Part shown: piece after piece, positions 1-64,000 of the stretch | Layout of the letters: each line of letters begins with the position of its first letter | How positions within the stretch are numbered: position 1 is the first letter of the stretch | From: an uncultured Opitutales bacterium | GTDB taxonomy: Bacteria > Verrucomicrobiota > Verrucomicrobiia > Opitutales > Seribacteraceae | Direction: 5' to 3' | Length of the DNA stretch: 64,000 nucleotides | Assembly: GCA_905612515.1 (NCBI GenBank) | Contig: CAJQSI010000007.1 | Span: forward strand, 1-64,000 | The notes under the pieces: model-generated | Databases searched by the model: none | What the model was told of the DNA's origin: nothing | Seen by the model: only the letters and a program-made list of their open reading frames with translations | Translations under genes and position numbers: made by a program

Positions 1-471
1 GATGTTTTCCTCCAGATATTGATGGAGGAGAAACTCGACTACTTTGCGCACCTCGGAAAAGGGGGCTCGGTCGGACACCGTGAAATCCGCCAACAAATCA
101 CGTCTGGTTCGCGAAAGGTATTGAGTGGCTCGTTTACCAACGGCTACGAACTTGGCCGATGCATCCACTTCGTGGACTATCCGAAAGAGGTTTGCGTTGA
201 GAGCCCCGCAAAGGCCTTTGTCGGTAGACAGGACAAGTATGCCTCGGTGTTTCACGAGACGGTTCTCGAAAAAAGCCTGTCCCGACTCCTGTACATTGTT
301 GGAAAGAGAACCGATTACATCGGCAAGCAATAGAGCGTAAGGACGACCGCACTTTGCAGACTCCTGCGCCCGCTTCATCTTGGAAGTCGCCACCATCTGC
401 ATCGCCTTGGTGATTTTGCGGGTGTTCTTTACGCCCTTGATGCGGTTGCGAATGTCGCGGGTGTTGGCCAT
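1..471 (-). CDS. atpG: ATP synthase F1 gamma subunit (3' part runs off the left edge)
   Basis: Minus-strand reading from ATG at 471: MANTRDIRNRIKGVKNTRKITKAMQMVATSKMKRAQ..., the conserved gamma N-terminus; lies directly downstream of atpA. Confidence 0.95.
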   Translation of the reverse strand, partial: MANTRDIRNRIKGVKNTRKITKAMQMVATSKMKRAQESAKCGRPYALLLADVIGSLSNNVQESGQAFFENRLVKHRGILVLSTDKGLCGALNANLFRIVHEVDASAKFVAVGKRATQYLSRTRRDLLADFTVSDRAPFSEVRKVVEFLLHQYLEENI

Positions 472-524
472 TTGAGCTATGCGGTGATGGAGCCTCTAAT
501 AAAGATAAGACAGAATCGCCGGTT

Positions 525-2057
525 TCAGGCGAAGGAACGTTTCCAGTCTTCGACAGACCTGCGAAGGTCTTCCTCTATGCTTTCGGTGAGGTTTCCTTCC
601 TCGTGTATCTTTTGGACGACTTCCTTGCCGCTTCCGGTAAAGTATTCCTTGAGGCTTTCCACGGCTGCCGTAATTCGGGATACGTCGATTGTATCGAAAA
701 AGTCGTTTTCCATGGCCCACATGACCCCGGTCTGGACTGAAACCGGAACGGGACTGTAGACGCCTTGCTTGAACATTTCCACAATGCGCGCACCTCGACC
801 CAGTTGCGCTTTGGTGGCGGCATCCAGATCGGATTCGAACTGAGAAAAGGCGGCCAGTTCTCGAAATTGGGCAAGTTGCAATTTCACCTTACCGGACACT
901 TTCTTGTAAGCCTTTACCTGTGCCGCCGAACCGACCCGCGATACGGACAGGCCAACCGACACTGCGGGACGTATGCCCTTGTTGAAAAGATCGGTCTCGA
1001 GGAAAATCTGCCCGTCGGTGATGGAAATGACGTTGGTGGGAATGTAGCCCGCGACGTCTCCCATCTGCGTTTCAATGATGGGCAAAGCAGTGAGGGAACC
1101 GTTGCCGCTGTCCTTGTTGAGACGGGCGGAACGCTCGAGGAGCCTTGAGTGCAGGTAAAAAACGTCACCGGGAAATGCTTCGCGACCGGACGGACGTTTC
1201 AAGATAAGTGAAATTTGTCGATAGGCGACAGCGTGCTTGGAAAGGTCATCGTAGACGATGAGGGCGTCTCTCCCGTTTCTCAAGAACCACTCGCCCATGG
1301 CGCACCCCGAGTAGGGAGCTAGGTATTGGTTGGCGGGATTGTCGGCTGCGGGAGCCGCGACCACTATAACGTAATCCATGGCCCCGTTGTTCTCCAAAGC
1401 CTTGATAGTACGGGCAATGTTGGAGTTCTTCTGACCAACGGCAACGTAGATGGAATAAACGGGACGAAAATCAGGGTCACCGCTTTCCTCGCCCAGCTTG
1501 TTTATTTTCGCTTGGTTGATGATGGTGTCGATGGCGATCGTGGTCTTGCCCGTGGAGCGATCCCCGATGATCAATTCGCGCTGACCTCGACCGACGGGAA
1601 TCATGGAATCGATGGCCATAATGCCCGTTTGCAGCGGTTGGTCCACCGACTGCCGCGGGATAATGCCCGGAGCAATCCGTTCGACCGGATAATTCTCGCT
1701 TGAGTCGATAGGGCCCTTCTCGTCAATGGGGCGTCCGATGGCATCCACCACCCTGCCCAACAAACCCATACCTACCGGAACGGAAAGCAAGCGACCAGTG
1801 GTTTGGACTTCGTCGCCTTCCTTCAAACGACTCGCATCGCCCAAAATGACACAACCGACCGAATCTTCCTCCAAATTCAAGGCAATTCCGGAAACGTTGT
1901 CCGGAAACTCGACCATTTCGTTGAACATTACCTTGGAGAGTCCGTCCACACGGGCAACGCCATCGGCCAAAGTCGTGATGCGCCCGACGTTCGTCCGAGT
2001 GGCATCCGTGGAAAGGCTTTCGATTTCCTTTTTTATAAGTTCTGTAATATTGCTCAT
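525..2057 (-). CDS. atpA: ATP synthase F1 alpha subunit
   Basis: 510 aa; GDRSTGKT P-loop, [31 protein letters not shown], operon context. Confidence 0.97.
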
Positions 2058-2104
2058 TGCTTAAAGAATATTCGTGGGAAGGAGGGAAAGTTCGTAGGTA
2101 AAGG

Positions 2105-2503
2105 TCAACTCAAGGCTCTTACGAGGGGACGAAGACGGGTGGCTGCCGAATCCTCGTAGACATCGTCGCCCACCTTGACCCGAATGCCGACAAGTAAATC
2201 CGGGTTTTCGCGCAATTCCACTTCGATGCTGCGACCGTACTGTCGCGATAGTTCCTGCTTCAAGGATTCGATCGCCTCATCGGCAGGTTTTCCGGCAAAC
2301 TCCACTATGGCTATGCCCTTGGATAGCTCGCGTTTAACATGATCCAAATACAAGTGAAGCAAAAGTTTGTGTTCGCGGGGCGGATTCGCTCGAAGAGATT
2401 CGAGGACCTCGCGAACTTTCTCCTCGACCACCCTGCCCTCCTCGTCGAGGGAAAGCTGTATCAGTTTTTTCGAGATTTCTCGAATGCGGGAGGATGCAGT
2501 CAT
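2105..2503 (-). CDS. atpH: ATP synthase F1 delta subunit, short form (132 aa)
   Basis: Position between atpF and atpA; C-terminal half matches the OSCP/delta pattern (…LVGIRVKVGDDVYEDSAATRLRPLVRAL). Confidence 0.85.
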   Translation of the reverse strand: MTASSRIREISKKLIQLSLDEEGRVVEEKVREVLESLRANPPREHKLLLHLYLDHVKRELSKGIAIVEFAGKPADEAIESLKQELSRQYGRSIEVELRENPDLLVGIRVKVGDDVYEDSAATRLRPLVRALS

Positions 2504-2536
2504 TTGTGGAAAGAAAACAAGTGAGAAACGAAAGTT

Positions 2537-3088
2537 CTAATTCGAAGACAACTTGGCTTCGCGCGCTGCGGCGTCACTGAAGCGATCGCGTTCGTCAGTG
2601 TTCAACTCACGTCCCAAAACCCGTGACGTCGCCATCACCACGAGCGATGCGATTTCCTCACGGGCCTCCTCAAGCACACGTTGCTTTTCCAGTTTCATGG
2701 CATCACGAGCCTTGGAAACGATATCGGCGGCCTGTGTTTCAGCCTCTTCGCGCTGGCTTTCTAGATGCGCCTTCGCTTGGTCACGGGCCTGAGCAACAGT
2801 TTTTTGGGCTTCAACAGAGGCATCCTTCAAGGTCTCTTCTTGCTTGCGATCGGTTTCCTCAAGTTGAAGCTTAATTTTCTCCGCATTTTTTAGGGAATCC
2901 GCAATCTGCTCCTCTCGCTCCTTAACCGAGGAAAGAATGCCCTTGAAGGCAAATCTCCAGATCAAGAAGGCGACAACGGTGAAATTCACGGCTTGGGCAA
3001 ACAATAGATGCCAATTAACACCAAACTTTTCGGTGATACCGTGAATGGTTTGCTCAAGGCCGCCTGCGGATGATAATATCTCTATCAT
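2537..3088 (-). CDS. atpF: ATP synthase F0 b subunit
   Basis: 183 aa; N-terminal TM then long charged coiled coil; operon position. Confidence 0.93.
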   Translation of the reverse strand: MIEILSSAGGLEQTIHGITEKFGVNWHLLFAQAVNFTVVAFLIWRFAFKGILSSVKEREEQIADSLKNAEKIKLQLEETDRKQEETLKDASVEAQKTVAQARDQAKAHLESQREEAETQAADIVSKARDAMKLEKQRVLEEAREEIASLVVMATSRVLGRELNTDERDRFSDAAAREAKLSSN

Positions 3089-3147
3089 GTCATCGGTGTG
3101 TCATGGAAATAAAGTTTGCTCAGGAATGCGATAATCCCTTGCAGTTA

Positions 3148-3360
3148 TTAAAGAAACAAAGCGTAGAAGGCGACCGCCTCAGCTAATGCCATGCCGATGA
3201 TGGCCTGCGTTAGAATCTTGCCGGATGCGTCGGGGTTACGCCCTACGGCCTCAGTGGCCTTCATTGCGGCTAAACCCACCCCAATGGCTGCTCCAAGGCA
3301 ACCGAGACCAGCTTGGACTGACTTCAAATCTCCTGTTACTTCTGCCAATACTTCGAACAT
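3148..3360 (-). CDS. atpE: ATP synthase F0 c subunit
   Basis: 70 aa two-helix hairpin with the RNP loop (GRNPDA) and essential Glu in helix 2 (ALAEAVAFYAL). Confidence 0.95.
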   Translation of the reverse strand: MFEVLAEVTGDLKSVQAGLGCLGAAIGVGLAAMKATEAVGRNPDASGKILTQAIIGMALAEAVAFYALFL

Positions 3361-3439
3361 GTTATTTTCCTTTTCCTTTTAATTTTCTGATTGTTGGCCC
3401 GACGCCCACTCACGCGGATGGTCCCGACGGGAAAATAGT

Positions 3440-4330
3440 TTAGTGCTCTTCTCCGTCTCCATGGTTGCAAATCAAGCCGATGTAAACCGAAACCAGCAGC
3501 ATGAAGACCAAAGCTTGCACGATGCCGATGAGTACTTCAAGAAAGTAGAAAGGCAAGGGAACCACGCCCATCATAATGTCCGAGAGCCAAGCGGGGGCTC
3601 CGAGCCGATTACCCATCTCGAACATGCTGTGAAGCAGGCTCTCACCACCGAAGACGTTTCCGAACAGTCGGAAACTCAGGGAAATCGGGCGAAACGCGAT
3701 CGAAACAATCTCGATGAAGCCGACAAGGAGAAAAATGACGCCGAGAAAGTAGAACATTCCCCAATGCACCTCTCCCTTGTTGGCCTTGTTGCCAAACCAG
3801 TCCTTGAGGATTGCCTTGGGTCCTGCGTAGCGAAAAATGAAATAGAGCCAGGCGATGTTGGCCACAGCTGCAAGCGCAAAGGTCATGTTAAGATCCGCGT
3901 TGCCAGGTCTTATAAACGCTGTCCAATCACCGTGCAAGTCCTTGGTGTAGAGGGTTCCCACTCCGGGCAGCAAACCACTCAAGTTGTTCACGAGAATAAA
4001 CACAAAAAGACCACTAAGAAGCCAGAAAGCCGGGAAAAAGACACGACGGCCCACTATCGGTTCAACAATATCCCGCAATCCGCCAATCACGTATTCGACA
4101 ACCAATTGACCTCGAGACGGAACAAGGGAAGGCTTACTCACCAAGGCCTTTACGATTACTATAAGAAGCAAAGAGACCACCCAGCTCGTTACCATTGAGT
4201 TAGTGATTGGAAGATTGCCTACGTACCACAAGGGCTGGGCAGTAATGCTCACACCATCACTAGAAGCATGAAGGTGGATTGCTGACAGAAAAAACCAAAA
4301 TGTGCAGAGAACTTTAAGCACTTTTATCAA
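3440..4330 (-). CDS. atpB: ATP synthase F0 a subunit
   Basis: Multi-TM protein with the conserved SFRLFGNVFGGE motif; TTG start in the ORF track, so the true start may be internal. Confidence 0.95.
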   Translation of the reverse strand: MIKVLKVLCTFWFFLSAIHLHASSDGVSITAQPLWYVGNLPITNSMVTSWVVSLLLIVIVKALVSKPSLVPSRGQLVVEYVIGGLRDIVEPIVGRRVFFPAFWLLSGLFVFILVNNLSGLLPGVGTLYTKDLHGDWTAFIRPGNADLNMTFALAAVANIAWLYFIFRYAGPKAILKDWFGNKANKGEVHWGMFYFLGVIFLLVGFIEIVSIAFRPISLSFRLFGNVFGGESLLHSMFEMGNRLGAPAWLSDIMMGVVPLPFYFLEVLIGIVQALVFMLLVSVYIGLICNHGDGEEH

Positions 4331-4474
4331 GATTTAATAAAAGTAGGAGTTATAAGTTAAAATAAGCTGAGGTCAATGTGGATTTTCCCTTTTTTCGGCA
4401 AAAACAAAGCAAAAATGGAGCAATTATAGACCGGGAGATAGAGGCTGCAGATAGAATATGATTAAATAACCAGT

Positions 4475-5098
4475 TTACTGTTCCTTCTCGTTGCAGCGAG
4501 TGGCGATGAAGGTTTGGTGCACCGGTAAAATATTCTGGAAGAAGGTCTCGTGTTCAAAAGGCCATACGAATTCAGGTTCAATATTCCATGACTCGATCCC
4601 GTTTACCTGGTCCATAGCCCATGCAAAGTAATCTTCATGATCGGTACGGAAACACAATTCGGCATTCAGGACAGAGCGAGAAGCGAGCAAGTCGAGAAAG
4701 GGATGCTGAATGAGGCGACGCTTGTGGTGACGTTTCTTGGGCCATGGATCGGGAAACAAGAGAACAGTTCTTTTAAGAATTAAAGCGTCAGGCAAGTTTT
4801 CAAGAAACTCATTGGCTTCCGTTTTAAAAAAGAAAAGATAAGGAAGTTCGCGTTTTTCCCTTTTACTGTTTGCCTTATCTATCCTCTTGGTAATCAAGTC
4901 GATTCCAATGCAGGGGTCGTCGGGTTTACTCTCGGAATATGCGGTTAGCCAGTGCCCGTGGCCACATCCAATCTCTAGGGTCAGACCGTCCGCAAGACGA
5001 TCCTCGGGAATGGTCGAGAGGCATTCCTCACCGAAGAGTCGAACACGTTCTCCACGAGTTGCTAGGTCAACGTACTGCTCGCGAAAAAGGTCACTCAC
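4475..5098 (-). CDS. trmB: tRNA (guanine-N7-)-methyltransferase
   Basis: LEIGCGHGHWL SAM motif, LLFPDPWPKKRHHKRRLIQ signature; GTG start overlapping the mnmG stop. Confidence 0.94.
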   Translation of the reverse strand: MSDLFREQYVDLATRGERVRLFGEECLSTIPEDRLADGLTLEIGCGHGHWLTAYSESKPDDPCIGIDLITKRIDKANSKREKRELPYLFFFKTEANEFLENLPDALILKRTVLLFPDPWPKKRHHKRRLIQHPFLDLLASRSVLNAELCFRTDHEDYFAWAMDQVNGIESWNIEPEFVWPFEHETFFQNILPVHQTFIATRCNEKEQ

Positions 5099-7035
5099 TA
5101 CCCTACCCTATCATTACCTGCGTTCTTTCCCGCAAGGATTACCATCAGCACACTGACGTCTGAAGGGTTGACGCCGGAAATACGACCTGCCTGCGCAAGC
5201 GTGGAAGGGCGTATCCGCGAGAGCTTTTCAATACTTTCCTTGCGTAACCCGGGAAGGTCTTCATAGGAAAAGTTGGGCGGAATCTTGACCTTTTCGGACT
5301 CTGCTAGCTTGGCGACATTGCGAAATTCCCGCTCCAAGTAACCGGAATAGGTCGTGCGGTATAAAATTTCATCTCGCGTCGGACTGGGCAAACGCAAGAA
5401 ATCGCTGGGAAGGGCGTTCACTCCCCCACCCTTCCGCAGATGGACAGCGGCAGTAATGCCACCTTCTACCTTAACCGTTTCAAATTCGTGTGTCCATTTT
5501 TCGACATTAGATAACTTTTCCTTCACGGAGGCAAGCCGAGTGGATGTAAGAACTTCAAAACGCTCGGAGTGTTTCAACATACGAAGTTCGGCGCTTCCAT
5601 GATTAAAAAGCAAGCGGTGCTCCGCTCTACTGGTGAACATACGATACGGTTCAGTCGTGCCTTTTGTTACAAGATCATCAACGAGTACTCCTAAATACCC
5701 TTCATTGCGACCAATGACCAAGGGTTCTTCGCCACGGACCTTGGCTACGGCGTTTAAACCTGCCAATAGACCTTGCCCAGCAGCTTCCTCATAACCTGAG
5801 GTGCCATTTATCTGACCTGCAAAAAATAGAGATTCCAGTATTTTGGATTCAAGATTGCGGTGTAATTGAGTAGGTGGAGCATAGTCGTATTCCACCGCAT
5901 AAGCAGGTCTAAGAATGATAGCTTCCTCGAGTCCGGGTATGGTTTTTAAAATCTCGTGCTGAACGGAAAATGGCAAACTGGTGGAGAGACCGTTAACATA
6001 CCATTCATCGGTATTAATTCCTTCAGGTTCCAACTGAATACGGTGCGAGTCCTTGTCGGTAAAACGAACAATCTTGTCCTCGATGCTTGGGCAATAACGA
6101 GGACCGGTTCCAACAATTTCTCCGCAGTAAAGAGGAGACAGTTTTAGGTTCTGTCGTATGATTTCAGAAGTTTTATCTGTCGTTCGAGTAACGCGACACG
6201 TCACTTGAGCACCACCCCCAAACGGAAAGCTTGCCAGATGGGGATTCCCATGTTCCACGTGGAACCAGCGGGATGAATGTTCCATGTGGAACATGTCGTC
6301 TTCGGAGCGAGTGTCATGAAAGGCGAAAAAGGTTGGGTTTTCGTCCCCAAACTGTTCCTCGAGCTGGTCAAGCTTGATGCTTTTACCTAAAAGCCGTGGC
6401 GGCGTACCAGTTTTAAAACGTTCAAGTTCTATCCCATACTTCAGGAAATCTGACGACATGCCTATGGCCACGTGATCCCCGAGGCGACCGCCTTCACTCT
6501 TGTTTTGTCCGACATGCATGAGTGCTCGAAGGAAAGTTCCTGTGGTCACGACAACAGTGGATGCAAAAAATTCGAGGTCTAAACTCGTGCGAACCCCAAT
6601 GCATTTGCCACCCTCCACGATCAAACCCGTTACCATCGTTTGAAATACCGTAAGGTTTTCGGCGAGTTCCAACACGTGCTTCATCCTGCATTGGTAAGCC
6701 TTTTTGTCACATTGGGCTCGTGGAGCCTGAACCGCCGGCCCTTTGGATGTGTTCAGCAATTTAAACTGTATGCCTGTGAAATCGGTATTTAGCGCCATTT
6801 CACCGCCAAGGGCATCGATTTCTCGCACTATCTGACCTTTGGCTTGGCCACCAATCGCGGGATTGCAACTCATTTGGGCTATAGTGTCCACGTTGCCGGT
6901 AAGCATAAGGACATCCGCCCCACAACGGGCTGCAATTAACGCAGCTTCACAACCCGCATGCCCAGCGCCACAAACGATGACGTCGTAAGCTTGATTTTTT
7001 CCGTATTTCAGTCCTGTACTCACTTGCCAATGCAA
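5098..7035 (-). CDS. mnmG: tRNA uridine-5-carboxymethylaminomethyl(34) synthesis enzyme MnmG (GidA)
   Basis: [18 protein letters not shown] motif, [30 protein letters not shown]; contains an apparent insertion with FHMEH/FHVEH. Confidence 0.96.
6251..6266. promoter_or_regulatory. parS-like centromere site 1 (TGTTCCACGTGGAACC)
   Basis: 14-bp perfect palindrome GTTCCACGTGGAAC, matching the general parS pattern tGTTnCACGTGnAACa; inside mnmG. Confidence 0.8.
6278..6293. promoter_or_regulatory. parS-like centromere site 2 (TGTTCCATGTGGAACA)
   Basis: 16-bp palindrome broken only at the central base pair; start is 27 bp from the start of site 1. Confidence 0.7.
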
Positions 7036-8378
7036 AAGGAATTAAAGAGGCGGTCGAGCATATCCTCATTGTCCGTCTTGCCCACGATTTCTCCGAGGGC
7101 ATCGATCCCGGATGTGATTTCAAGTAGGGAAAGTTCAATGGACATATCTTCCAGAAGTAATCGATGAGCCTCCCGTAAAAAGTCTCCCGAAATTGCGAGA
7201 TTGGCAGCATGCCGTGCGTTCACGATGATGCAGTCCTCCGACGGGGGCGGAATGAGTTTTTGCATCATCAGCTCTATCGCCGTTCTGCAATGATCAAGTC
7301 CTTCACCCGTTTCTATAGAGAGCCGCAAGTGCTGGAAGTCAGGGAGAAAGCTATGAAAACCCTTGCTGTCATCGAGATCGATTTTGTTTTCTAAAATAAG
7401 ACAGTTTTCTGCATTAATATTTTCGGCGAGCACTTTACCAACAGAATCAGGAGAGGGTAGGGCGCTATCCAAGACAAAAAGAAAGCAGTCCGCCTCTTCT
7501 GACAATTGAAGCGTACGCTCGATGCCTAAACGCTCCACTGTCGAACCACCTTCGCAAAGGCCCGCGGTGTCCATCATCTCAACCATAAAAGGGCCGATCT
7601 CTATCCGACTGGAAAGATAGTCCCGAGTTGTTCCACTTTCCTCACTTACGATAGCTCGCTCCTCGCCGCAGAGCAGGTTGTACAAACTACTTTTACCGGC
7701 ATTGGGTGATCCCACTATCAGGCATCTGATTCCTGCCTCCAGCAACTGAGCGCAACCTGCAGATTGCGAAAGGTGATCTACCTCCGCAATAAGATTGGCC
7801 AAAGCGGAAGACGGGCCCTTCATCTCTTCCGCTGGAAGGTCTTCTTCAGGAAAATCAATATATGCCTCGAGGTTTGCCTGAAGGTCGAGCAATCTCGACT
7901 GGAGGTCTCTGATTTTTTTTCCGAGGTCTCCGCGGAGTTGAATTCGGGCCACTTCAAGAGCTCGATCACTGGAAGCTTTGATGAGGGTTGCCACTGATTC
8001 AGCCTGCGTCAAATCCATGCGACCCGAGAGGAATGCTCGTTTAGTATATTCCCCAGGGTCGGCCAAACGGCACCCACGGGCAACTAAGTCCTCAATTATC
8101 TTCTTGGTTATCAGTGGGTTGCCATGTGAGCTAATTTCCAGTGAAGGTTCACCCGTGTAGGAATTTTGTTCCTCGTAGAATACGAAGATCACATCGTCTA
8201 TTAGACATTCGTTAATATCCCGATATCCAGCAAGGCTTGACCGACGTGGGGTAGGGTAGGGGACTCGAAGCGCATCCTTGCACAATTTTGGGCAAAGTGT
8301 TCCACTCACCCGAACGACTGCTATTGCTGACTCTCCAATCGGCGTCGCAGCCGCAACGATCGAATCGTTCGCGGACAC
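7020..8378 (-). CDS. mnmE: tRNA modification GTPase MnmE (TrmE)
   Basis: [15 protein letters not shown]1 motif, DTAG, C-terminal FCIGK. Confidence 0.97.
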
Positions 8379-8396
8379 TTTTCGGACCTTCCTTTC

Positions 8397-9455
8397 TTAG
8401 GATTCGTCGGCAGGCTCGCTTTGCGCGAGAACCGAACCAACGGTGACCTGAACCTTTTCGAGAATGGATTTCGTCAGCTTGGCCATAAGCTCGGGGTTCT
8501 CGGACAAAGCCTGCTTGGCCGCTTCACGCCCTTGTCCGACGAGTTCTCCCTCGTAGGAAATCCAAGATCCCTTCTTGTCGAGAATTTGATGTTCTACGCC
8601 AAGGTCGACAACGGAACCCGTGCGAGAAATGCCCTCGTTGTACATGATGTCGAATTCACAGGCCGTAAAGGGCGGTGCTACTTTGTTCTTAACTATTTTC
8701 ACGCGAGTTCGTGAACCAGTGACCGTGCCATTGGATTCCTTGATCTGGCCGATGCGGCGAATATCCATGCGCACGGAACAGAAAAATTTGAGGGCACGTC
8801 CACCGGGCGTGGTTTCGGGACTACCGAACATCACACCGATTTTCTCTCGAATTTGGTTGGTGAAGATGCACACGCATTTAGATTTGGCGATTGCAGCCGT
8901 GAGTCTGCGCATGGCTTGGCTCATCATGCGGGCTTGCAAACCCACCGTGACGTCACCCATTTGGCCGTCCAACTCCTGTCGTGGCACCAGTGCCGCCACC
9001 GAATCCACAACGATGACATCGATGGCGCCCGAACGGATTAGGGTTTCGGTAATGTTGAGTGCGTCTTCGCCACTCTCGGGCTGAGAAATCATTAGGTTGT
9101 CGAGGTCCACGCCAACTATCTTGGCATATCTGGGATCGAGAGCGTGTTCGACGTCAACGAATACGGCATTTCCGCCTCGCCTCTGCGCTTCCGCTATTAC
9201 ACTGAGGCAAAAAGTAGTCTTGCCCGAGGCCTCGGGGCCATAAATCTCGACGGTCCGTCCTCTTGGCAGTCCACCCACACCCAAGGCGAGATCAATGGCT
9301 AAGGAGCCAGTCGAAATCACGGAAACATTCATCTTTGTGGCATCGCCAAGGCGCATCAAGGCTCCCTCGCCAAACTTCTTGTTAATACCGGAAATGGCGA
9401 GATCGAGATCGGCGTTGCCGGTAGAAGATTTTTCTTTGGTTGCAGTCTTAGCCAT
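8397..9455 (-). CDS. recA: Recombinase RecA
   Basis: [49 protein letters not shown]; start chosen at [11 protein letters not shown] rather than the ORF-track extension. Confidence 0.97.
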
Positions 9456-9721
9456 AATGAAAAGGGTTGGTTGGAAAATTAATTTGGAATAATCAACATG
9501 CGGCGTTGCCACACGGAAGCAAGATGTTTTGAAAAAAATCTTCGGTTAGTGCAAAACACACCTCTTGGGTTCAACCAACAAGTACAGGTGGCGTATTTGC
9601 ATCACACAAATTTATATGTGAAATTTACTGTCGAGAGAAGGAGAGGTTCTTCACAAGACAATGCATATTAGTTGCTATGCCTTTTCAACGATCAACATTT
9701 CCAACAGCGGAAGAGAGCTTT

Positions 9722-12334
9722 TTAATTCTCGTTTGTGTCACCACTTTCTTCCGCATGTGGAGGTCGTGGCTCGGCGGCGTCATCGGCGGAAAGGTCAGGT
9801 GAAGGAGAATTCTCATCGGGGACAGACTCTTCTAAAAGCTCTTGATTTGGTTCGGCATCAACTGGCGAATCCTCAGGGTCATCGTCACCACCTTCTTGCA
9901 TGGCAACAACGCGAGAAATTGCGATTAGTTTGTCGCCCTTAGCCAAGTCAACAAGCTTAACCCCCTTTGTACCTCTATTGGTCTCACGAATATTGAGCAC
10001 GGGACAGCGAACGGCCTGACCTTTCTTGGTCAACATCATAATCTCGTCGTCCTCATCGACAGCTAAAGCTCCCGCAAGAGCCTTCGCATCCATAGCAATG
10101 ACACCGTAACCGCCTCGCTTGCGAGGCGTGTTATCCTCTCCTTCTCCACCACGAGGAAGGAACGCTGAGAATTCAGTTCGTATGCCCAACCCGTTAGCAC
10201 CGGCAATGAGAAGCAGTCGCTCGTCGTCAACTACTAGCATACTTTCCACATGATCTCCCTCACGTAAGCGAATTCCTCGCACGCCACGGGTAACACGACC
10301 TTGGTTGCGAAGTTGGTTTTCGTGAAAACGGAGACCTTTACCATTGTGAGTAAGGATAAGAATATGATCTTCGCCCGTTGTCTTACGGGCTTCAATGACA
10401 GCGTCGCCTTCATCCACGTTAATGCCAATAAGTCCTCCTTTGCGGTGGTTGCGATATGCCGAAAGGTGAGTCTTTTTGACGACTCCCCTTTGAGTGCATA
10501 AAACGAGGGACACCGGTTGCTCAAAATCTTCCACACAAACCATCGCAGCAACCTTTTCGCCTTTTTGCATCTGAAGCAAATTGACAATACTACGACCTTT
10601 AGAGTCTCGCTTCCCTTCAGGCACCTCATAGACTTTTTCCACATACACTCGGCCATTGCTCATGAAGAACATCATTGTGTCGTGGGCATTAGCCGTAAAG
10701 AGCTGGTCGATGGGATCCTCATCCCTTTGTCCACTGCCGATCACCCCCTTGCCTCCGCGATGCTGTGAACGATATTCGTCGACCGAAGTACGCTTAATAA
10801 AGCCGTTCTTGGTGATGGTGATTACGCAACCATCGTTAGGAATTAGGTCTTCCATCCTGATGTCGCCTTCAGCCTCCGTAATTATGCAACGACGGGGCGA
10901 AGGATAGGCATCCTTCATTTCCAAAAGGTCATCCTTGATTACTTCGAGGAGGCGACTTTCGTTGCCGATGATTTCACGAAAGCCTTCGATCAGCACCATC
11001 AGTCCGGCATATTCCTCCTCGATTTTTTCTCGCTCCATACCTGTAAGCTGGTAGAGACGAAGATCTAGGATAGCATTAGTCTGCCGCTCAGAAATAGTGA
11101 ATTTCTCCATCAACCTTGCCTTTGCCTCATTCCTGTTGGCGGATGCGCGAATTATGCGAACGAACTCGTCAAGGTTATCGAGGGCAATCTTATAGCCCTC
11201 CAAAATGTGAGCTCGATCCTCTGCTTTACGAAGGCGAAACTGAGTGCGACGAAAAATAACCTCGCGGCGATGCTCAACGTAGCACTCGAGCATTTCCTTG
11301 ATGTTCATTTGCCTGGGCCTACGCTTGTCGATCGCAAGCAGGATGACGCCGAAGGAACTTTCGAGAGCCGTCATTTTGTAAAGCTTGTTGAGCGTGACAC
11401 GCTCAATCTCGCCCATCTTCAGTTCAACCACGATACGAGTGGTTTCAGTAGACTCGTCTCGCAAGTCGCTTACTCCATCCAGCAACTTGTCCTTAACCAA
11501 GTCGGCGATGCGTGTTACAAGCGTGGCCCGGTTGGCATTGTAGGGAATTTGGGTAATGACAATTTGTTGCCGACCACTAGGCAATTCCTCAATCTCCATG
11601 CTTCCCCGCATGCGAACGATGCCGCGACCGGTTTTCATGTAGGATTGAATACTTGCAGAACCGGAAATAGTACCTCCAGAGGGGAAATCCGGACCCGGCA
11701 GGTGCTGCATCAAGTCATCGATCGTGATAGATGGATCATTAATCAAGGCACAGGTCGCATCAATAATTTCACCCAGATTGTGAGGAGGTATATTGGTTGT
11801 CATACCAACGGCAATCCCAGTGGACCCATTCATCAAAAGGTTGGGTAGAGCCGCAGGCAAAACCGTGGGTTCCGTCGAACTCTCTTTGTAATTTGGGGCA
11901 AAATCTACGGTGTCCTCGTCGATGTCTCGCAACATTTCCTCCGCAATACGCGTGAGACGACACTCGGTGTACCTGTAGGCCGCTGCAGAATCACCATCGA
12001 CAGAGCCAAAATTTCCCTGTCCGTCTACCAGCGGATAGCGCATAACCCATGGTTGTGCCATCCTTACCAAAGTATCGTATACGGAACCATCCCCATGTGG
12101 GTGATAATTCTTAAGCACTTCACCGACAACACCGGCACATTTGTCATATGGACGATTGTGTAGCAAACCTTCGCGCATCATGGCGTAGAGCACACGACGC
12201 TGAACGGGCTTGAAGCCATCTCGAGCATCGGGAAGGGCACGACTGACAATTACCGACATCGAGTAATCGATGTAGGCGGTTTGCATGATCTCCGTTATAT
12301 TGGTTGGGATCAGACGCTCGGAAATTTCTTCCAT
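9722..12334 (-). CDS. gyrA: DNA gyrase subunit A
   Basis: ARALPDARDGFKPVQRRVLYAM, YHPHGD, catalytic AAYRYTE, QRGGKGV (GyrA box-like); acidic C-terminal tail. Confidence 0.97.
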   Translation of the reverse strand: MEEISERLIPTNITEIMQTAYIDYSMSVIVSRALPDARDGFKPVQRRVLYAMMREGLLHNRPYDKCAGVVGEVLKNYHPHGDGSVYDTLVRMAQPWVMRYPLVDGQGNFGSVDGDSAAAYRYTECRLTRIAEEMLRDIDEDTVDFAPNYKESSTEPTVLPAALPNLLMNGSTGIAVGMTTNIPPHNLGEIIDATCALINDPSITIDDLMQHLPGPDFPSGGTISGSASIQSYMKTGRGIVRMRGSMEIEELPSGRQQIVITQIPYNANRATLVTRIADLVKDKLLDGVSDLRDESTETTRIVVELKMGEIERVTLNKLYKMTALESSFGVILLAIDKRRPRQMNIKEMLECYVEHRREVIFRRTQFRLRKAEDRAHILEGYKIALDNLDEFVRIIRASANRNEAKARLMEKFTISERQTNAILDLRLYQLTGMEREKIEEEYAGLMVLIEGFREIIGNESRLLEVIKDDLLEMKDAYPSPRRCIITEAEGDIRMEDLIPNDGCVITITKNGFIKRTSVDEYRSQHRGGKGVIGSGQRDEDPIDQLFTANAHDTMMFFMSNGRVYVEKVYEVPEGKRDSKGRSIVNLLQMQKGEKVAAMVCVEDFEQPVSLVLCTQRGVVKKTHLSAYRNHRKGGLIGINVDEGDAVIEARKTTGEDHILILTHNGKGLRFHENQLRNQGRVTRGVRGIRLREGDHVESMLVVDDERLLLIAGANGLGIRTEFSAFLPRGGEGEDNTPRKRGGYGVIAMDAKALAGALAVDEDDEIMMLTKKGQAVRCPVLNIRETNRGTKGVKLVDLAKGDKLIAISRVVAMQEGGDDDPEDSPVDAEPNQELLEESVPDENSPSPDLSADDAAEPRPPHAEESGDTNEN

Positions 12335-12404
12335 TGGGATCTATTGGTTAGGATGATTGGTAGTCGAAAGGTTACTGGCGTTACTTAACAAAAAAGTTGC
12401 AAGG

Positions 12405-14951
<2,547 letters not shown>

Positions 14952-15376
14952 CTATTGGGAATTCTTAATGTAAGGTGGCGGGGTAAAAGTCTCTAACAAA
15001 ATGCATTTTTTTCTGGTAAGGTAAAACACTTCTTTTATAAACAAAAGGAAGGGGTTTGGTCAAGGGGTTTTGAATAGATTTGAGCATCGATAAAGGAATA
15101 ATTGAGTAGTGATTGAGACAGGCAAACCCAACCATACCCAAAACCTATATAATGCCTTTATAGCCAGTAGTTTGTGAACTTCAGGAATGGTTTGGTTTTT
15201 CTCGTAAAAGAAGGATTTTCGTATTTTTAAATACCGCACAATCGAGTGACCTTCCGAACATCTTTCGTTTTATTGCTAAAACACCTTGTTGTTCGATGGG
15301 TCCAATAGGGCCAAAAGAACCAAGGGAAAACCTGTGGCCTGAAGTGAAGACCGCAACGATCGTGAATAAACTCGGG

Positions 15377-17263
15377 TTATTGAAATAGGCCTCTTATTCC
15401 TCCCTCAAAAGGGTGAAATCCCCAAAAGCACCCGATCAATACGACACTCGAGAAGAAATAGAGCAAATTTAAGGGCAATCCAATCTTGACAAAATCTCGG
15501 AAGCGATATCCTCCAACACTATAAACATAAGTGTTCGTTTGATAACCGATAGGAGTAGTGAAACTGGCGGAGGCAGCAATGCAAGTAGCCAGAAGAAACG
15601 CTCGGGCATCTTCAGCCCCAAAATTAAGCCGGCTTGCCAATTCCAAGGAAATTGGGGCCATCAAGACGATTGTTGCATTATTGGAAAGGATTTCGGTGAG
15701 AACAGCAGTTGTAAGGTAAATTGCAGATAATAGAAGGAACGGTCGCAACTCCTCGGACGCATTTGCAAGCACTCCCGAAGATAGAGCCTCTGCAATCAAG
15801 TTTGAAGCACCGGAGGATTTCATCGCCAATCCGAGGGTGAGCATTCCATAAATAAGAACGAGTATGTTCCACTCTACGGAAGCGTATCCATCCTTGGGTT
15901 TTATGCACCCAGTTAAAAAAAGAATGGTCACGCCTATAATAGCGGATGCCGCAATGGGCATAACGCCAAACGCCGCAAAACCTACTATCCCGACAATCAC
16001 GCCAATTACCACAGGTGCTTTTCGGCTCATGTCTTCCACTGGTACGGGGGGGTGATCGAGCAGTATCAAGTCCTCGCCTAGCCGAATGTTTTCTATGGAT
16101 TCTTCAGACCCTAGCAATAAAAGCGTATCCGTAGAGCGAAGGCGGATGGAATCGATTTCCTGCGTTAAATTGCGCCCCTTCCGATGAATGGCTATAACCG
16201 CTACATTGTGACGCTTTCGAAAATCAATCTCGCTTATGCTGAGCGAAATAAGTGGTGAGGCTGGCCCTATGACGCCTTCCACCATTACGCCCGAGGCAGA
16301 GGAAACCTGTTCCAGCCCAAGCGTTGTCTCGCTTAGCAAATCCAGTCCATCAATATTTCGTGACTCTACTATACCCGAAGGTCTACAAGAAAGAATAAGG
16401 CGATCTCCTGACCGCAAAACAAGCTTCCCTTTGTCTCCGGTTAACACTCGTCCTTCTCGACAAACATCAAGGAGACGCATCCTCTTGAGGTCGGCCAACC
16501 CCGATTCGTCGACAGTCTTGCCGTCAAGAGAGGAGTCCGAAAGAACGATGGCTTCAGTCAAGAACTCCTTTTGCTGAATGTCCGACAGTATACTGGCCAG
16601 TGCTTCGCGATCAGGCAAAAGCCGTCGACCGAAAAGGACGAGATACCCGGTCGCGACAAAAAAGAGAGGCAATCCGACCTTGGCCAACTCGAACATCCCG
16701 AGAGGTTCCATCTCGGGATAAATCTCATTTTTGGCCATTATGCCACTGGCCAGGACATTCGTACTTGTCCCTACAAGCGTACAACATCCGCCGAAGATGG
16801 AAGCATAGGACAGAGGGATAAGTAGCTTCGACGAAGAAATATTCATCGATTTTGCCAAGCTCATCACAACTGGAAGGAAGACAACGACTACGGGAGTATT
16901 GTTGACGAAAGCAGAGATAAGAGCAACGGACGCTACTAACACTAGCAGAAAGCCTCGGTATCCAATTCCTACAAGGCGCGTGAGGTAGCCCGATGCCGCT
17001 TCAATCAAGTGGCATTTCCCCAAGGCAGCGCTCACTACAAACATTGCAGCAATTGTTAGCGGGGCGGGATTGGCAAAGACCCCGAGAATCTCATCCAGTC
17101 CCGGCAAGCGTTCCGAGCCGGAAAAAATTGAAACGATGGTGATGAGGGCAAAAACCGTAATGGCCGTTACATCCGTCGGAACACGCTCCAAGATAAAACT
17201 CACCAATGCGGCGAGCAGCAAAAACAAGACAAATACTATTTCCCAAGACATGGAATGCGGCAA
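15377..17263 (-). CDS. SLC13/DASS-family anion transporter with central RCK_C (TrkA-C) domains
   Basis: 628 aa; two blocks of TM segments (NNTPVVVVFLPVV; SNNATIVLMAPI) flanking soluble TrkA-C-like repeats. Confidence 0.85.
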   Translation of the reverse strand: MPHSMSWEIVFVLFLLLAALVSFILERVPTDVTAITVFALITIVSIFSGSERLPGLDEILGVFANPAPLTIAAMFVVSAALGKCHLIEAASGYLTRLVGIGYRGFLLVLVASVALISAFVNNTPVVVVFLPVVMSLAKSMNISSSKLLIPLSYASIFGGCCTLVGTSTNVLASGIMAKNEIYPEMEPLGMFELAKVGLPLFFVATGYLVLFGRRLLPDREALASILSDIQQKEFLTEAIVLSDSSLDGKTVDESGLADLKRMRLLDVCREGRVLTGDKGKLVLRSGDRLILSCRPSGIVESRNIDGLDLLSETTLGLEQVSSASGVMVEGVIGPASPLISLSISEIDFRKRHNVAVIAIHRKGRNLTQEIDSIRLRSTDTLLLLGSEESIENIRLGEDLILLDHPPVPVEDMSRKAPVVIGVIVGIVGFAAFGVMPIAASAIIGVTILFLTGCIKPKDGYASVEWNILVLIYGMLTLGLAMKSSGASNLIAEALSSGVLANASEELRPFLLLSAIYLTTAVLTEILSNNATIVLMAPISLELASRLNFGAEDARAFLLATCIAASASFTTPIGYQTNTYVYSVGGYRFRDFVKIGLPLNLLYFFSSVVLIGCFWGFHPFEGGIRGLFQ

Positions 17264-17289
17264 CCGTTACAAAAAGAGAAAATACGACC

Positions 17290-17643
17290 TCAGTTCTTGG
17301 CGAAGGTGGAACCGTTCCAACCCCACATCTCTCTAGGAACATCGAGAAAGTTCAGGTAAATTCGCTTAGGAGCAATCGCCAACCTTTCGCTAAGAAACTT
17401 GCACAACGCAAAAGAAAGGGTTGGTGCATCCATGGCAGAAAGTCCAATGGAGAAAAGCTCTGCAAAAAGTGCAGGTTCGTCCGTTCCGGCAAAGAAGATA
17501 CTTTCGTCAAGATTCAGTCTAACCATAACATAATCCTCCGACTTCCCCAATATTTCTGCACATTTAAACGATAATTCAGTCAAAAGCTCGGCTTTGTCCG
17601 ATTGGGAGAGGAATTGGTTCGTAGTGACCGAAACAAATGGCAT
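17290..17643 (-). CDS. MIF/tautomerase-superfamily protein
   Basis: Start at MPFVSVTTN gives the N-terminal catalytic proline; MIF-like length and C-terminus (IYLNFLDVPREMWGWNGSTF). Confidence 0.85.
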   Translation of the reverse strand: MPFVSVTTNQFLSQSDKAELLTELSFKCAEILGKSEDYVMVRLNLDESIFFAGTDEPALFAELFSIGLSAMDAPTLSFALCKFLSERLAIAPKRIYLNFLDVPREMWGWNGSTFAKN

Positions 17644-17798
17644 TGGCTCAAACGGATTCACAATAAAAAACATATTTGGAGATTCATTGAAAGGGTAAAG
17701 ACTGAGACGCGCAAACCGAAGTTGCTAAAATCCCATATAATCAATACGGTGATGATTTTCTTGAAGTTGTTGCCCTAAAGGAAAAATTAATTACAAGA

Positions 17799-18839
17799 AT
17801 GAGTACCTCTAAAATTCTCGACCTCCCCATTCGCCCTCGTCGCCTGCGAAGAACCCCGGGACTAAGGGCTATGGTGCAGGAAACCGCATTGCAGCTAGAC
17901 GATTTAATCCTGCCCCTCTTCGTGGTGGAAGGAGAAGGCGAGCCTGAACCGATTGAATCCATGCCGGATGTCTTTCGTTTACCGATCCCTCAACTCATTG
18001 AAAAATGTCGCGAGTTGTTCGAATTGGGACTGCGGGGGGTTGCTCTTTTCCCAAAAGTACCAAGCCAAAAGAAAGACGATGAGGGTTCCGAAGCTCTCAA
18101 CTCAAACGCCCTAGTGCTGAATGCCGCCCGCGCCCTGAAGGTCGCTATACCCGAATTGATCTTGGTGGGCGACCTCGCACTTGACCCATATACTACCCAC
18201 GGGCACGATGGTGTACTCGACCTCTCGGGTAATGTGGACAATGATGCAACGGTTGCCATTCTGGCCGAAATGGGAGTGCTTGCGGCAAACGCGGGTATAG
18301 ACATCGTAGCGCCATCCGACATGATGGACGGTCGCATCGCCGAAATTCGGCGTAATTTGGACGAATCTGGTCACGCACAGACGGCAATCATGGCCTATTC
18401 CGCTAAATTCGCGTCCGCATACTACGGTCCTTTTCGAGAAGCGGTTGGAAGCGAGCGACCCGAAAACAATTCGTCAATAGATAAAAGAACCTATCAATTA
18501 AGCCCTGCCAATTTTCGAGAAGCTCAGCACGAGCTTCTCTTGGACGAAAGAGAAGGTGCGGACTTCTTGATGGTTAAACCTGCGGAACCTTACCTTGATG
18601 TGATTCGGTATGCTCGCGACAATGTCAATCTTCCCATTGTCGCCTATCAAGTTTCGGGCGAGTACGCTCGTATCTGGGCCGCCGCCGAGAGAGGGTGGCT
18701 TGACTTGGAAGCCTGCATGATGGAATCGCTTACCTCGATTAAACGCTCAGGGGCGGACTTGATCCTTACGTACTTCGCAGAGAGAATTCTCCGCGACCGT
18801 CACTTGGACGGGACTTCATCAGGTGCAGAATCTTCGTAG
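17799..18839 (+). CDS. hemB: Delta-aminolevulinic acid dehydratase / porphobilinogen synthase
   Basis: RPRRLRRTPGLRAMVQET, LDPYTTHGHDG, PSDMMDGRI, MVKPAEPYLDVIR, VAYQVSGEYA; lacks the Zn-type Cys triad. Confidence 0.96.
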   Translation: MSTSKILDLPIRPRRLRRTPGLRAMVQETALQLDDLILPLFVVEGEGEPEPIESMPDVFRLPIPQLIEKCRELFELGLRGVALFPKVPSQKKDDEGSEALNSNALVLNAARALKVAIPELILVGDLALDPYTTHGHDGVLDLSGNVDNDATVAILAEMGVLAANAGIDIVAPSDMMDGRIAEIRRNLDESGHAQTAIMAYSAKFASAYYGPFREAVGSERPENNSSIDKRTYQLSPANFREAQHELLLDEREGADFLMVKPAEPYLDVIRYARDNVNLPIVAYQVSGEYARIWAAAERGWLDLEACMMESLTSIKRSGADLILTYFAERILRDRHLDGTSSGAESS

Positions 18840-19573
18840 CGAGTCGGTTCTTTCTCTCGCTCTTCTTCCTCCCACTTCAAATCTTCTGTACGTAGCATTT
18901 TTTCTTCTTCTTTTCCCGAAGACTCTACGGTACTAGTATCGAGATCAGAATAATCCTCCTCACCATTTCCTTCCTCGTCCTCGTCTTTAATATCATGATC
19001 GAGAGCAAAGCCTTCAGGAACAAACTCCAAGATGGATTCAACCTCTACGCAAAAGTGGGTGCGACGACCTTCAAGATAATCATTGTTGTGACGCTCGGCC
19101 AAAACTTCTTCCATCTCATCTAAGGTAAAAGGTTCCGTAAAGTTGATCAGGTCGTTAAGCATCTTAACCCGCAGAATTGAGATATGAGTGAGAAAATCGG
19201 CATAGGGCCCCTTGTCCTCATCCATAACGTCAGGTAAGGCAAACAGCATGTCTTCCGCTTTTAGCAAAGAATCTCGCACCCGGCTTAGCCTAATCCTGCC
19301 GCCTTCCAATTCCTCGGCAATCTCAAAGGTAAAAAACGCCTCGTCCACGATTTCGGAAGCGAGCCCGTATTCCGTCATCGAATCCAACAACTCATTCATA
19401 TGAAAGAATTGCTTGGGGTCGATGATGCCTAACCCATCCACATCCCAGTTCACGTTGTCGCTAATTTCGTTTACCCACCAGTTTTTATCTTCGCCCAAGC
19501 GAACGATACACCAATCAAGTCTTGTTTCCATCTTCTCCATGACCACCTGCCATAAGTTGGGATTTTTGCTCAA
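18800..19573 (-). CDS. Conserved-looking acidic hypothetical protein
   Basis: 257 aa ORF with no large competing ORF; 3' end overlaps the hemB 3' end by about 40 bp; highly acidic C-terminus. Confidence 0.65.
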   Translation of the reverse strand: MSKNPNLWQVVMEKMETRLDWCIVRLGEDKNWWVNEISDNVNWDVDGLGIIDPKQFFHMNELLDSMTEYGLASEIVDEAFFTFEIAEELEGGRIRLSRVRDSLLKAEDMLFALPDVMDEDKGPYADFLTHISILRVKMLNDLINFTEPFTLDEMEEVLAERHNNDYLEGRRTHFCVEVESILEFVPEGFALDHDIKDEDEEGNGEEDYSDLDTSTVESSGKEEEKMLRTEDLKWEEEEREKEPTRYEDSAPDEVPSK

Positions 19574-19685
19574 GTCAACTTCCTAGTTCAAGAAGAGGCA
19601 AATTTTTCTTCATTCCGGCAAAAAAATTCTAAGCAAAAACTTTGCAGAACAGGAAGAGATGGAATAATTGATATCCGTTGTAATT

Positions 19686-20750
19686 ATGAGTTTTCTCTAC
19701 GAAAAAATCTTTAGGCCGTTATTATTTAAGCTAGAAGCTGAGCGAGCCCACCAAATCGCGGCTTTTTCTATGCGAATTCTCGGCAAGGCCAGTCCATTGA
19801 GGGGACTCGCGTCCCTTTATTGTCGTACCGAGTCTTCCCCCGTACGTCTTTTCGGCTTGGATTTCCCTAATCCCGTTGGTTTGGCCGCAGGCATGGACAA
19901 GAACGGTGAATTTATTCAGTCTGCGTTTGCCCTTGGTTTTGGGCATGTCGAAATTGGAACAATAACTCCTCAGCGCCAACTAGGCAACTCGCGGCCCAGA
20001 CTTTTTCGCTATCCCTCAGTGGGGGGAATTGTCAACAGAATGGGCTTCAACAACGATGGAGCAGAAATCGTAGCTGACCGGATTAAAAGAAACTATCCGA
20101 GAGAAAAACGCCATGCACCCCTAGGCATCAATATCGGCAAGGCAAAAACAACTGACCTCGATCAGGCCGCAGAGGATTATATTACATGCTTCAAAATTGC
20201 GGCAGACCAGGCGGATTACATCGCGATTAACATAAGTAGCCCCAATACCAGAAGCCTTCGAACGCTCCAAAAACCTGATCGGCTAGAACCACTGCTCGCC
20301 GCCATCAATCAGGCGAGGAAGGATTTTTCGGCGAAAATGGGGCGGCAACGCGTTCCAGTATTGTTAAAGATTTCTCCGGACGAATCATTTCGAGCCCTAG
20401 ACGTTGTGCTCGAACTTGCTTTTCTTCATAAAATTGATGGAATTATTGCCACGAACTCGACTGTTAGCCGCGCCGAGTCGAATTCAGCATGCTGCACGGA
20501 AGCTGGAGGTCTCAGCGGCTTGCCTCTAAGAAAACGCTCGACGGAGGTCGTACGCTATCTCGCCAAGGCTTCAGGTGGTCGCATGCCAATAATTGGAGTA
20601 GGGGGAATCTATGACACCATATCTGCCGGAGAAAAACTGGACGCCGGAGCATCCCTCATTCAACTCTATTCAGGATTCGTTTACAAGGGGCCCTTACTTG
20701 TTAAAAGCCTTGCTCGATCGATGGTGCACAGGTGCTCAAATTCGATTTAA
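19686..20750 (+). CDS. pyrD: Dihydroorotate dehydrogenase (quinone)
   Basis: FGLDFPNPVGLAAGMDKNGE, YIAINISSPNTRSLR, GLSGLPLRKRSTEVVR; starts at MSFLYEKIFRPLLF. Confidence 0.95.
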   Translation: MSFLYEKIFRPLLFKLEAERAHQIAAFSMRILGKASPLRGLASLYCRTESSPVRLFGLDFPNPVGLAAGMDKNGEFIQSAFALGFGHVEIGTITPQRQLGNSRPRLFRYPSVGGIVNRMGFNNDGAEIVADRIKRNYPREKRHAPLGINIGKAKTTDLDQAAEDYITCFKIAADQADYIAINISSPNTRSLRTLQKPDRLEPLLAAINQARKDFSAKMGRQRVPVLLKISPDESFRALDVVLELAFLHKIDGIIATNSTVSRAESNSACCTEAGGLSGLPLRKRSTEVVRYLAKASGGRMPIIGVGGIYDTISAGEKLDAGASLIQLYSGFVYKGPLLVKSLARSMVHRCSNSI

Positions 20751-20832
20751 GGTTCGCCGAAGAGATTTTCATTTGTTCTTTCCGTCTTGCCAGACTACAT
20801 TCTTGGTTACAAAATAATAGGTTTAAGGAAGC

Positions 20833-21825
20833 ATGAAAAAAGGGCTTTTATTTGGAATTTTGCTGCTGATCGGTGGAGGTGGACTTGCCGTATTGGTGCA
20901 ATTTGGGGGGAAACCAGAGAACTTAAAGTCTTGGTGGCATGAATTCTCGCATAATAGCGATTCACTTCCTTGGTGTCCTTACACAGTCATGGAAGTCGAT
21001 GCATCAAAAATGCACATCAAGGAGGCCACCCAAGTGATTTTTCTCGACCAGAACCTCTTTTGGAAGGGGCAGGGCGCAACAGTTGGACCAGAAATAGATA
21101 AAAAAAGCAGAGTGGTTCGCTTGATCGTTACTGCAGGCGGGGCGGGTTATTCGCCCACGACCACGGCGGAAGTAATTGGTACCGGATCAGAGACCTTTAA
21201 ATTGGGGAAAGTGACAGTCAAAAATGGTAAAGTGACGGGCGTAGCATTTATTAGTGGCGGAAAGTGGCACGATACCCCGCGCGTACATGCATACGGTGCA
21301 GACGGTCGAGTCGAAGCGTTGCCTTACAGCGGTACCACCAAGCTAAAATTCGACAATGGGCAAGTTCACGAAACTAAACAATTCCTTTCCGGTGAACTCC
21401 ACGGCAAATGGGAACGATTTAGGCAAAATGGAATACAAGTTTTTGATAAAGAATTTACGCGGGGAGAGAAACACGGGGCACACATTTATTATTTCAATGA
21501 CCCGATTGATCCCGAAGATTACAAAACCCAGAGTGATGCGCACCTAAAGAAGAAGATATACGCCTCGCTCTGGCTTGAAGTTCACGAAGATGCCAGACGG
21601 GAATTCTCTGAATACCCATCACCCGAAGCAAACGAGTGGGCCATAAAAAAGTACGGGGAACGAGGAGGGGTGTTTCAGGTGCATCTTCTCGAACATTACG
21701 AAAATAACAAAAAGCATGGCAGTTTCGAAGGGTATGACTATCTCGGGAATCCCACTTTCAAGGATGACTACACTGAGGGTCTTCGCAAAAGCCATAGAAC
21801 TTTTGACAAAATCAAAAAAGGTTAG
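20833..21825 (+). CDS. Exported/membrane-anchored protein with MORN-like (YwqK-type) repeats
   Basis: N-terminal TM; repeated 'G..hG.w..f..nG' pattern (GELHGKWERFRQNG, GEKHGAHIYYF, NKKHGSFEGYDYLGN). Confidence 0.55.
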   Translation: MKKGLLFGILLLIGGGGLAVLVQFGGKPENLKSWWHEFSHNSDSLPWCPYTVMEVDASKMHIKEATQVIFLDQNLFWKGQGATVGPEIDKKSRVVRLIVTAGGAGYSPTTTAEVIGTGSETFKLGKVTVKNGKVTGVAFISGGKWHDTPRVHAYGADGRVEALPYSGTTKLKFDNGQVHETKQFLSGELHGKWERFRQNGIQVFDKEFTRGEKHGAHIYYFNDPIDPEDYKTQSDAHLKKKIYASLWLEVHEDARREFSEYPSPEANEWAIKKYGERGGVFQVHLLEHYENNKKHGSFEGYDYLGNPTFKDDYTEGLRKSHRTFDKIKKG

Positions 21826-21845
21826 CGGAGGCGGTTAACTGCTTT

Positions 21846-21930
21846 TGGTGCTCAGGGGGGGACTCGAACCCCCACGGGTTACCCCACTAGGTCCTTAACC
21901 TAGCGCGTCTACCAATTCCGCCACCTGAGC
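21846..21930 (-). tRNA. tRNA-Leu, anticodon AAG, CCA encoded
   Basis: GCTCAGG/CCTGAGC acceptor fully paired; anticodon stem CTAGG/CCTAG with 7-nt loop TTAAGGA so positions 34-36 are AAG; long variable arm GGGG-TAA-CCC; T arm GGGGG-TTCGAGT-CCCCC; ACCA 3' end. Confidence 0.93.
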
Positions 21931-22065
21931 TGAAGTAAAACTTTCATCATCCCGTGAATGAAAGAAATTCGAGAATGGCACACTGTTGTCGTTAATCCAA
22001 GAAAATTTCTTAACTTTGTATTCGTTTAAGCATAGCCCTTGTCAAAGGGGAAGAGGTTTGTAATC

Positions 22066-23577
22066 ATGTATAGTCAAAGAATGGCACGACACTCCGAAGA
22101 TTCAATGTCCGACAAAGCGCAACCCGATCTAGCTTCATTGCTAGATGCGAACCTTGGTCCGTCGTGGAGCGGGGACAACTTATCTTCGTCTCGCCCTAGC
22201 AAAAAAAAGTCTATAGAACAAACCGCTCACCGAGAACGCAAAAGCGGGCGAGCACCAAGTGACAGCCGCTCGCGAGAACACTTCAAAAGTGAACGCGGAA
22301 AGATACGACAGTCTCGAAAAGACAACTCAGCCAGACCAAATTACCCTAGAGCACCGAGAACCGAGAAGCCCTTCCACAAAATAAGCTTTTTCCCCTCGCC
22401 GGAAACTTTCAATGCAATTGCCGCAAATCTTCGAAAAACAGGCCGAACTTTCGAGCTGTTCGATCTTACTTCTACGATTCTGGCAAAGCCAGAACGGTTT
22501 ATCGTTCGAGCGTCCATACCCAAGGAGGCAATCGATGAAGAAAAAGCATTGTGCGTCTCTAAACTAGACGGGTTAGTCTTTGACTCCCCCGATGCAGTAA
22601 TTGATCATCTCATCGCCAAAGGGCTGGGAAATATATACGATGTCCAAGAGGTTGAGGTAGAGCCCCCTTCAGGGAATTTCCCTGCCATTAATAGATGCGG
22701 TATTACGGGAGATTGGCTCGCACCCCCTAATTATCATCGCTATGCAGAAATGATTCGCGAGCACCACGCCACTAAACTGGGTAATATTGCCTTTGATAAA
22801 TTCGAGAAAAAAATTGAAACTGTCCGCGAACCCGAGGCTGCGACCGCTTGGATAGAAGAAATGCGAAAGACTCGAAAATATAAACTTACTAAGCCTAAGG
22901 ATGACGACCCTGAACATTTTGACAGTCTTGAATCGCTCCGCAAACACCTCTTATTCCATAAATCTTCTGCATTCGTACAGACCTGTACAAATACCGAGTT
23001 TCACGGAAGGTTGATGGAGAATCTTTCCGCAGGTATCCTGAAAGACGATATTGAGATCACCCTTGAACAGCAGCGTCGCTTTCCACTAGATACGGCTTTG
23101 GCTCTTTTGGGTCGGTTTCGCGCCGCCAAGTTTCACCACTTCAAGCGCGGGAAAAAGGGCATCTCCTATCTCTCGCCCATTAAACGCCGTCGCCGTGTCG
23201 CTGGCGAATGTTTCTCTCCCTCGATTGAGGCACTCATTTCCTTTGTCGAAAAACACCCGCTTACCGAAAAAGGCTCACTGGCTGAAAAGCATCTTGGGAT
23301 TTCCGCCGACAAGAAAGATGACCCCAAGAATTCAGATGCCATCCGCACTCTTGCCCGAGACCTGCATTGGCTAATTGCGGAAGGCTACGCAACTGAGTAT
23401 TCAGATGGTCGTATCGAAATCCGTTCGCCGATAGCCGGCAACGAAGGGAAGAGCAAAGAGAATAAGATTGAAGCTGATCAGAAGCCAGAGAACGAATCCA
23501 TAAATCCTAAAGTCGATAAAAAACCTGAAGATCCGGGAGATGCCCCAACTGACTCAGACTCCGAGGGGCTTCGCTAA
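22066..23577 (+). CDS. Hypothetical protein, basic disordered N-terminus, folded C-terminus
   Basis: Long uninterrupted ORF; low-complexity K/R/S N-terminus followed by conserved-looking segments (GITGDWLAPPNYHRY; LARDLHWLIAEGYATEYSDGRIEI, winged-helix-like). Confidence 0.75.
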   Translation: MYSQRMARHSEDSMSDKAQPDLASLLDANLGPSWSGDNLSSSRPSKKKSIEQTAHRERKSGRAPSDSRSREHFKSERGKIRQSRKDNSARPNYPRAPRTEKPFHKISFFPSPETFNAIAANLRKTGRTFELFDLTSTILAKPERFIVRASIPKEAIDEEKALCVSKLDGLVFDSPDAVIDHLIAKGLGNIYDVQEVEVEPPSGNFPAINRCGITGDWLAPPNYHRYAEMIREHHATKLGNIAFDKFEKKIETVREPEAATAWIEEMRKTRKYKLTKPKDDDPEHFDSLESLRKHLLFHKSSAFVQTCTNTEFHGRLMENLSAGILKDDIEITLEQQRRFPLDTALALLGRFRAAKFHHFKRGKKGISYLSPIKRRRRVAGECFSPSIEALISFVEKHPLTEKGSLAEKHLGISADKKDDPKNSDAIRTLARDLHWLIAEGYATEYSDGRIEIRSPIAGNEGKSKENKIEADQKPENESINPKVDKKPEDPGDAPTDSDSEGLR

Positions 23578-24012
23578 TCGTAAGCGACGACCACCGCAAG
23601 GCGGTGTTTCAATGGTCAACCGCCAAGTCTCTCCAAAGGCCAGTTCGGGAGCCTTCTGAGGCCACTCGACCAATAAAATCCAAGGCGGAATAAGCATCTC
23701 TTCGATACCAAGATTTTCCGCAGCCTGGCTTGGCTTTAGGCGATATGCATCAACATGTACAAGGTTTCGGCGAGGGGAAGCGTACACGTTTACGATGTCA
23801 TAGGTAGGACTGGAGACCTGCTCTTTGACCCCAAGCGCATGAGCAAGAGCAGATGCAAAAAAAGTTTTCCCGGCACCCATGAAACCATCCAGCAGAAGTG
23901 TAAGATTTTCGGGAAGGATCACAGCAAGTTGCTTAGCAACATCAGTGACATCATCGGGTTCAGGGCAATGCAGACCTGAAGAATAGAGCTTGTCAAAATC
24001 CATGACCGACAA
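23554..24012 (-). CDS. tsaE: tRNA threonylcarbamoyladenosine biosynthesis ATPase TsaE
   Basis: DGFMGAGKTFFASALAHALGV, SSPTYDIVNVY, HVDAYRL, LLVEWPQ. Confidence 0.93.
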   Translation of the reverse strand: MSVMDFDKLYSSGLHCPEPDDVTDVAKQLAVILPENLTLLLDGFMGAGKTFFASALAHALGVKEQVSSPTYDIVNVYASPRRNLVHVDAYRLKPSQAAENLGIEEMLIPPWILLVEWPQKAPELAFGETWRLTIETPPCGGRRLRLAKPLGV

Positions 24013-24766
24013 GAATCGATAATACCATGAAACCGTTAAAGCCAGCGTGGATTAAGATACAGGTTCTAAGATCGCCCGTGCGTTCATAGGATAATGCGAG
24101 AATTATTCCGAGAAAAGTCAACGGGACGAAGGACAGTACATTCTGGTGTACGAGTCCAAAAAGTATGCCTGAGATTACAAGTGCGGGGCCAACTCCAAAT
24201 GGTCGTTTCATGGCTCGAAATAAGATTCCGCGAAATAAAAATTCCTCAAGAACAGGGGCAACGACCAAGGCGTAACAAGCAATGTTGAGAACTTCGTTTA
24301 ACGATTGCATTTCCGCTAGCTTCTGAACCGATTCTTGTTTGGGATAACCAGACAAGACCCGAGAGGAAATAAAGGATATTGCGAGTAAGGCGGGCCATGC
24401 ACGCAAGAGCCGAATCAACGCGTCGCTCATTACTTGAAGCCATCCCATTCGGAATATACCGACCAAATTTGGATAATTCTCTTTTCTCGAAATCCAGAAG
24501 ATTGCAAACATCACCAGCACTGGCAAAAAGCCCAAGGGCAAAGGGCCGAAAACACCGATAAGCAAACAGCCTACCAAGACGATCACCTCCCAAAGACCCA
24601 CTTCCCACAACCTAACCTTAAAGGATGACTTACCGGACTGGATTGTCTTTTTACGTAGCAACAGCACAACACCTGCCGCGGCCATAAGTACATTAATTCC
24701 AAAAACAAGTTGAGCTCCGAGACCCCACTCTTCGTGGGCTGCAATAAATAATACAGACATTTTCAT
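23993..24766 (-). CDS. CPBP-family intramembrane protease-like protein
   Basis: Multi-TM with APVLEEFLFRGILFRAM and FGLVHQN motifs. Confidence 0.88.
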   Translation of the reverse strand: MKMSVLFIAAHEEWGLGAQLVFGINVLMAAAGVVLLLRKKTIQSGKSSFKVRLWEVGLWEVIVLVGCLLIGVFGPLPLGFLPVLVMFAIFWISRKENYPNLVGIFRMGWLQVMSDALIRLLRAWPALLAISFISSRVLSGYPKQESVQKLAEMQSLNEVLNIACYALVVAPVLEEFLFRGILFRAMKRPFGVGPALVISGILFGLVHQNVLSFVPLTFLGIILALSYERTGDLRTCILIHAGFNGFMVLSILVGHGF

Positions 24767-24784
24767 GCCCGAGACAAATCTCCC

Positions 24785-26074
24785 TCAAGCAAGGGAAGAA
24801 TCTCTGATATGTTGACCAGCCGAAATCACATGAGTTACTCGGCCAGTCATATTTTTACCAAGCCAAGGGGAATTTGACGAAAGACTCTCTAAGTTTTCGG
24901 GAGTGACAATCCACTCCTTTTTCTGGTCAAAAATGACTATGTCGGCAATAGCCCCGGATGACAACGTACCCTTATTCAAACCTAAAACAGAGGCAGGTCG
25001 GTGAGTTAGGGCAGCTACCATGTCGCTCACGCTGCCCGCTCCGCTTTTCACTATCGATTCCAGGCTTACTGAAAGAGCGGTTTCCAAACCAATCACTCCA
25101 AATGGCGCGAGATCGAATTCCATGTCTTTCTCATGTTCAAGATAAGGTTCGTGGGCTGTTGCGATGCAATCAATCGTTCCGTCAAGTAACCCGGCGAGAA
25201 GAGCTTGGCGGTCGCTTTCTTCACGCAAAGGGGGATTGGTTTTTAGGTTAGTATTGTAATCTGCTAGAGTGGAGTCCGTTAAAGCAAGATGATGCGGCGT
25301 GACATCAGCAGTTACAGGTACACCGCGTTCTTTCGCTCTTTGAAGTATCTCCACGGAACCTGCCGAGCTAAGGGACTGCAAATGAACATGGGCCTTCGTG
25401 AGCATTGCCAGAGAGACGGCTCGATAGACGAAAAGTTCCTCCGCAGCTCGTGGCCATCCGCGCAACCCAAGCCTTAGTGCCTGGGCTCCTTCGTGGACTA
25501 CGGCATTAGAGGCAAGAAAAGGATCTCGAGGGAGGTCAAAAATCGGGAGATCAAACATTGCTGCATATTCTAGGCTTCGTCGAAAAATTTCATTATTTCC
25601 CGTACTGGCCGGACAATCGGTGACGGCAACCACGCCCGATTGCTTGAGAGAGCCAATGGGCGCAAGTTGCTCTCCCTTGCGATCTAGGGTTATGCTGCCT
25701 GTAAGCAAAACATCGATGCAGGCATCTTTCTCAATTGCATCTTGTAGATATCGGATTGTGCCGGGGTTATCCGCCGCTGGGGAAACATCGGGCATGCAAA
25801 CAACGGTGGTAAAGCCACCGGCGGCGGCGGCACGAGTACCTGAAGCGATAGTTTCCCGACCGCCTCCACCTAGTTCGCGCAGGTGTGCACGAAGATCTAT
25901 AAATCCAGGCGCAACTATTTTTCCCGACGCATCAACTACATTTGCAACCTCACTTTCCTTCCTCGCAGGAGCTTCGCAAATTCGACCATCGGCGATATAG
26001 AGATCGGCGACTTCATCCCGTCCGTTGGCAGGATCAATAATTCGCCCGTTTTTTATCCAGATAGCCTCGCTCAT
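24785..26074 (-). CDS. pyrC: Dihydroorotase
   Basis: APGFIDLRAHLRELG, VTADVTPHHLALTD, TNLKTNPPLR; adjacent to pyrB. Confidence 0.93.
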   Translation of the reverse strand: MSEAIWIKNGRIIDPANGRDEVADLYIADGRICEAPARKESEVANVVDASGKIVAPGFIDLRAHLRELGGGGRETIASGTRAAAAGGFTTVVCMPDVSPAADNPGTIRYLQDAIEKDACIDVLLTGSITLDRKGEQLAPIGSLKQSGVVAVTDCPASTGNNEIFRRSLEYAAMFDLPIFDLPRDPFLASNAVVHEGAQALRLGLRGWPRAAEELFVYRAVSLAMLTKAHVHLQSLSSAGSVEILQRAKERGVPVTADVTPHHLALTDSTLADYNTNLKTNPPLREESDRQALLAGLLDGTIDCIATAHEPYLEHEKDMEFDLAPFGVIGLETALSVSLESIVKSGAGSVSDMVAALTHRPASVLGLNKGTLSSGAIADIVIFDQKKEWIVTPENLESLSSNSPWLGKNMTGRVTHVISAGQHIRDSSLA

Positions 26075-27030
26075 GACGGAACCTCTTTTCGCTGAAGATC
26101 AGCTACGGTGGAACAAAGGTAGAGTATCGCCATTCGAACGGCAATTCCGTTGGTAACTTGGTCGAGAATCACAGAACGCTTCGAATCTGCGAGGGAAGAA
26201 TCTATTTCAACGCCTCGATTGATGGGTCCCGGGTGCATGATTATGGCATCGGGTTTCAACCAAGATGCTCGAGCCTCGTTAAGCCCAAACATGCTTGTAT
26301 ATTCTCCGAGGGACGGGAAATGCGTGGAAGTTTGTCTTTCGTGCTGGATGCGAAGAAGCATGACGGCGTCTGCATCGGCAAGTGCTTTCTTGAGGTCGTG
26401 CGTTACTTCAGCACCAAACTCCGAGAAAGTCTTCGGCACCAATGTAGCTGGACCTCCAAAGGTAACCGATGCACCAAGTTTGCTTAATGCCCACAAATTG
26501 GATCGAGCGACTCTACTAAAGAGCACATCTCCTAGAATGGTTATCTTTTTGCCCGCCAAATCGCCAAACCGTTCCCTCAGCGTAAAAGCGTCGAGCAATG
26601 CCTGACTGGGATGTTCATGAGCACCATCGCCGGCATTAATGATGGGAACGTCCAAGACCCTCGAGAGGTATAGTGGAGAACCCGCCGAAGAGTGTCGAAG
26701 CACTATTAGGTCGGCGCCAAGGGCTTGTACGTTACTTGCCGTATCTCGAAGGGTTTCTCCTTTGGAAAGGCTACTGGATTTACCCCCGACTGAAATAACG
26801 TCGGCACTCAATCGCTTCGCAGCTACTTCAAAGGCAAGCCGAGTTCTGGTACTGGGCTCCATAAAGAGATTAACCACAGTTTTACCACGTAAAGAGGGCA
26901 GTTTCTTGACCGGCCTATCAAGGGTTCCGCGAAAAGAACGAGCCACGTCCAGAACTGTCTCAATTTCGGTGCGATCGAGTTCTTCTATGCCGATCAGGTG
27001 TTTACGATTCCAATTTGCCGGCTTCTTCAT
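26071..27030 (-). CDS. pyrB: Aspartate carbamoyltransferase catalytic subunit
   Basis: NLFMEPSTRTRLAFEVAAKRL, HPSQALLDAFTL, MHPGPINRGVEI; overlaps pyrC start. Confidence 0.96.
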   Translation of the reverse strand: MKKPANWNRKHLIGIEELDRTEIETVLDVARSFRGTLDRPVKKLPSLRGKTVVNLFMEPSTRTRLAFEVAAKRLSADVISVGGKSSSLSKGETLRDTASNVQALGADLIVLRHSSAGSPLYLSRVLDVPIINAGDGAHEHPSQALLDAFTLRERFGDLAGKKITILGDVLFSRVARSNLWALSKLGASVTFGGPATLVPKTFSEFGAEVTHDLKKALADADAVMLLRIQHERQTSTHFPSLGEYTSMFGLNEARASWLKPDAIIMHPGPINRGVEIDSSLADSKRSVILDQVTNGIAVRMAILYLCSTVADLQRKEVPS

Positions 27031-27563
27031 AAGGGAGTGACCGTCACATGATCGTCAGGAGTATGAGCGGGGCCAACCGAAACTTCGACATTTTGATCAA
27101 GAGTAGTCTCAAGCTCGATTCCCACATAGTCTGCAGAAAACGGAAGGCAACGGTGACCCCGATCCACCAGTACTGCAAGTTCAACGCACGCGGGGCGTCC
27201 TTGATCAAATAACTCGTTGAGAGCCGCCCGAATGGTGCGACCCGAAAAAATCACGTCATCGACCAAAATACATGAGCTCCCTTCGACTTCGGGAGGCAGG
27301 TTCGTCGGGACCACTGCTTTTGGTATGGGATTGGATCCAATGTCATCCCGATGGAAAGAAACATCTACAATTCCTAACGGAATTTTTCGACCTAGGCTTT
27401 CTTCAACCTTTTCGGCCAAACGACAAGCAACCCCAACTCCTCCATCGGCCACACCCACAAACATAAGATTTTGTGTGGTGCCGCATGCTTCGACAATAGC
27501 CCCCGCAAGACGATCCAATGCTTGACTCACTTCGGGGGCGGAAAACTTCAACTTAGTGGTCAT
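27027..27563 (-). CDS. pyrR: Bifunctional pyrimidine regulatory protein / uracil phosphoribosyltransferase PyrR
   Basis: SSCILVDDVIFSGRTIRAALNEL PRPP motif, GHRCLPFSADYVG; start at MTTKLKFSAPEV. Confidence 0.92.
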   Translation of the reverse strand: MTTKLKFSAPEVSQALDRLAGAIVEACGTTQNLMFVGVADGGVGVACRLAEKVEESLGRKIPLGIVDVSFHRDDIGSNPIPKAVVPTNLPPEVEGSSCILVDDVIFSGRTIRAALNELFDQGRPACVELAVLVDRGHRCLPFSADYVGIELETTLDQNVEVSVGPAHTPDDHVTVTPL

Positions 27564-27597
27564 AATCCAGAAAACTAAAATGTCTTTGCATGAACCG

Positions 27598-29952
27598 CTA
27601 GGCAACGGAATTCTCTTCCGCCTCAAGCCAAGCCTCAATTTCCTCGACACGACTGAAGGCGGGAGCTTCTCGGCAGACGGGGTCCAATAAGGCTCTGAAG
27701 GCAGGTTGATCAAAACGACGACAATGAAGAATCACGCGAGCTCGGTGCTCGGGAGATCTGACTAGGCGACCCAAGGCTTGGTTAACTTTTCGCATTCCCG
27801 GGATAAGGTAGGTTCGGCGGAAGGCTTCTTCACGATCAATTCCAGAGTAAGCATCCATTTTCGCCTTCTGCAGTGTGTTGACCTCAGGCAATGCAGGACC
27901 TACAATCATGGCCGCATCCACCTTCCCTCCAAGAAAATCTATGCCCTCGGCAAATACACTGCCAAGGACGAGGAAAAGAGCATCGCCAGCGACAAATGCG
28001 GTGTCGATAAACTGGTTAGTCTCTCGCTGGGAGCCAAAACGGGGCTGAAGAACGACTTTGGTCAGCGGCGATATTTCTCCTAAGCGGTTATTGGCTTCGA
28101 TCGCGTATCTATACGAAGAAAAATATATAATCGCGGGCTTTTCCGTCGCTTTGATCAAGGCCAGAACAGCTGTAGCGATTTCGTCGAGATGTTGATGTCG
28201 CCGAGAGAATCTCGTGTCGCCTCGTATATCTATAGCAACCTTCAAAGCCAAAGTCCGCCAAGGCGCCGAACCACAAATAGTCCGGTATTCAGACGGCTGA
28301 AGCCCGCTAGAGATCGCAAATTGATCCATAGGTGATAGGGTTGCAGACTCCAAGAGGCATAAACCATAAGAGCGTAGTTCCGTACCGATGTGTGAAGCTG
28401 CGTCGAGACAGGTAATTTCCATGGAACGATCTTCCGGAACCCAAAGATGCTTTGGCAAAGCGTCCAAGGCAAGTAAGCGAGCGGTATCCCCGAACTTCCA
28501 TAGGGTGTCAAGAACCTGATTTGGAAGATCACTGCAGGGAATGGGACCCTTGCAGACCGTTTCTGCGACAGTTTCTAATAACTCAGTAGCTTTGTAGAAA
28601 TCATCGGCATCTACGATTTCGTTTTGTCGACGAGAATCAAGAAACTCCACCCAATCCTCCAATGCCCTGATTAATACTTTAGGCGCTTGAACGAAAAGTA
28701 GGTGCTCGATCACTTGGACGGCATCCCCGGCAGCAAATCGAGCCGACAAACCCGATGCGACCCGCTCGGGCAAATTGTGAGCCTCGTCCACAACGAGGAG
28801 TGAACGCGCAGGAATAAAATCTTCCACCGCCCTGAAGATCGAGGTGCTTCGGGGTTGAAACACATAGTTGAAATCTCCTAACCAAAGTTCGGCGAAAGGA
28901 AGACAGGCTCGAATAATTTCATAAGGAGGGATACCTGCGTGTTTTGCCGATTCAATCAAGTTTTTCTCCGGTATCGTGCCCCCTCGAAAGAGGGCGAGGG
29001 GATTTAACGCTGCAGATTTCCAGCGACGAGCCAACTCTTGTTCGGACAAATGTTCGAGATCCTCGAAGCCAATGTTGCGCTCGGTGCGATTGCGCAAGCA
29101 AAGGTAGCGGAAACCACAATCGTCGGGAATCATTGTGCCTAAGGTCCTAACAACTTCGTTTTGTCCCGTTGTTTTTCCGGTCAGGTACAGAATTCGGTCA
29201 CAAAAACCGTCCCGCAATCGTTCTAGCGCAAAGGAAAGAGCGGTGCCCGTCTTACCGAAACCTGTTGGTGCTTCGAATAAAGTGATGGGGGCGGTCGCAA
29301 AAGATTGCTCCAAGGCCATCTGGACTTCGGCTTGCCCTTCACGCAAAGTCTCAAAGGGCTTGTTGAATGAAAGGACAGAAAGACGTTGCCGGCTGCTGCG
29401 CCGTGCTTCAAGAAATTCAAGCAACACCTTAATCTGCTCTTCTAGCGCTACATCGTCACAAGGTTCTACTGGTAATGTTTGGATGAACCCTCCGCCGGAG
29501 ACATCGGCGAACCGCAATTCTCCCACAACCCGCTTTTGGGAATAGTCAGGCAATAGCCGGAAAAGAAGAAGGTAGGCTGCCGCTTGTAGAAAATAATGAG
29601 GATACTTTTCCCGTAAACTTTCTTCGGAAGCCGGAAGGGGAAGAAAAGTGGTCTTAAGCTCACTCACCAGGGCCAATCCATTGTTCTCGCTCAGTTTGTC
29701 AACACGCCCCTCCAACTCTACCGCCCATCCGCCGCGTAATAAAATGCCTCGAACAGAAACCTCATGGCGAACCTCACCCTCTTCATTTCCGAGTAATTCT
29801 GATTCCGCCCGCAACGAAGAATGCCATTCACGACCAAGTTCGGCTCGCCAAGTACCGGAAGGTCCGCCAAATCGTCTTCGCGGCCCTAGGGCGAAATCTG
29901 CCAACTCGCGAACACTAAGACTCGCACGCCGTTCGCCAGAGAAAATGCGCAT
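27598..29952 (-). CDS. PD-(D/E)XK nuclease-XPD/DinG-like (Rad3-family) helicase fusion
   Basis: N-terminal GRVDKL...SELKTT...HYFLQAAAYLLLF (RecB-like D/ExK/QxxxY pattern); helicase motifs APTGFGKTGTA, VVDEAHNLPERVA, ESATLSPMDQF, VNQALGRLVRSPEHR. Confidence 0.85.
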   Translation of the reverse strand: MRIFSGERRASLSVRELADFALGPRRRFGGPSGTWRAELGREWHSSLRAESELLGNEEGEVRHEVSVRGILLRGGWAVELEGRVDKLSENNGLALVSELKTTFLPLPASEESLREKYPHYFLQAAAYLLLFRLLPDYSQKRVVGELRFADVSGGGFIQTLPVEPCDDVALEEQIKVLLEFLEARRSSRQRLSVLSFNKPFETLREGQAEVQMALEQSFATAPITLFEAPTGFGKTGTALSFALERLRDGFCDRILYLTGKTTGQNEVVRTLGTMIPDDCGFRYLCLRNRTERNIGFEDLEHLSEQELARRWKSAALNPLALFRGGTIPEKNLIESAKHAGIPPYEIIRACLPFAELWLGDFNYVFQPRSTSIFRAVEDFIPARSLLVVDEAHNLPERVASGLSARFAAGDAVQVIEHLLFVQAPKVLIRALEDWVEFLDSRRQNEIVDADDFYKATELLETVAETVCKGPIPCSDLPNQVLDTLWKFGDTARLLALDALPKHLWVPEDRSMEITCLDAASHIGTELRSYGLCLLESATLSPMDQFAISSGLQPSEYRTICGSAPWRTLALKVAIDIRGDTRFSRRHQHLDEIATAVLALIKATEKPAIIYFSSYRYAIEANNRLGEISPLTKVVLQPRFGSQRETNQFIDTAFVAGDALFLVLGSVFAEGIDFLGGKVDAAMIVGPALPEVNTLQKAKMDAYSGIDREEAFRRTYLIPGMRKVNQALGRLVRSPEHRARVILHCRRFDQPAFRALLDPVCREAPAFSRVEEIEAWLEAEENSVA

Positions 29953-29978
29953 GTCACCGACCTTAACGCAAGATCACT

Positions 29979-31007
29979 CTAGTCGAAAAGGGTCTCTTGC
30001 TGAGGAGGATTTATCGATTCGCCGGTATCTTCTTCTCGAGGAAGGTGGTGGGGAGGATTTGTAGAACGTAACCTCAAGGCGTTCTCTCGCTTAAGAACCA
30101 TCTCGCGGGAAATCTCGATGACCTTATGCTTCAACCACTGTGAAGTTGGCGAGGACGAACGATAGTCAGCGGGGCCGTTGTTGTGCACTCGGCCCGTCTC
30201 GACAAGTCGGCAAGTCTGCTTGAATTCTTTCTCGTTATCCGGGTCATAAACAGCGTACGTTCTTCCTCCCCATTGCTTTAAGACGGCAAAAACCGGCACG
30301 TCGCTCGGGCCATCTGCAACATAGATCATTTGGTCGATGGGCACCCTTCGATCTTCGTGAGGCAAGGCTGAGTTGACCTCGATCGCAGGGTTTTTATTGG
30401 AGCCTTTGTTGATTTCGAAAATATAGCGGGTCTTTATCGTGTTATCCACGACCATACCGATTTGGGTGATTTCGGGCTCCAACGGAAGAAAAAGCTCGGT
30501 CTGCCTTGAAAAATAGGGGGGGAGGGGAGACTCTATAAATTCACAGGCAAATATATCCTCAACAAAAGGGGCAATCTTACTACCCCTAACGACATGGGTT
30601 AGTCCTGTGCTTATTATGTAATGTTCAAGCCGAAAATCATACTGGCTAAACTCGTCGGATAACGGAACTTTTGACAACTCTCCAAAAAACTCCGGCAGTC
30701 CGTGACAAAATTCAAGTTCGGCTCCAAGCTCGACCAGTTTTTCGTTTGTGAGACCACGAAGGGGGCCATTTTTGACGTAACTCAACAGATGATTGAGATA
30801 AATGGTGTCTGCCGAGACTCGTAAGCCTCGCTTCGCATACACTTCCGGCAAACTATTTACTTCGTTCCAGAAAAGATTTTCATCGATTCCGTAATGTTCG
30901 AACAGAGGGGTCTGCATGTATCCGGGTATGAGCGTCTTGTCAAAATCCCACACGCAGGCTATAATATTTTGCCCATGCACTTGAGCTTGCTTTCGGGCTT
31001 GATTCAT
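29979..31007 (-). CDS. HAD-superfamily hydrolase (phosphatase-like)
   Basis: WDFDKTLIPGYM motif I, YIISTGL motif II, MIYVADGPSDVPVFAVL motif IV. Confidence 0.85.
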   Translation of the reverse strand: MNQARKQAQVHGQNIIACVWDFDKTLIPGYMQTPLFEHYGIDENLFWNEVNSLPEVYAKRGLRVSADTIYLNHLLSYVKNGPLRGLTNEKLVELGAELEFCHGLPEFFGELSKVPLSDEFSQYDFRLEHYIISTGLTHVVRGSKIAPFVEDIFACEFIESPLPPYFSRQTELFLPLEPEITQIGMVVDNTIKTRYIFEINKGSNKNPAIEVNSALPHEDRRVPIDQMIYVADGPSDVPVFAVLKQWGGRTYAVYDPDNEKEFKQTCRLVETGRVHNNGPADYRSSSPTSQWLKHKVIEISREMVLKRENALRLRSTNPPHHLPREEDTGESINPPQQETLFD

Positions 31008-31062
31008 AGACCATTGCTTTTACGCCTTAAGTTCATTCGAGCAAAGAAAATTCGTATTAAAC

Positions 31063-32142
31063 ATGCACCATACACCAGATCTTGATCCCTTCCGCAAACG
31101 CCTCGCGGAATTGGAAAAGGAACTTGCAGTCCCGGATGTTTTCAAAGACCAGAGGCGTGCAGCAACCTTGTCTCGCGAGCACCGCAGGGTCGAGCAATTG
31201 CTAGGATTAGGCGATGAAATCGAAACTTCCGAAAAAACCCTAACTGAAAATCGCCTTTTGCTTGACGACGAAGAATTGGGGGAGATAGCCGCAGAAGAAA
31301 TCGAGATGCTGGAAGCCAAATTAAAGGAAACAAAAGAAAGCCTTCTTCTCGCCATGATCCCAGCCGAAGACGCTGATGAGCGCAATATCATCATCGAGAT
31401 TCGGGCGGGCACTGGCGGGGAAGAAGCCTCGCTTTTTGCATCAGATCTCCTGCGGATGTATTCTCGTTACGCCGAAGAAAGCCAGTGGAGCGTAGAGCGA
31501 CTGAGCGAAAGCCTTTCGGAAACGGGCGGATACAAAGAAGTCATTTTTTCGGTCAAGGGCGAAGGTGTCTTCGCCCGTCTTAAATTTGAAAGCGGTGTTC
31601 ATCGAGTACAAAGAGTGCCTACAACTGAAGCCAACGGGCGCATACACACTTCAACCGCAACCGTTGCCGTTTTACCGGAAGCAGAAGAAGTAGACATAGA
31701 GATCGACCCGAATGATCTGGAAATCAATGTCTGCAGGGCCAGTGGACCTGGCGGTCAGGGAGTGAACACTACAGATTCCGCCGTTCAACTACTTCACAAA
31801 CCCACAGGTCTAACTGTTTACTGCGCAGACGAACGCTCGCAGCTCAAAAACAAAAACAAGGCCATGACTGTTCTCCGTGCGCGCCTCCTGAACTTAAAGC
31901 AGGAAGAAGAGAGAGAGAAATATGCAGCAAATCGGCGGAAGCAAATCGGGACAGGCGACAGGAGCGAGCGAATTCGCACTTACAACTTCCCCCAAAGTAG
32001 AATGACGGACCATCGTATCGGTCACTCTACTCGGAACCTGACCGAGGTCATGGACGGCGGACTCAACGAAGTTCTGGATGCCCTGATTGAAGAAGATCGC
32101 CGTTTGCGGCTTGAGGAAATCTCTGCTTCACAAAGTTTTTGA
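31063..32142 (+). CDS. prfA: Peptide chain release factor 1
   Basis: RASGPGGQGVNTTDSAVQLLHKPTG, IRTYNFPQSRMTDHRI. Confidence 0.97.
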   Translation: MHHTPDLDPFRKRLAELEKELAVPDVFKDQRRAATLSREHRRVEQLLGLGDEIETSEKTLTENRLLLDDEELGEIAAEEIEMLEAKLKETKESLLLAMIPAEDADERNIIIEIRAGTGGEEASLFASDLLRMYSRYAEESQWSVERLSESLSETGGYKEVIFSVKGEGVFARLKFESGVHRVQRVPTTEANGRIHTSTATVAVLPEAEEVDIEIDPNDLEINVCRASGPGGQGVNTTDSAVQLLHKPTGLTVYCADERSQLKNKNKAMTVLRARLLNLKQEEEREKYAANRRKQIGTGDRSERIRTYNFPQSRMTDHRIGHSTRNLTEVMDGGLNEVLDALIEEDRRLRLEEISASQSF

Positions 32143-33008
32143 GCTCCATGCTCACTATTCTCGATGTGGTTCGGCGGTCCACAGGTTTTTTTGAAAAATG
32201 CGGAGTGCCGCAACCCCGACTCGATGCAGAATGGATCATTGCGCATTCTTTAAACCTTGCCCGCATGGATCTCTACTTGCAGTTCGAGAGGACACTGGAA
32301 GAAGCCCAGCTCGCTCCTATTCGTAAACTGGTTAAACGAAGGGGAGCAAGAGAGCCACTTCAACACTTGATCGGGTTTGTGGATTTTGCCGGCCTTCGAA
32401 TCACTTGCGACAAAAGGGCTCTGATTCCGCGGCCGGAGACGGAAGAATTCATTGAAATTCTTAATGGCGAATTTGCCGCGAAACCACCCCTCCGCATTTT
32501 AGATCTAGGCACTGGCTCTGGTGTGCTTGCGCTTGCATTTGCCAAGATTTTTCCCTCGGCACAAGTCGTTGCGACCGACATCTCCTCAGATGCCCTCGAA
32601 CTCGCACAAGAAAATGCAGCCATACACAAACTTTCGGATAAAGTTAGCTTCCGACTCGGCAACTGGTTCGAATCATTGCCAAAGAACGAGAGCGCCTTTG
32701 ATCTAATCGTTTCCAACCCTCCCTATCTTTCACATCAAGAATGGGAATGCACTCAACCGGAAGTTCGGGCGCATGATCCAAAACTTGCTCTTGTCTCCGA
32801 AAATGAAGGCTTCGATCACCTTTTTGATATTCTCACCGCGGCCAAGCAACACTTGTGCCCCGGCGGTTTACTCGCAATGGAAACTGGAGAACTGCACCAT
32901 GAGCTCCTTATTGAAAGAGCACAGGAAGCGGGCCTTTCCAATGCTAGAGGGATGAAAGATCTCTCGAAGCGTCCTCGTTTTTTTCTTGCAGCTCGACCGC
33001 TAGAGTAG
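32139..33008 (+). CDS. prmC: Peptide chain release factor N5-glutamine methyltransferase
   Basis: LIPRPETEEFIE, ILDLGTGSGVLAL, VSNPPYLS; 4-bp overlap with prfA. Confidence 0.95.
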   Translation: MSSMLTILDVVRRSTGFFEKCGVPQPRLDAEWIIAHSLNLARMDLYLQFERTLEEAQLAPIRKLVKRRGAREPLQHLIGFVDFAGLRITCDKRALIPRPETEEFIEILNGEFAAKPPLRILDLGTGSGVLALAFAKIFPSAQVVATDISSDALELAQENAAIHKLSDKVSFRLGNWFESLPKNESAFDLIVSNPPYLSHQEWECTQPEVRAHDPKLALVSENEGFDHLFDILTAAKQHLCPGGLLAMETGELHHELLIERAQEAGLSNARGMKDLSKRPRFFLAARPLE

Positions 33009-33055
33009 GCGTCAGGATAATTACCAAAGTTTGGAAAAGAAAGCTGTCCATGTTT

Positions 33056-33084
33056 AAGCCCCTGCAGCTCAAGCTGCTTGGCTT
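33056..33084. terminator. Candidate bidirectional terminator hairpin between convergent prmC and ctp
   Basis: AAGCC-CCT-GCAGC-TCAA-GCTGC-TT-GGCTT hairpin (5+5 bp with small internal loop), followed by a T-rich stretch. Confidence 0.45.
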
Positions 33085-33089
33085 TCTAC

Positions 33090-35360
33090 TTAAGATTTCT
33101 TTTCGGTACCCTCAACGCTTTTGGCCACCTTGGAAGCTTCTTCCCGTAAAAGTATCCAATCCGAAACAATTCGAAGGCTTTCATGAAGGCGAATGTCCAA
33201 AGTGGTTGCTGGTTCCATCTTTTCCGCAACTCCTTCTTCTTCAACTTTTTCGCCACGAACTTCACGGGAACGACGGTCCTGACTTCGCACTACGTCAAGA
33301 CGAACTTGACGGGCAGGAAATGACTTCGCCGCCAACTCTTTCATCTCTTCGTTTAGCTCTTTGGTAAAGTCTTCATCCTTTGTTTTTTGCTCAAGCCGCT
33401 TAGCGAGGTTTAGGGAAAACTCTTTCTGGTCGCGCTTCACCTTATACCAATCGACGTTCTTTCGCAGATAGATAAATTCCTCTTTTTCCCGTTGTCGCTT
33501 AAGGCTCGTTTCAAGCAGTTGCTTGGAGCCCTCCGGCCGAATTCGAAATTCTTCGGCCGGTCGACGATAGTTCACCCCGGGAATTTCGTCCCACTTCATG
33601 GCATGAGGAAGATCAGCTTCACCGATAGGAAGAAACTCGTTGATGGAAGGCATCGGGACATCGGCAACCACGCCAACGTTCTGGGTACTAGTACCGCTTG
33701 GCAGATAATATTTCTGGATGGTGATTTTAGCCGCACTACGTTTATCGCTTTTTAAGGTATAAAGATAGGGCGCGTTCATCTCAATCATTGACTGCACAGT
33801 TCCCTTTCCGTGAGTTGCCTTGTCTCCTATGATAAGGGCACGCTTGTGATTCTGAAGTGCTCCGGCCACAATTTCGGAAGCCGATGCGCTATACCGTGAC
33901 ACAAGTAGAGCGAGCGGTCCCTCCCACGCCATCTTTGGATTAAAATCAAATTTCTTGCGAATTTTTCCATCAGTGCTCTTTACTTGGACAACTGGCCCTC
34001 TTGAAATAAAAAGTCCGGCAAGACTCACCGCTTCACTAAGAAACCCACCCCCGTTGCGACGAAGATCAAGCACCATGCCTTCGGCTCCAAGATCCTTCAG
34101 TTTGCCGATAAGCTCTTCCAGATCATCGGTGGCTTTAGCTTTAGCCTCTCCGGGAGCCGCTCCATAAAACGACGGCAGCTCGATGACGCCAATGGGGAAA
34201 GTTCGATCACCTTCAGGGGCTGGCACCTCGTGAATGGTTGCAGACGCCAGATTAGCAGTCAACTTGATGCGATCTCGGGTAATCCTCACCGTGTTTCGAT
34301 CGGAAGGATTCTTGCCCGGCTTAACGAAAAGCCGCACGACCGTGGCCTTGGGACCTTTGATCAGCTCTACTATCTTGCTGAGCTTCATATTTACTACCTC
34401 GACAAAATCTCCATCACCTTGGGCAACCTTTAGGATGACGTCTTCGGGCTCCAATTCGCGACAAGCCTCGGCTGGGCCCCCGGGGAGAAGTTCTTTAATT
34501 GTGCAAAAGCCGTCTTCATCCGTCAGTACGGCGCCAATCCCGACAAATGTGTTGTGCATGGATTGATTGAACCTATCGCGTTCCTTGATGTTGAGAAAGG
34601 TCGTGTGCGGGTCGAACATCTGGGAAAGCGTGGTAAGATACATTTCCTGAACATCGGAAGCCTCGAACTCGCGGATGTTTTTATCCCAGCGTTCATAGCG
34701 TTTGGTAATGCGGTCACGCGCCTCCTTGGTAAACTCAGCCAATTTTTCGGCTTCCGGCAGCAAAGTCTTGTTTTCGACTTCGGTACTATTTTCATCGCCG
34801 CCGAGATCGATCTGCGTAAGCACCTCCGCAAGCATTTCGTAAGTTAGCCGCTTCTCCCAAATTTCATCTGCCTCTTTCTCGTCCTTTGCCCATGGAATTT
34901 TTTTGCGATCAGGAACAAAAGTCGCGTCGGCATTTAAGTCAAAATCCTTTTGCAGCCGAGCAATCACCCACGCCAAACGAACTAGAGCCTTCGCTTTATA
35001 GTCGTTATATATCCGAAATCCCGGGAAAAGATTTCCTTGCTCCAAATAAGTTCCGATCGTGGGCAAGAAGGTTTTGAGGTAACCCTCATGATCGGACTCG
35101 AGAAAATACAGGCGTTGGCGATCGAGCCTGTTCATGTAGGTCTCGAGAAATTCCTTCCGGTCGACTTTCTCTACCGAGACCTTGCTGTAATGAGCCCGAT
35201 GGAGGGCTTCAGCCAACCATCGGGCCTCTCCTTGCATGAGCTTGGTTGGTTCAAGTTCCTTGTCCTCCGTGGCAACCTGCTCTTCCTTCCCGAGGAGAGC
35301 ATAGTCAAAGGAAAGAACGATCCATGTCAGGAGTGAAAAATATTTGCAGATTTTAATCAT
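33090..35360 (-). CDS. Tail-specific protease (S41 C-terminal processing peptidase, Prc-like)
   Basis: 756 aa; PDZ (LLPGGPAEACRELEPEDVIL) and catalytic SASASEIVAGALQ...GDKATHGKGTVQ. Confidence 0.93.
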   Translation of the reverse strand: MIKICKYFSLLTWIVLSFDYALLGKEEQVATEDKELEPTKLMQGEARWLAEALHRAHYSKVSVEKVDRKEFLETYMNRLDRQRLYFLESDHEGYLKTFLPTIGTYLEQGNLFPGFRIYNDYKAKALVRLAWVIARLQKDFDLNADATFVPDRKKIPWAKDEKEADEIWEKRLTYEMLAEVLTQIDLGGDENSTEVENKTLLPEAEKLAEFTKEARDRITKRYERWDKNIREFEASDVQEMYLTTLSQMFDPHTTFLNIKERDRFNQSMHNTFVGIGAVLTDEDGFCTIKELLPGGPAEACRELEPEDVILKVAQGDGDFVEVVNMKLSKIVELIKGPKATVVRLFVKPGKNPSDRNTVRITRDRIKLTANLASATIHEVPAPEGDRTFPIGVIELPSFYGAAPGEAKAKATDDLEELIGKLKDLGAEGMVLDLRRNGGGFLSEAVSLAGLFISRGPVVQVKSTDGKIRKKFDFNPKMAWEGPLALLVSRYSASASEIVAGALQNHKRALIIGDKATHGKGTVQSMIEMNAPYLYTLKSDKRSAAKITIQKYYLPSGTSTQNVGVVADVPMPSINEFLPIGEADLPHAMKWDEIPGVNYRRPAEEFRIRPEGSKQLLETSLKRQREKEEFIYLRKNVDWYKVKRDQKEFSLNLAKRLEQKTKDEDFTKELNEEMKELAAKSFPARQVRLDVVRSQDRRSREVRGEKVEEEGVAEKMEPATTLDIRLHESLRIVSDWILLREEASKVAKSVEGTEKKS

Positions 35361-35467
35361 AATGATTCGGATTATTCGGAAACTGAAATGTCGACGATCA
35401 GAGGTAGAAAGAAATCAGAAAAAAGGAAGGAGCATCTGTCGGCAATGATATATTCGCATGCAAGCAC

Positions 35468-36346
35468 TTACTTGCCCAAGAGGCTCTTTGCCTTGTCGAG
35501 GGTTCTTTTTTCATCTTCGGTAAGAGAGCCAAAGCCATTTTCGTTAATTTTGTCGAGAATCCGATCCACCTCCTGCTCGACCATCTCGCGATCGTCAAGG
35601 TTCACGGAATAACCGGCAGGTGCTCCCGATTTGCCTGATTGCTTGGGGACCTTCAGCCAAGAAGGTTTTTGTAGTCGCGGACGTTTGCTCCAAGAAGTTC
35701 CGCCTGACCGAACGTAACCAAAGAAAAACAGCCCTGCCAACATCCCGCCCAAATGCGCCGAGTGGGCAACTCCCGAACTGCCATTGAGCTCAGAAAAAAG
35801 AAAGCCGTAAGTCTCGATGCCGAGAAGACTCCAGAGGATCCATTTCGGCTTGAGCGTGCAAGGAATCACGAAGAAGAGCAGGAGAGTGATAGGCTGCTCC
35901 GGTCTCCGCAGGCAAAAAGTCGTAACGAAAGCCATGGCAATCGCAGATGCACCGACCAATCCGCTTCCGTCAATATTGAAGACAAACCACAACAAGGCAC
36001 CCGATGACGCTCCGACCAAAGTCAACCAAGTCATCATTTTCGGCCCGAGGTCATCTTCAAGAGCTCGTCCCATAAAAAAAATCGCCAAGAGGTTTAAGAC
36101 CAGATGCCATGGCCCCTCATGCAAGCAAGCGTATGAGACTAGCGTCCACAATTTTCCGGAAAGAAATCCATCGGGCGTAAAGGCCGTCCATGAGAAAAAT
36201 GTCACATTTGCATCAATGTCGCCCACGGCCTTGACGATGGTTTGCAGGACAAAGCTCGCAATCAAAAGTATGAGCAAGAACTTGAGGAAGCTACTAGCTC
36301 GTCCCCCAAAGCTAGGGGCTCTCATATAAGGCCTGTCGTAAAGCAT
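35468..36346 (-). CDS. Rhomboid-family intramembrane serine protease
   Basis: YACLHEGPWHLVLNLLAIFFMGRALE, GASAIAMAF (GxSx), AHSAHLGGMLAGLFF. Confidence 0.88.
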   Translation of the reverse strand: MLYDRPYMRAPSFGGRASSFLKFLLILLIASFVLQTIVKAVGDIDANVTFFSWTAFTPDGFLSGKLWTLVSYACLHEGPWHLVLNLLAIFFMGRALEDDLGPKMMTWLTLVGASSGALLWFVFNIDGSGLVGASAIAMAFVTTFCLRRPEQPITLLLFFVIPCTLKPKWILWSLLGIETYGFLFSELNGSSGVAHSAHLGGMLAGLFFFGYVRSGGTSWSKRPRLQKPSWLKVPKQSGKSGAPAGYSVNLDDREMVEQEVDRILDKINENGFGSLTEDEKRTLDKAKSLLGK

Positions 36347-36481
36347 AGGTAGAAAATACGGGTATCTGGCAAAAGCGCAAACTCAGGTTGTCACTCTCGG
36401 TACATTGAATTTCCGACTTCTCGACAAAAATTGCAACCTTAAGAGATGTGATCAAAGACCAAATGGAAAAGGAAACAAGGG

Positions 36482-37807
36482 CTACGCTTGCAGGTCTCTC
36501 CGCATTGATTTCCATAGGGACAGTCGTTCACCAATGGCCACTTCTGCCCCGGAATGTTTGGGAGAGTAAAGTTCGAGGCGCTCATCCAGATAATCTTGTC
36601 CCGAAACATTTTCAGGGAAATCGTGGCTATAAAGATAGAACTCTTCGTTCGCGTGGCGGTTTTTTTTGTTGCGGCCATGCCTGTCTCGAATGGACGAGGG
36701 AATAGACTGAAGGGGAGTTTCCCGTAAGGCTTGCTTGGCTTTGCCTAAAGCCAAGGTCGAACTGTTGCTCTTCGGGCAAGTCGCAAGAAAGAGGGTAATG
36801 TGAGCGAGATTCAATTCGCACTCGGGCAGACCAATAATTTCGCACGCACGGAACGCCGCATCGGCAAGTAACAAGGCCCTCGAATCCGCCAAGCCCACAT
36901 CCTCCGAGGCGAAAATGACCAATCGTCTGGCAATGAAGCGAGGGTCTTCCCCTCCAACCAGCATCTTAGCCAACCAATAGAGAGCGGCGTCGGGATCGTT
37001 GCCGCGCATGCTTTTGATAAAAGCCGAAGTGGTGTCGTAGTGTTCGTCCTCATCCCGATCGTATCGAATGTTGCGCTCGCGACTAAAAACAGCCAGCTCC
37101 TTGTCCGTCAGTTTTGCGCCCACGGGCAAAGCCTCGACTATCGTTTCCAGGAAATTGTATCCGCGTCGAAGATCTCCCTCGGCCAGCAAAGCAATCTGCC
37201 CTAAAATCCCTTTATCGGCCTCGCAAGATCGAGAACCAAGACCTCTTTCCCCATCGTTCAGGGCCACAAGAAGCGCGTCTTCTATAACTGAGACCGATAA
37301 CGGCTCCAAGGTGAACAGGTGGCAACGACTGAGCAAGGGGGCTATTACGTAATAACGCGGATTGTGAGTAGTGGCGCCGATAAGACGAGCGTCGCCCGAT
37401 TCAACATCCGGCAGAAGCAAATCCTGTTGGGCTTTGTTGAATCTGTGAATCTCATCAATGAAAAGGTAGCAATTGGAAGAACCATAATAACGAGCAAGTT
37501 TGAGGGCGTCACGAAGTTCGGCCACATTTGAAGTAACGGCATTTATCTTCAGGAGTTTGCAACCACTTTCGGCTGCAATAACTGTCGCCAGAGTCGTTTT
37601 TCCGGAGCCGGGAGGCCCTGCTAAAATCAAGTTGCCCACACGGTTTTCCTTGATCAGGTTAGGAAGCAAGCAACCCTCACCTAATAAATGTTTTTGTCCC
37701 AATATGTCCAGCGTGGCGCACGGTCGCATTCTCTCGGCCAATGGCCTTCTGTTCTCGCTCACCTTACTAGGCTCTTTCAAAAGCGACTCGTTTTCGTCAT
37801 CCTCCAT
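36482..37807 (-). CDS. rarA: Replication-associated recombination protein A (MgsA/RarA AAA+ ATPase)
   Basis: LAERMRPCATLDILGQKHLLGEG, LAGPPGSGKTTLA, FIDEIHRFNKAQQD, GATTHNP. Confidence 0.94.
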   Translation of the reverse strand: MEDDENESLLKEPSKVSENRRPLAERMRPCATLDILGQKHLLGEGCLLPNLIKENRVGNLILAGPPGSGKTTLATVIAAESGCKLLKINAVTSNVAELRDALKLARYYGSSNCYLFIDEIHRFNKAQQDLLLPDVESGDARLIGATTHNPRYYVIAPLLSRCHLFTLEPLSVSVIEDALLVALNDGERGLGSRSCEADKGILGQIALLAEGDLRRGYNFLETIVEALPVGAKLTDKELAVFSRERNIRYDRDEDEHYDTTSAFIKSMRGNDPDAALYWLAKMLVGGEDPRFIARRLVIFASEDVGLADSRALLLADAAFRACEIIGLPECELNLAHITLFLATCPKSNSSTLALGKAKQALRETPLQSIPSSIRDRHGRNKKNRHANEEFYLYSHDFPENVSGQDYLDERLELYSPKHSGAEVAIGERLSLWKSMRRDLQA

Positions 37808-37851
37808 TTCGAAAAACATCCAAGCACGGAGAAGCAATTGCCGCAAGCGTT

Positions 37852-39519
37852 GTGATCAGGACTCCGGAAATCAACCCAGTCGCACCACTGCGAGCGCCAT
37901 TGCTTTGGATCCTGCTTCCATGGATCGCCGGGTTGGTCGCGGCGGATACCTTGATGCCACATGACTTTATGCCCATTTTTGCCATTGGCCTAGTTTTTTC
38001 TCTCGCAGGGATATGGGCTGTTACGCGTCAAAAGAATACACGATGGTTGTGGGCTGTTTTCTTTATCGGAGGAGCCTTCTGCCTCTCAGCCGCGAGATAC
38101 TTTCAAGTGGAAGGCTCTCGTAAAACTACATCCAGCTTGCTCGACTTGCCCCCGCGAGAACTAGTCTTCGACATCCACATTGAGCGCCTCTTCGATCAAA
38201 AAAATGATTCGGTGAAGTTTTCCGGGCTTGGCCATGTTCGATGGACGCCCGATGTCCGCCGTGATCTAATAGGCAAACGAATCTATTTTCGACTCGCCTG
38301 CAAAATTCAAGGTGGCGAACTGATCGAAGATGACAGAATACGGGCATTGGGCGTGCTATACCCTATCCAAGATAGCGATGACAGTTCATTTACCCGCCAC
38401 CTTCTCTCCAAAGGCATCCAATACGAGTTTCGACGGGGTGAAATTTTAGAAAAGGTCGTTCCCGCAAGTGCATTCGCTCACTTTTGCCGTAATTCAAATC
38501 GAAACATTGAGAAACTGTTACGTTTCGGAGCCGAACCGGAAGACGAACTCGTCGCGGGAATTGCCGTCGCCATGCTTCTTGGGAAAAAAGCGGCAATCCC
38601 TCGGGATCAAAAAGAGCGCTTTATCCTCGCGGGAGCTATGCACCTTTTCGCGATAAGCGGTCTTCACATAGCCATCGTGGCTGGTTTGCTTATATTATTA
38701 CTGCGACTGGTCCCAGGCCCGAGGTGGATTGAGACGGGCCTTATGCTGACCCTCTTATACCTCTATGTCCAAATTACTGGAGGTACTCCGTCGGCCCAAC
38801 GCGCTTTCATTATGATCGCGTTTTGGAAGGCTTCGGACATTTCGGGAAGGAGGGGAGGGGCCTTTCAGGCACTCTTAACTTCCGCAGTGTTCGTGCTGGC
38901 AATAGATCCAGGGCAGTTTTGGGACAAAGGCTTTCAGCTTTCTTATGCCGTAGTCTTCTCCATAATTCTGTATGGCGGCCCTCTAGGACAAAGACTGCAG
39001 GTAGCTTTGAGACCTTGGCGATTCCTTTCGGATGAAGAATTATCGGGTCACCGCAAAGCAGGAGTTGAAATATGTCATTGGTTTTTTGGGGCCCTTGCCA
39101 TAAGCATTGCGGCGACCTTGGCGAGCTCACCACTCGCCGCAGACGCCTTTGGAGTTTTTTCTCCGGGAGGTATTCTGTTAAATGTATTTCTTGTTTTGTT
39201 AGCCATTGGAGCAATTTGGTTGGCCGTGTTTTCCCTGCCGTTCGGGGCATGCGGTTTTGATTTTCTTCACGAAATCGATTGGCGCATCATACGATTGATG
39301 GATTTCCTCGTGAATTTCTTTATTAAAATTCCGGGCTTGTTCTATCGCGCGGAAGTAGAAACCACTTGGGCGCCTGCAATAACGAGCTTCGCATATCTTG
39401 GCGTATGCCTTGCATTAGCTCGCAGATTGCCGTCATCATCTGCATTAGTCTTTTTTGCCGCACCGGCATGCATTGCCTTTTTTGTTGCATTTGGGACCAA
39501 CCTGTCTTTGGGAAACTAA
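37852..39519 (+). CDS. ComEC/Rec2-family DNA uptake channel protein without C-terminal metallo-beta-lactamase domain
   Basis: AGAMHLFAISGLHIAIVAGLL and TGGTPSAQRAFIM competence-domain motifs; N-terminal DUF4131-like region; ORF ends after the TM region. Confidence 0.87.
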   Translation: MIRTPEINPVAPLRAPLLWILLPWIAGLVAADTLMPHDFMPIFAIGLVFSLAGIWAVTRQKNTRWLWAVFFIGGAFCLSAARYFQVEGSRKTTSSLLDLPPRELVFDIHIERLFDQKNDSVKFSGLGHVRWTPDVRRDLIGKRIYFRLACKIQGGELIEDDRIRALGVLYPIQDSDDSSFTRHLLSKGIQYEFRRGEILEKVVPASAFAHFCRNSNRNIEKLLRFGAEPEDELVAGIAVAMLLGKKAAIPRDQKERFILAGAMHLFAISGLHIAIVAGLLILLLRLVPGPRWIETGLMLTLLYLYVQITGGTPSAQRAFIMIAFWKASDISGRRGGAFQALLTSAVFVLAIDPGQFWDKGFQLSYAVVFSIILYGGPLGQRLQVALRPWRFLSDEELSGHRKAGVEICHWFFGALAISIAATLASSPLAADAFGVFSPGGILLNVFLVLLAIGAIWLAVFSLPFGACGFDFLHEIDWRIIRLMDFLVNFFIKIPGLFYRAEVETTWAPAITSFAYLGVCLALARRLPSSSALVFFAAPACIAFFVAFGTNLSLGN

Positions 39520-39523
39520 TGTT

Positions 39524-39799
39524 ATGAAGAGTGCATACGAATTAGCCATGGAGCGTTTTGGTGGAGATGATGAATTCGAACCTCTCTCCAAAGACCAAAA
39601 AGCTGAAATTGCCGAAATCTCATCCAAATATAAGGCTAAGATCGCCGGACGGACAATATTTCTAGAAAAGAATATCGCGGACTCCCTCGCCTCAGGTGAC
39701 GAAGAGGGGGCGGATAAGATTCGCCAGCAAATCGCCTACGAGACCTCTACTCTGGAGAAAGAAGCCGAACAGGCCAAAGAGAGGGTGAGGAAAGGCTGA
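39524..39799 (+). CDS. Small conserved-looking charged protein (coiled coil)
   Basis: MKSAYELAMERFGGDDEF...; short helical acidic/basic ORF following comEC. Confidence 0.65.
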   Translation: MKSAYELAMERFGGDDEFEPLSKDQKAEIAEISSKYKAKIAGRTIFLEKNIADSLASGDEEGADKIRQQIAYETSTLEKEAEQAKERVRKG

Positions 39800-39808
39800 A
39801 GCTTAGCT

Positions 39809-39828
39809 TGCCCAAAACAACTTGGGCA
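39809..39828. terminator. Candidate hairpin between convergent genes
   Basis: TGCCCAA-AACAAC-TTGGGCA perfect 7-bp stem; second small dyad TCCC-TAAA-GGGA at 39832-39843; no strong U-tract. Confidence 0.4.
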
Positions 39829-39947
39829 TAATCCCTAAAGGGAGTGGCGCACAAACACATTTAGCCGAACAATAAGTTTCTCCTTCGTGACTCGAACCAA
39901 TGAGCCATGCTCTGCTTAGAAAGAGAAGGTAAAGAGCCGTAAAAAAA

Positions 39948-41156
39948 TCAACTCCTCGAGTGAACGGGGAAGTCATCGGGTAGCTTTCTTGCGAACCAAA
40001 ACCAAGTATTACCTTTGGATATCGCAGAAAATTCTACGATCCTGTGACCGCCTCCTTTTTTACTGAGCCGAATTGTAATGTCTCTTAAATTCTGCCTCTG
40101 GGTAATTTGGCCCAAGGCTTCACGCCCGATTACCAAATCCTGTGGGTCTACAAAGTTAAAGAATGGTTTGTCGATAAGTTCGGTTGTCGACCATCCCAAA
40201 AACTCAGCCCACCCGTCGCTATCGCCATGAAAAAAGACTTCTCCGTCCTTGATCTCGATGATTCCGCTGAAATCAGAATCTTGCGAAAGTTCGTCTAAGG
40301 TAAACTCGCCGCGCATCCTAGACTGTGCAGTGGGATTCTTCATTTTGTGATAATGTCTAGGAGTCACTCCTACGCGCTTTTTAAAGGCCCGGTGAAAGTA
40401 GTGCACACTCTCGAAACCACAGTTGGCCGAGATTTCTTTCACGCTTACTCGCACGTTCGACAACAAGGTCTTGGCGCGTTCAATGCGCTCGCGAATCAAG
40501 TCTTCGGTTGGGCTTACTCCGAATTCATTCTTGAAAAGGGCCGCAAAGCGACTCGAACTTAAATTTGCCAATCGAGCCATTTCCTCGATAGCCCAATGTT
40601 CGACCATCCGTTCGTGCACTTCAGCTCTTACCTCTCGCAGTACGTGAGAATGGTCGGAAGAAAAAGAAGAGAGATCGTCCTCTGCATAACGAGAGAGCTT
40701 CACAATAAATTCCTCTAGCGCCAAAGTCGCAATGCGTTCCCAATTGAGCTCACGGCGCAAGCTTTCTGTCTTCATCTTTTCAAATAAAGACGAAATGAAA
40801 TGCGTTCTGTAGGGATAAAAAACCTCATTCATCGAAAAGCCACCTGTCAGAGCAATTTTTTCAGATGATGATCCCGAAAAGGTCAAATAGTCGTTCGACC
40901 AACACTCTCCCGCCCCCCTGTAGTATTGTGGGTGCTGAGGAGTATACATGACACAGGCCCCTCCCTCGACTTCAGTCAGGCCAGAAGCCGTCTTGACCAA
41001 CGCTGGGCTAAGAAAATGTATGAATGTGTATTCTTTGGAACCTTCGGGGATATCGACCACATGACTCTCCGAGTGCTCAATTGAGCTATCGCAATTGTTT
41101 ATTTGTAGTTTCACTTTTTCTTCTTTCTTTTGATTAAAAACGGAGCATAGTTCCAA
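39948..41156 (-). CDS. AraC-family transcriptional regulator with C-terminal PAS domain
   Basis: Two HTH (MARLANLSSSRFAALFKNEFGVSP; ISANCGFESVHYFHRAFKKRVGVTPRHYH) followed by PAS-like DSDGWAEFLGWSTTELIDKPFFNFVDPQD. Confidence 0.88.
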   Translation of the reverse strand: MELCSVFNQKKEEKVKLQINNCDSSIEHSESHVVDIPEGSKEYTFIHFLSPALVKTASGLTEVEGGACVMYTPQHPQYYRGAGECWSNDYLTFSGSSSEKIALTGGFSMNEVFYPYRTHFISSLFEKMKTESLRRELNWERIATLALEEFIVKLSRYAEDDLSSFSSDHSHVLREVRAEVHERMVEHWAIEEMARLANLSSSRFAALFKNEFGVSPTEDLIRERIERAKTLLSNVRVSVKEISANCGFESVHYFHRAFKKRVGVTPRHYHKMKNPTAQSRMRGEFTLDELSQDSDFSGIIEIKDGEVFFHGDSDGWAEFLGWSTTELIDKPFFNFVDPQDLVIGREALGQITQRQNLRDITIRLSKKGGGHRIVEFSAISKGNTWFWFARKLPDDFPVHSRS

Positions 41157-41371
41157 GGTTAAATTAACAGGATTAGTTCATCCTGAAAACTTAAGTTTTG
41201 CACTGTTAGTGAAAAGCTTGGTTTCTGTCAATTGGATAAGGCAATCAATAGGTCGCATTTTTGTTTTGCGTTTGGACGGACGGTTGCTATCCATATGAGT
41301 AACTTCTGCATTCTTTAGTAACCTTTTTCCTTAAAAGATTACGGAAAAACAAATAACACAAGTGATAGACA

Positions 41372-41620
41372 ATGACTGCTCGCAAAGCACCCAAACCCAA
41401 AAAAGAATCGAAATCGTTTACCACCCGAATCTCCTTGGAGACTTGGAAAAAGGTCGAGGCATACAAAAAGTATGGCAACTGGAACACAAATCAGTTGATG
41501 AACCATGCGCTCCTCTCTTTCTTCGAAGTAATTGAGTCCAAGGAGAAAAGCCCCAGGTTGCCATTGATTTGCGAAACTTTGCGCGATCTTGCTTCCCGCA
41601 CCCGAGCACGCTTTAAGTAA
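41372..41620 (+). CDS. Small ribbon-helix-helix-like protein
   Basis: FTTRISLETWKKVEAYKKYGNWNTNQLMNHALLSFFE resembles an RHH fold; basic N-terminus. Confidence 0.55.
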   Translation: MTARKAPKPKKESKSFTTRISLETWKKVEAYKKYGNWNTNQLMNHALLSFFEVIESKEKSPRLPLICETLRDLASRTRARFK

Positions 41621-41783
41621 TGTATTGACGGCAAGTGATCTCCCGAGGTGTTCTCCTCGGTTGCGAATTGCTGGGAATTCCATTCCCTGAGGGCCTTGCC
41701 ACGGCGACAAGACTCTTCTTTTTACTTAAGGTTCGAGTTTAGGGTTTGCCCGCTCGAAAAGCTAGTGCACCCTGCGTTGCATC

Positions 41784-43211
41784 ATGAGTGATGCGAAAGA
41801 CAATTGCCTGTTCCTTCAAGACACGATGTCTAGAGGTAAGTGCGAAGTTTTTGCCGAAAAAGATGGCGTACTTCGATTCTACTGTTGTGGCCCGACTGTT
41901 TACGGGGCGGCCCACATAGGCAATTTTCGAACTTTTGTCGCTCAAGATTTATTTAGAAGGGTTACTGAATGCAATGGTTTGAAAACCTTGCATGTCCGCA
42001 ACCTAACGGATGTCGACGACAAAACCATTCGCGGTTCGGTAAAGGCGGGACAGGAGCTAGAGCAGTTCACCACTTACTGGACTGAGCGTTTTCACAACGA
42101 CTGCGAGAAACTTGGCTTGCTAAAGCCGCATGTCGAGCCTAGCGCGGTTGCCCATATAGCTCAACAGATTCAGCTAGTAGAGAATCTTCTTCAACGCGGA
42201 CACGCCTACACTTCGGAAGATGGTTCCGTATACTTTCGAATTTCCTCTTTTGGCGAATATGGAAAACTCTCGAAGCTGAAATCCCGAGATCTTTCTGCCG
42301 GAGCAAGCCGCCGAACCACGGCGGACGACGAATACTCAAAGGAGTCTTTAGGGGATTTCGCCCTCTGGAAAGGAAGAAGAGAGGCAGACGGCGAGAATTT
42401 CTGGGAAAGCCCATGGGGCGAGGGAAGACCGGGCTGGCATCTTGAGTGTAGTGCCATGTGCAGAGAATACCTAGGAGATTCGTTCGATCTACATTCGGGT
42501 GGAGAGGATCTTGTTTTTCCTCACCACGAAAACGAGATCGCCCAAAGCATATGTTCATCGGGGAAACCTTTCGCAAGACATTGGTTTCATATTGCGCACC
42601 TAATGGTGGATGGTGGGAAAATGAGCAAAAGCCTAGGCAACATGTACACCTTAGACGACTTGAGGGGAAAAGGGCACGACCCTGAGGTTGTAAGATATGC
42701 ACTGCTCTCGGGTCACTACAGGCAGCCGCTCAACTTTACCATTTCATCACTGGAGGCAGCTCGTTCGGCACTCGGAAAACTCCTAAAAGCCCACAACCTT
42801 CTCGGCGGGGGCGATCCGCCTTCCTATGAGGAGTCATTAGCTAGAGGCGGCTCCGAACTGGGCCCCTTTAAAGCTGCCTGGGAAGCTTTGTTGGACGACT
42901 TGAATACACCAAAGGCTCTCGGAGCCCTTTTTTCCACAGTAAACAACATTGATCCCGAAGGTTTAGCGAGTGATGAAAAAGAAGGGCTGCGGAGGTCTTT
43001 TTGGTTTGTTCTAAATGCGTTCGGAATTTGTCTGCCCAAAACCGATGCCCCCAAAGATCCTCCTGCCGAAATTAAGGAGTTGGCGGAAAAAAGACTTCAG
43101 GCGAGATTGGCAAAAAACTGGGCCGAAGCCGATAAACATCGCGAAATGCTCGACGAGGCGGGATGGTTGGTCAAAGACCTACCTACAGGTTTCGAGCTTA
43201 TTTCTAAGTAG
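41784..43211 (+). CDS. cysS: Cysteinyl-tRNA synthetase
   Basis: YCCGPTVYGAAHIGNFRTF, WHLECSAMCREYLG, GGKMSKSLGN. Confidence 0.97.
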   Translation: MSDAKDNCLFLQDTMSRGKCEVFAEKDGVLRFYCCGPTVYGAAHIGNFRTFVAQDLFRRVTECNGLKTLHVRNLTDVDDKTIRGSVKAGQELEQFTTYWTERFHNDCEKLGLLKPHVEPSAVAHIAQQIQLVENLLQRGHAYTSEDGSVYFRISSFGEYGKLSKLKSRDLSAGASRRTTADDEYSKESLGDFALWKGRREADGENFWESPWGEGRPGWHLECSAMCREYLGDSFDLHSGGEDLVFPHHENEIAQSICSSGKPFARHWFHIAHLMVDGGKMSKSLGNMYTLDDLRGKGHDPEVVRYALLSGHYRQPLNFTISSLEAARSALGKLLKAHNLLGGGDPPSYEESLARGGSELGPFKAAWEALLDDLNTPKALGALFSTVNNIDPEGLASDEKEGLRRSFWFVLNAFGICLPKTDAPKDPPAEIKELAEKRLQARLAKNWAEADKHREMLDEAGWLVKDLPTGFELISK

Positions 43212-43266
43212 TCAAAAAGATTGAGGCAGACGAGAACTCTGTAAAGGAAAAGTCTTTTCCCAAATC

Positions 43267-44148
43267 TTATTTCCGGGTTAAGGTAAGTTGCGTCCACTCT
43301 CCTTCGTCTTTTCTTCGCAAGATAAAGCTTGAGCCTAAGCGATTGATGGTCTCTTGAAAGAATTCGGCTGTTTTTTTAGCTTCAATAGACAAGATTCCAG
43401 ACAAGGCGAGGAGTCCTTGCGAGCGAACGGCACGTAGCAACAGTTCAGCATTCGCACAAAGTACGTCTGCCTGAATGTTTGCCAGCACAAGATCGGCACT
43501 TTCCGAAAAAAGTCCTCCTGCAATATCGTTCGTAGTAAAACTAACATCTCCGCCCATCCCATTTGCCGTAGCGTTTTCGATGGAAATTCGGACGGCATCG
43601 GGATCGATATCAACGCCTTTCACATTTCCCGCCCCAAGTAACCTGGCAGATAAAGCGAGTATTCCTGAACCGCAACCTACGTCGATACAACTGAGCCCCC
43701 TAGGATCGGTCTCTTCGAAAAAGTCAATGATCACATCTAAGCACAGGCGAGTGGTTTCGTGAAGTCCCGTGCCAAAAGCCATTCCGGGATCGACGTACAG
43801 TACCTTTCCCCCCTCCGGCAAGACATAGGTGGCGCGCTCCCACTCGGGCACAAGATGCAAGGGACCGATACTCCAAGGATGGAAATGTTCTTTATAAGCT
43901 TCTTTCCAGTCACGATCCTCGACAGTTGAAAGCTCGGGTGAGAGGGATTCGGCAAATGCGGGAAACCTTTGGGACAGACTAGTCCACTCAGCAAGAGCCA
44001 GCTCTCGGTTGTCGAAAAAACCCTCAAGCGATCCCTCGTCCGAAAGTCTATTTATTTGCAAACACCAGTTACAAGGAGCCAGTTCACACAAGAGATCTTC
44101 CAGCGGAGGGATGAGCTCCGAGGACAACGGGAGAGTCGCCTTGATCAT
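43267..44148 (-). CDS. prmA: Ribosomal protein L11 methyltransferase
   Basis: DPGMAFGTGLHETTRLCL, CIDVGCGSGILALSA, LVLANIQADVL; start at MIKATLPLSS overlapping purN. Confidence 0.93.
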   Translation of the reverse strand: MIKATLPLSSELIPPLEDLLCELAPCNWCLQINRLSDEGSLEGFFDNRELALAEWTSLSQRFPAFAESLSPELSTVEDRDWKEAYKEHFHPWSIGPLHLVPEWERATYVLPEGGKVLYVDPGMAFGTGLHETTRLCLDVIIDFFEETDPRGLSCIDVGCGSGILALSARLLGAGNVKGVDIDPDAVRISIENATANGMGGDVSFTTNDIAGGLFSESADLVLANIQADVLCANAELLLRAVRSQGLLALSGILSIEAKKTAEFFQETINRLGSSFILRRKDEGEWTQLTLTRK

Positions 44149-44756
44149 TCCCCGAGAAAGGGAGTCACGCCAATGGCGATATCTCGAATTACCGAAGGCA
44201 AGACAACATGTTCCGCCCCATGTATCTTTTGCTCCAGCAGTTCGCAAGTGTCGCCAGGCATAACTCGCACTGGAGCCTGCGCAATAATTTCGCCACCATC
44301 CACCACTTCATTCACCCAATGAATGGTACAACCCGTTATTTTTACACCGCGGACAAAGGCTTGGCGAATGGCTTCCAGTCCAGGAAAGCTGGGCAACAAG
44401 CTAGGGTGGAGATTAATTATCTTGCCCGAGAATGCTTGAAGGAATGACCCTTTTAAGATGCGCATGAATCCAGCAAGAACGATTAAGTCGGGCGCATCCT
44501 CTTTGATCGTTTCGATCCAAAGGCTTTCGGACTCCCCGTTAAGAGTCGCCTGTTGGGAAGGAGACGAAAGATGGCTGTTCTTTACCTCGTAACGAGCGGC
44601 TTTTTCTAGAATACCCGCATTTTGAACATCACTATATACGGCAACGACTTGAGCGGGGCCGAGCTGACTTGCCGATGCCGCAGACAGGATGGCCTCTGCA
44701 TTTGTTCCGGAACCTGATCCTAATATGACGACCCTCATGTTTGACATTGCGTTCAA
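44145..44756 (-). CDS. purN: Phosphoribosylglycinamide formyltransferase
   Basis: VILGSGSGTNAEAIL, LAGFMRIL, INLHPSLLPSFPG, GCTIHWVNEVVDGG. Confidence 0.94.
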   Translation of the reverse strand: MNAMSNMRVVILGSGSGTNAEAILSAASASQLGPAQVVAVYSDVQNAGILEKAARYEVKNSHLSSPSQQATLNGESESLWIETIKEDAPDLIVLAGFMRILKGSFLQAFSGKIINLHPSLLPSFPGLEAIRQAFVRGVKITGCTIHWVNEVVDGGEIIAQAPVRVMPGDTCELLEQKIHGAEHVVLPSVIRDIAIGVTPFLGE

Positions 44757-44759
44757 GTT

Positions 44760-45266
44760 TTAGATTTCGGGCAAGCCTTTAATTTTCTGCAAAAGTCCAG
44801 TGGTTCCACACCCTTCAAGAAATGGCAGAAAGTGAATTTCGGAACCCACTTGCTCTAAGGATTCGCGTTCACTTTGGTCCATCGTCTGCAGACAGTAATC
44901 GCCAGATTTAGCATAGGCATCGGGTGATAGAGCTTTGATTTCAGAGCTTATTCTCTTTCCGTCAAAAAGAAATACTCCTGACACGCTTTTCAGAGAAAGA
45001 AGGGCGTAAGTGCGTTCGCGCTCTCCTTGCACCGGGCGAGAAGAGCCCTTGATGGCTCGGACACTTGAGTCTGAATTGAGGGCAACCCAAAGATGGTTTC
45101 CCAATGCTGCCGCTAACTCCAGGCAATAGATGTGTCCGGCATGAAGTAGGTCGAAGCATCCGTTGGTGAGGACGAATGTCTCGTTCTGCAAGTTAACTTT
45201 TTGACGAAATTCCACAGATTCCCCAAGCGAAGAAACTCCGACAGAAAGATCATCTAAGGTCACCAT
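44760..45266 (-). CDS. D-glycero-beta-D-manno-heptose 1-phosphate adenylyltransferase (RfaE2/HldE C-terminal type)
   Basis: FVLTNGCFDLLHAGHIYCLELA nucleotidylyltransferase motif, VALNSDSSVRAIKG. Confidence 0.88.
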   Translation of the reverse strand: MVTLDDLSVGVSSLGESVEFRQKVNLQNETFVLTNGCFDLLHAGHIYCLELAAALGNHLWVALNSDSSVRAIKGSSRPVQGERERTYALLSLKSVSGVFLFDGKRISSEIKALSPDAYAKSGDYCLQTMDQSERESLEQVGSEIHFLPFLEGCGTTGLLQKIKGLPEI

Positions 45267-45268
45267 CT

Positions 45269-46426
45269 TCAATCCTCGCCTTCGAAGAAACGCTTTGCCT
45301 TGTCTATGATCCCCTCGTCCACATCCGCGTCCTTGTCGCCGCATGATTTAGCGAAATCGACTAACAATTCGCGCTGCTTTTTTGTAAGTTTTTTAGGGAT
45401 ATGAATAGTTATGCGCGCATAGAGGTCTCCAACCCGACTGGAACTTCGGAGATTAGGCATTCCCTTGTCGCGCAAACGAAAAGTGCGACCCGATTGAGTA
45501 CCCGCAGGGATTTTTAAGGAAACCTTGCCGTTCAGCGTGGGTACGTCAATGGAACCCCCTAGGGTCGCCAAAGTATAGGGGAGGGCGAGTTCATGAAAAA
45601 GGTCATCTCCGTCCCGCTCGAAAAGCTCGTGATCCTTAACTTGCACGAAAACATAAAGATCCGCCGCGGGGCCTCCCATCAGGCCCGCATCGCCTCGACC
45701 ACGAGAGCACAATCGCGTACCGTCATCAACGCCTTTAGGAATGCTAACCTTGACGGTCGCAGGTTCCCGTACGCGCCCCTCGCCTCCACAGGTTCCGCAA
45801 GGATTTTCGATCGTCACTCCCGATCCGCTGCATTTTGGACAAGTCCGCCGAATGCTTATAAAGCCTTGGTTGGAAGCAACCTGACCAATGCCTCCGCAAG
45901 TTGGGCACATCACTTTACCAGAACCGGAGGCAGCACCTGATCCGTCGCACGGGCCACAGGTTCCATAGCGCCTGTACTTGATCTCTCGATCAACACCTTC
46001 GGCAGCTTGCTTCAATGAAATTTCCACAGAGACACGCAAGTCCGAGCCGCGGGCCCCTCCCGCTTCCTGTCCCTGCGAACTTGAACCACCGAAGAACTCT
46101 TCGAAAATACTGCCAGATCCACCCCCTCCACCTCCGCCGCCAAAAACATCGCGGAAAAGGTCAAATGGATCAACTGCGGCTCCTCCGCCTACGCCTCCTC
46201 CTCGAAATGCGTCTGGCCCAAATTGATCATACCTGCGACGCTTTTCCGGATCCTTGAGCACTTCGTATGCTTCCGAGATCTTTTTGAATTGTTCCTCGGC
46301 TTCTTTATCGCCGGGGTTTTTGTCAGGATGATATTTTACCGCAAGCTTTCGGTAGGCTTTCTTTAGTTCTTCCGGGGATGCGCCGCGAGGCACACCGAGT
46401 AATTCATAAAAGTCTTCTGATGCCAT
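45269..46426 (-). CDS. dnaJ: Chaperone DnaJ
   Basis: J domain with HPD (YHPDKNPG), G/F-rich linker, zinc finger CxxCxGxG repeats. Confidence 0.97.
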
Positions 46427-46458
46427 TGCCTTGTGATTAAGATTGAGGGCTAGCTATT

Positions 46459-47079
46459 TCAGTCTTCGGATTTCTCTTCTTCACCAGTTGAGCCTTTGGA
46501 GATAACCACCGCCGCGGGCCTAAGCAAGCGGTCGCCCAACTTATATCCTATGCGAACGGTATAGATTACATGACCTTCCTCTATGTCTTCGCTCGCTTCG
46601 TGACTAACGGCTTCGTGAAGGCTTGTGTCAAAGGGCTGGCCCGTTGCATCGATCAAAGAGAGTCCATGCTCTCCAAGTATTGATTCCATTTGAGTCATGA
46701 CCATGGCAAACCCCTCCACCACACTTTTGGCCTCCTCGCGATTCTGGGCATCCTGAAGGCCTAGACGAAAAGCATCAACGGCGGGAAGGAGATCCCCAAT
46801 TATGTTTGCTCGAGTGCGAGAGGCGATTTCCTCACGGTCTCGAACTGAGCGCTTTCGCAAGTTGTCCAACTCGGCAGCCGCGCGGAGGTACTTGTTTTGT
46901 AGCTCGTCGCGCTTGCCATAGGCTTCTTCGAGTTTACCCTGCATCCTGCCAGAGGCATCACCTTGAGCAGATTCCTCTTCCAGAGATTCGTCCACCTCGT
47001 CGGTGGCGTTAGCTTCATCCAAAATCTCTTCCGAACGTTGAGATGCTGTTTCTTCTTCACTTTTGTTACCTTGTTCCAT
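46459..47079 (-). CDS. grpE: Nucleotide exchange factor GrpE
   Basis: AAELDNLRKRSVRDREE, LPAVDAFRLGL, VGYKLGDRLLRPAAVVISK; adjacent to dnaJ. Confidence 0.94.
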   Translation of the reverse strand: MEQGNKSEEETASQRSEEILDEANATDEVDESLEEESAQGDASGRMQGKLEEAYGKRDELQNKYLRAAAELDNLRKRSVRDREEIASRTRANIIGDLLPAVDAFRLGLQDAQNREEAKSVVEGFAMVMTQMESILGEHGLSLIDATGQPFDTSLHEAVSHEASEDIEEGHVIYTVRIGYKLGDRLLRPAAVVISKGSTGEEEKSED

Positions 47080-47163
47080 CAAATGTTGCAATGAGTTAAA
47101 CGGTATAAAAAACCTTGCCCTTCGCCGCCGGTCAACGGGAAAGCAGAGAAGTTTGCCCCCAAC

Positions 47164-48117
47164 TTAGCGAATAAAACGATCCGTCACCAGAAATGTCGTC
47201 TTTTCCGACGCTTGTCCGAAAAAATCCTCCGCAAAAGGTACAAGTCCGGTATCCCCTGCTTTCAAAAAACATCCCTCGCCGTAAAGAGATCCGCTCAAGA
47301 TATGCACCAATGCGACATCCCCGCCAGCGGAAGAAAGTTTTTTTTTCTGCCCATCCGCAAGCTCGAATTTACAAATGCGGAAGTGGTCGCATGCTGCGAT
47401 AATCTGTTCCGCGGCTTCAGGATCAGAGTGAAATGGCTCGGGCTCAAAATCGGCAAAGTTAATGCATCGCATAGACTCCTCGACATGCAGTTCTCTGGGT
47501 TCACCATCCAACCCCACGCGTTCCCAATCATACACTCGGTAAGTGGTATCAGAATTTTGCTGAACCTCCAAAATCAAATTACCTTCATCGATAGCATGAA
47601 TGCGGCCACTTTCCACAAGAAGGGAGTCTCCGGCAAACGATGGAAATCGGTGACATAAATCAGCGAGGCATCCTTTATTCAACGCGCCCTCAAAAGACTC
47701 TTTGGAAACCCCCGATTTCAATCCGGCGATCAACCCTGCTCCGGAGGCGGCTTTCGCCACATACCAGTTCTCCGTTTTTGGTTCACCTCCGAGTTCATGC
47801 GCGATAGCTGAAGGAGGGTGAACCTGGAGACTTAGGCGTTCTGCGCAGTCCAACCATTTAACCAGAATCGGAAACGGTTTTGCAGAAGGCCAACTCGGAC
47901 CAAGAAGCCAATCCGAATTACCTTCGATCAATTCGCGGAGCGTGCGATCCTTCAAAGGTCCTTCCGCTACGATCGATTGGCTCTCGGGTCTATCCACAAT
48001 TTCCCAAGTTTCGCCTATTCTTTTACCTTCGGGTAAATCCCGGCCAAATACTTTCGCAAGGCTACGACCTCCCCAAACACGAACTACGCAAATAGGTGTG
48101 AACTTAACAACCGACAT
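47164..48117 (-). CDS. manA: Mannose-6-phosphate isomerase, class I
   Basis: VVRVWGGRSLAKVFGRDLPEG, VKWLDCAERLSLQVHPPS, ILEVQQNSDTTYRVYDWER. Confidence 0.92.
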   Translation of the reverse strand: MSVVKFTPICVVRVWGGRSLAKVFGRDLPEGKRIGETWEIVDRPESQSIVAEGPLKDRTLRELIEGNSDWLLGPSWPSAKPFPILVKWLDCAERLSLQVHPPSAIAHELGGEPKTENWYVAKAASGAGLIAGLKSGVSKESFEGALNKGCLADLCHRFPSFAGDSLLVESGRIHAIDEGNLILEVQQNSDTTYRVYDWERVGLDGEPRELHVEESMRCINFADFEPEPFHSDPEAAEQIIAACDHFRICKFELADGQKKKLSSAGGDVALVHILSGSLYGEGCFLKAGDTGLVPFAEDFFGQASEKTTFLVTDRFIR

Positions 48118-48202
48118 TGCTTAAAGTATCTTCAAAGATTGCGTTGCAAGGCAACGAAATCCTCTTATGCCTAGTCATAGTTAAAAAGGTAAGGGAAATC
48201 TA

Positions 48203-50791
48203 GTGGTGAAAAAAGGGATAGGTTCGGGGACTCCAAAAGCCTCTGTCGGAAAAATTACGCCTGTGCGACGACCATGGCTGGCGGCAGGTCTTGCTGTGAC
48301 TGCTCTTGTCTGTTTGGTAAGCCTGCTTGATTACGACGGACAAGGACATGCGGCCCCAAGTGTAGGGGAGCCCCATTTACTAGGTGGAGTTGGAGCATTT
48401 TTGTCGGACCAGATGCTGGCCAGCTTGGGCTTGGGAGCATGGCTTTTGCCTTGGGCTTTTGGCTGTGCCTCGTTTCTTACCTTCGCCGAAAGCACAAAGT
48501 CCATGAGGGTTCGAAAGCTTGCCACCATCGGTTTGGTCATCATCTCAATCGCGGCTTTAGCTAACCTGAGAGACGCCGGATTCAGGGCCGAAGGCGGGGA
48601 ACCTCTTCTCGATAAAGATCTCTACCGCCACGGAGCCGGCGGTTCCTTGGGTGGGGTTTTATATTCAGGTGTTCCGTTACACGCACTGCCTGAGAATCGT
48701 TCGGGTGGCTTTCTAGGCCAATGGTTAGGGGGGTTGGGTACCGGGCTTCTGATGAGCATCACTCTTATCGGCAGTTTGCTTCTCCATTGGTCCGTCAAGC
48801 CAAACTTGGCGTTCGTCGGTCTGCCGGGATGGACAAAAGGCTTGAGGGAGCGTTTGTCTGGAGGAGCCAAAAACCCAAGTGGTCCAGAAGAAGCCCCTAA
48901 AGAAAAGAAAGAGGAAAGTCCATCGGTCGGAGAACCAGAGGCGACGAGTGCCCAAAAGAAAAACTCCATTTTTAGCCGAAAAAAAGAGGATGACGACATC
49001 CTCTTCGGAAAAGTTGGCTCGGAATCAGATGCCGTCGAGACAACACCCTCGCCAACAAAAACAAAAAAGGACACACAGAAAAAATCACTGCCGGATGAAC
49101 CAGACCTCTCCGCGAAAGAGAAAACCGACACCACCGATCCTGAACTCAAAAAAGCGTTGGAGCCTGTGCCGGCGGAGATATTAGAGGCAGGCGAGAACAA
49201 GGGTGTGGATGGCTTTAAGGTAGTAAGAGCAGCTAAAACCGAAAAAGCTGCAGACCTGTTCCCAGAACGAAAAGGCGACTATCACTTCCCCACTCTTGAT
49301 CTTCTCATGGATCCACCCGAAGAAGAGGACTCGGCCGACGAAGATCATATGATCAAGGCTGTCCGGCTTAGGGACACTCTGGCTCAATTCAAGATCGAGG
49401 TTGAACTTGGCGAAGTTCACACAGGACCCGTCATAACGAGATACGACATTCATCCTGCAGCAGGCGTAAAAGTAGCAAAAATTGCAAATCTAGAAAAAGA
49501 CCTCGCAATGGCCCTAAAAGCCGAAAGCGTGAGGATCATTGCTCCCGTTCCCGGAAAAGGATGCGTAGGCATCGAGGTGCCCAACGACAAACCCGCAGCC
49601 GTCTGCCTTAAAGAAATTTTAGAATCAAAGGCTTGGGCAGATGCAAACGCCGAAATTCCAATTGTTTTAGGCAAAGAAGCCAGTGGCGTTCCACTTGTAG
49701 CAGACCTTACAAAAATGCCTCACCTGCTGGTTGCGGGAACCACTGGTTCGGGCAAGACAGTTTGCATCAACACAATTATTGCATCCCTATGTTACCATTC
49801 GAGTCCCGAGGACGTCCGCTTTATCATGGTGGATCCAAAGATCGTTGAGATGAAAGTCTACAACGATCTTCCTCACATGCTCATCCCCGTCGTTACCGAA
49901 CCCAAGAAGGTTCCGGGCGCACTCAAGTGGTTGCTCATCGAAATGGAGCGCCGTTACCAAATTTTCTCAAAAGTGGGTGCTCGAAATATCGCAGGCTTCA
50001 ACGCTAAAATTTTAAATGACAAGAAAGAAAAGGAAAAGGCGATCGCTCTGGAAGCCGAAATGACCCCCGAGGAGCGTGCTGCATTGTCAAGCATTGAGGT
50101 TCCTCGGGACGACAGTGTTTTGGAAATCCCGGAAAATAAACTTCCCTACATCGTCTGCTTTATTGACGAACTCGCCGACCTTATGATGGTGGCGCAAGCC
50201 GATGTCGAAACCGGGATTGCTCGCTTGGCCCAGTTGGCTAGAGCGGCAGGCATACACCTAATAATCGCTACCCAACGACCGTCCGTCAATGTCATCACCG
50301 GCGTTATCAAGGCCAATCTTCCAAGCCGTATCTCTTTTCGTGTAGCTTCCTATCGAGACAGCCAAACGATACTCGATTCCAAGGGAGCGGAAACATTAAT
50401 CGGGCGAGGTGATATGCTTTTCATTCCACCTGGCAGTCCAGTATTTATACGAGCCCAAGGAGCATTCGTAAGCGATGATGAAATCAACGGCATCGTAGAA
50501 TACTTAAAACGGAACGGTCCGCCGGAAATCATTGAAGAAGTACGTGCTCAAGTAGAGGCGGCCGGACAAGAAGAAATTCTTGGAGAAGATGGAGATAGCG
50601 AAGAAGATCCTATGGTCAAGAGAGCCATTGAGATAATTCGTACCACCAAACGCGCCTCAACCTCCAACTTGCAAAGAAAACTGAGCATAGGCTACAATCG
50701 AGCTGCTCGCATAATGGATGAGTTGGAAGACCGAGGAATGGTCGGGCCTGACAATGGTTCACAAGGTAGAGAAATTCTCTTGGACTTGTGA
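48203..50791 (+). CDS. ftsK: DNA translocase FtsK/SpoIIIE
   Basis: N-terminal TMs, acidic/basic linker, LLVAGTTGSGKTVCINTIIASL, FIDELADLMM, C-terminal winged-helix gamma domain; GTG start. Confidence 0.96.
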   Translation: MVKKGIGSGTPKASVGKITPVRRPWLAAGLAVTALVCLVSLLDYDGQGHAAPSVGEPHLLGGVGAFLSDQMLASLGLGAWLLPWAFGCASFLTFAESTKSMRVRKLATIGLVIISIAALANLRDAGFRAEGGEPLLDKDLYRHGAGGSLGGVLYSGVPLHALPENRSGGFLGQWLGGLGTGLLMSITLIGSLLLHWSVKPNLAFVGLPGWTKGLRERLSGGAKNPSGPEEAPKEKKEESPSVGEPEATSAQKKNSIFSRKKEDDDILFGKVGSESDAVETTPSPTKTKKDTQKKSLPDEPDLSAKEKTDTTDPELKKALEPVPAEILEAGENKGVDGFKVVRAAKTEKAADLFPERKGDYHFPTLDLLMDPPEEEDSADEDHMIKAVRLRDTLAQFKIEVELGEVHTGPVITRYDIHPAAGVKVAKIANLEKDLAMALKAESVRIIAPVPGKGCVGIEVPNDKPAAVCLKEILESKAWADANAEIPIVLGKEASGVPLVADLTKMPHLLVAGTTGSGKTVCINTIIASLCYHSSPEDVRFIMVDPKIVEMKVYNDLPHMLIPVVTEPKKVPGALKWLLIEMERRYQIFSKVGARNIAGFNAKILNDKKEKEKAIALEAEMTPEERAALSSIEVPRDDSVLEIPENKLPYIVCFIDELADLMMVAQADVETGIARLAQLARAAGIHLIIATQRPSVNVITGVIKANLPSRISFRVASYRDSQTILDSKGAETLIGRGDMLFIPPGSPVFIRAQGAFVSDDEINGIVEYLKRNGPPEIIEEVRAQVEAAGQEEILGEDGDSEEDPMVKRAIEIIRTTKRASTSNLQRKLSIGYNRAARIMDELEDRGMVGPDNGSQGREILLDL

Positions 50792-50884
50792 CACATCAAC
50801 TGGTTAAGGTAAGTCCATGAAAAAAAATCTTAGACAGTTGCTGATTGAATTCCGCCGCCTGTTGTGCCTTAAGTTAACTTAATC

Positions 50885-51706
50885 ATGGCATCCATCGGAC
50901 AAAAGTTGGAAGAGGCTCGTAATAGAAAAGGCATTTCTATACGCGAAGCGGAAGAAGCTACCAAGATTAGGGGCCACTTTCTTGCGTCTTTTGAAAAAGA
51001 TGTGTTTGATGTAGATTTGCCGCCGGTTTATTTGAGCGGCTTCCTCAAGAACTATGCTCGCTTTCTTGGGCTAGATCCTGAGGCGGTTCTCGCAGAGCTT
51101 GACATCTTGTTGCCCGGTCGCTCGGGCAAGGCCGCCAAAAAGTCACTTGGTTCAATTACCTCAGGCAGTGAAGGTGGGGAAACCGAGGTCGCCTCTGGTT
51201 CCGTGACTCAATCGGTAGCAACAGAACCTCGTCGCGGATCACCTCTTTCTAACTCTGAACGAACCAGTACTCAAGGGGTTCTCAAGCCTGTCATCCTAAT
51301 TACTTCCGGGGCATTGGTTCTCGTCGGCATAATTGTCGCCTTGGTTTACGTCTTAAGGAAACCGGATGCTCCAAACTCACCCCCTAATAATTCGGTTATT
51401 ACTGAGAGAGGGACAACAGATTCGGACAGCAGTGCATCTGTTAAAAAAATTACGCTTCGGCTCGCGGCTTATGGGCCTATTGAGCGACTTATTCTTTCAG
51501 ACGATGGGGCCACGCCACCTCAACAAAAATATTATGACAGAAAGTCCCTTAAAGCCGGATGGGAAGAAAGCTTCAGTATCAACGGTTCTTTCCGCTGCTA
51601 TGCCTCCTCTCTGGAAAACATTCGCTATATCATCAACGATGGGCAAGAGCTTGTTCCGCCGAAAAGTGGTCCCGGCAGTTTTGTTTGGACACTGGAAGGG
51701 GAATAG
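50885..51706 (+). CDS. RodZ-like HTH membrane protein
   Basis: MASIGQKLEEARNRKGISIREAEEATKIRGHFLASFE HTH_25-type, single TM, C-terminal DUF4115-like domain. Confidence 0.85.
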   Translation: MASIGQKLEEARNRKGISIREAEEATKIRGHFLASFEKDVFDVDLPPVYLSGFLKNYARFLGLDPEAVLAELDILLPGRSGKAAKKSLGSITSGSEGGETEVASGSVTQSVATEPRRGSPLSNSERTSTQGVLKPVILITSGALVLVGIIVALVYVLRKPDAPNSPPNNSVITERGTTDSDSSASVKKITLRLAAYGPIERLILSDDGATPPQQKYYDRKSLKAGWEESFSINGSFRCYASSLENIRYIINDGQELVPPKSGPGSFVWTLEGE

Positions 51707-51712
51707 CGTGCC

Positions 51713-54679
51713 TCAATCTCGGGCTGCCGGGGTAATGTCTAGTTTCAGCGTTTCGCCTTTGCGATTGACCTCTATAGTCGCGGCAACCTTTGGCTTCAAT
51801 TCACCGATTGCGTCGGTATAGTCGTAGACGTTTTCCACTTTCTTGCCCGCCAAGCCGATGATTACATCACCACCTCGAAGCCCCGCCTTATCCGCCGGAC
51901 CGCCTTTTGCAACACCGGACAGCAAGACTCCCTTCAGGTCGCTTTGAGAGTAGTCGGGAATCGTCCCAAGATACGCCGTAAGGCGCCCACGACTTTGCCT
52001 TTTGGGGGCAGACGATGATTTGTAGGGGATTGGGCCATCGCGTTGCAGAAGTTCCATAGTTATTCGGGAAAGAAGTTTGCCGCAATCGGCAGCTGCTTCG
52101 TAATTCAATTTAGCCGCCGTATCCGTCGGGGAATGATAATCTTGGTGAAGACCAGTGAAGGCACTAAGTATTGGAACGCCCCGAGAGTAAAAAGACGTGG
52201 TGTCGGTTGGCAAATGGCTGTCGTTTTGTGGATTGAGGTTCAACCCCACGGGCACATTCGCTTTTTCGATTATTGAAAGCCATCCCTCACCCGAACCGAT
52301 ACCATGCAGGGTGAGTTTCTCTTTGTAACGACCAACCATGTCCAGATTCAGGTAGGCAATAATGGGTAAACTCGCGTTGTCGTCGCGTGCCTTAACTTTT
52401 GTCTCGAGCTCGCGGGCATAATGCGCCGAACCAACAAGGCCTATTTCTTCGCCCGACCATGCGGCAAAGCAAATATCGAAATTCATTTTTAGCAAACCAC
52501 GCTTTTTGAGATCGGCCAAAAACTGAGCTATCTCCAAAAGAACTGCAATTCCGGAGGCGTTGTCGTCGGCGCCAGGATGAATTTTCTTTTTTGCATTTTT
52601 CTTTGCTCGGGACCCGACTCGTCCCTTGCCGACATGATCCAAATGAGCTCCGATCACAATAAATTGCTTCGAGGGCTTCTTGCCTGCCCGCAACCATCCC
52701 AAGATATTTCGCCCCGTACCTTTTTCTCGAATTATTTCTATTTCTGATTCCAACTGAACCCCTTTGAAAGGAAAGCCCATTGCAGGTTCCCCTTTGTCGA
52801 GCGCGTTATGCACTGTCTGCAGATCCTTTCCGGCTAAGGTAAAAATATTTGAGGCAAGCTGATCATCTATTGAAGCAGCCAGTAGAGACATTCCGGAACC
52901 AGTGGCATCTGGGAAGAAGCTCACCAGTTCCTTTCTGTTCTCAGCGTTTGGACCCGTTACAAATAGTACACCCGCGGCTCCAAGGTCCCGGGCAATAGAA
53001 GCTTTTTTTCGTAGGGCTGCATGGCTCGCAAATTTATCTTTTCGTTTCTTCTCCCACCCATTCGGCAAATAGCGAAGCACAATCACCCATTTGCCTTTTA
53101 CATCCAGATGAACGTAAGAATCGTATTCTGAAAATCCGTCCACAGGTGGAGTTTGTAGACCGTAGCCGGCAAAAACCACATCTCGCGAGTCCTTGGCTCC
53201 AGTATCGGAAAAGGCGATCGGTCGCCAGTTCTTGCCTAACTCAAAAGCAATACTTGTCTTGTTCTCAATTCGCAGAAAATTTCCCTTTCCGAGCCTTACT
53301 TCCTTTGTAAATGGAAATGTTTGAAACCAAGATCGATTGCTTCCCGCAGGCTCGATACCGTAAGAAGCAAGAAGATCGGCCACGTACTTGGAGGCCAATC
53401 GAGCTCCTTGTGATCCCGTGAAACGACCCTCCAGTTTTTCAGAAGCAAGGTATTCGACATGAACCCGAGCGTCCGCAGAATCAATTTCCGGAGAAGAGCG
53501 GTGCTCGGTGACCGACTCTCGCAGGTCCTCCGATTTATTGAGCCGAGGGACATCACCGGCAGCAGCGAGTAAACCCATCGCCGCTTCGTGATTCCATCCA
53601 GCAAGGTGAATCTGAGACTGTTTTGCAGCTCCTCTGTTACTCGTCCAAGACAAGGATTTTCCATCTGGCGAAAAACAGGGCAGACCGTCAAAACCATCTG
53701 TAAAAGTAACGCGAGCAGGTTCTTTTGCACCCTTTGCGTCGACAAGATAAAGTTCAAAGTTCTGAAAACCGTGTACATTGGTTGAAAAGATTAAGTATTT
53801 TCCCGAAGGATGAAAAAATGGCGCCCATGACATCTTCCCGAGATTTGTTAGCTTTCTCTGCTCAGACCCGTCCACATTCATAACATAGATTTCAGCCTGG
53901 TGACCGTTTTTGGAAAATCGGCGCCAACATATCTGGGTACCATCGGCATTAAAGAAGGGTCCGCCATCGTAACCCGCAACATTCGTGAGACGTTGCAGGT
54001 TGGAGCCATCGGAATTCATAAGGAAAATTTCGGAAAAATAAGATTTGTCTCGTTCCAGAATTTTCTTCTCATCTTCCGAAAGGTCCCGTTCGTAAGCTTG
54101 GCGATTGGAGGCAAATACTATAAGATTTCCGTCAGGAGAATAGCATCCCTCTGCATCGTAACCACGGGCATTTGTAAGGTTGCGAAGGTTTCCGGACTTC
54201 AAGTCTTTTTCAAAAATTTCGTACCACTCGTCGTAGTCCCATGAATACTTTCGAGCCTTGCCTGACTCACGGAACTCCAGTTCCACCTTCTGCTTGTCCT
54301 TCGCCGCCGGGTCTTCGTGACTGGATGCGAAAAGAGCCTTTTCCTCGACCGGATGAAGCCATGAGCAAGTCGTCTTGCCTAAACCAGTGGACACAAGATC
54401 CGTTTCCCCAGTTACCAAATCGAGGACATAGATTTGATAGAAAGGGTTTTCAGGTAACCGTTCCGATTGGTAAATAAGCTTCTTCCCGTCTGCTGAAAAA
54501 TAGCCCTCGCCGCTACGCTTTCCCGCGAAAGTGAGTTTCCGCCCACGCGAAAGCAGTCGTGCCTCGTTTTCCTTGGTTAGCTCCACTTGCTTTTCCGTTA
54601 GCTTCGATTCCAACCGCTCTGTAGCAGTCGGAATCGCAAATAGGGCCAGAGTGGTGAAAAAGGTTATGGTCATATTCAA
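51713..54679 (-). CDS. Secreted M28-family aminopeptidase with N-terminal TolB/WD40-like propeller, PA-like and C-terminal PDZ domains
   Basis: PDG/ADG propeller repeats (YSPDGNLIVFASNR), GAHLDHVGKGR, HPGADDNASGIAVLLEIA, WSGEEIGLVGS, PDZ GGPADKAGLRGGDVI. Confidence 0.9.
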   Translation of the reverse strand: MNMTITFFTTLALFAIPTATERLESKLTEKQVELTKENEARLLSRGRKLTFAGKRSGEGYFSADGKKLIYQSERLPENPFYQIYVLDLVTGETDLVSTGLGKTTCSWLHPVEEKALFASSHEDPAAKDKQKVELEFRESGKARKYSWDYDEWYEIFEKDLKSGNLRNLTNARGYDAEGCYSPDGNLIVFASNRQAYERDLSEDEKKILERDKSYFSEIFLMNSDGSNLQRLTNVAGYDGGPFFNADGTQICWRRFSKNGHQAEIYVMNVDGSEQRKLTNLGKMSWAPFFHPSGKYLIFSTNVHGFQNFELYLVDAKGAKEPARVTFTDGFDGLPCFSPDGKSLSWTSNRGAAKQSQIHLAGWNHEAAMGLLAAAGDVPRLNKSEDLRESVTEHRSSPEIDSADARVHVEYLASEKLEGRFTGSQGARLASKYVADLLASYGIEPAGSNRSWFQTFPFTKEVRLGKGNFLRIENKTSIAFELGKNWRPIAFSDTGAKDSRDVVFAGYGLQTPPVDGFSEYDSYVHLDVKGKWVIVLRYLPNGWEKKRKDKFASHAALRKKASIARDLGAAGVLFVTGPNAENRKELVSFFPDATGSGMSLLAASIDDQLASNIFTLAGKDLQTVHNALDKGEPAMGFPFKGVQLESEIEIIREKGTGRNILGWLRAGKKPSKQFIVIGAHLDHVGKGRVGSRAKKNAKKKIHPGADDNASGIAVLLEIAQFLADLKKRGLLKMNFDICFAAWSGEEIGLVGSAHYARELETKVKARDDNASLPIIAYLNLDMVGRYKEKLTLHGIGSGEGWLSIIEKANVPVGLNLNPQNDSHLPTDTTSFYSRGVPILSAFTGLHQDYHSPTDTAAKLNYEAAADCGKLLSRITMELLQRDGPIPYKSSSAPKRQSRGRLTAYLGTIPDYSQSDLKGVLLSGVAKGGPADKAGLRGGDVIIGLAGKKVENVYDYTDAIGELKPKVAATIEVNRKGETLKLDITPAARD

Positions 54680-54875
54680 TTAAAAAGTCGGTTGAGGCTA
54701 GGAACGAAAAGCTGTGGGCAAGAACAGTGGCTAGGGAATACTAAGGTTACTTGAATAACGCTGCCTCACTTGCTCGCAAGCCAGATCGATTGCAACACAG
54801 CCAATTTTAATGAAGGGCGAGGGGGTTAAAATCAGTTGCAATACCTTAACATTGGGCAAAACTTAATGCCTCGAT

Positions 54876-56168
54876 ATGAAAATTCACAATAGAGTTCTTA
54901 TTGGTCTAGTTTGCATAATGGGACTTTCTCGTTTGGCTATCGCGGAAACCTCGTGGCCTGACTACCGAGGTCCCAAGCAAGACGGTTCCGTCAATGGCGT
55001 GGATCTCCCGCTTCAATGGAGCGAGGGCAATCAGGTCATGTGGAAAACGGTCGTTCACGGTCGCGGTTGGTCGAGCCCCATAGTTGCCGACGACCAAGTG
55101 TGGCTCACTACCGCCACGCCCGATGGTCGGGAATTGCATGTCCTTTGTGTTGACGCCACCTCGGGAAAAATTCTCCTCGACCGTAAGCTCTTTCAAATTG
55201 CCAAGCCTCAATTCGCACACGCCTTTAACTCTTACGCATCACCTTCCCCGCTGATCGACAGTTCGCATGTTTATGTTTCCTTTGGTTCACCCGGAACCGC
55301 TTGCCTCGACCTAAAGACGCATAAGACCCTCTGGGAAAGAACAGATCTAGTATGCGATCACTTTCGTGGTGCGGGTTCATCTCCTTTCGTTTACGAAAAT
55401 TTAATTATTCTCACCATGGACGGGGCAGACTACCAATACTTGATCGCCCTCGACAAGCTCACGGGCAACACAGTTTGGCGAACAGACCGTTCAACAGACT
55501 TCGGCGATCTCGATCCCAACACCGGCTTGCCCAAACGCGGTGGTGACTTCCGTAAGAGTTACGCCACTCCAGTCCTCGTGGAGGTCAAGGGACAAAGCCA
55601 ACTCATCAGCCCCGGAGCCAAGGCTGTATTCGCGTATGACCCTCGCACCGGCAAAGAAATCTGGACGATTCGGTACGGCAACCATTCCAGTGCCGCTCGA
55701 ACCCTTGTTGGCCATGAAATGGCTTTCATCAATACTGGCTACGGAAAGGCCGAGCTTCTTGGCATTCGCATCGACGGCAAAGGCGATGTAACCGACACGC
55801 ACATCGTCTGGCGTCTCCGCAAGGGTGCCCCAAACAAACCTTCTCCCGTTCTTCACGATGGCCACCTTTACACTGTAACTGATGGCGGAGTTGCCTCCTG
55901 TATCAATCCCAAAACGGGCGAAGTCATCTGGCAGGCCCGCATCGGCGGAGAATATTCCGCGTCTCTTCTTTTATCCAAGGGAAATATCTACTGTTTTGAC
56001 CAAGATGGAACCTGTTTAGTTTTTCAAGCCAACCCAAAGGAATTTAAGCAGGTTTCTAAATCGGAATTAGACGATGGATGCATGTCCTCTCCTGCGGTTT
56101 TTTTAAACTCACTTATTTTGCGTACAAAGACACATCTTTATCGCATTCAAAAAAGGGTAAATAAATGA
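54876..56168 (+). CDS. PQQ-binding-like beta-propeller repeat protein, secreted
   Basis: Signal peptide, WPDYRGPKQDGSV start, repeats such as DPRTGKEIWTIRYG, NPKTGEVIWQARIGG. Confidence 0.9.
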   Translation: MKIHNRVLIGLVCIMGLSRLAIAETSWPDYRGPKQDGSVNGVDLPLQWSEGNQVMWKTVVHGRGWSSPIVADDQVWLTTATPDGRELHVLCVDATSGKILLDRKLFQIAKPQFAHAFNSYASPSPLIDSSHVYVSFGSPGTACLDLKTHKTLWERTDLVCDHFRGAGSSPFVYENLIILTMDGADYQYLIALDKLTGNTVWRTDRSTDFGDLDPNTGLPKRGGDFRKSYATPVLVEVKGQSQLISPGAKAVFAYDPRTGKEIWTIRYGNHSSAARTLVGHEMAFINTGYGKAELLGIRIDGKGDVTDTHIVWRLRKGAPNKPSPVLHDGHLYTVTDGGVASCINPKTGEVIWQARIGGEYSASLLLSKGNIYCFDQDGTCLVFQANPKEFKQVSKSELDDGCMSSPAVFLNSLILRTKTHLYRIQKRVNK

Positions 56169-56977
56169 ATCGATTCCTTTTGTTAATCTCCTTCCTTACA
56201 ACTTTTTTAGTAAGTTGCCAAGATGAGGAATCGACCGCTCAAGAATCTGTGGCTCCACATGTGGAAACAGTACTTAAATCGGAATACAGCACATTGCTGG
56301 CTAAATATTTCGCAGAAAGTGCCGACTTTAACGAAACCCTAAAAAATCTAAAATCCGAAATGCTTGCTGATGCAGAGAGCAGGCAAGCTACGATCGAGGC
56401 CTTGCAAGCCGATGGCATCCTAAAGCATGCGGAAATTTCGTCACTGAAAAACTCCCTTGCGGAGAACCAGGCAAAGCTGAATGACTGTAAAGAAATTGGC
56501 GTTGCTCTTCGGGCTGAATTAAAAGGGGCGAAAAATCTTGGAGCGTCCGAATATGCAGACATCTTCGAACGCTCTGGAAATATTTCACACGAACATTCGA
56601 TTAGGCTCTTCGAGGTTTTTCTAGAAAAATATCCTACCGGTTCAGTCTCTCAAAAAGCTCAATCAAGAATTAATCACCATAAGAGACAAATGATTATCAC
56701 AAAAAACCGAACATTTGCACGTCCTCTTCGCATTTGGCAAAGTCGTTTTCTGGCTGCCCGCCTGTCCACTTCCACTCAAGCTCTCTCAGCTCTAGAATCC
56801 CTAATCGGCCGAAAGGCTGACTCTGGCAAAAGAGGTTCTTCATCCGAGTTTAAGGAAATCACTTATTTTTGGCGTGATTGCATCTCCGATCTTGCTGGTG
56901 GATTTAGAGACCTCGTAGTCGAAACAGTGGACGACAAAATCACCAGGGTCTACTCTGGCGAAACGCTCAACAAGTAA
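56165..56977 (+). CDS. Putative lipoprotein with coiled coil
   Basis: Signal peptide and lipobox (FLVSC); 4-bp overlap with the upstream propeller gene. Confidence 0.7.
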   Translation: MNRFLLLISFLTTFLVSCQDEESTAQESVAPHVETVLKSEYSTLLAKYFAESADFNETLKNLKSEMLADAESRQATIEALQADGILKHAEISSLKNSLAENQAKLNDCKEIGVALRAELKGAKNLGASEYADIFERSGNISHEHSIRLFEVFLEKYPTGSVSQKAQSRINHHKRQMIITKNRTFARPLRIWQSRFLAARLSTSTQALSALESLIGRKADSGKRGSSSEFKEITYFWRDCISDLAGGFRDLVVETVDDKITRVYSGETLNK

Positions 56978-56983
56978 CACTCC

Positions 56984-58300
56984 ATGCCTTCAAGGGCTGC
57001 ATGCGATTCCCGACATCTGAGCCAGCTCACGGTCACGGGTCTCGTCGTGGCAAGCATGATAGGCACGGGGGTGTACACCTCTCTAGGGTACCAAGCAGAC
57101 GCCCTTTCCTCGACAACCTCGTTGCTCCTTCTCTGGGTCGTCGGAGGTATTCACGCTCTTTGCGGTGCTTTTTGCTACGCCGAACTCTCTGCCGCCTTTC
57201 CGCGTTCGGGCGGAGAATATCACCTTCTTTCTAAGGTTTACCACCCATTTCTAGGTTTTCTCGCTGGCTGGGTATCCGTGACAGTGAGTTTTGCCGCTCC
57301 TATCGCGCTCGCCGCTATCGCCTTTGAGACTTATGCTGCTCCGCTGCTGCCCTCCGTGCCGACCGGCAGTCTCGCCTGTCTGCTAATTTGCTTCATGACA
57401 ATCGTGCACTGCCGTGGCGTTCAAACCGGTGCCCGAGCTCAAAACTGGCTCACGGGAGTGAAGCTCCTTCTTCTTTCTGCCTTCATTATTGCAGGCCTTC
57501 TCGTTCCTGCCGAAGAAGCAAACTTATCCACTACCACCACCCTCGATTTTTCCGAACTCCTTGGAGGCGGGTTTGCAGTGTCGCTAGTATATGTTTCCTA
57601 TTCTTTCACGGGTTGGAATGCCGCCGTGTATGTGGCAGGGGAAACTCGCAATCCCTCTCGCGCGCTACCCATCGCCCTCCTTTCCGGGGTAGCCATGGTG
57701 ACGGTCCTTTATCTTTCACTGAACTATGTCTTTCTTCGCGTAACTCCTCTCGAGGAAATTCGAGCCCTCGAAAACAAGGAGGGAGTTGCGGCCCTCGGAG
57801 CACAACATGCCTTCGGAGCTCTCGGCAGTAATTGGCTCCGAGCTATCATCTCAGCCGGGCTTTTCTCTACGGTCGGGGCGCTCATATTGACAGGTTCTCG
57901 CATCGCCACGTCAATCGGGGAAGATTATCCAGTCTTCGGTTTTCTCGCCAAACGCAACCAGCGAGGCGCCCCAATTCGAGCACTGCTTTTGATAGGGACC
58001 GTGGCTCTTGCCCTAGTGGTCACATCCTCATTTGAAACTGTCCTCGTGTATATCGAATTCATAACGTTGATATTCACTTTCATGACTGCTGCCGGCGTCT
58101 TTGTGCTCCGAAGGAAGGCGGCTAAGAAAGAAAGCCCTTTCCGCATGCCCTTGTTTCCACTAACTCCGTTCATCTACCTTGGAATTACCGCCTGGATAAT
58201 CTGGCATGTACTGACCGAACGACCCGTGCAAGCTCTCGCGGGATTGGGAACTTTGGCGATTGGGTCTATAGTCTATGTTTTGTGTTGCGACAAGAAATGA
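56984..58300 (+). CDS. APC-family amino acid permease
   Basis: [21 protein letters not shown], 12-TM pattern, [28 protein letters not shown]. Confidence 0.9.
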
Positions 58301-59032
58301 AGTTGTTCCAGGCAATTACCCTACAAATAGAACGCAATCAAAAAGAAGGTCGCACTGATCTACGGTTTCTCAATACTGCTTGCTTGCTATCATATGGTCT
58401 CTTGAAAAAGAGATGTCTTTAAGATAAGAAACCCGACAATATTCGTGTAATCATTCTAGATGTCTACCTCGCGAATAATTTCAAATATTAAACCTTATTA
58501 AAACCAGAAATCTAATGACGCCATTCCCCACTATTTGTTTTAATTAACACAGGTACAACAAATGTTGTTTTGACATCCACGATACGAATTTTGTTTTTTT
58601 AATAATTCAGGCTATAACACACTTAATAGTGTAGCTATAAGATACAATATATACCATTGAGAACCAGAGATGATTCCGTAACCGCCATCGTTGATAGATA
58701 GCAAATTCATAAGTTCGCAAAATCTAGGACAGGAAGGAACTCTTCTGCAAGGGGAGGTTAACCAGCCCACCCCAAATAAGCCTCAGTCATAGATGTTTTT
58801 ACTTATTTCGTGCGAAAACCATCCGAGACCGTTACGCCGCTACCGACAATATTTCTAACTCGCAATCTTTGACAAATAAAGGCTTGTCGCTCGAAAAACA
58901 CTTCCGTGAGGTTCGCGTAACTGTCTTTAGGTTTTCATTTGGTGCATTTTCTGATTTGCATGTCTCTGCATTCAAGTAATTGTTTTGATCTTTCAAACCA
59001 ATGACCTTCCTCACCACATTCTCCTGATTCAC

Positions 59033-60937
59033 ATGAACAAGAATACAAAGGAATCTACACAGCTTGAACACATTTCGACTACCATATGTTCCTCTTCGAC
59101 GGATGGTTCCGAACTTGTGGCACGCGAAATTTCCGACTTGATCCGTTCACGAAATGCAGACGGACAGCACGCCGTACTAGGTCTCGCAACAGGCTCCACG
59201 CCAATAGGCGTTTACCGTGAACTGGTACGTCTCCACAAGGATGAGGGACTTAGCTTTAAGAAGGTACTGACATTTAACCTAGACGAATACCATGGCCTAG
59301 AACCAGAGCATCCAGAAAGCTATGCCGCGTTCATGGATCGTCATCTTTTTTCTCTTATAGACATCCCCGCAGATGCCACGGTAGTCCCCGATGGCAAGGT
59401 TCCGCGAGAAGATGTTTTCGCTTATTGCAAGGCGTTCGAAGAGCGTATCCTGGAAGCTGGTGGTATTGATATTCAAGTTCTTGGGATAGGGCGAACGGGA
59501 CACATTGGCTTCAACGAACCTGGCTCCGGCCGCGACTCCCGTACGCGTCTGGTACATCTTGACTCCTTAACGCGCAAGGATGCCGCTCGAGATTTTCTTG
59601 GTGAAGAAAATGTCCCTCGCTACGCAATAACGATGGGTGTGGCCACAATTCTGGATGCCAGAAAAATAATCCTTCTTGCATGGGGTGACTCTAAGGCCGA
59701 GGTTTTCGCAAAGGCAGTCGAAAAACCTGTGTCGGATGCCCTCCCGGCAAGTTTCTTGCAAGAACACAAAGGCATTCGGGCATTCGCCGATGAGGCGGCT
59801 GCTGGGGAGCTGACGCGCAAGAAGAACCCTTGGCTCGTTGGCTCTGTCGAATGGACCGACAGGACAACGCGACGATCAGTTGCTTGGCTTTCTTCGCGCC
59901 TCGGGAAGCCTATCCTGAAACTGTTAGATGAGGATTACAGCGAACACGGACTCGCAGACCTTCTCACCGAGCGAGGTTCTGCATATGAATTGAATATTCG
60001 AGTTTTTAATGAGGTGCAACATACCATCACCGGCTGGCCGGGAGGGAAACCTAACGCAGACGATTCCCATCGGCCTGAACGTGCAGAACCGCACCCGAAG
60101 CGCGTGCTTGCCCTTGCCCCAGACCCTCAGGACGGTGCGTTGGGCCTGGGAGGCACCCTGCACAGACTCGTCGATCAGGGTCACGAGGTAACTGTTGCCT
60201 ACCTGACTTCGGGCAACTTGTCTGTTCCCGACGGTGAAGCTCAAAAAGCGGTCGATATCATGCTGGATTTGGATGAGTCGGATTCTTCCGAAAAAGCCTC
60301 CTTTGCCCTTCAGGTCAAAGCTGACCTAGCGGGAAGAGAAGCTTTCGGAGAAGACTCCTCGGCAATACGAAAGCTCAAGGGTCTTGTCCGCCGAGGGGAG
60401 GCGAGGGCGGCAATGGAAATTTGTGGTGTGAATTCCTCCCAAATCCGTTTTCTCAATTTGCCATTTTACGAAAACGGCCGTTTTCGTAGTTTTGAGCCTC
60501 GGGAAGAAGACATCGTTCTCGTGCGAGATCTTCTAGAACAAATTCAACCTCACCAAATTTACGTTACCGGTGTCTTGTCTGAACCAACGACCGTGCAAGC
60601 CGTTTGTTATTCCTGTTTTCAAAAGGCCTTCGAGCTTCTACGGAACGAGGATTGGACAAAAGATTGCCGTAGCTGGAGTTATCGAGGCGACGAGCGAGAA
60701 TGGTCTGTGGAGGATATCGATATGGCGGTTCCCCTAAGCCCTGACGAGTTGGCCAACAAAGTGAAGGGGATTTACCAGCACCGCTCTCAGCGAAGCCAGA
60801 CTCCCGTCACCGGCCGCACCTCCCTTGAAGCATGGCAACAAGCAGAAGTCGCCGATCGAAGACTGGCGGAAACCTACGATCATCTCGGTCTCGCCGAATA
60901 CGAAGCCATCGAAGCCTTTTCTCGGTGTTACCCTTGA
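59033..60937 (+). CDS. Glucosamine-6-phosphate deaminase-like protein fused to a degenerate PIG-L/LmbE domain
   Basis: NagB motifs LATGSTPIGVYRELV, FNLDEYHGL, GRTGHIGFNEPGSG; C-terminal LALAPDPQDGALGLGGTLHRLVDQGHEV PIG-L-like. Start at MNKNTKEST. Confidence 0.92.
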   Translation: MNKNTKESTQLEHISTTICSSSTDGSELVAREISDLIRSRNADGQHAVLGLATGSTPIGVYRELVRLHKDEGLSFKKVLTFNLDEYHGLEPEHPESYAAFMDRHLFSLIDIPADATVVPDGKVPREDVFAYCKAFEERILEAGGIDIQVLGIGRTGHIGFNEPGSGRDSRTRLVHLDSLTRKDAARDFLGEENVPRYAITMGVATILDARKIILLAWGDSKAEVFAKAVEKPVSDALPASFLQEHKGIRAFADEAAAGELTRKKNPWLVGSVEWTDRTTRRSVAWLSSRLGKPILKLLDEDYSEHGLADLLTERGSAYELNIRVFNEVQHTITGWPGGKPNADDSHRPERAEPHPKRVLALAPDPQDGALGLGGTLHRLVDQGHEVTVAYLTSGNLSVPDGEAQKAVDIMLDLDESDSSEKASFALQVKADLAGREAFGEDSSAIRKLKGLVRRGEARAAMEICGVNSSQIRFLNLPFYENGRFRSFEPREEDIVLVRDLLEQIQPHQIYVTGVLSEPTTVQAVCYSCFQKAFELLRNEDWTKDCRSWSYRGDEREWSVEDIDMAVPLSPDELANKVKGIYQHRSQRSQTPVTGRTSLEAWQQAEVADRRLAETYDHLGLAEYEAIEAFSRCYP

Positions 60938-61011
60938 TCTCCCAAAGGGTAAAGTCGATCGTTGACCAATTGCCGTAATTTTGAATGATTTAGCTAGCTT
61001 TCAAAAACAGC

Positions 61012-62103
61012 ATGAATCATTTACCCGATGAAGTCGGCCAATTATTTTGTCTCGAGGGATGCCCAACATCCACCGTTCCTCACGGCAACGGAAACGTTAA
61101 CGACACTTTTTTGCTTTCGTGCGAAAAGGGCGGGACCGTAACTCGATACACCGTTCAGCGGATCAACCACGAGGTCTTCAAGGATCCTGAAGGCCTTATG
61201 GTGAATTTCTCGCGGGTTACCGAGCACCTTGGCCAAAAGCTCTCCGTCGAACAAACGCCACGCCGCAGCCTGCGGTTGATTCACTCTCAAGACGGCAGAC
61301 CGTTTGTACAAGACTCCTGCGGTAACTACTGGAGAATGATGGAATACATAGATGGCGGAGAGTCGGCAGAAATTCCGGAAAGCCCACGCCAAGCTTATCA
61401 GGCGGCCAAAGCTTTCGGAGAATTTCAAGCGCAACTTGCCGACCTTCCCGGCTCCCCTCTCCTTCAAACTATTCCCGACTTCCACAACACTCGCAAACGC
61501 TTCAATGACTTTCGCAGAGTTGTGACTGAAGATCCCCTTGGGAGAACCAACGAAGTTCGTGATCTAATAACTTTTGCAATAGCTCGAGAATCTTTGGCCG
61601 ATGCCATCAACGAAGAAAATTTTCCCGTTCGCATCGTCCACAACGACACAAAGCTTAACAATGTTTTGCTCGATAAGAAAACCGGCGAGGGAATCTGTGT
61701 CGTCGATCTCGACACCGTTATGCCCGGTTGTGCATTACACGATTTCGGTGATCTTGTAAGGACGGCTGCTTGCTCAGCTCAGGAAGATGAGCCTGACGTA
61801 AACAGGATTCAATTTTTGCCCGAAATCTTCGAGGCTCTTGTTGAGGGGTACCTTGACGCGACCAACTGTTTTCTCAGCCCCCTTGAGGTCGATCACCTGG
61901 CCATCGCCCCACAAGTCCTCACCTACGAATTGGCTTTGCGTTTTCTCGCTGACCACCTAGAGGGCGATATCTACTTCAAAGTAAAACGGCCCGGGCACAA
62001 CCTCCAACGAGCCCGCGCCCAGTTCAGGCTTCTTGCTTCGATGGAAGAACATGTCTCCGAGATGGAATCCATCGTGGCAAAGTTTGCCATGGCCGTGAAA
62101 TAA
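61012..62103 (+). CDS. Aminoglycoside-phosphotransferase-fold kinase, N-acetylhexosamine 1-kinase (NahK)-like
   Basis: VHNDTKLNNVLLDKKTGEGICVVDLDTVMPG, HDFGDLVRTAA, ELALRFLADHLEGDIYFKVKRPGHNLQRARAQF. Confidence 0.85.
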   Translation: MNHLPDEVGQLFCLEGCPTSTVPHGNGNVNDTFLLSCEKGGTVTRYTVQRINHEVFKDPEGLMVNFSRVTEHLGQKLSVEQTPRRSLRLIHSQDGRPFVQDSCGNYWRMMEYIDGGESAEIPESPRQAYQAAKAFGEFQAQLADLPGSPLLQTIPDFHNTRKRFNDFRRVVTEDPLGRTNEVRDLITFAIARESLADAINEENFPVRIVHNDTKLNNVLLDKKTGEGICVVDLDTVMPGCALHDFGDLVRTAACSAQEDEPDVNRIQFLPEIFEALVEGYLDATNCFLSPLEVDHLAIAPQVLTYELALRFLADHLEGDIYFKVKRPGHNLQRARAQFRLLASMEEHVSEMESIVAKFAMAVK

Positions 62104-62166
62104 CCCGTCTGGACAACGCACCCCCATTTACAAGCCTGACGATCCGAGTTAAAACAAGCCACACAT

Positions 62167-62586
62167 ATGAAAAAGTTTCTTGATGCACAAGAAAGCATTT
62201 TTGAAACAGCTTTGACCGAATTGAAATCCGGTCAAAAACAGTCACATTGGATGTGGTTCATTTTTCCGCAAATCGCAGGGCTTGGGGAAAGTGAAACAGC
62301 ACAGCGCTACGCGATTGCCGATGCAGTAGAGGCCCACATGTATCTCAATCACCAAATCCTTGGCCCACGCTTGTTTGAGTGCACCGAAACGTTGCTTGCA
62401 ATCGAGGGCAGTTCGGCGAACGAGATCTTTGGCTTTCCCGATGATATGAAACTGAAATCGTCCATGACTTTATTTGAGGCAGTCCGCGGACATTCACGAT
62501 CCATTTTCACAAAAGTACTCGGTAAATATTTTGCTGATCGCTGCTCCTTTACGTTGAAGCAGCTCGAAGCGGAAATCTCTGACTAA
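62167..62586 (+). CDS. DUF1810-family protein
   Basis: FLDAQESIFETALTELKSGQKQSHWMWFIFPQIAGLG signature. Confidence 0.88.
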   Translation: MKKFLDAQESIFETALTELKSGQKQSHWMWFIFPQIAGLGESETAQRYAIADAVEAHMYLNHQILGPRLFECTETLLAIEGSSANEIFGFPDDMKLKSSMTLFEAVRGHSRSIFTKVLGKYFADRCSFTLKQLEAEISD

Positions 62587-62629
62587 AGCTCCAGCCGCGC
62601 CCCGTCCTTCTTGGCAGACTCCAAGCACG

Positions 62630-63892
62630 CTACAATTGCTCCTCATAAGCTCGCCGCAGCAATCCGACTAGGTGAATAACCTGAGGGGCTTGGCCACTGC
62701 CATTCATGCAAGACCGCACTTGCATGATGCACCCAATATTTCCGGACACGATCCAGTCCGGTTTGGTTTTCAATAAGTTACTTACTTTACGTTTGCCCAA
62801 GTCGGCAGCAATTTTTGGTTGGTCGATGTTGTAACTTCCTGCAGAACCGCAGCATATGTCGGGTTCTTCTGCTTCCAGAAGCTCCACGCCGGGTATCGCC
62901 CGCAGCAATCGTCGAGGTGCCTCCATCACTCCTTGTGCATGACGCAAATGACAAGCGTCTTGATAAACAACTCTGGGCACACCTTTCGTGCGGGGCGGAG
63001 TCACCATGCCTAGTTGGTCGAGAAACTCACCGATATCGACAACCTTGCCCGCAAAAAACCTTGCCGCCGATTCTTCAGCCGAACCCTTCAGAATTAGAGG
63101 GTACTCCTTCAAGCCGGAACCACAGCCGGCGGCGTTGGTCAAAATAGCATCCACATCATGAGGAAAGGCCTCAAGGTTTTTTCGAGCAAACCTACGGGCA
63201 TGCTCCCCGGCTCCAACATGCCAACCGAGCGCACCGCAGCAAGTTTGGCCGCGAGGAATCACCACCTCGACTCCGTTGCGGACCAGTACGGCTATCGTAT
63301 CATCGTTAATTTGGGGATCCATTACCTGCTGGGCACATCCGACAAGCAAAGCGACGCGAGCTCTTGGCGTCCCCATTGGCTTTGCAACTTCTGGCAGCTT
63401 GATGCCGCTCGGCAACGTTTTTGGCAGCAAGGCCAACATCGAGCGCACAAGATCAGGCAAAAGCCGCCCGAATGGTCTCGCCAGTATGCCCACCTTGGCG
63501 GCAATTCGAAACCTGCCCGGCCAAGGCAAAATGGTCAGCAAAGCTTTTCGCTTAAGCTTTTCCGCAACACTTCGCTTGATTTCCGTTTCTGCCTTTTCCC
63601 GAAAGGGACCTAGTAGGTTACGGTATTCAACCCCCGAAGGGCAGGATGTCTCGCAAGCCAAACAACCAAGGCAACGGTCTATGTGCGGCAGTACCTGCTC
63701 GGTCGACAATTTTCCTTCCAATGCTTCCTTCATCAGAATGATGCGACCTCGCGGCGAATCCATTTCCTGGCCGAGTTCTGAGTAGGTTGGGCAAGTAGGG
63801 AGACAAAATCCGCAATGTACACAAGATTGAATCGCCTCGCCCATCAAAGATCCGGCTGGCCCTAATTTCTCGACGGGAATGCTGTGTTTCAT
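62630..63892 (-). CDS. glcF: Glycolate oxidase iron-sulfur subunit-like
   Basis: CVHCGFCLPTCPTY and CLGCLACETSCPSGV ferredoxin motifs, CCG domains (CCGALGWHVG; CCGSAGSYN). Confidence 0.92.
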   Translation of the reverse strand: MKHSIPVEKLGPAGSLMGEAIQSCVHCGFCLPTCPTYSELGQEMDSPRGRIILMKEALEGKLSTEQVLPHIDRCLGCLACETSCPSGVEYRNLLGPFREKAETEIKRSVAEKLKRKALLTILPWPGRFRIAAKVGILARPFGRLLPDLVRSMLALLPKTLPSGIKLPEVAKPMGTPRARVALLVGCAQQVMDPQINDDTIAVLVRNGVEVVIPRGQTCCGALGWHVGAGEHARRFARKNLEAFPHDVDAILTNAAGCGSGLKEYPLILKGSAEESAARFFAGKVVDIGEFLDQLGMVTPPRTKGVPRVVYQDACHLRHAQGVMEAPRRLLRAIPGVELLEAEEPDICCGSAGSYNIDQPKIAADLGKRKVSNLLKTKPDWIVSGNIGCIMQVRSCMNGSGQAPQVIHLVGLLRRAYEEQL

Positions 63893-63999
63893 GGAATTGA
63901 CGGGAACTTATGATCGGGATCGAAAGCCGCCTTCACTGCTTTTGTAATGGCTCCATCGGTCCACTTCCCCAAATATACACTCTCCACCTGTCCACGAAA
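63889..63999 (-). CDS. FAD-linked oxidase C-terminus, probably GlcE (partial, runs off right edge)
   Basis: Minus-strand C-terminal peptide FRGQVESVYLGKWTDGAITKAVKAAFDPDHKFPSIP*; stop overlaps the glcF ATG. Confidence 0.7.
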   Translation of the reverse strand, partial: FRGQVESVYLGKWTDGAITKAVKAAFDPDHKFPSIP

Positions 64000-64000
64000 G

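Follow-up and report, generated by a model that had tools for sequence, protein, structure and literature searches.

Loss of the zinc site from the PIG-L domain fused to NagB in a Verrucomicrobiota branch of the PRK02122 family

The window analysed here, a 64,000-nucleotide stretch of DNA from an uncultured Opitutales bacterium (contig CAJQSI010000007.1), encodes a glucosamine-6-phosphate (GlcN-6-P) deaminase, NagB, joined through a linker to a domain of the PIG-L/LmbE fold. The fusion reading frame is open from 58985 (TTG) or 59033 (ATG) to 60937; the segment 60080-60937, singled out by a first-pass annotation, is its C-terminal half. The features are as follows:

59033..60937, + strand: NagB-linker-PIG-L fusion gene (634 aa, ATG start, PRK02122/NF002557 family)
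59111..59818, + strand: GlcN-6-P deaminase (NagB) domain, aa 27-262, placed by residue equivalents and the top fold match, 2bkv
59819..60091, + strand: conserved helical linker, aa 263-353, HTITGWPGGKPxADDxxRPERA, common to dead and intact fusions
60092..60934, + strand: PIG-L/LmbE-fold domain without catalytic residues, aa 354-634
60119..60136, + strand: degenerate motif 1 in the sequence, P363 D364 P365 Q366 D367 G368 replacing PHPDDD
60578..60601, + strand: degenerate motif 2 in the sequence, SEPTTVQA (T519, Q522) replacing xDPHGTHR
61012..62103, + strand: next gene, a NahK-like N-acetylhexosamine 1-kinase (PF01636; match to 4wh1, E 2.5e-70)

Downstream of the kinase lies a DUF1810 gene (62167-62586; PF08837, 2.9e-52).

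The full-length protein scores 817.7 bits against the NCBIfam model PRK02122 (glucosamine-6-phosphate deaminase-like; cutoff 384), covering profile positions 18-651 of 653. It also passes the TIGR00502 nagB model (256 versus a cutoff of 236.9 bits). Pfam places NagB at aa 27-245 and PIG-L at aa 359-512. Full-length homologues of the Bacteroidota type of PRK02122/NF002557 (HPDD...HGTH) are about 45-54% identical to it, and share its domain order, linker, C-terminal strand, and the Thr at the position of Escherichia coli NagB D141. The window protein differs from them in lacking the zinc site, the general base, and the HxxH histidines; it carries SGNLxVPD and GRYRxF, whereas the Bacteroidota type has SGNIAVxD and TVKKx. 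The PRK02122 fusion family is already catalogued.

The NagB half is apparently a GlcN-6-P deaminase of working type. D84, H157, E162, and K221 correspond to E. coli D72, H143, E148, and K208, and are retained in essentially all fusion sequences. The E. coli D141 position (aa 155; 59495-59497) is Thr in the window, in every dead-clade sequence, and in most intact fusions. The top fold match is the monomeric NagB of Bacillus subtilis (2bkv), with 42% identity to the NagB half, a TM score of 0.97 on the target, and an rmsd of 1.2; that active enzyme differs in having no C-terminal domain, and has Asn, not Thr, at the D141 position. The R172 phosphate-ligand position (aa 186; 59588-59590) is Arg in most dead-clade sequences, and mainly Ser, Gly, or Lys in motif-intact fusions.

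In LmbE/PIG-L enzymes, zinc is held by an HxD1D2 motif together with a distant His, and D1 serves as general base (PMC4101496). The corresponding stretches of the window protein are APDPQDGALGLGGT (aa 362-375; 60116-60157) and SEPTTVQAVC (aa 516-525; 60578-60607). Its HxD1D2 site reads D364-P-Q366-D367, keeping D2 alone, and the downstream HxxH, which supplies the third metal ligand, reads T519...Q522. Five catalytic positions that are invariably H, D, D, H, and H in 70 motif-intact fusions are thus D364, Q366, D367, T519, and Q522: the first His ligand, the general base, and both HxxH histidines are gone, and the second Asp (metal ligand 2) stays. This comparison bears out the earlier reading that a His and one Asp had been lost from the first motif and both His from the second.

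The earlier view that the fold survives also holds. The domain still passes the PF02585 (PIG-L) cutoff (47.2 versus 28.2 bits), and an AlphaFold2 model of the whole protein (pLDDT 91.6, pTM 0.89) predicts an intact PIG-L half. In a Foldseek search this half matches the Pyrococcus diacetylchitobiose deacetylase (Dac) structure 8bgo at E 2.7e-9; the motif-intact fused domains reach Dac by profile match at 1.8e-9. The window protein therefore shares the fold of the LmbE/PIG-L (CE14) deacetylases MshB, BshB, and the archaeal diacetylchitobiose deacetylases (8bgo, 3wl4), but is without the His2-Asp ligands and the base that every characterised CE14 member is described as having (PMC4101496).

The same residues occur in three other assemblies of the window's genus (L005, L006, L007) wherever the site is covered. 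Since these sister assemblies share them, and since dN/dS is low, sequencing error and local pseudogenisation are ruled out.

A search that covered relatives, the phylum, and named genomes yielded 129 fusion sequences, nearly all full length. The complete H-D-D-H-H set is present in 70 of them, from Bacteroidota, Balneolaceae, Ignavibacteria, one Phycisphaerales MAG, one Gemmatimonadales MAG, and a second set in Opitutaceae-type genomes. All 56 fusions of the Verrucomicrobiota branch lack the first His, and nearly all also lack both HxxH histidines. Four of the 56 have Asp at the base position, one has His at the third-ligand position, and none has the full set. The commonest form is SPEPxDDxxxMGGT ... 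DPSSVxxxC. At the third-ligand position P, S, Q, A, and T replace one another freely; the general-base position is variable too (Q, S, L, T, H). Named members include Opitutaceae, Opitutales, Cerasicoccus frondis, and Verrucomicrobiaceae. One genome (G160) encodes one dead and one motif-intact fusion. Separately arising partial losses were seen in Bacteroidota-type fusions (L143, L090, L107): LDDLH (G067), RDDHG (a Bacteroidales MAG), and HDDNH.

The alignment with relatives that the first-pass annotation had proposed thus finds the motif loss to be common to the whole branch, and its description of the domain as catalytically dead is strongly supported in terms of the known mechanism: ligands and base are lost, and the loss is fixed across the clade. 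By that mechanism the fused PIG-L domain is almost certainly dead. An alternative is a deacetylase that still works through substitute ligands, such as Glu/Asp364, Asp367, and another residue. Position 364 is indeed acidic and 367 mostly so, but nearly all members have no metal-binding residue at the third-ligand position, and the general base, the HxxH histidines, and the substrate-side motifs are gone, which makes this the least credible of the alternatives.

The dead copies form one clade (SH-aLRT 97, from a quick tree search, no bootstrap). This tree used only the NagB and linker columns, omitting the PIG-L half, and is therefore independent of the motifs. Taken together, tree and motif distribution suggest that the simplest history is a single loss of the active site, in the common ancestor of the PRK02122 Verrucomicrobiota branch; by the same simplest history, the loss is old enough to be common to Opitutales and the Verrucomicrobiaceae group. 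Because the whole branch has the same loss, the dead PIG-L half is no local accident but a genuine pseudo-enzyme domain, inherited from long ago.

What, then, maintains it? Within the window's genus, the PIG-L half has a dN/dS of 0.037-0.081, which does not exceed that of the NagB half. On a fixed topology, the tree length of the PIG-L half relative to NagB plus linker is 1.55-1.61 in the dead clade and 0.95-0.99 elsewhere; with the motif columns removed, the ratios are 1.55 and 0.99. The PIG-L half thus evolves about 1.6 times as fast as the NagB half and linker in the dead clade, and at an equal rate in the rest, so purifying selection on the dead half is weaker yet still real: constraint is relaxed, not gone. 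Several residues that are invariant in intact fusions disappeared alongside the metal site (D514, W554, F592, G594, D596, R598, F600, R603, and R607), as expected if substrate binding was lost too. Others are newly conserved: E364 (95%; D in the window's genus), R485, F487, and L476. R485 and F487 are present in 100% of the dead clade and in about half of the intact fusions. These new invariants may indicate that the pocket was rewired and did not simply tolerate change.

Such rewiring is what an allosteric sensor might show, in which the old pocket, having lost catalysis, would control the NagB half by binding a metabolite, perhaps GlcNAc-6-P or a similar sugar phosphate. The clade-specific conservation of E364, R485, and F487 fits this reading, as does the purifying selection on the PIG-L half. 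So does the state of the E. coli allosteric site: the Lys160 position is V or I across the fusion family, and any allosteric control would therefore need another site. But the new invariants are few, overall constraint is relaxed relative to NagB, and operons with NagB alone exist, so that we consider the sensor doubtful, though the strongest of the rivals. A more specific version, a Verrucomicrobiota-wide pseudo-deacetylase clade whose zinc pocket, with an acidic residue at the His position and invariant Arg485 and Phe487, was rewired into a sensor that controls amino-sugar flux through the deaminase, is marginally more doubtful again.

Another possibility is a vestigial domain that does no good and no harm and simply awaits deletion. 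The faster evolution of the dead half is in keeping with this, and so are the short fusion-type NagB proteins of G048, G059, and family f19, which stop immediately ahead of the linker. Yet no full-length member, in either of two large groups of the phylum, has an interrupted frame, dN/dS is low, and 43 columns are at least 95% conserved; we regard this explanation as improbable. The short proteins may derive from the fusion, to judge by their Thr signature and common end point rather than by the tree alone. At the G048 locus, a NagB-only protein of fusion type is followed 3 kb later by another NagB fragment (L160:5250-6065 and 9185-9457), which suggests truncation and partial duplication of a fusion gene.

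The neighbouring genes point to amino sugars. In two Opitutaceae MAGs, the same NahK-like kinase is fused in frame ahead of NagB and the dead PIG-L domain (L036:3774-6902, 1043 aa; L038:3756-6908, 1051 aa). This putative single reading frame links both the kinase and the NagB-PIG-L protein to amino-sugar use. Other Opitutales typically have an operon made up of an AraC-type regulator, the fusion, a ROK-like kinase, and a stand-alone PIG-L. The kinase-like protein (for example L013:92-1522 on the - strand, L159:6611-8014 and L039:6808-8277 on the + strand; motifs GFDLGGSDRK and GxSMGTS) has no Pfam or NCBIfam match at 1e-3. A profile of nine sequences reaches the ROK structures 1z05 (5.5e-5) and 3r8e, and it looks like an unmodelled ROK-like family.

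The stand-alone PIG-L passes PF02585 and has the full motif, AHQDD...KHDTH or close forms; AHQDD-type loci include L020:3790-4638 and L039:8292-9143, among others. Outside the window's family, 16 Opitutales genomes have a fusion, and 13 of these have an intact copy, versus 8 of 34 fusion-less genomes (Fisher p 2e-4), and in 11 genomes it lies no more than about 3 kb downstream of the fusion. It also accompanies some motif-intact Opitutaceae fusions, and it is missing from the window's own family. The strict proposal that it arose to replace the dead domain is therefore rejected: it represents redundancy, not one-to-one replacement of, or strict compensation for, the lost site. The window's genome does encode a further PIG-L protein, with AHPDD (L001; G000:C63:62591-62950 and flanks), next to an aldehyde-dehydrogenase-like reading frame and an apparent separate glucosamine-6-phosphate isomerase-like one.

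Operon linkage to an intact PIG-L, and the hexameric state of related deacetylases such as Pyrococcus Dac (PMC9779004), would suit a docking platform, on which the dead domain pairs with the active stand-alone enzyme and GlcN-6-P is handed directly to NagB. The window's own family keeps the domain without that partner, however, and the stand-alone and fused domains are only distantly similar. We therefore think docking very improbable.

With the window's family set aside, 31 near-complete genomes have a dead fusion. No nagA match at E<=1e-20 was obtained in 12 of them, of which 10 have the stand-alone PIG-L. The other 19 have a nagA-like match, nearly always below the TIGR00221 cutoff. With 19 genomes on one side and 12 on the other, there is no clean pattern by which the presence of nagA explains the loss.

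In G059, the corresponding operon slot holds NagB alone, a 247-aa protein that bears the fusion-type Thr signature and stops just short of the linker; the ROK-like kinase and PIG-L come next. The Opitutales operon slot thus exists with an intact, a dead, or an absent cis-domain.

Our preferred explanation, which we hold to be probable, is that of an old fusion whose redundant cis-deacetylase died and whose domain was kept as a structural part. The PRK02122 ancestor of the Verrucomicrobiota branch would have lost the PIG-L active site once. Amino-sugar deacetylation would be the work of NagA-like proteins and, in most Opitutales, of the stand-alone PIG-L in the same operon. Stand-alone PIG-L or nagA-like genes are present in most dead-fusion genomes, and the activity and substrate of the PIG-L are inferred. 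The linker and C-terminal half may have become integrated structurally with the NagB half, aiding folding or assembly, so that the dead domain persists. The NagB half is presumably active, deacetylation is presumably done elsewhere, and the dead half presumably persists because it helps folding or assembly, or possibly because it regulates; the old pocket might hold a regulatory ligand. Of the sensory, scaffold, or allosteric function first suggested for the domain, the idea that the domain matters stands, given purifying selection and the predicted fold, but a structural or residual role is favoured at least as much as sensing, since its rate is relaxed compared with that of NagB and a sister operon has NagB alone.

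Even where the fused domain is intact, its role as a deacetylase is putative, and no measured activity for any member of the fusion family was found in the literature. A search of open full text (most subscription journals lying outside its scope) for deaminases combined with PIG-L, LmbE, or GPI-deacetylase found no paper on the fused domain or its loss. A paper on a chitin locus describes a F. johnsoniae NagB, which may or may not be a fusion; the protein could not be expressed, and chitin use was unaffected when it was deleted (PMC5127042).

Under the family models, these proteins are annotated as deaminase-like fusions that include a PIG-L deacetylase domain. Throughout the Verrucomicrobiota branch, that half is no deacetylase by any known mechanism, and GlcNAc pathways predicted from it would therefore be wrong there. 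In Opitutales genomes without nagA, the stand-alone PIG-L is a candidate deacetylase that may replace NagA. Moreover, because one operon slot occurs with the fused domain intact, dead, or absent, the role of the domain is directly testable.
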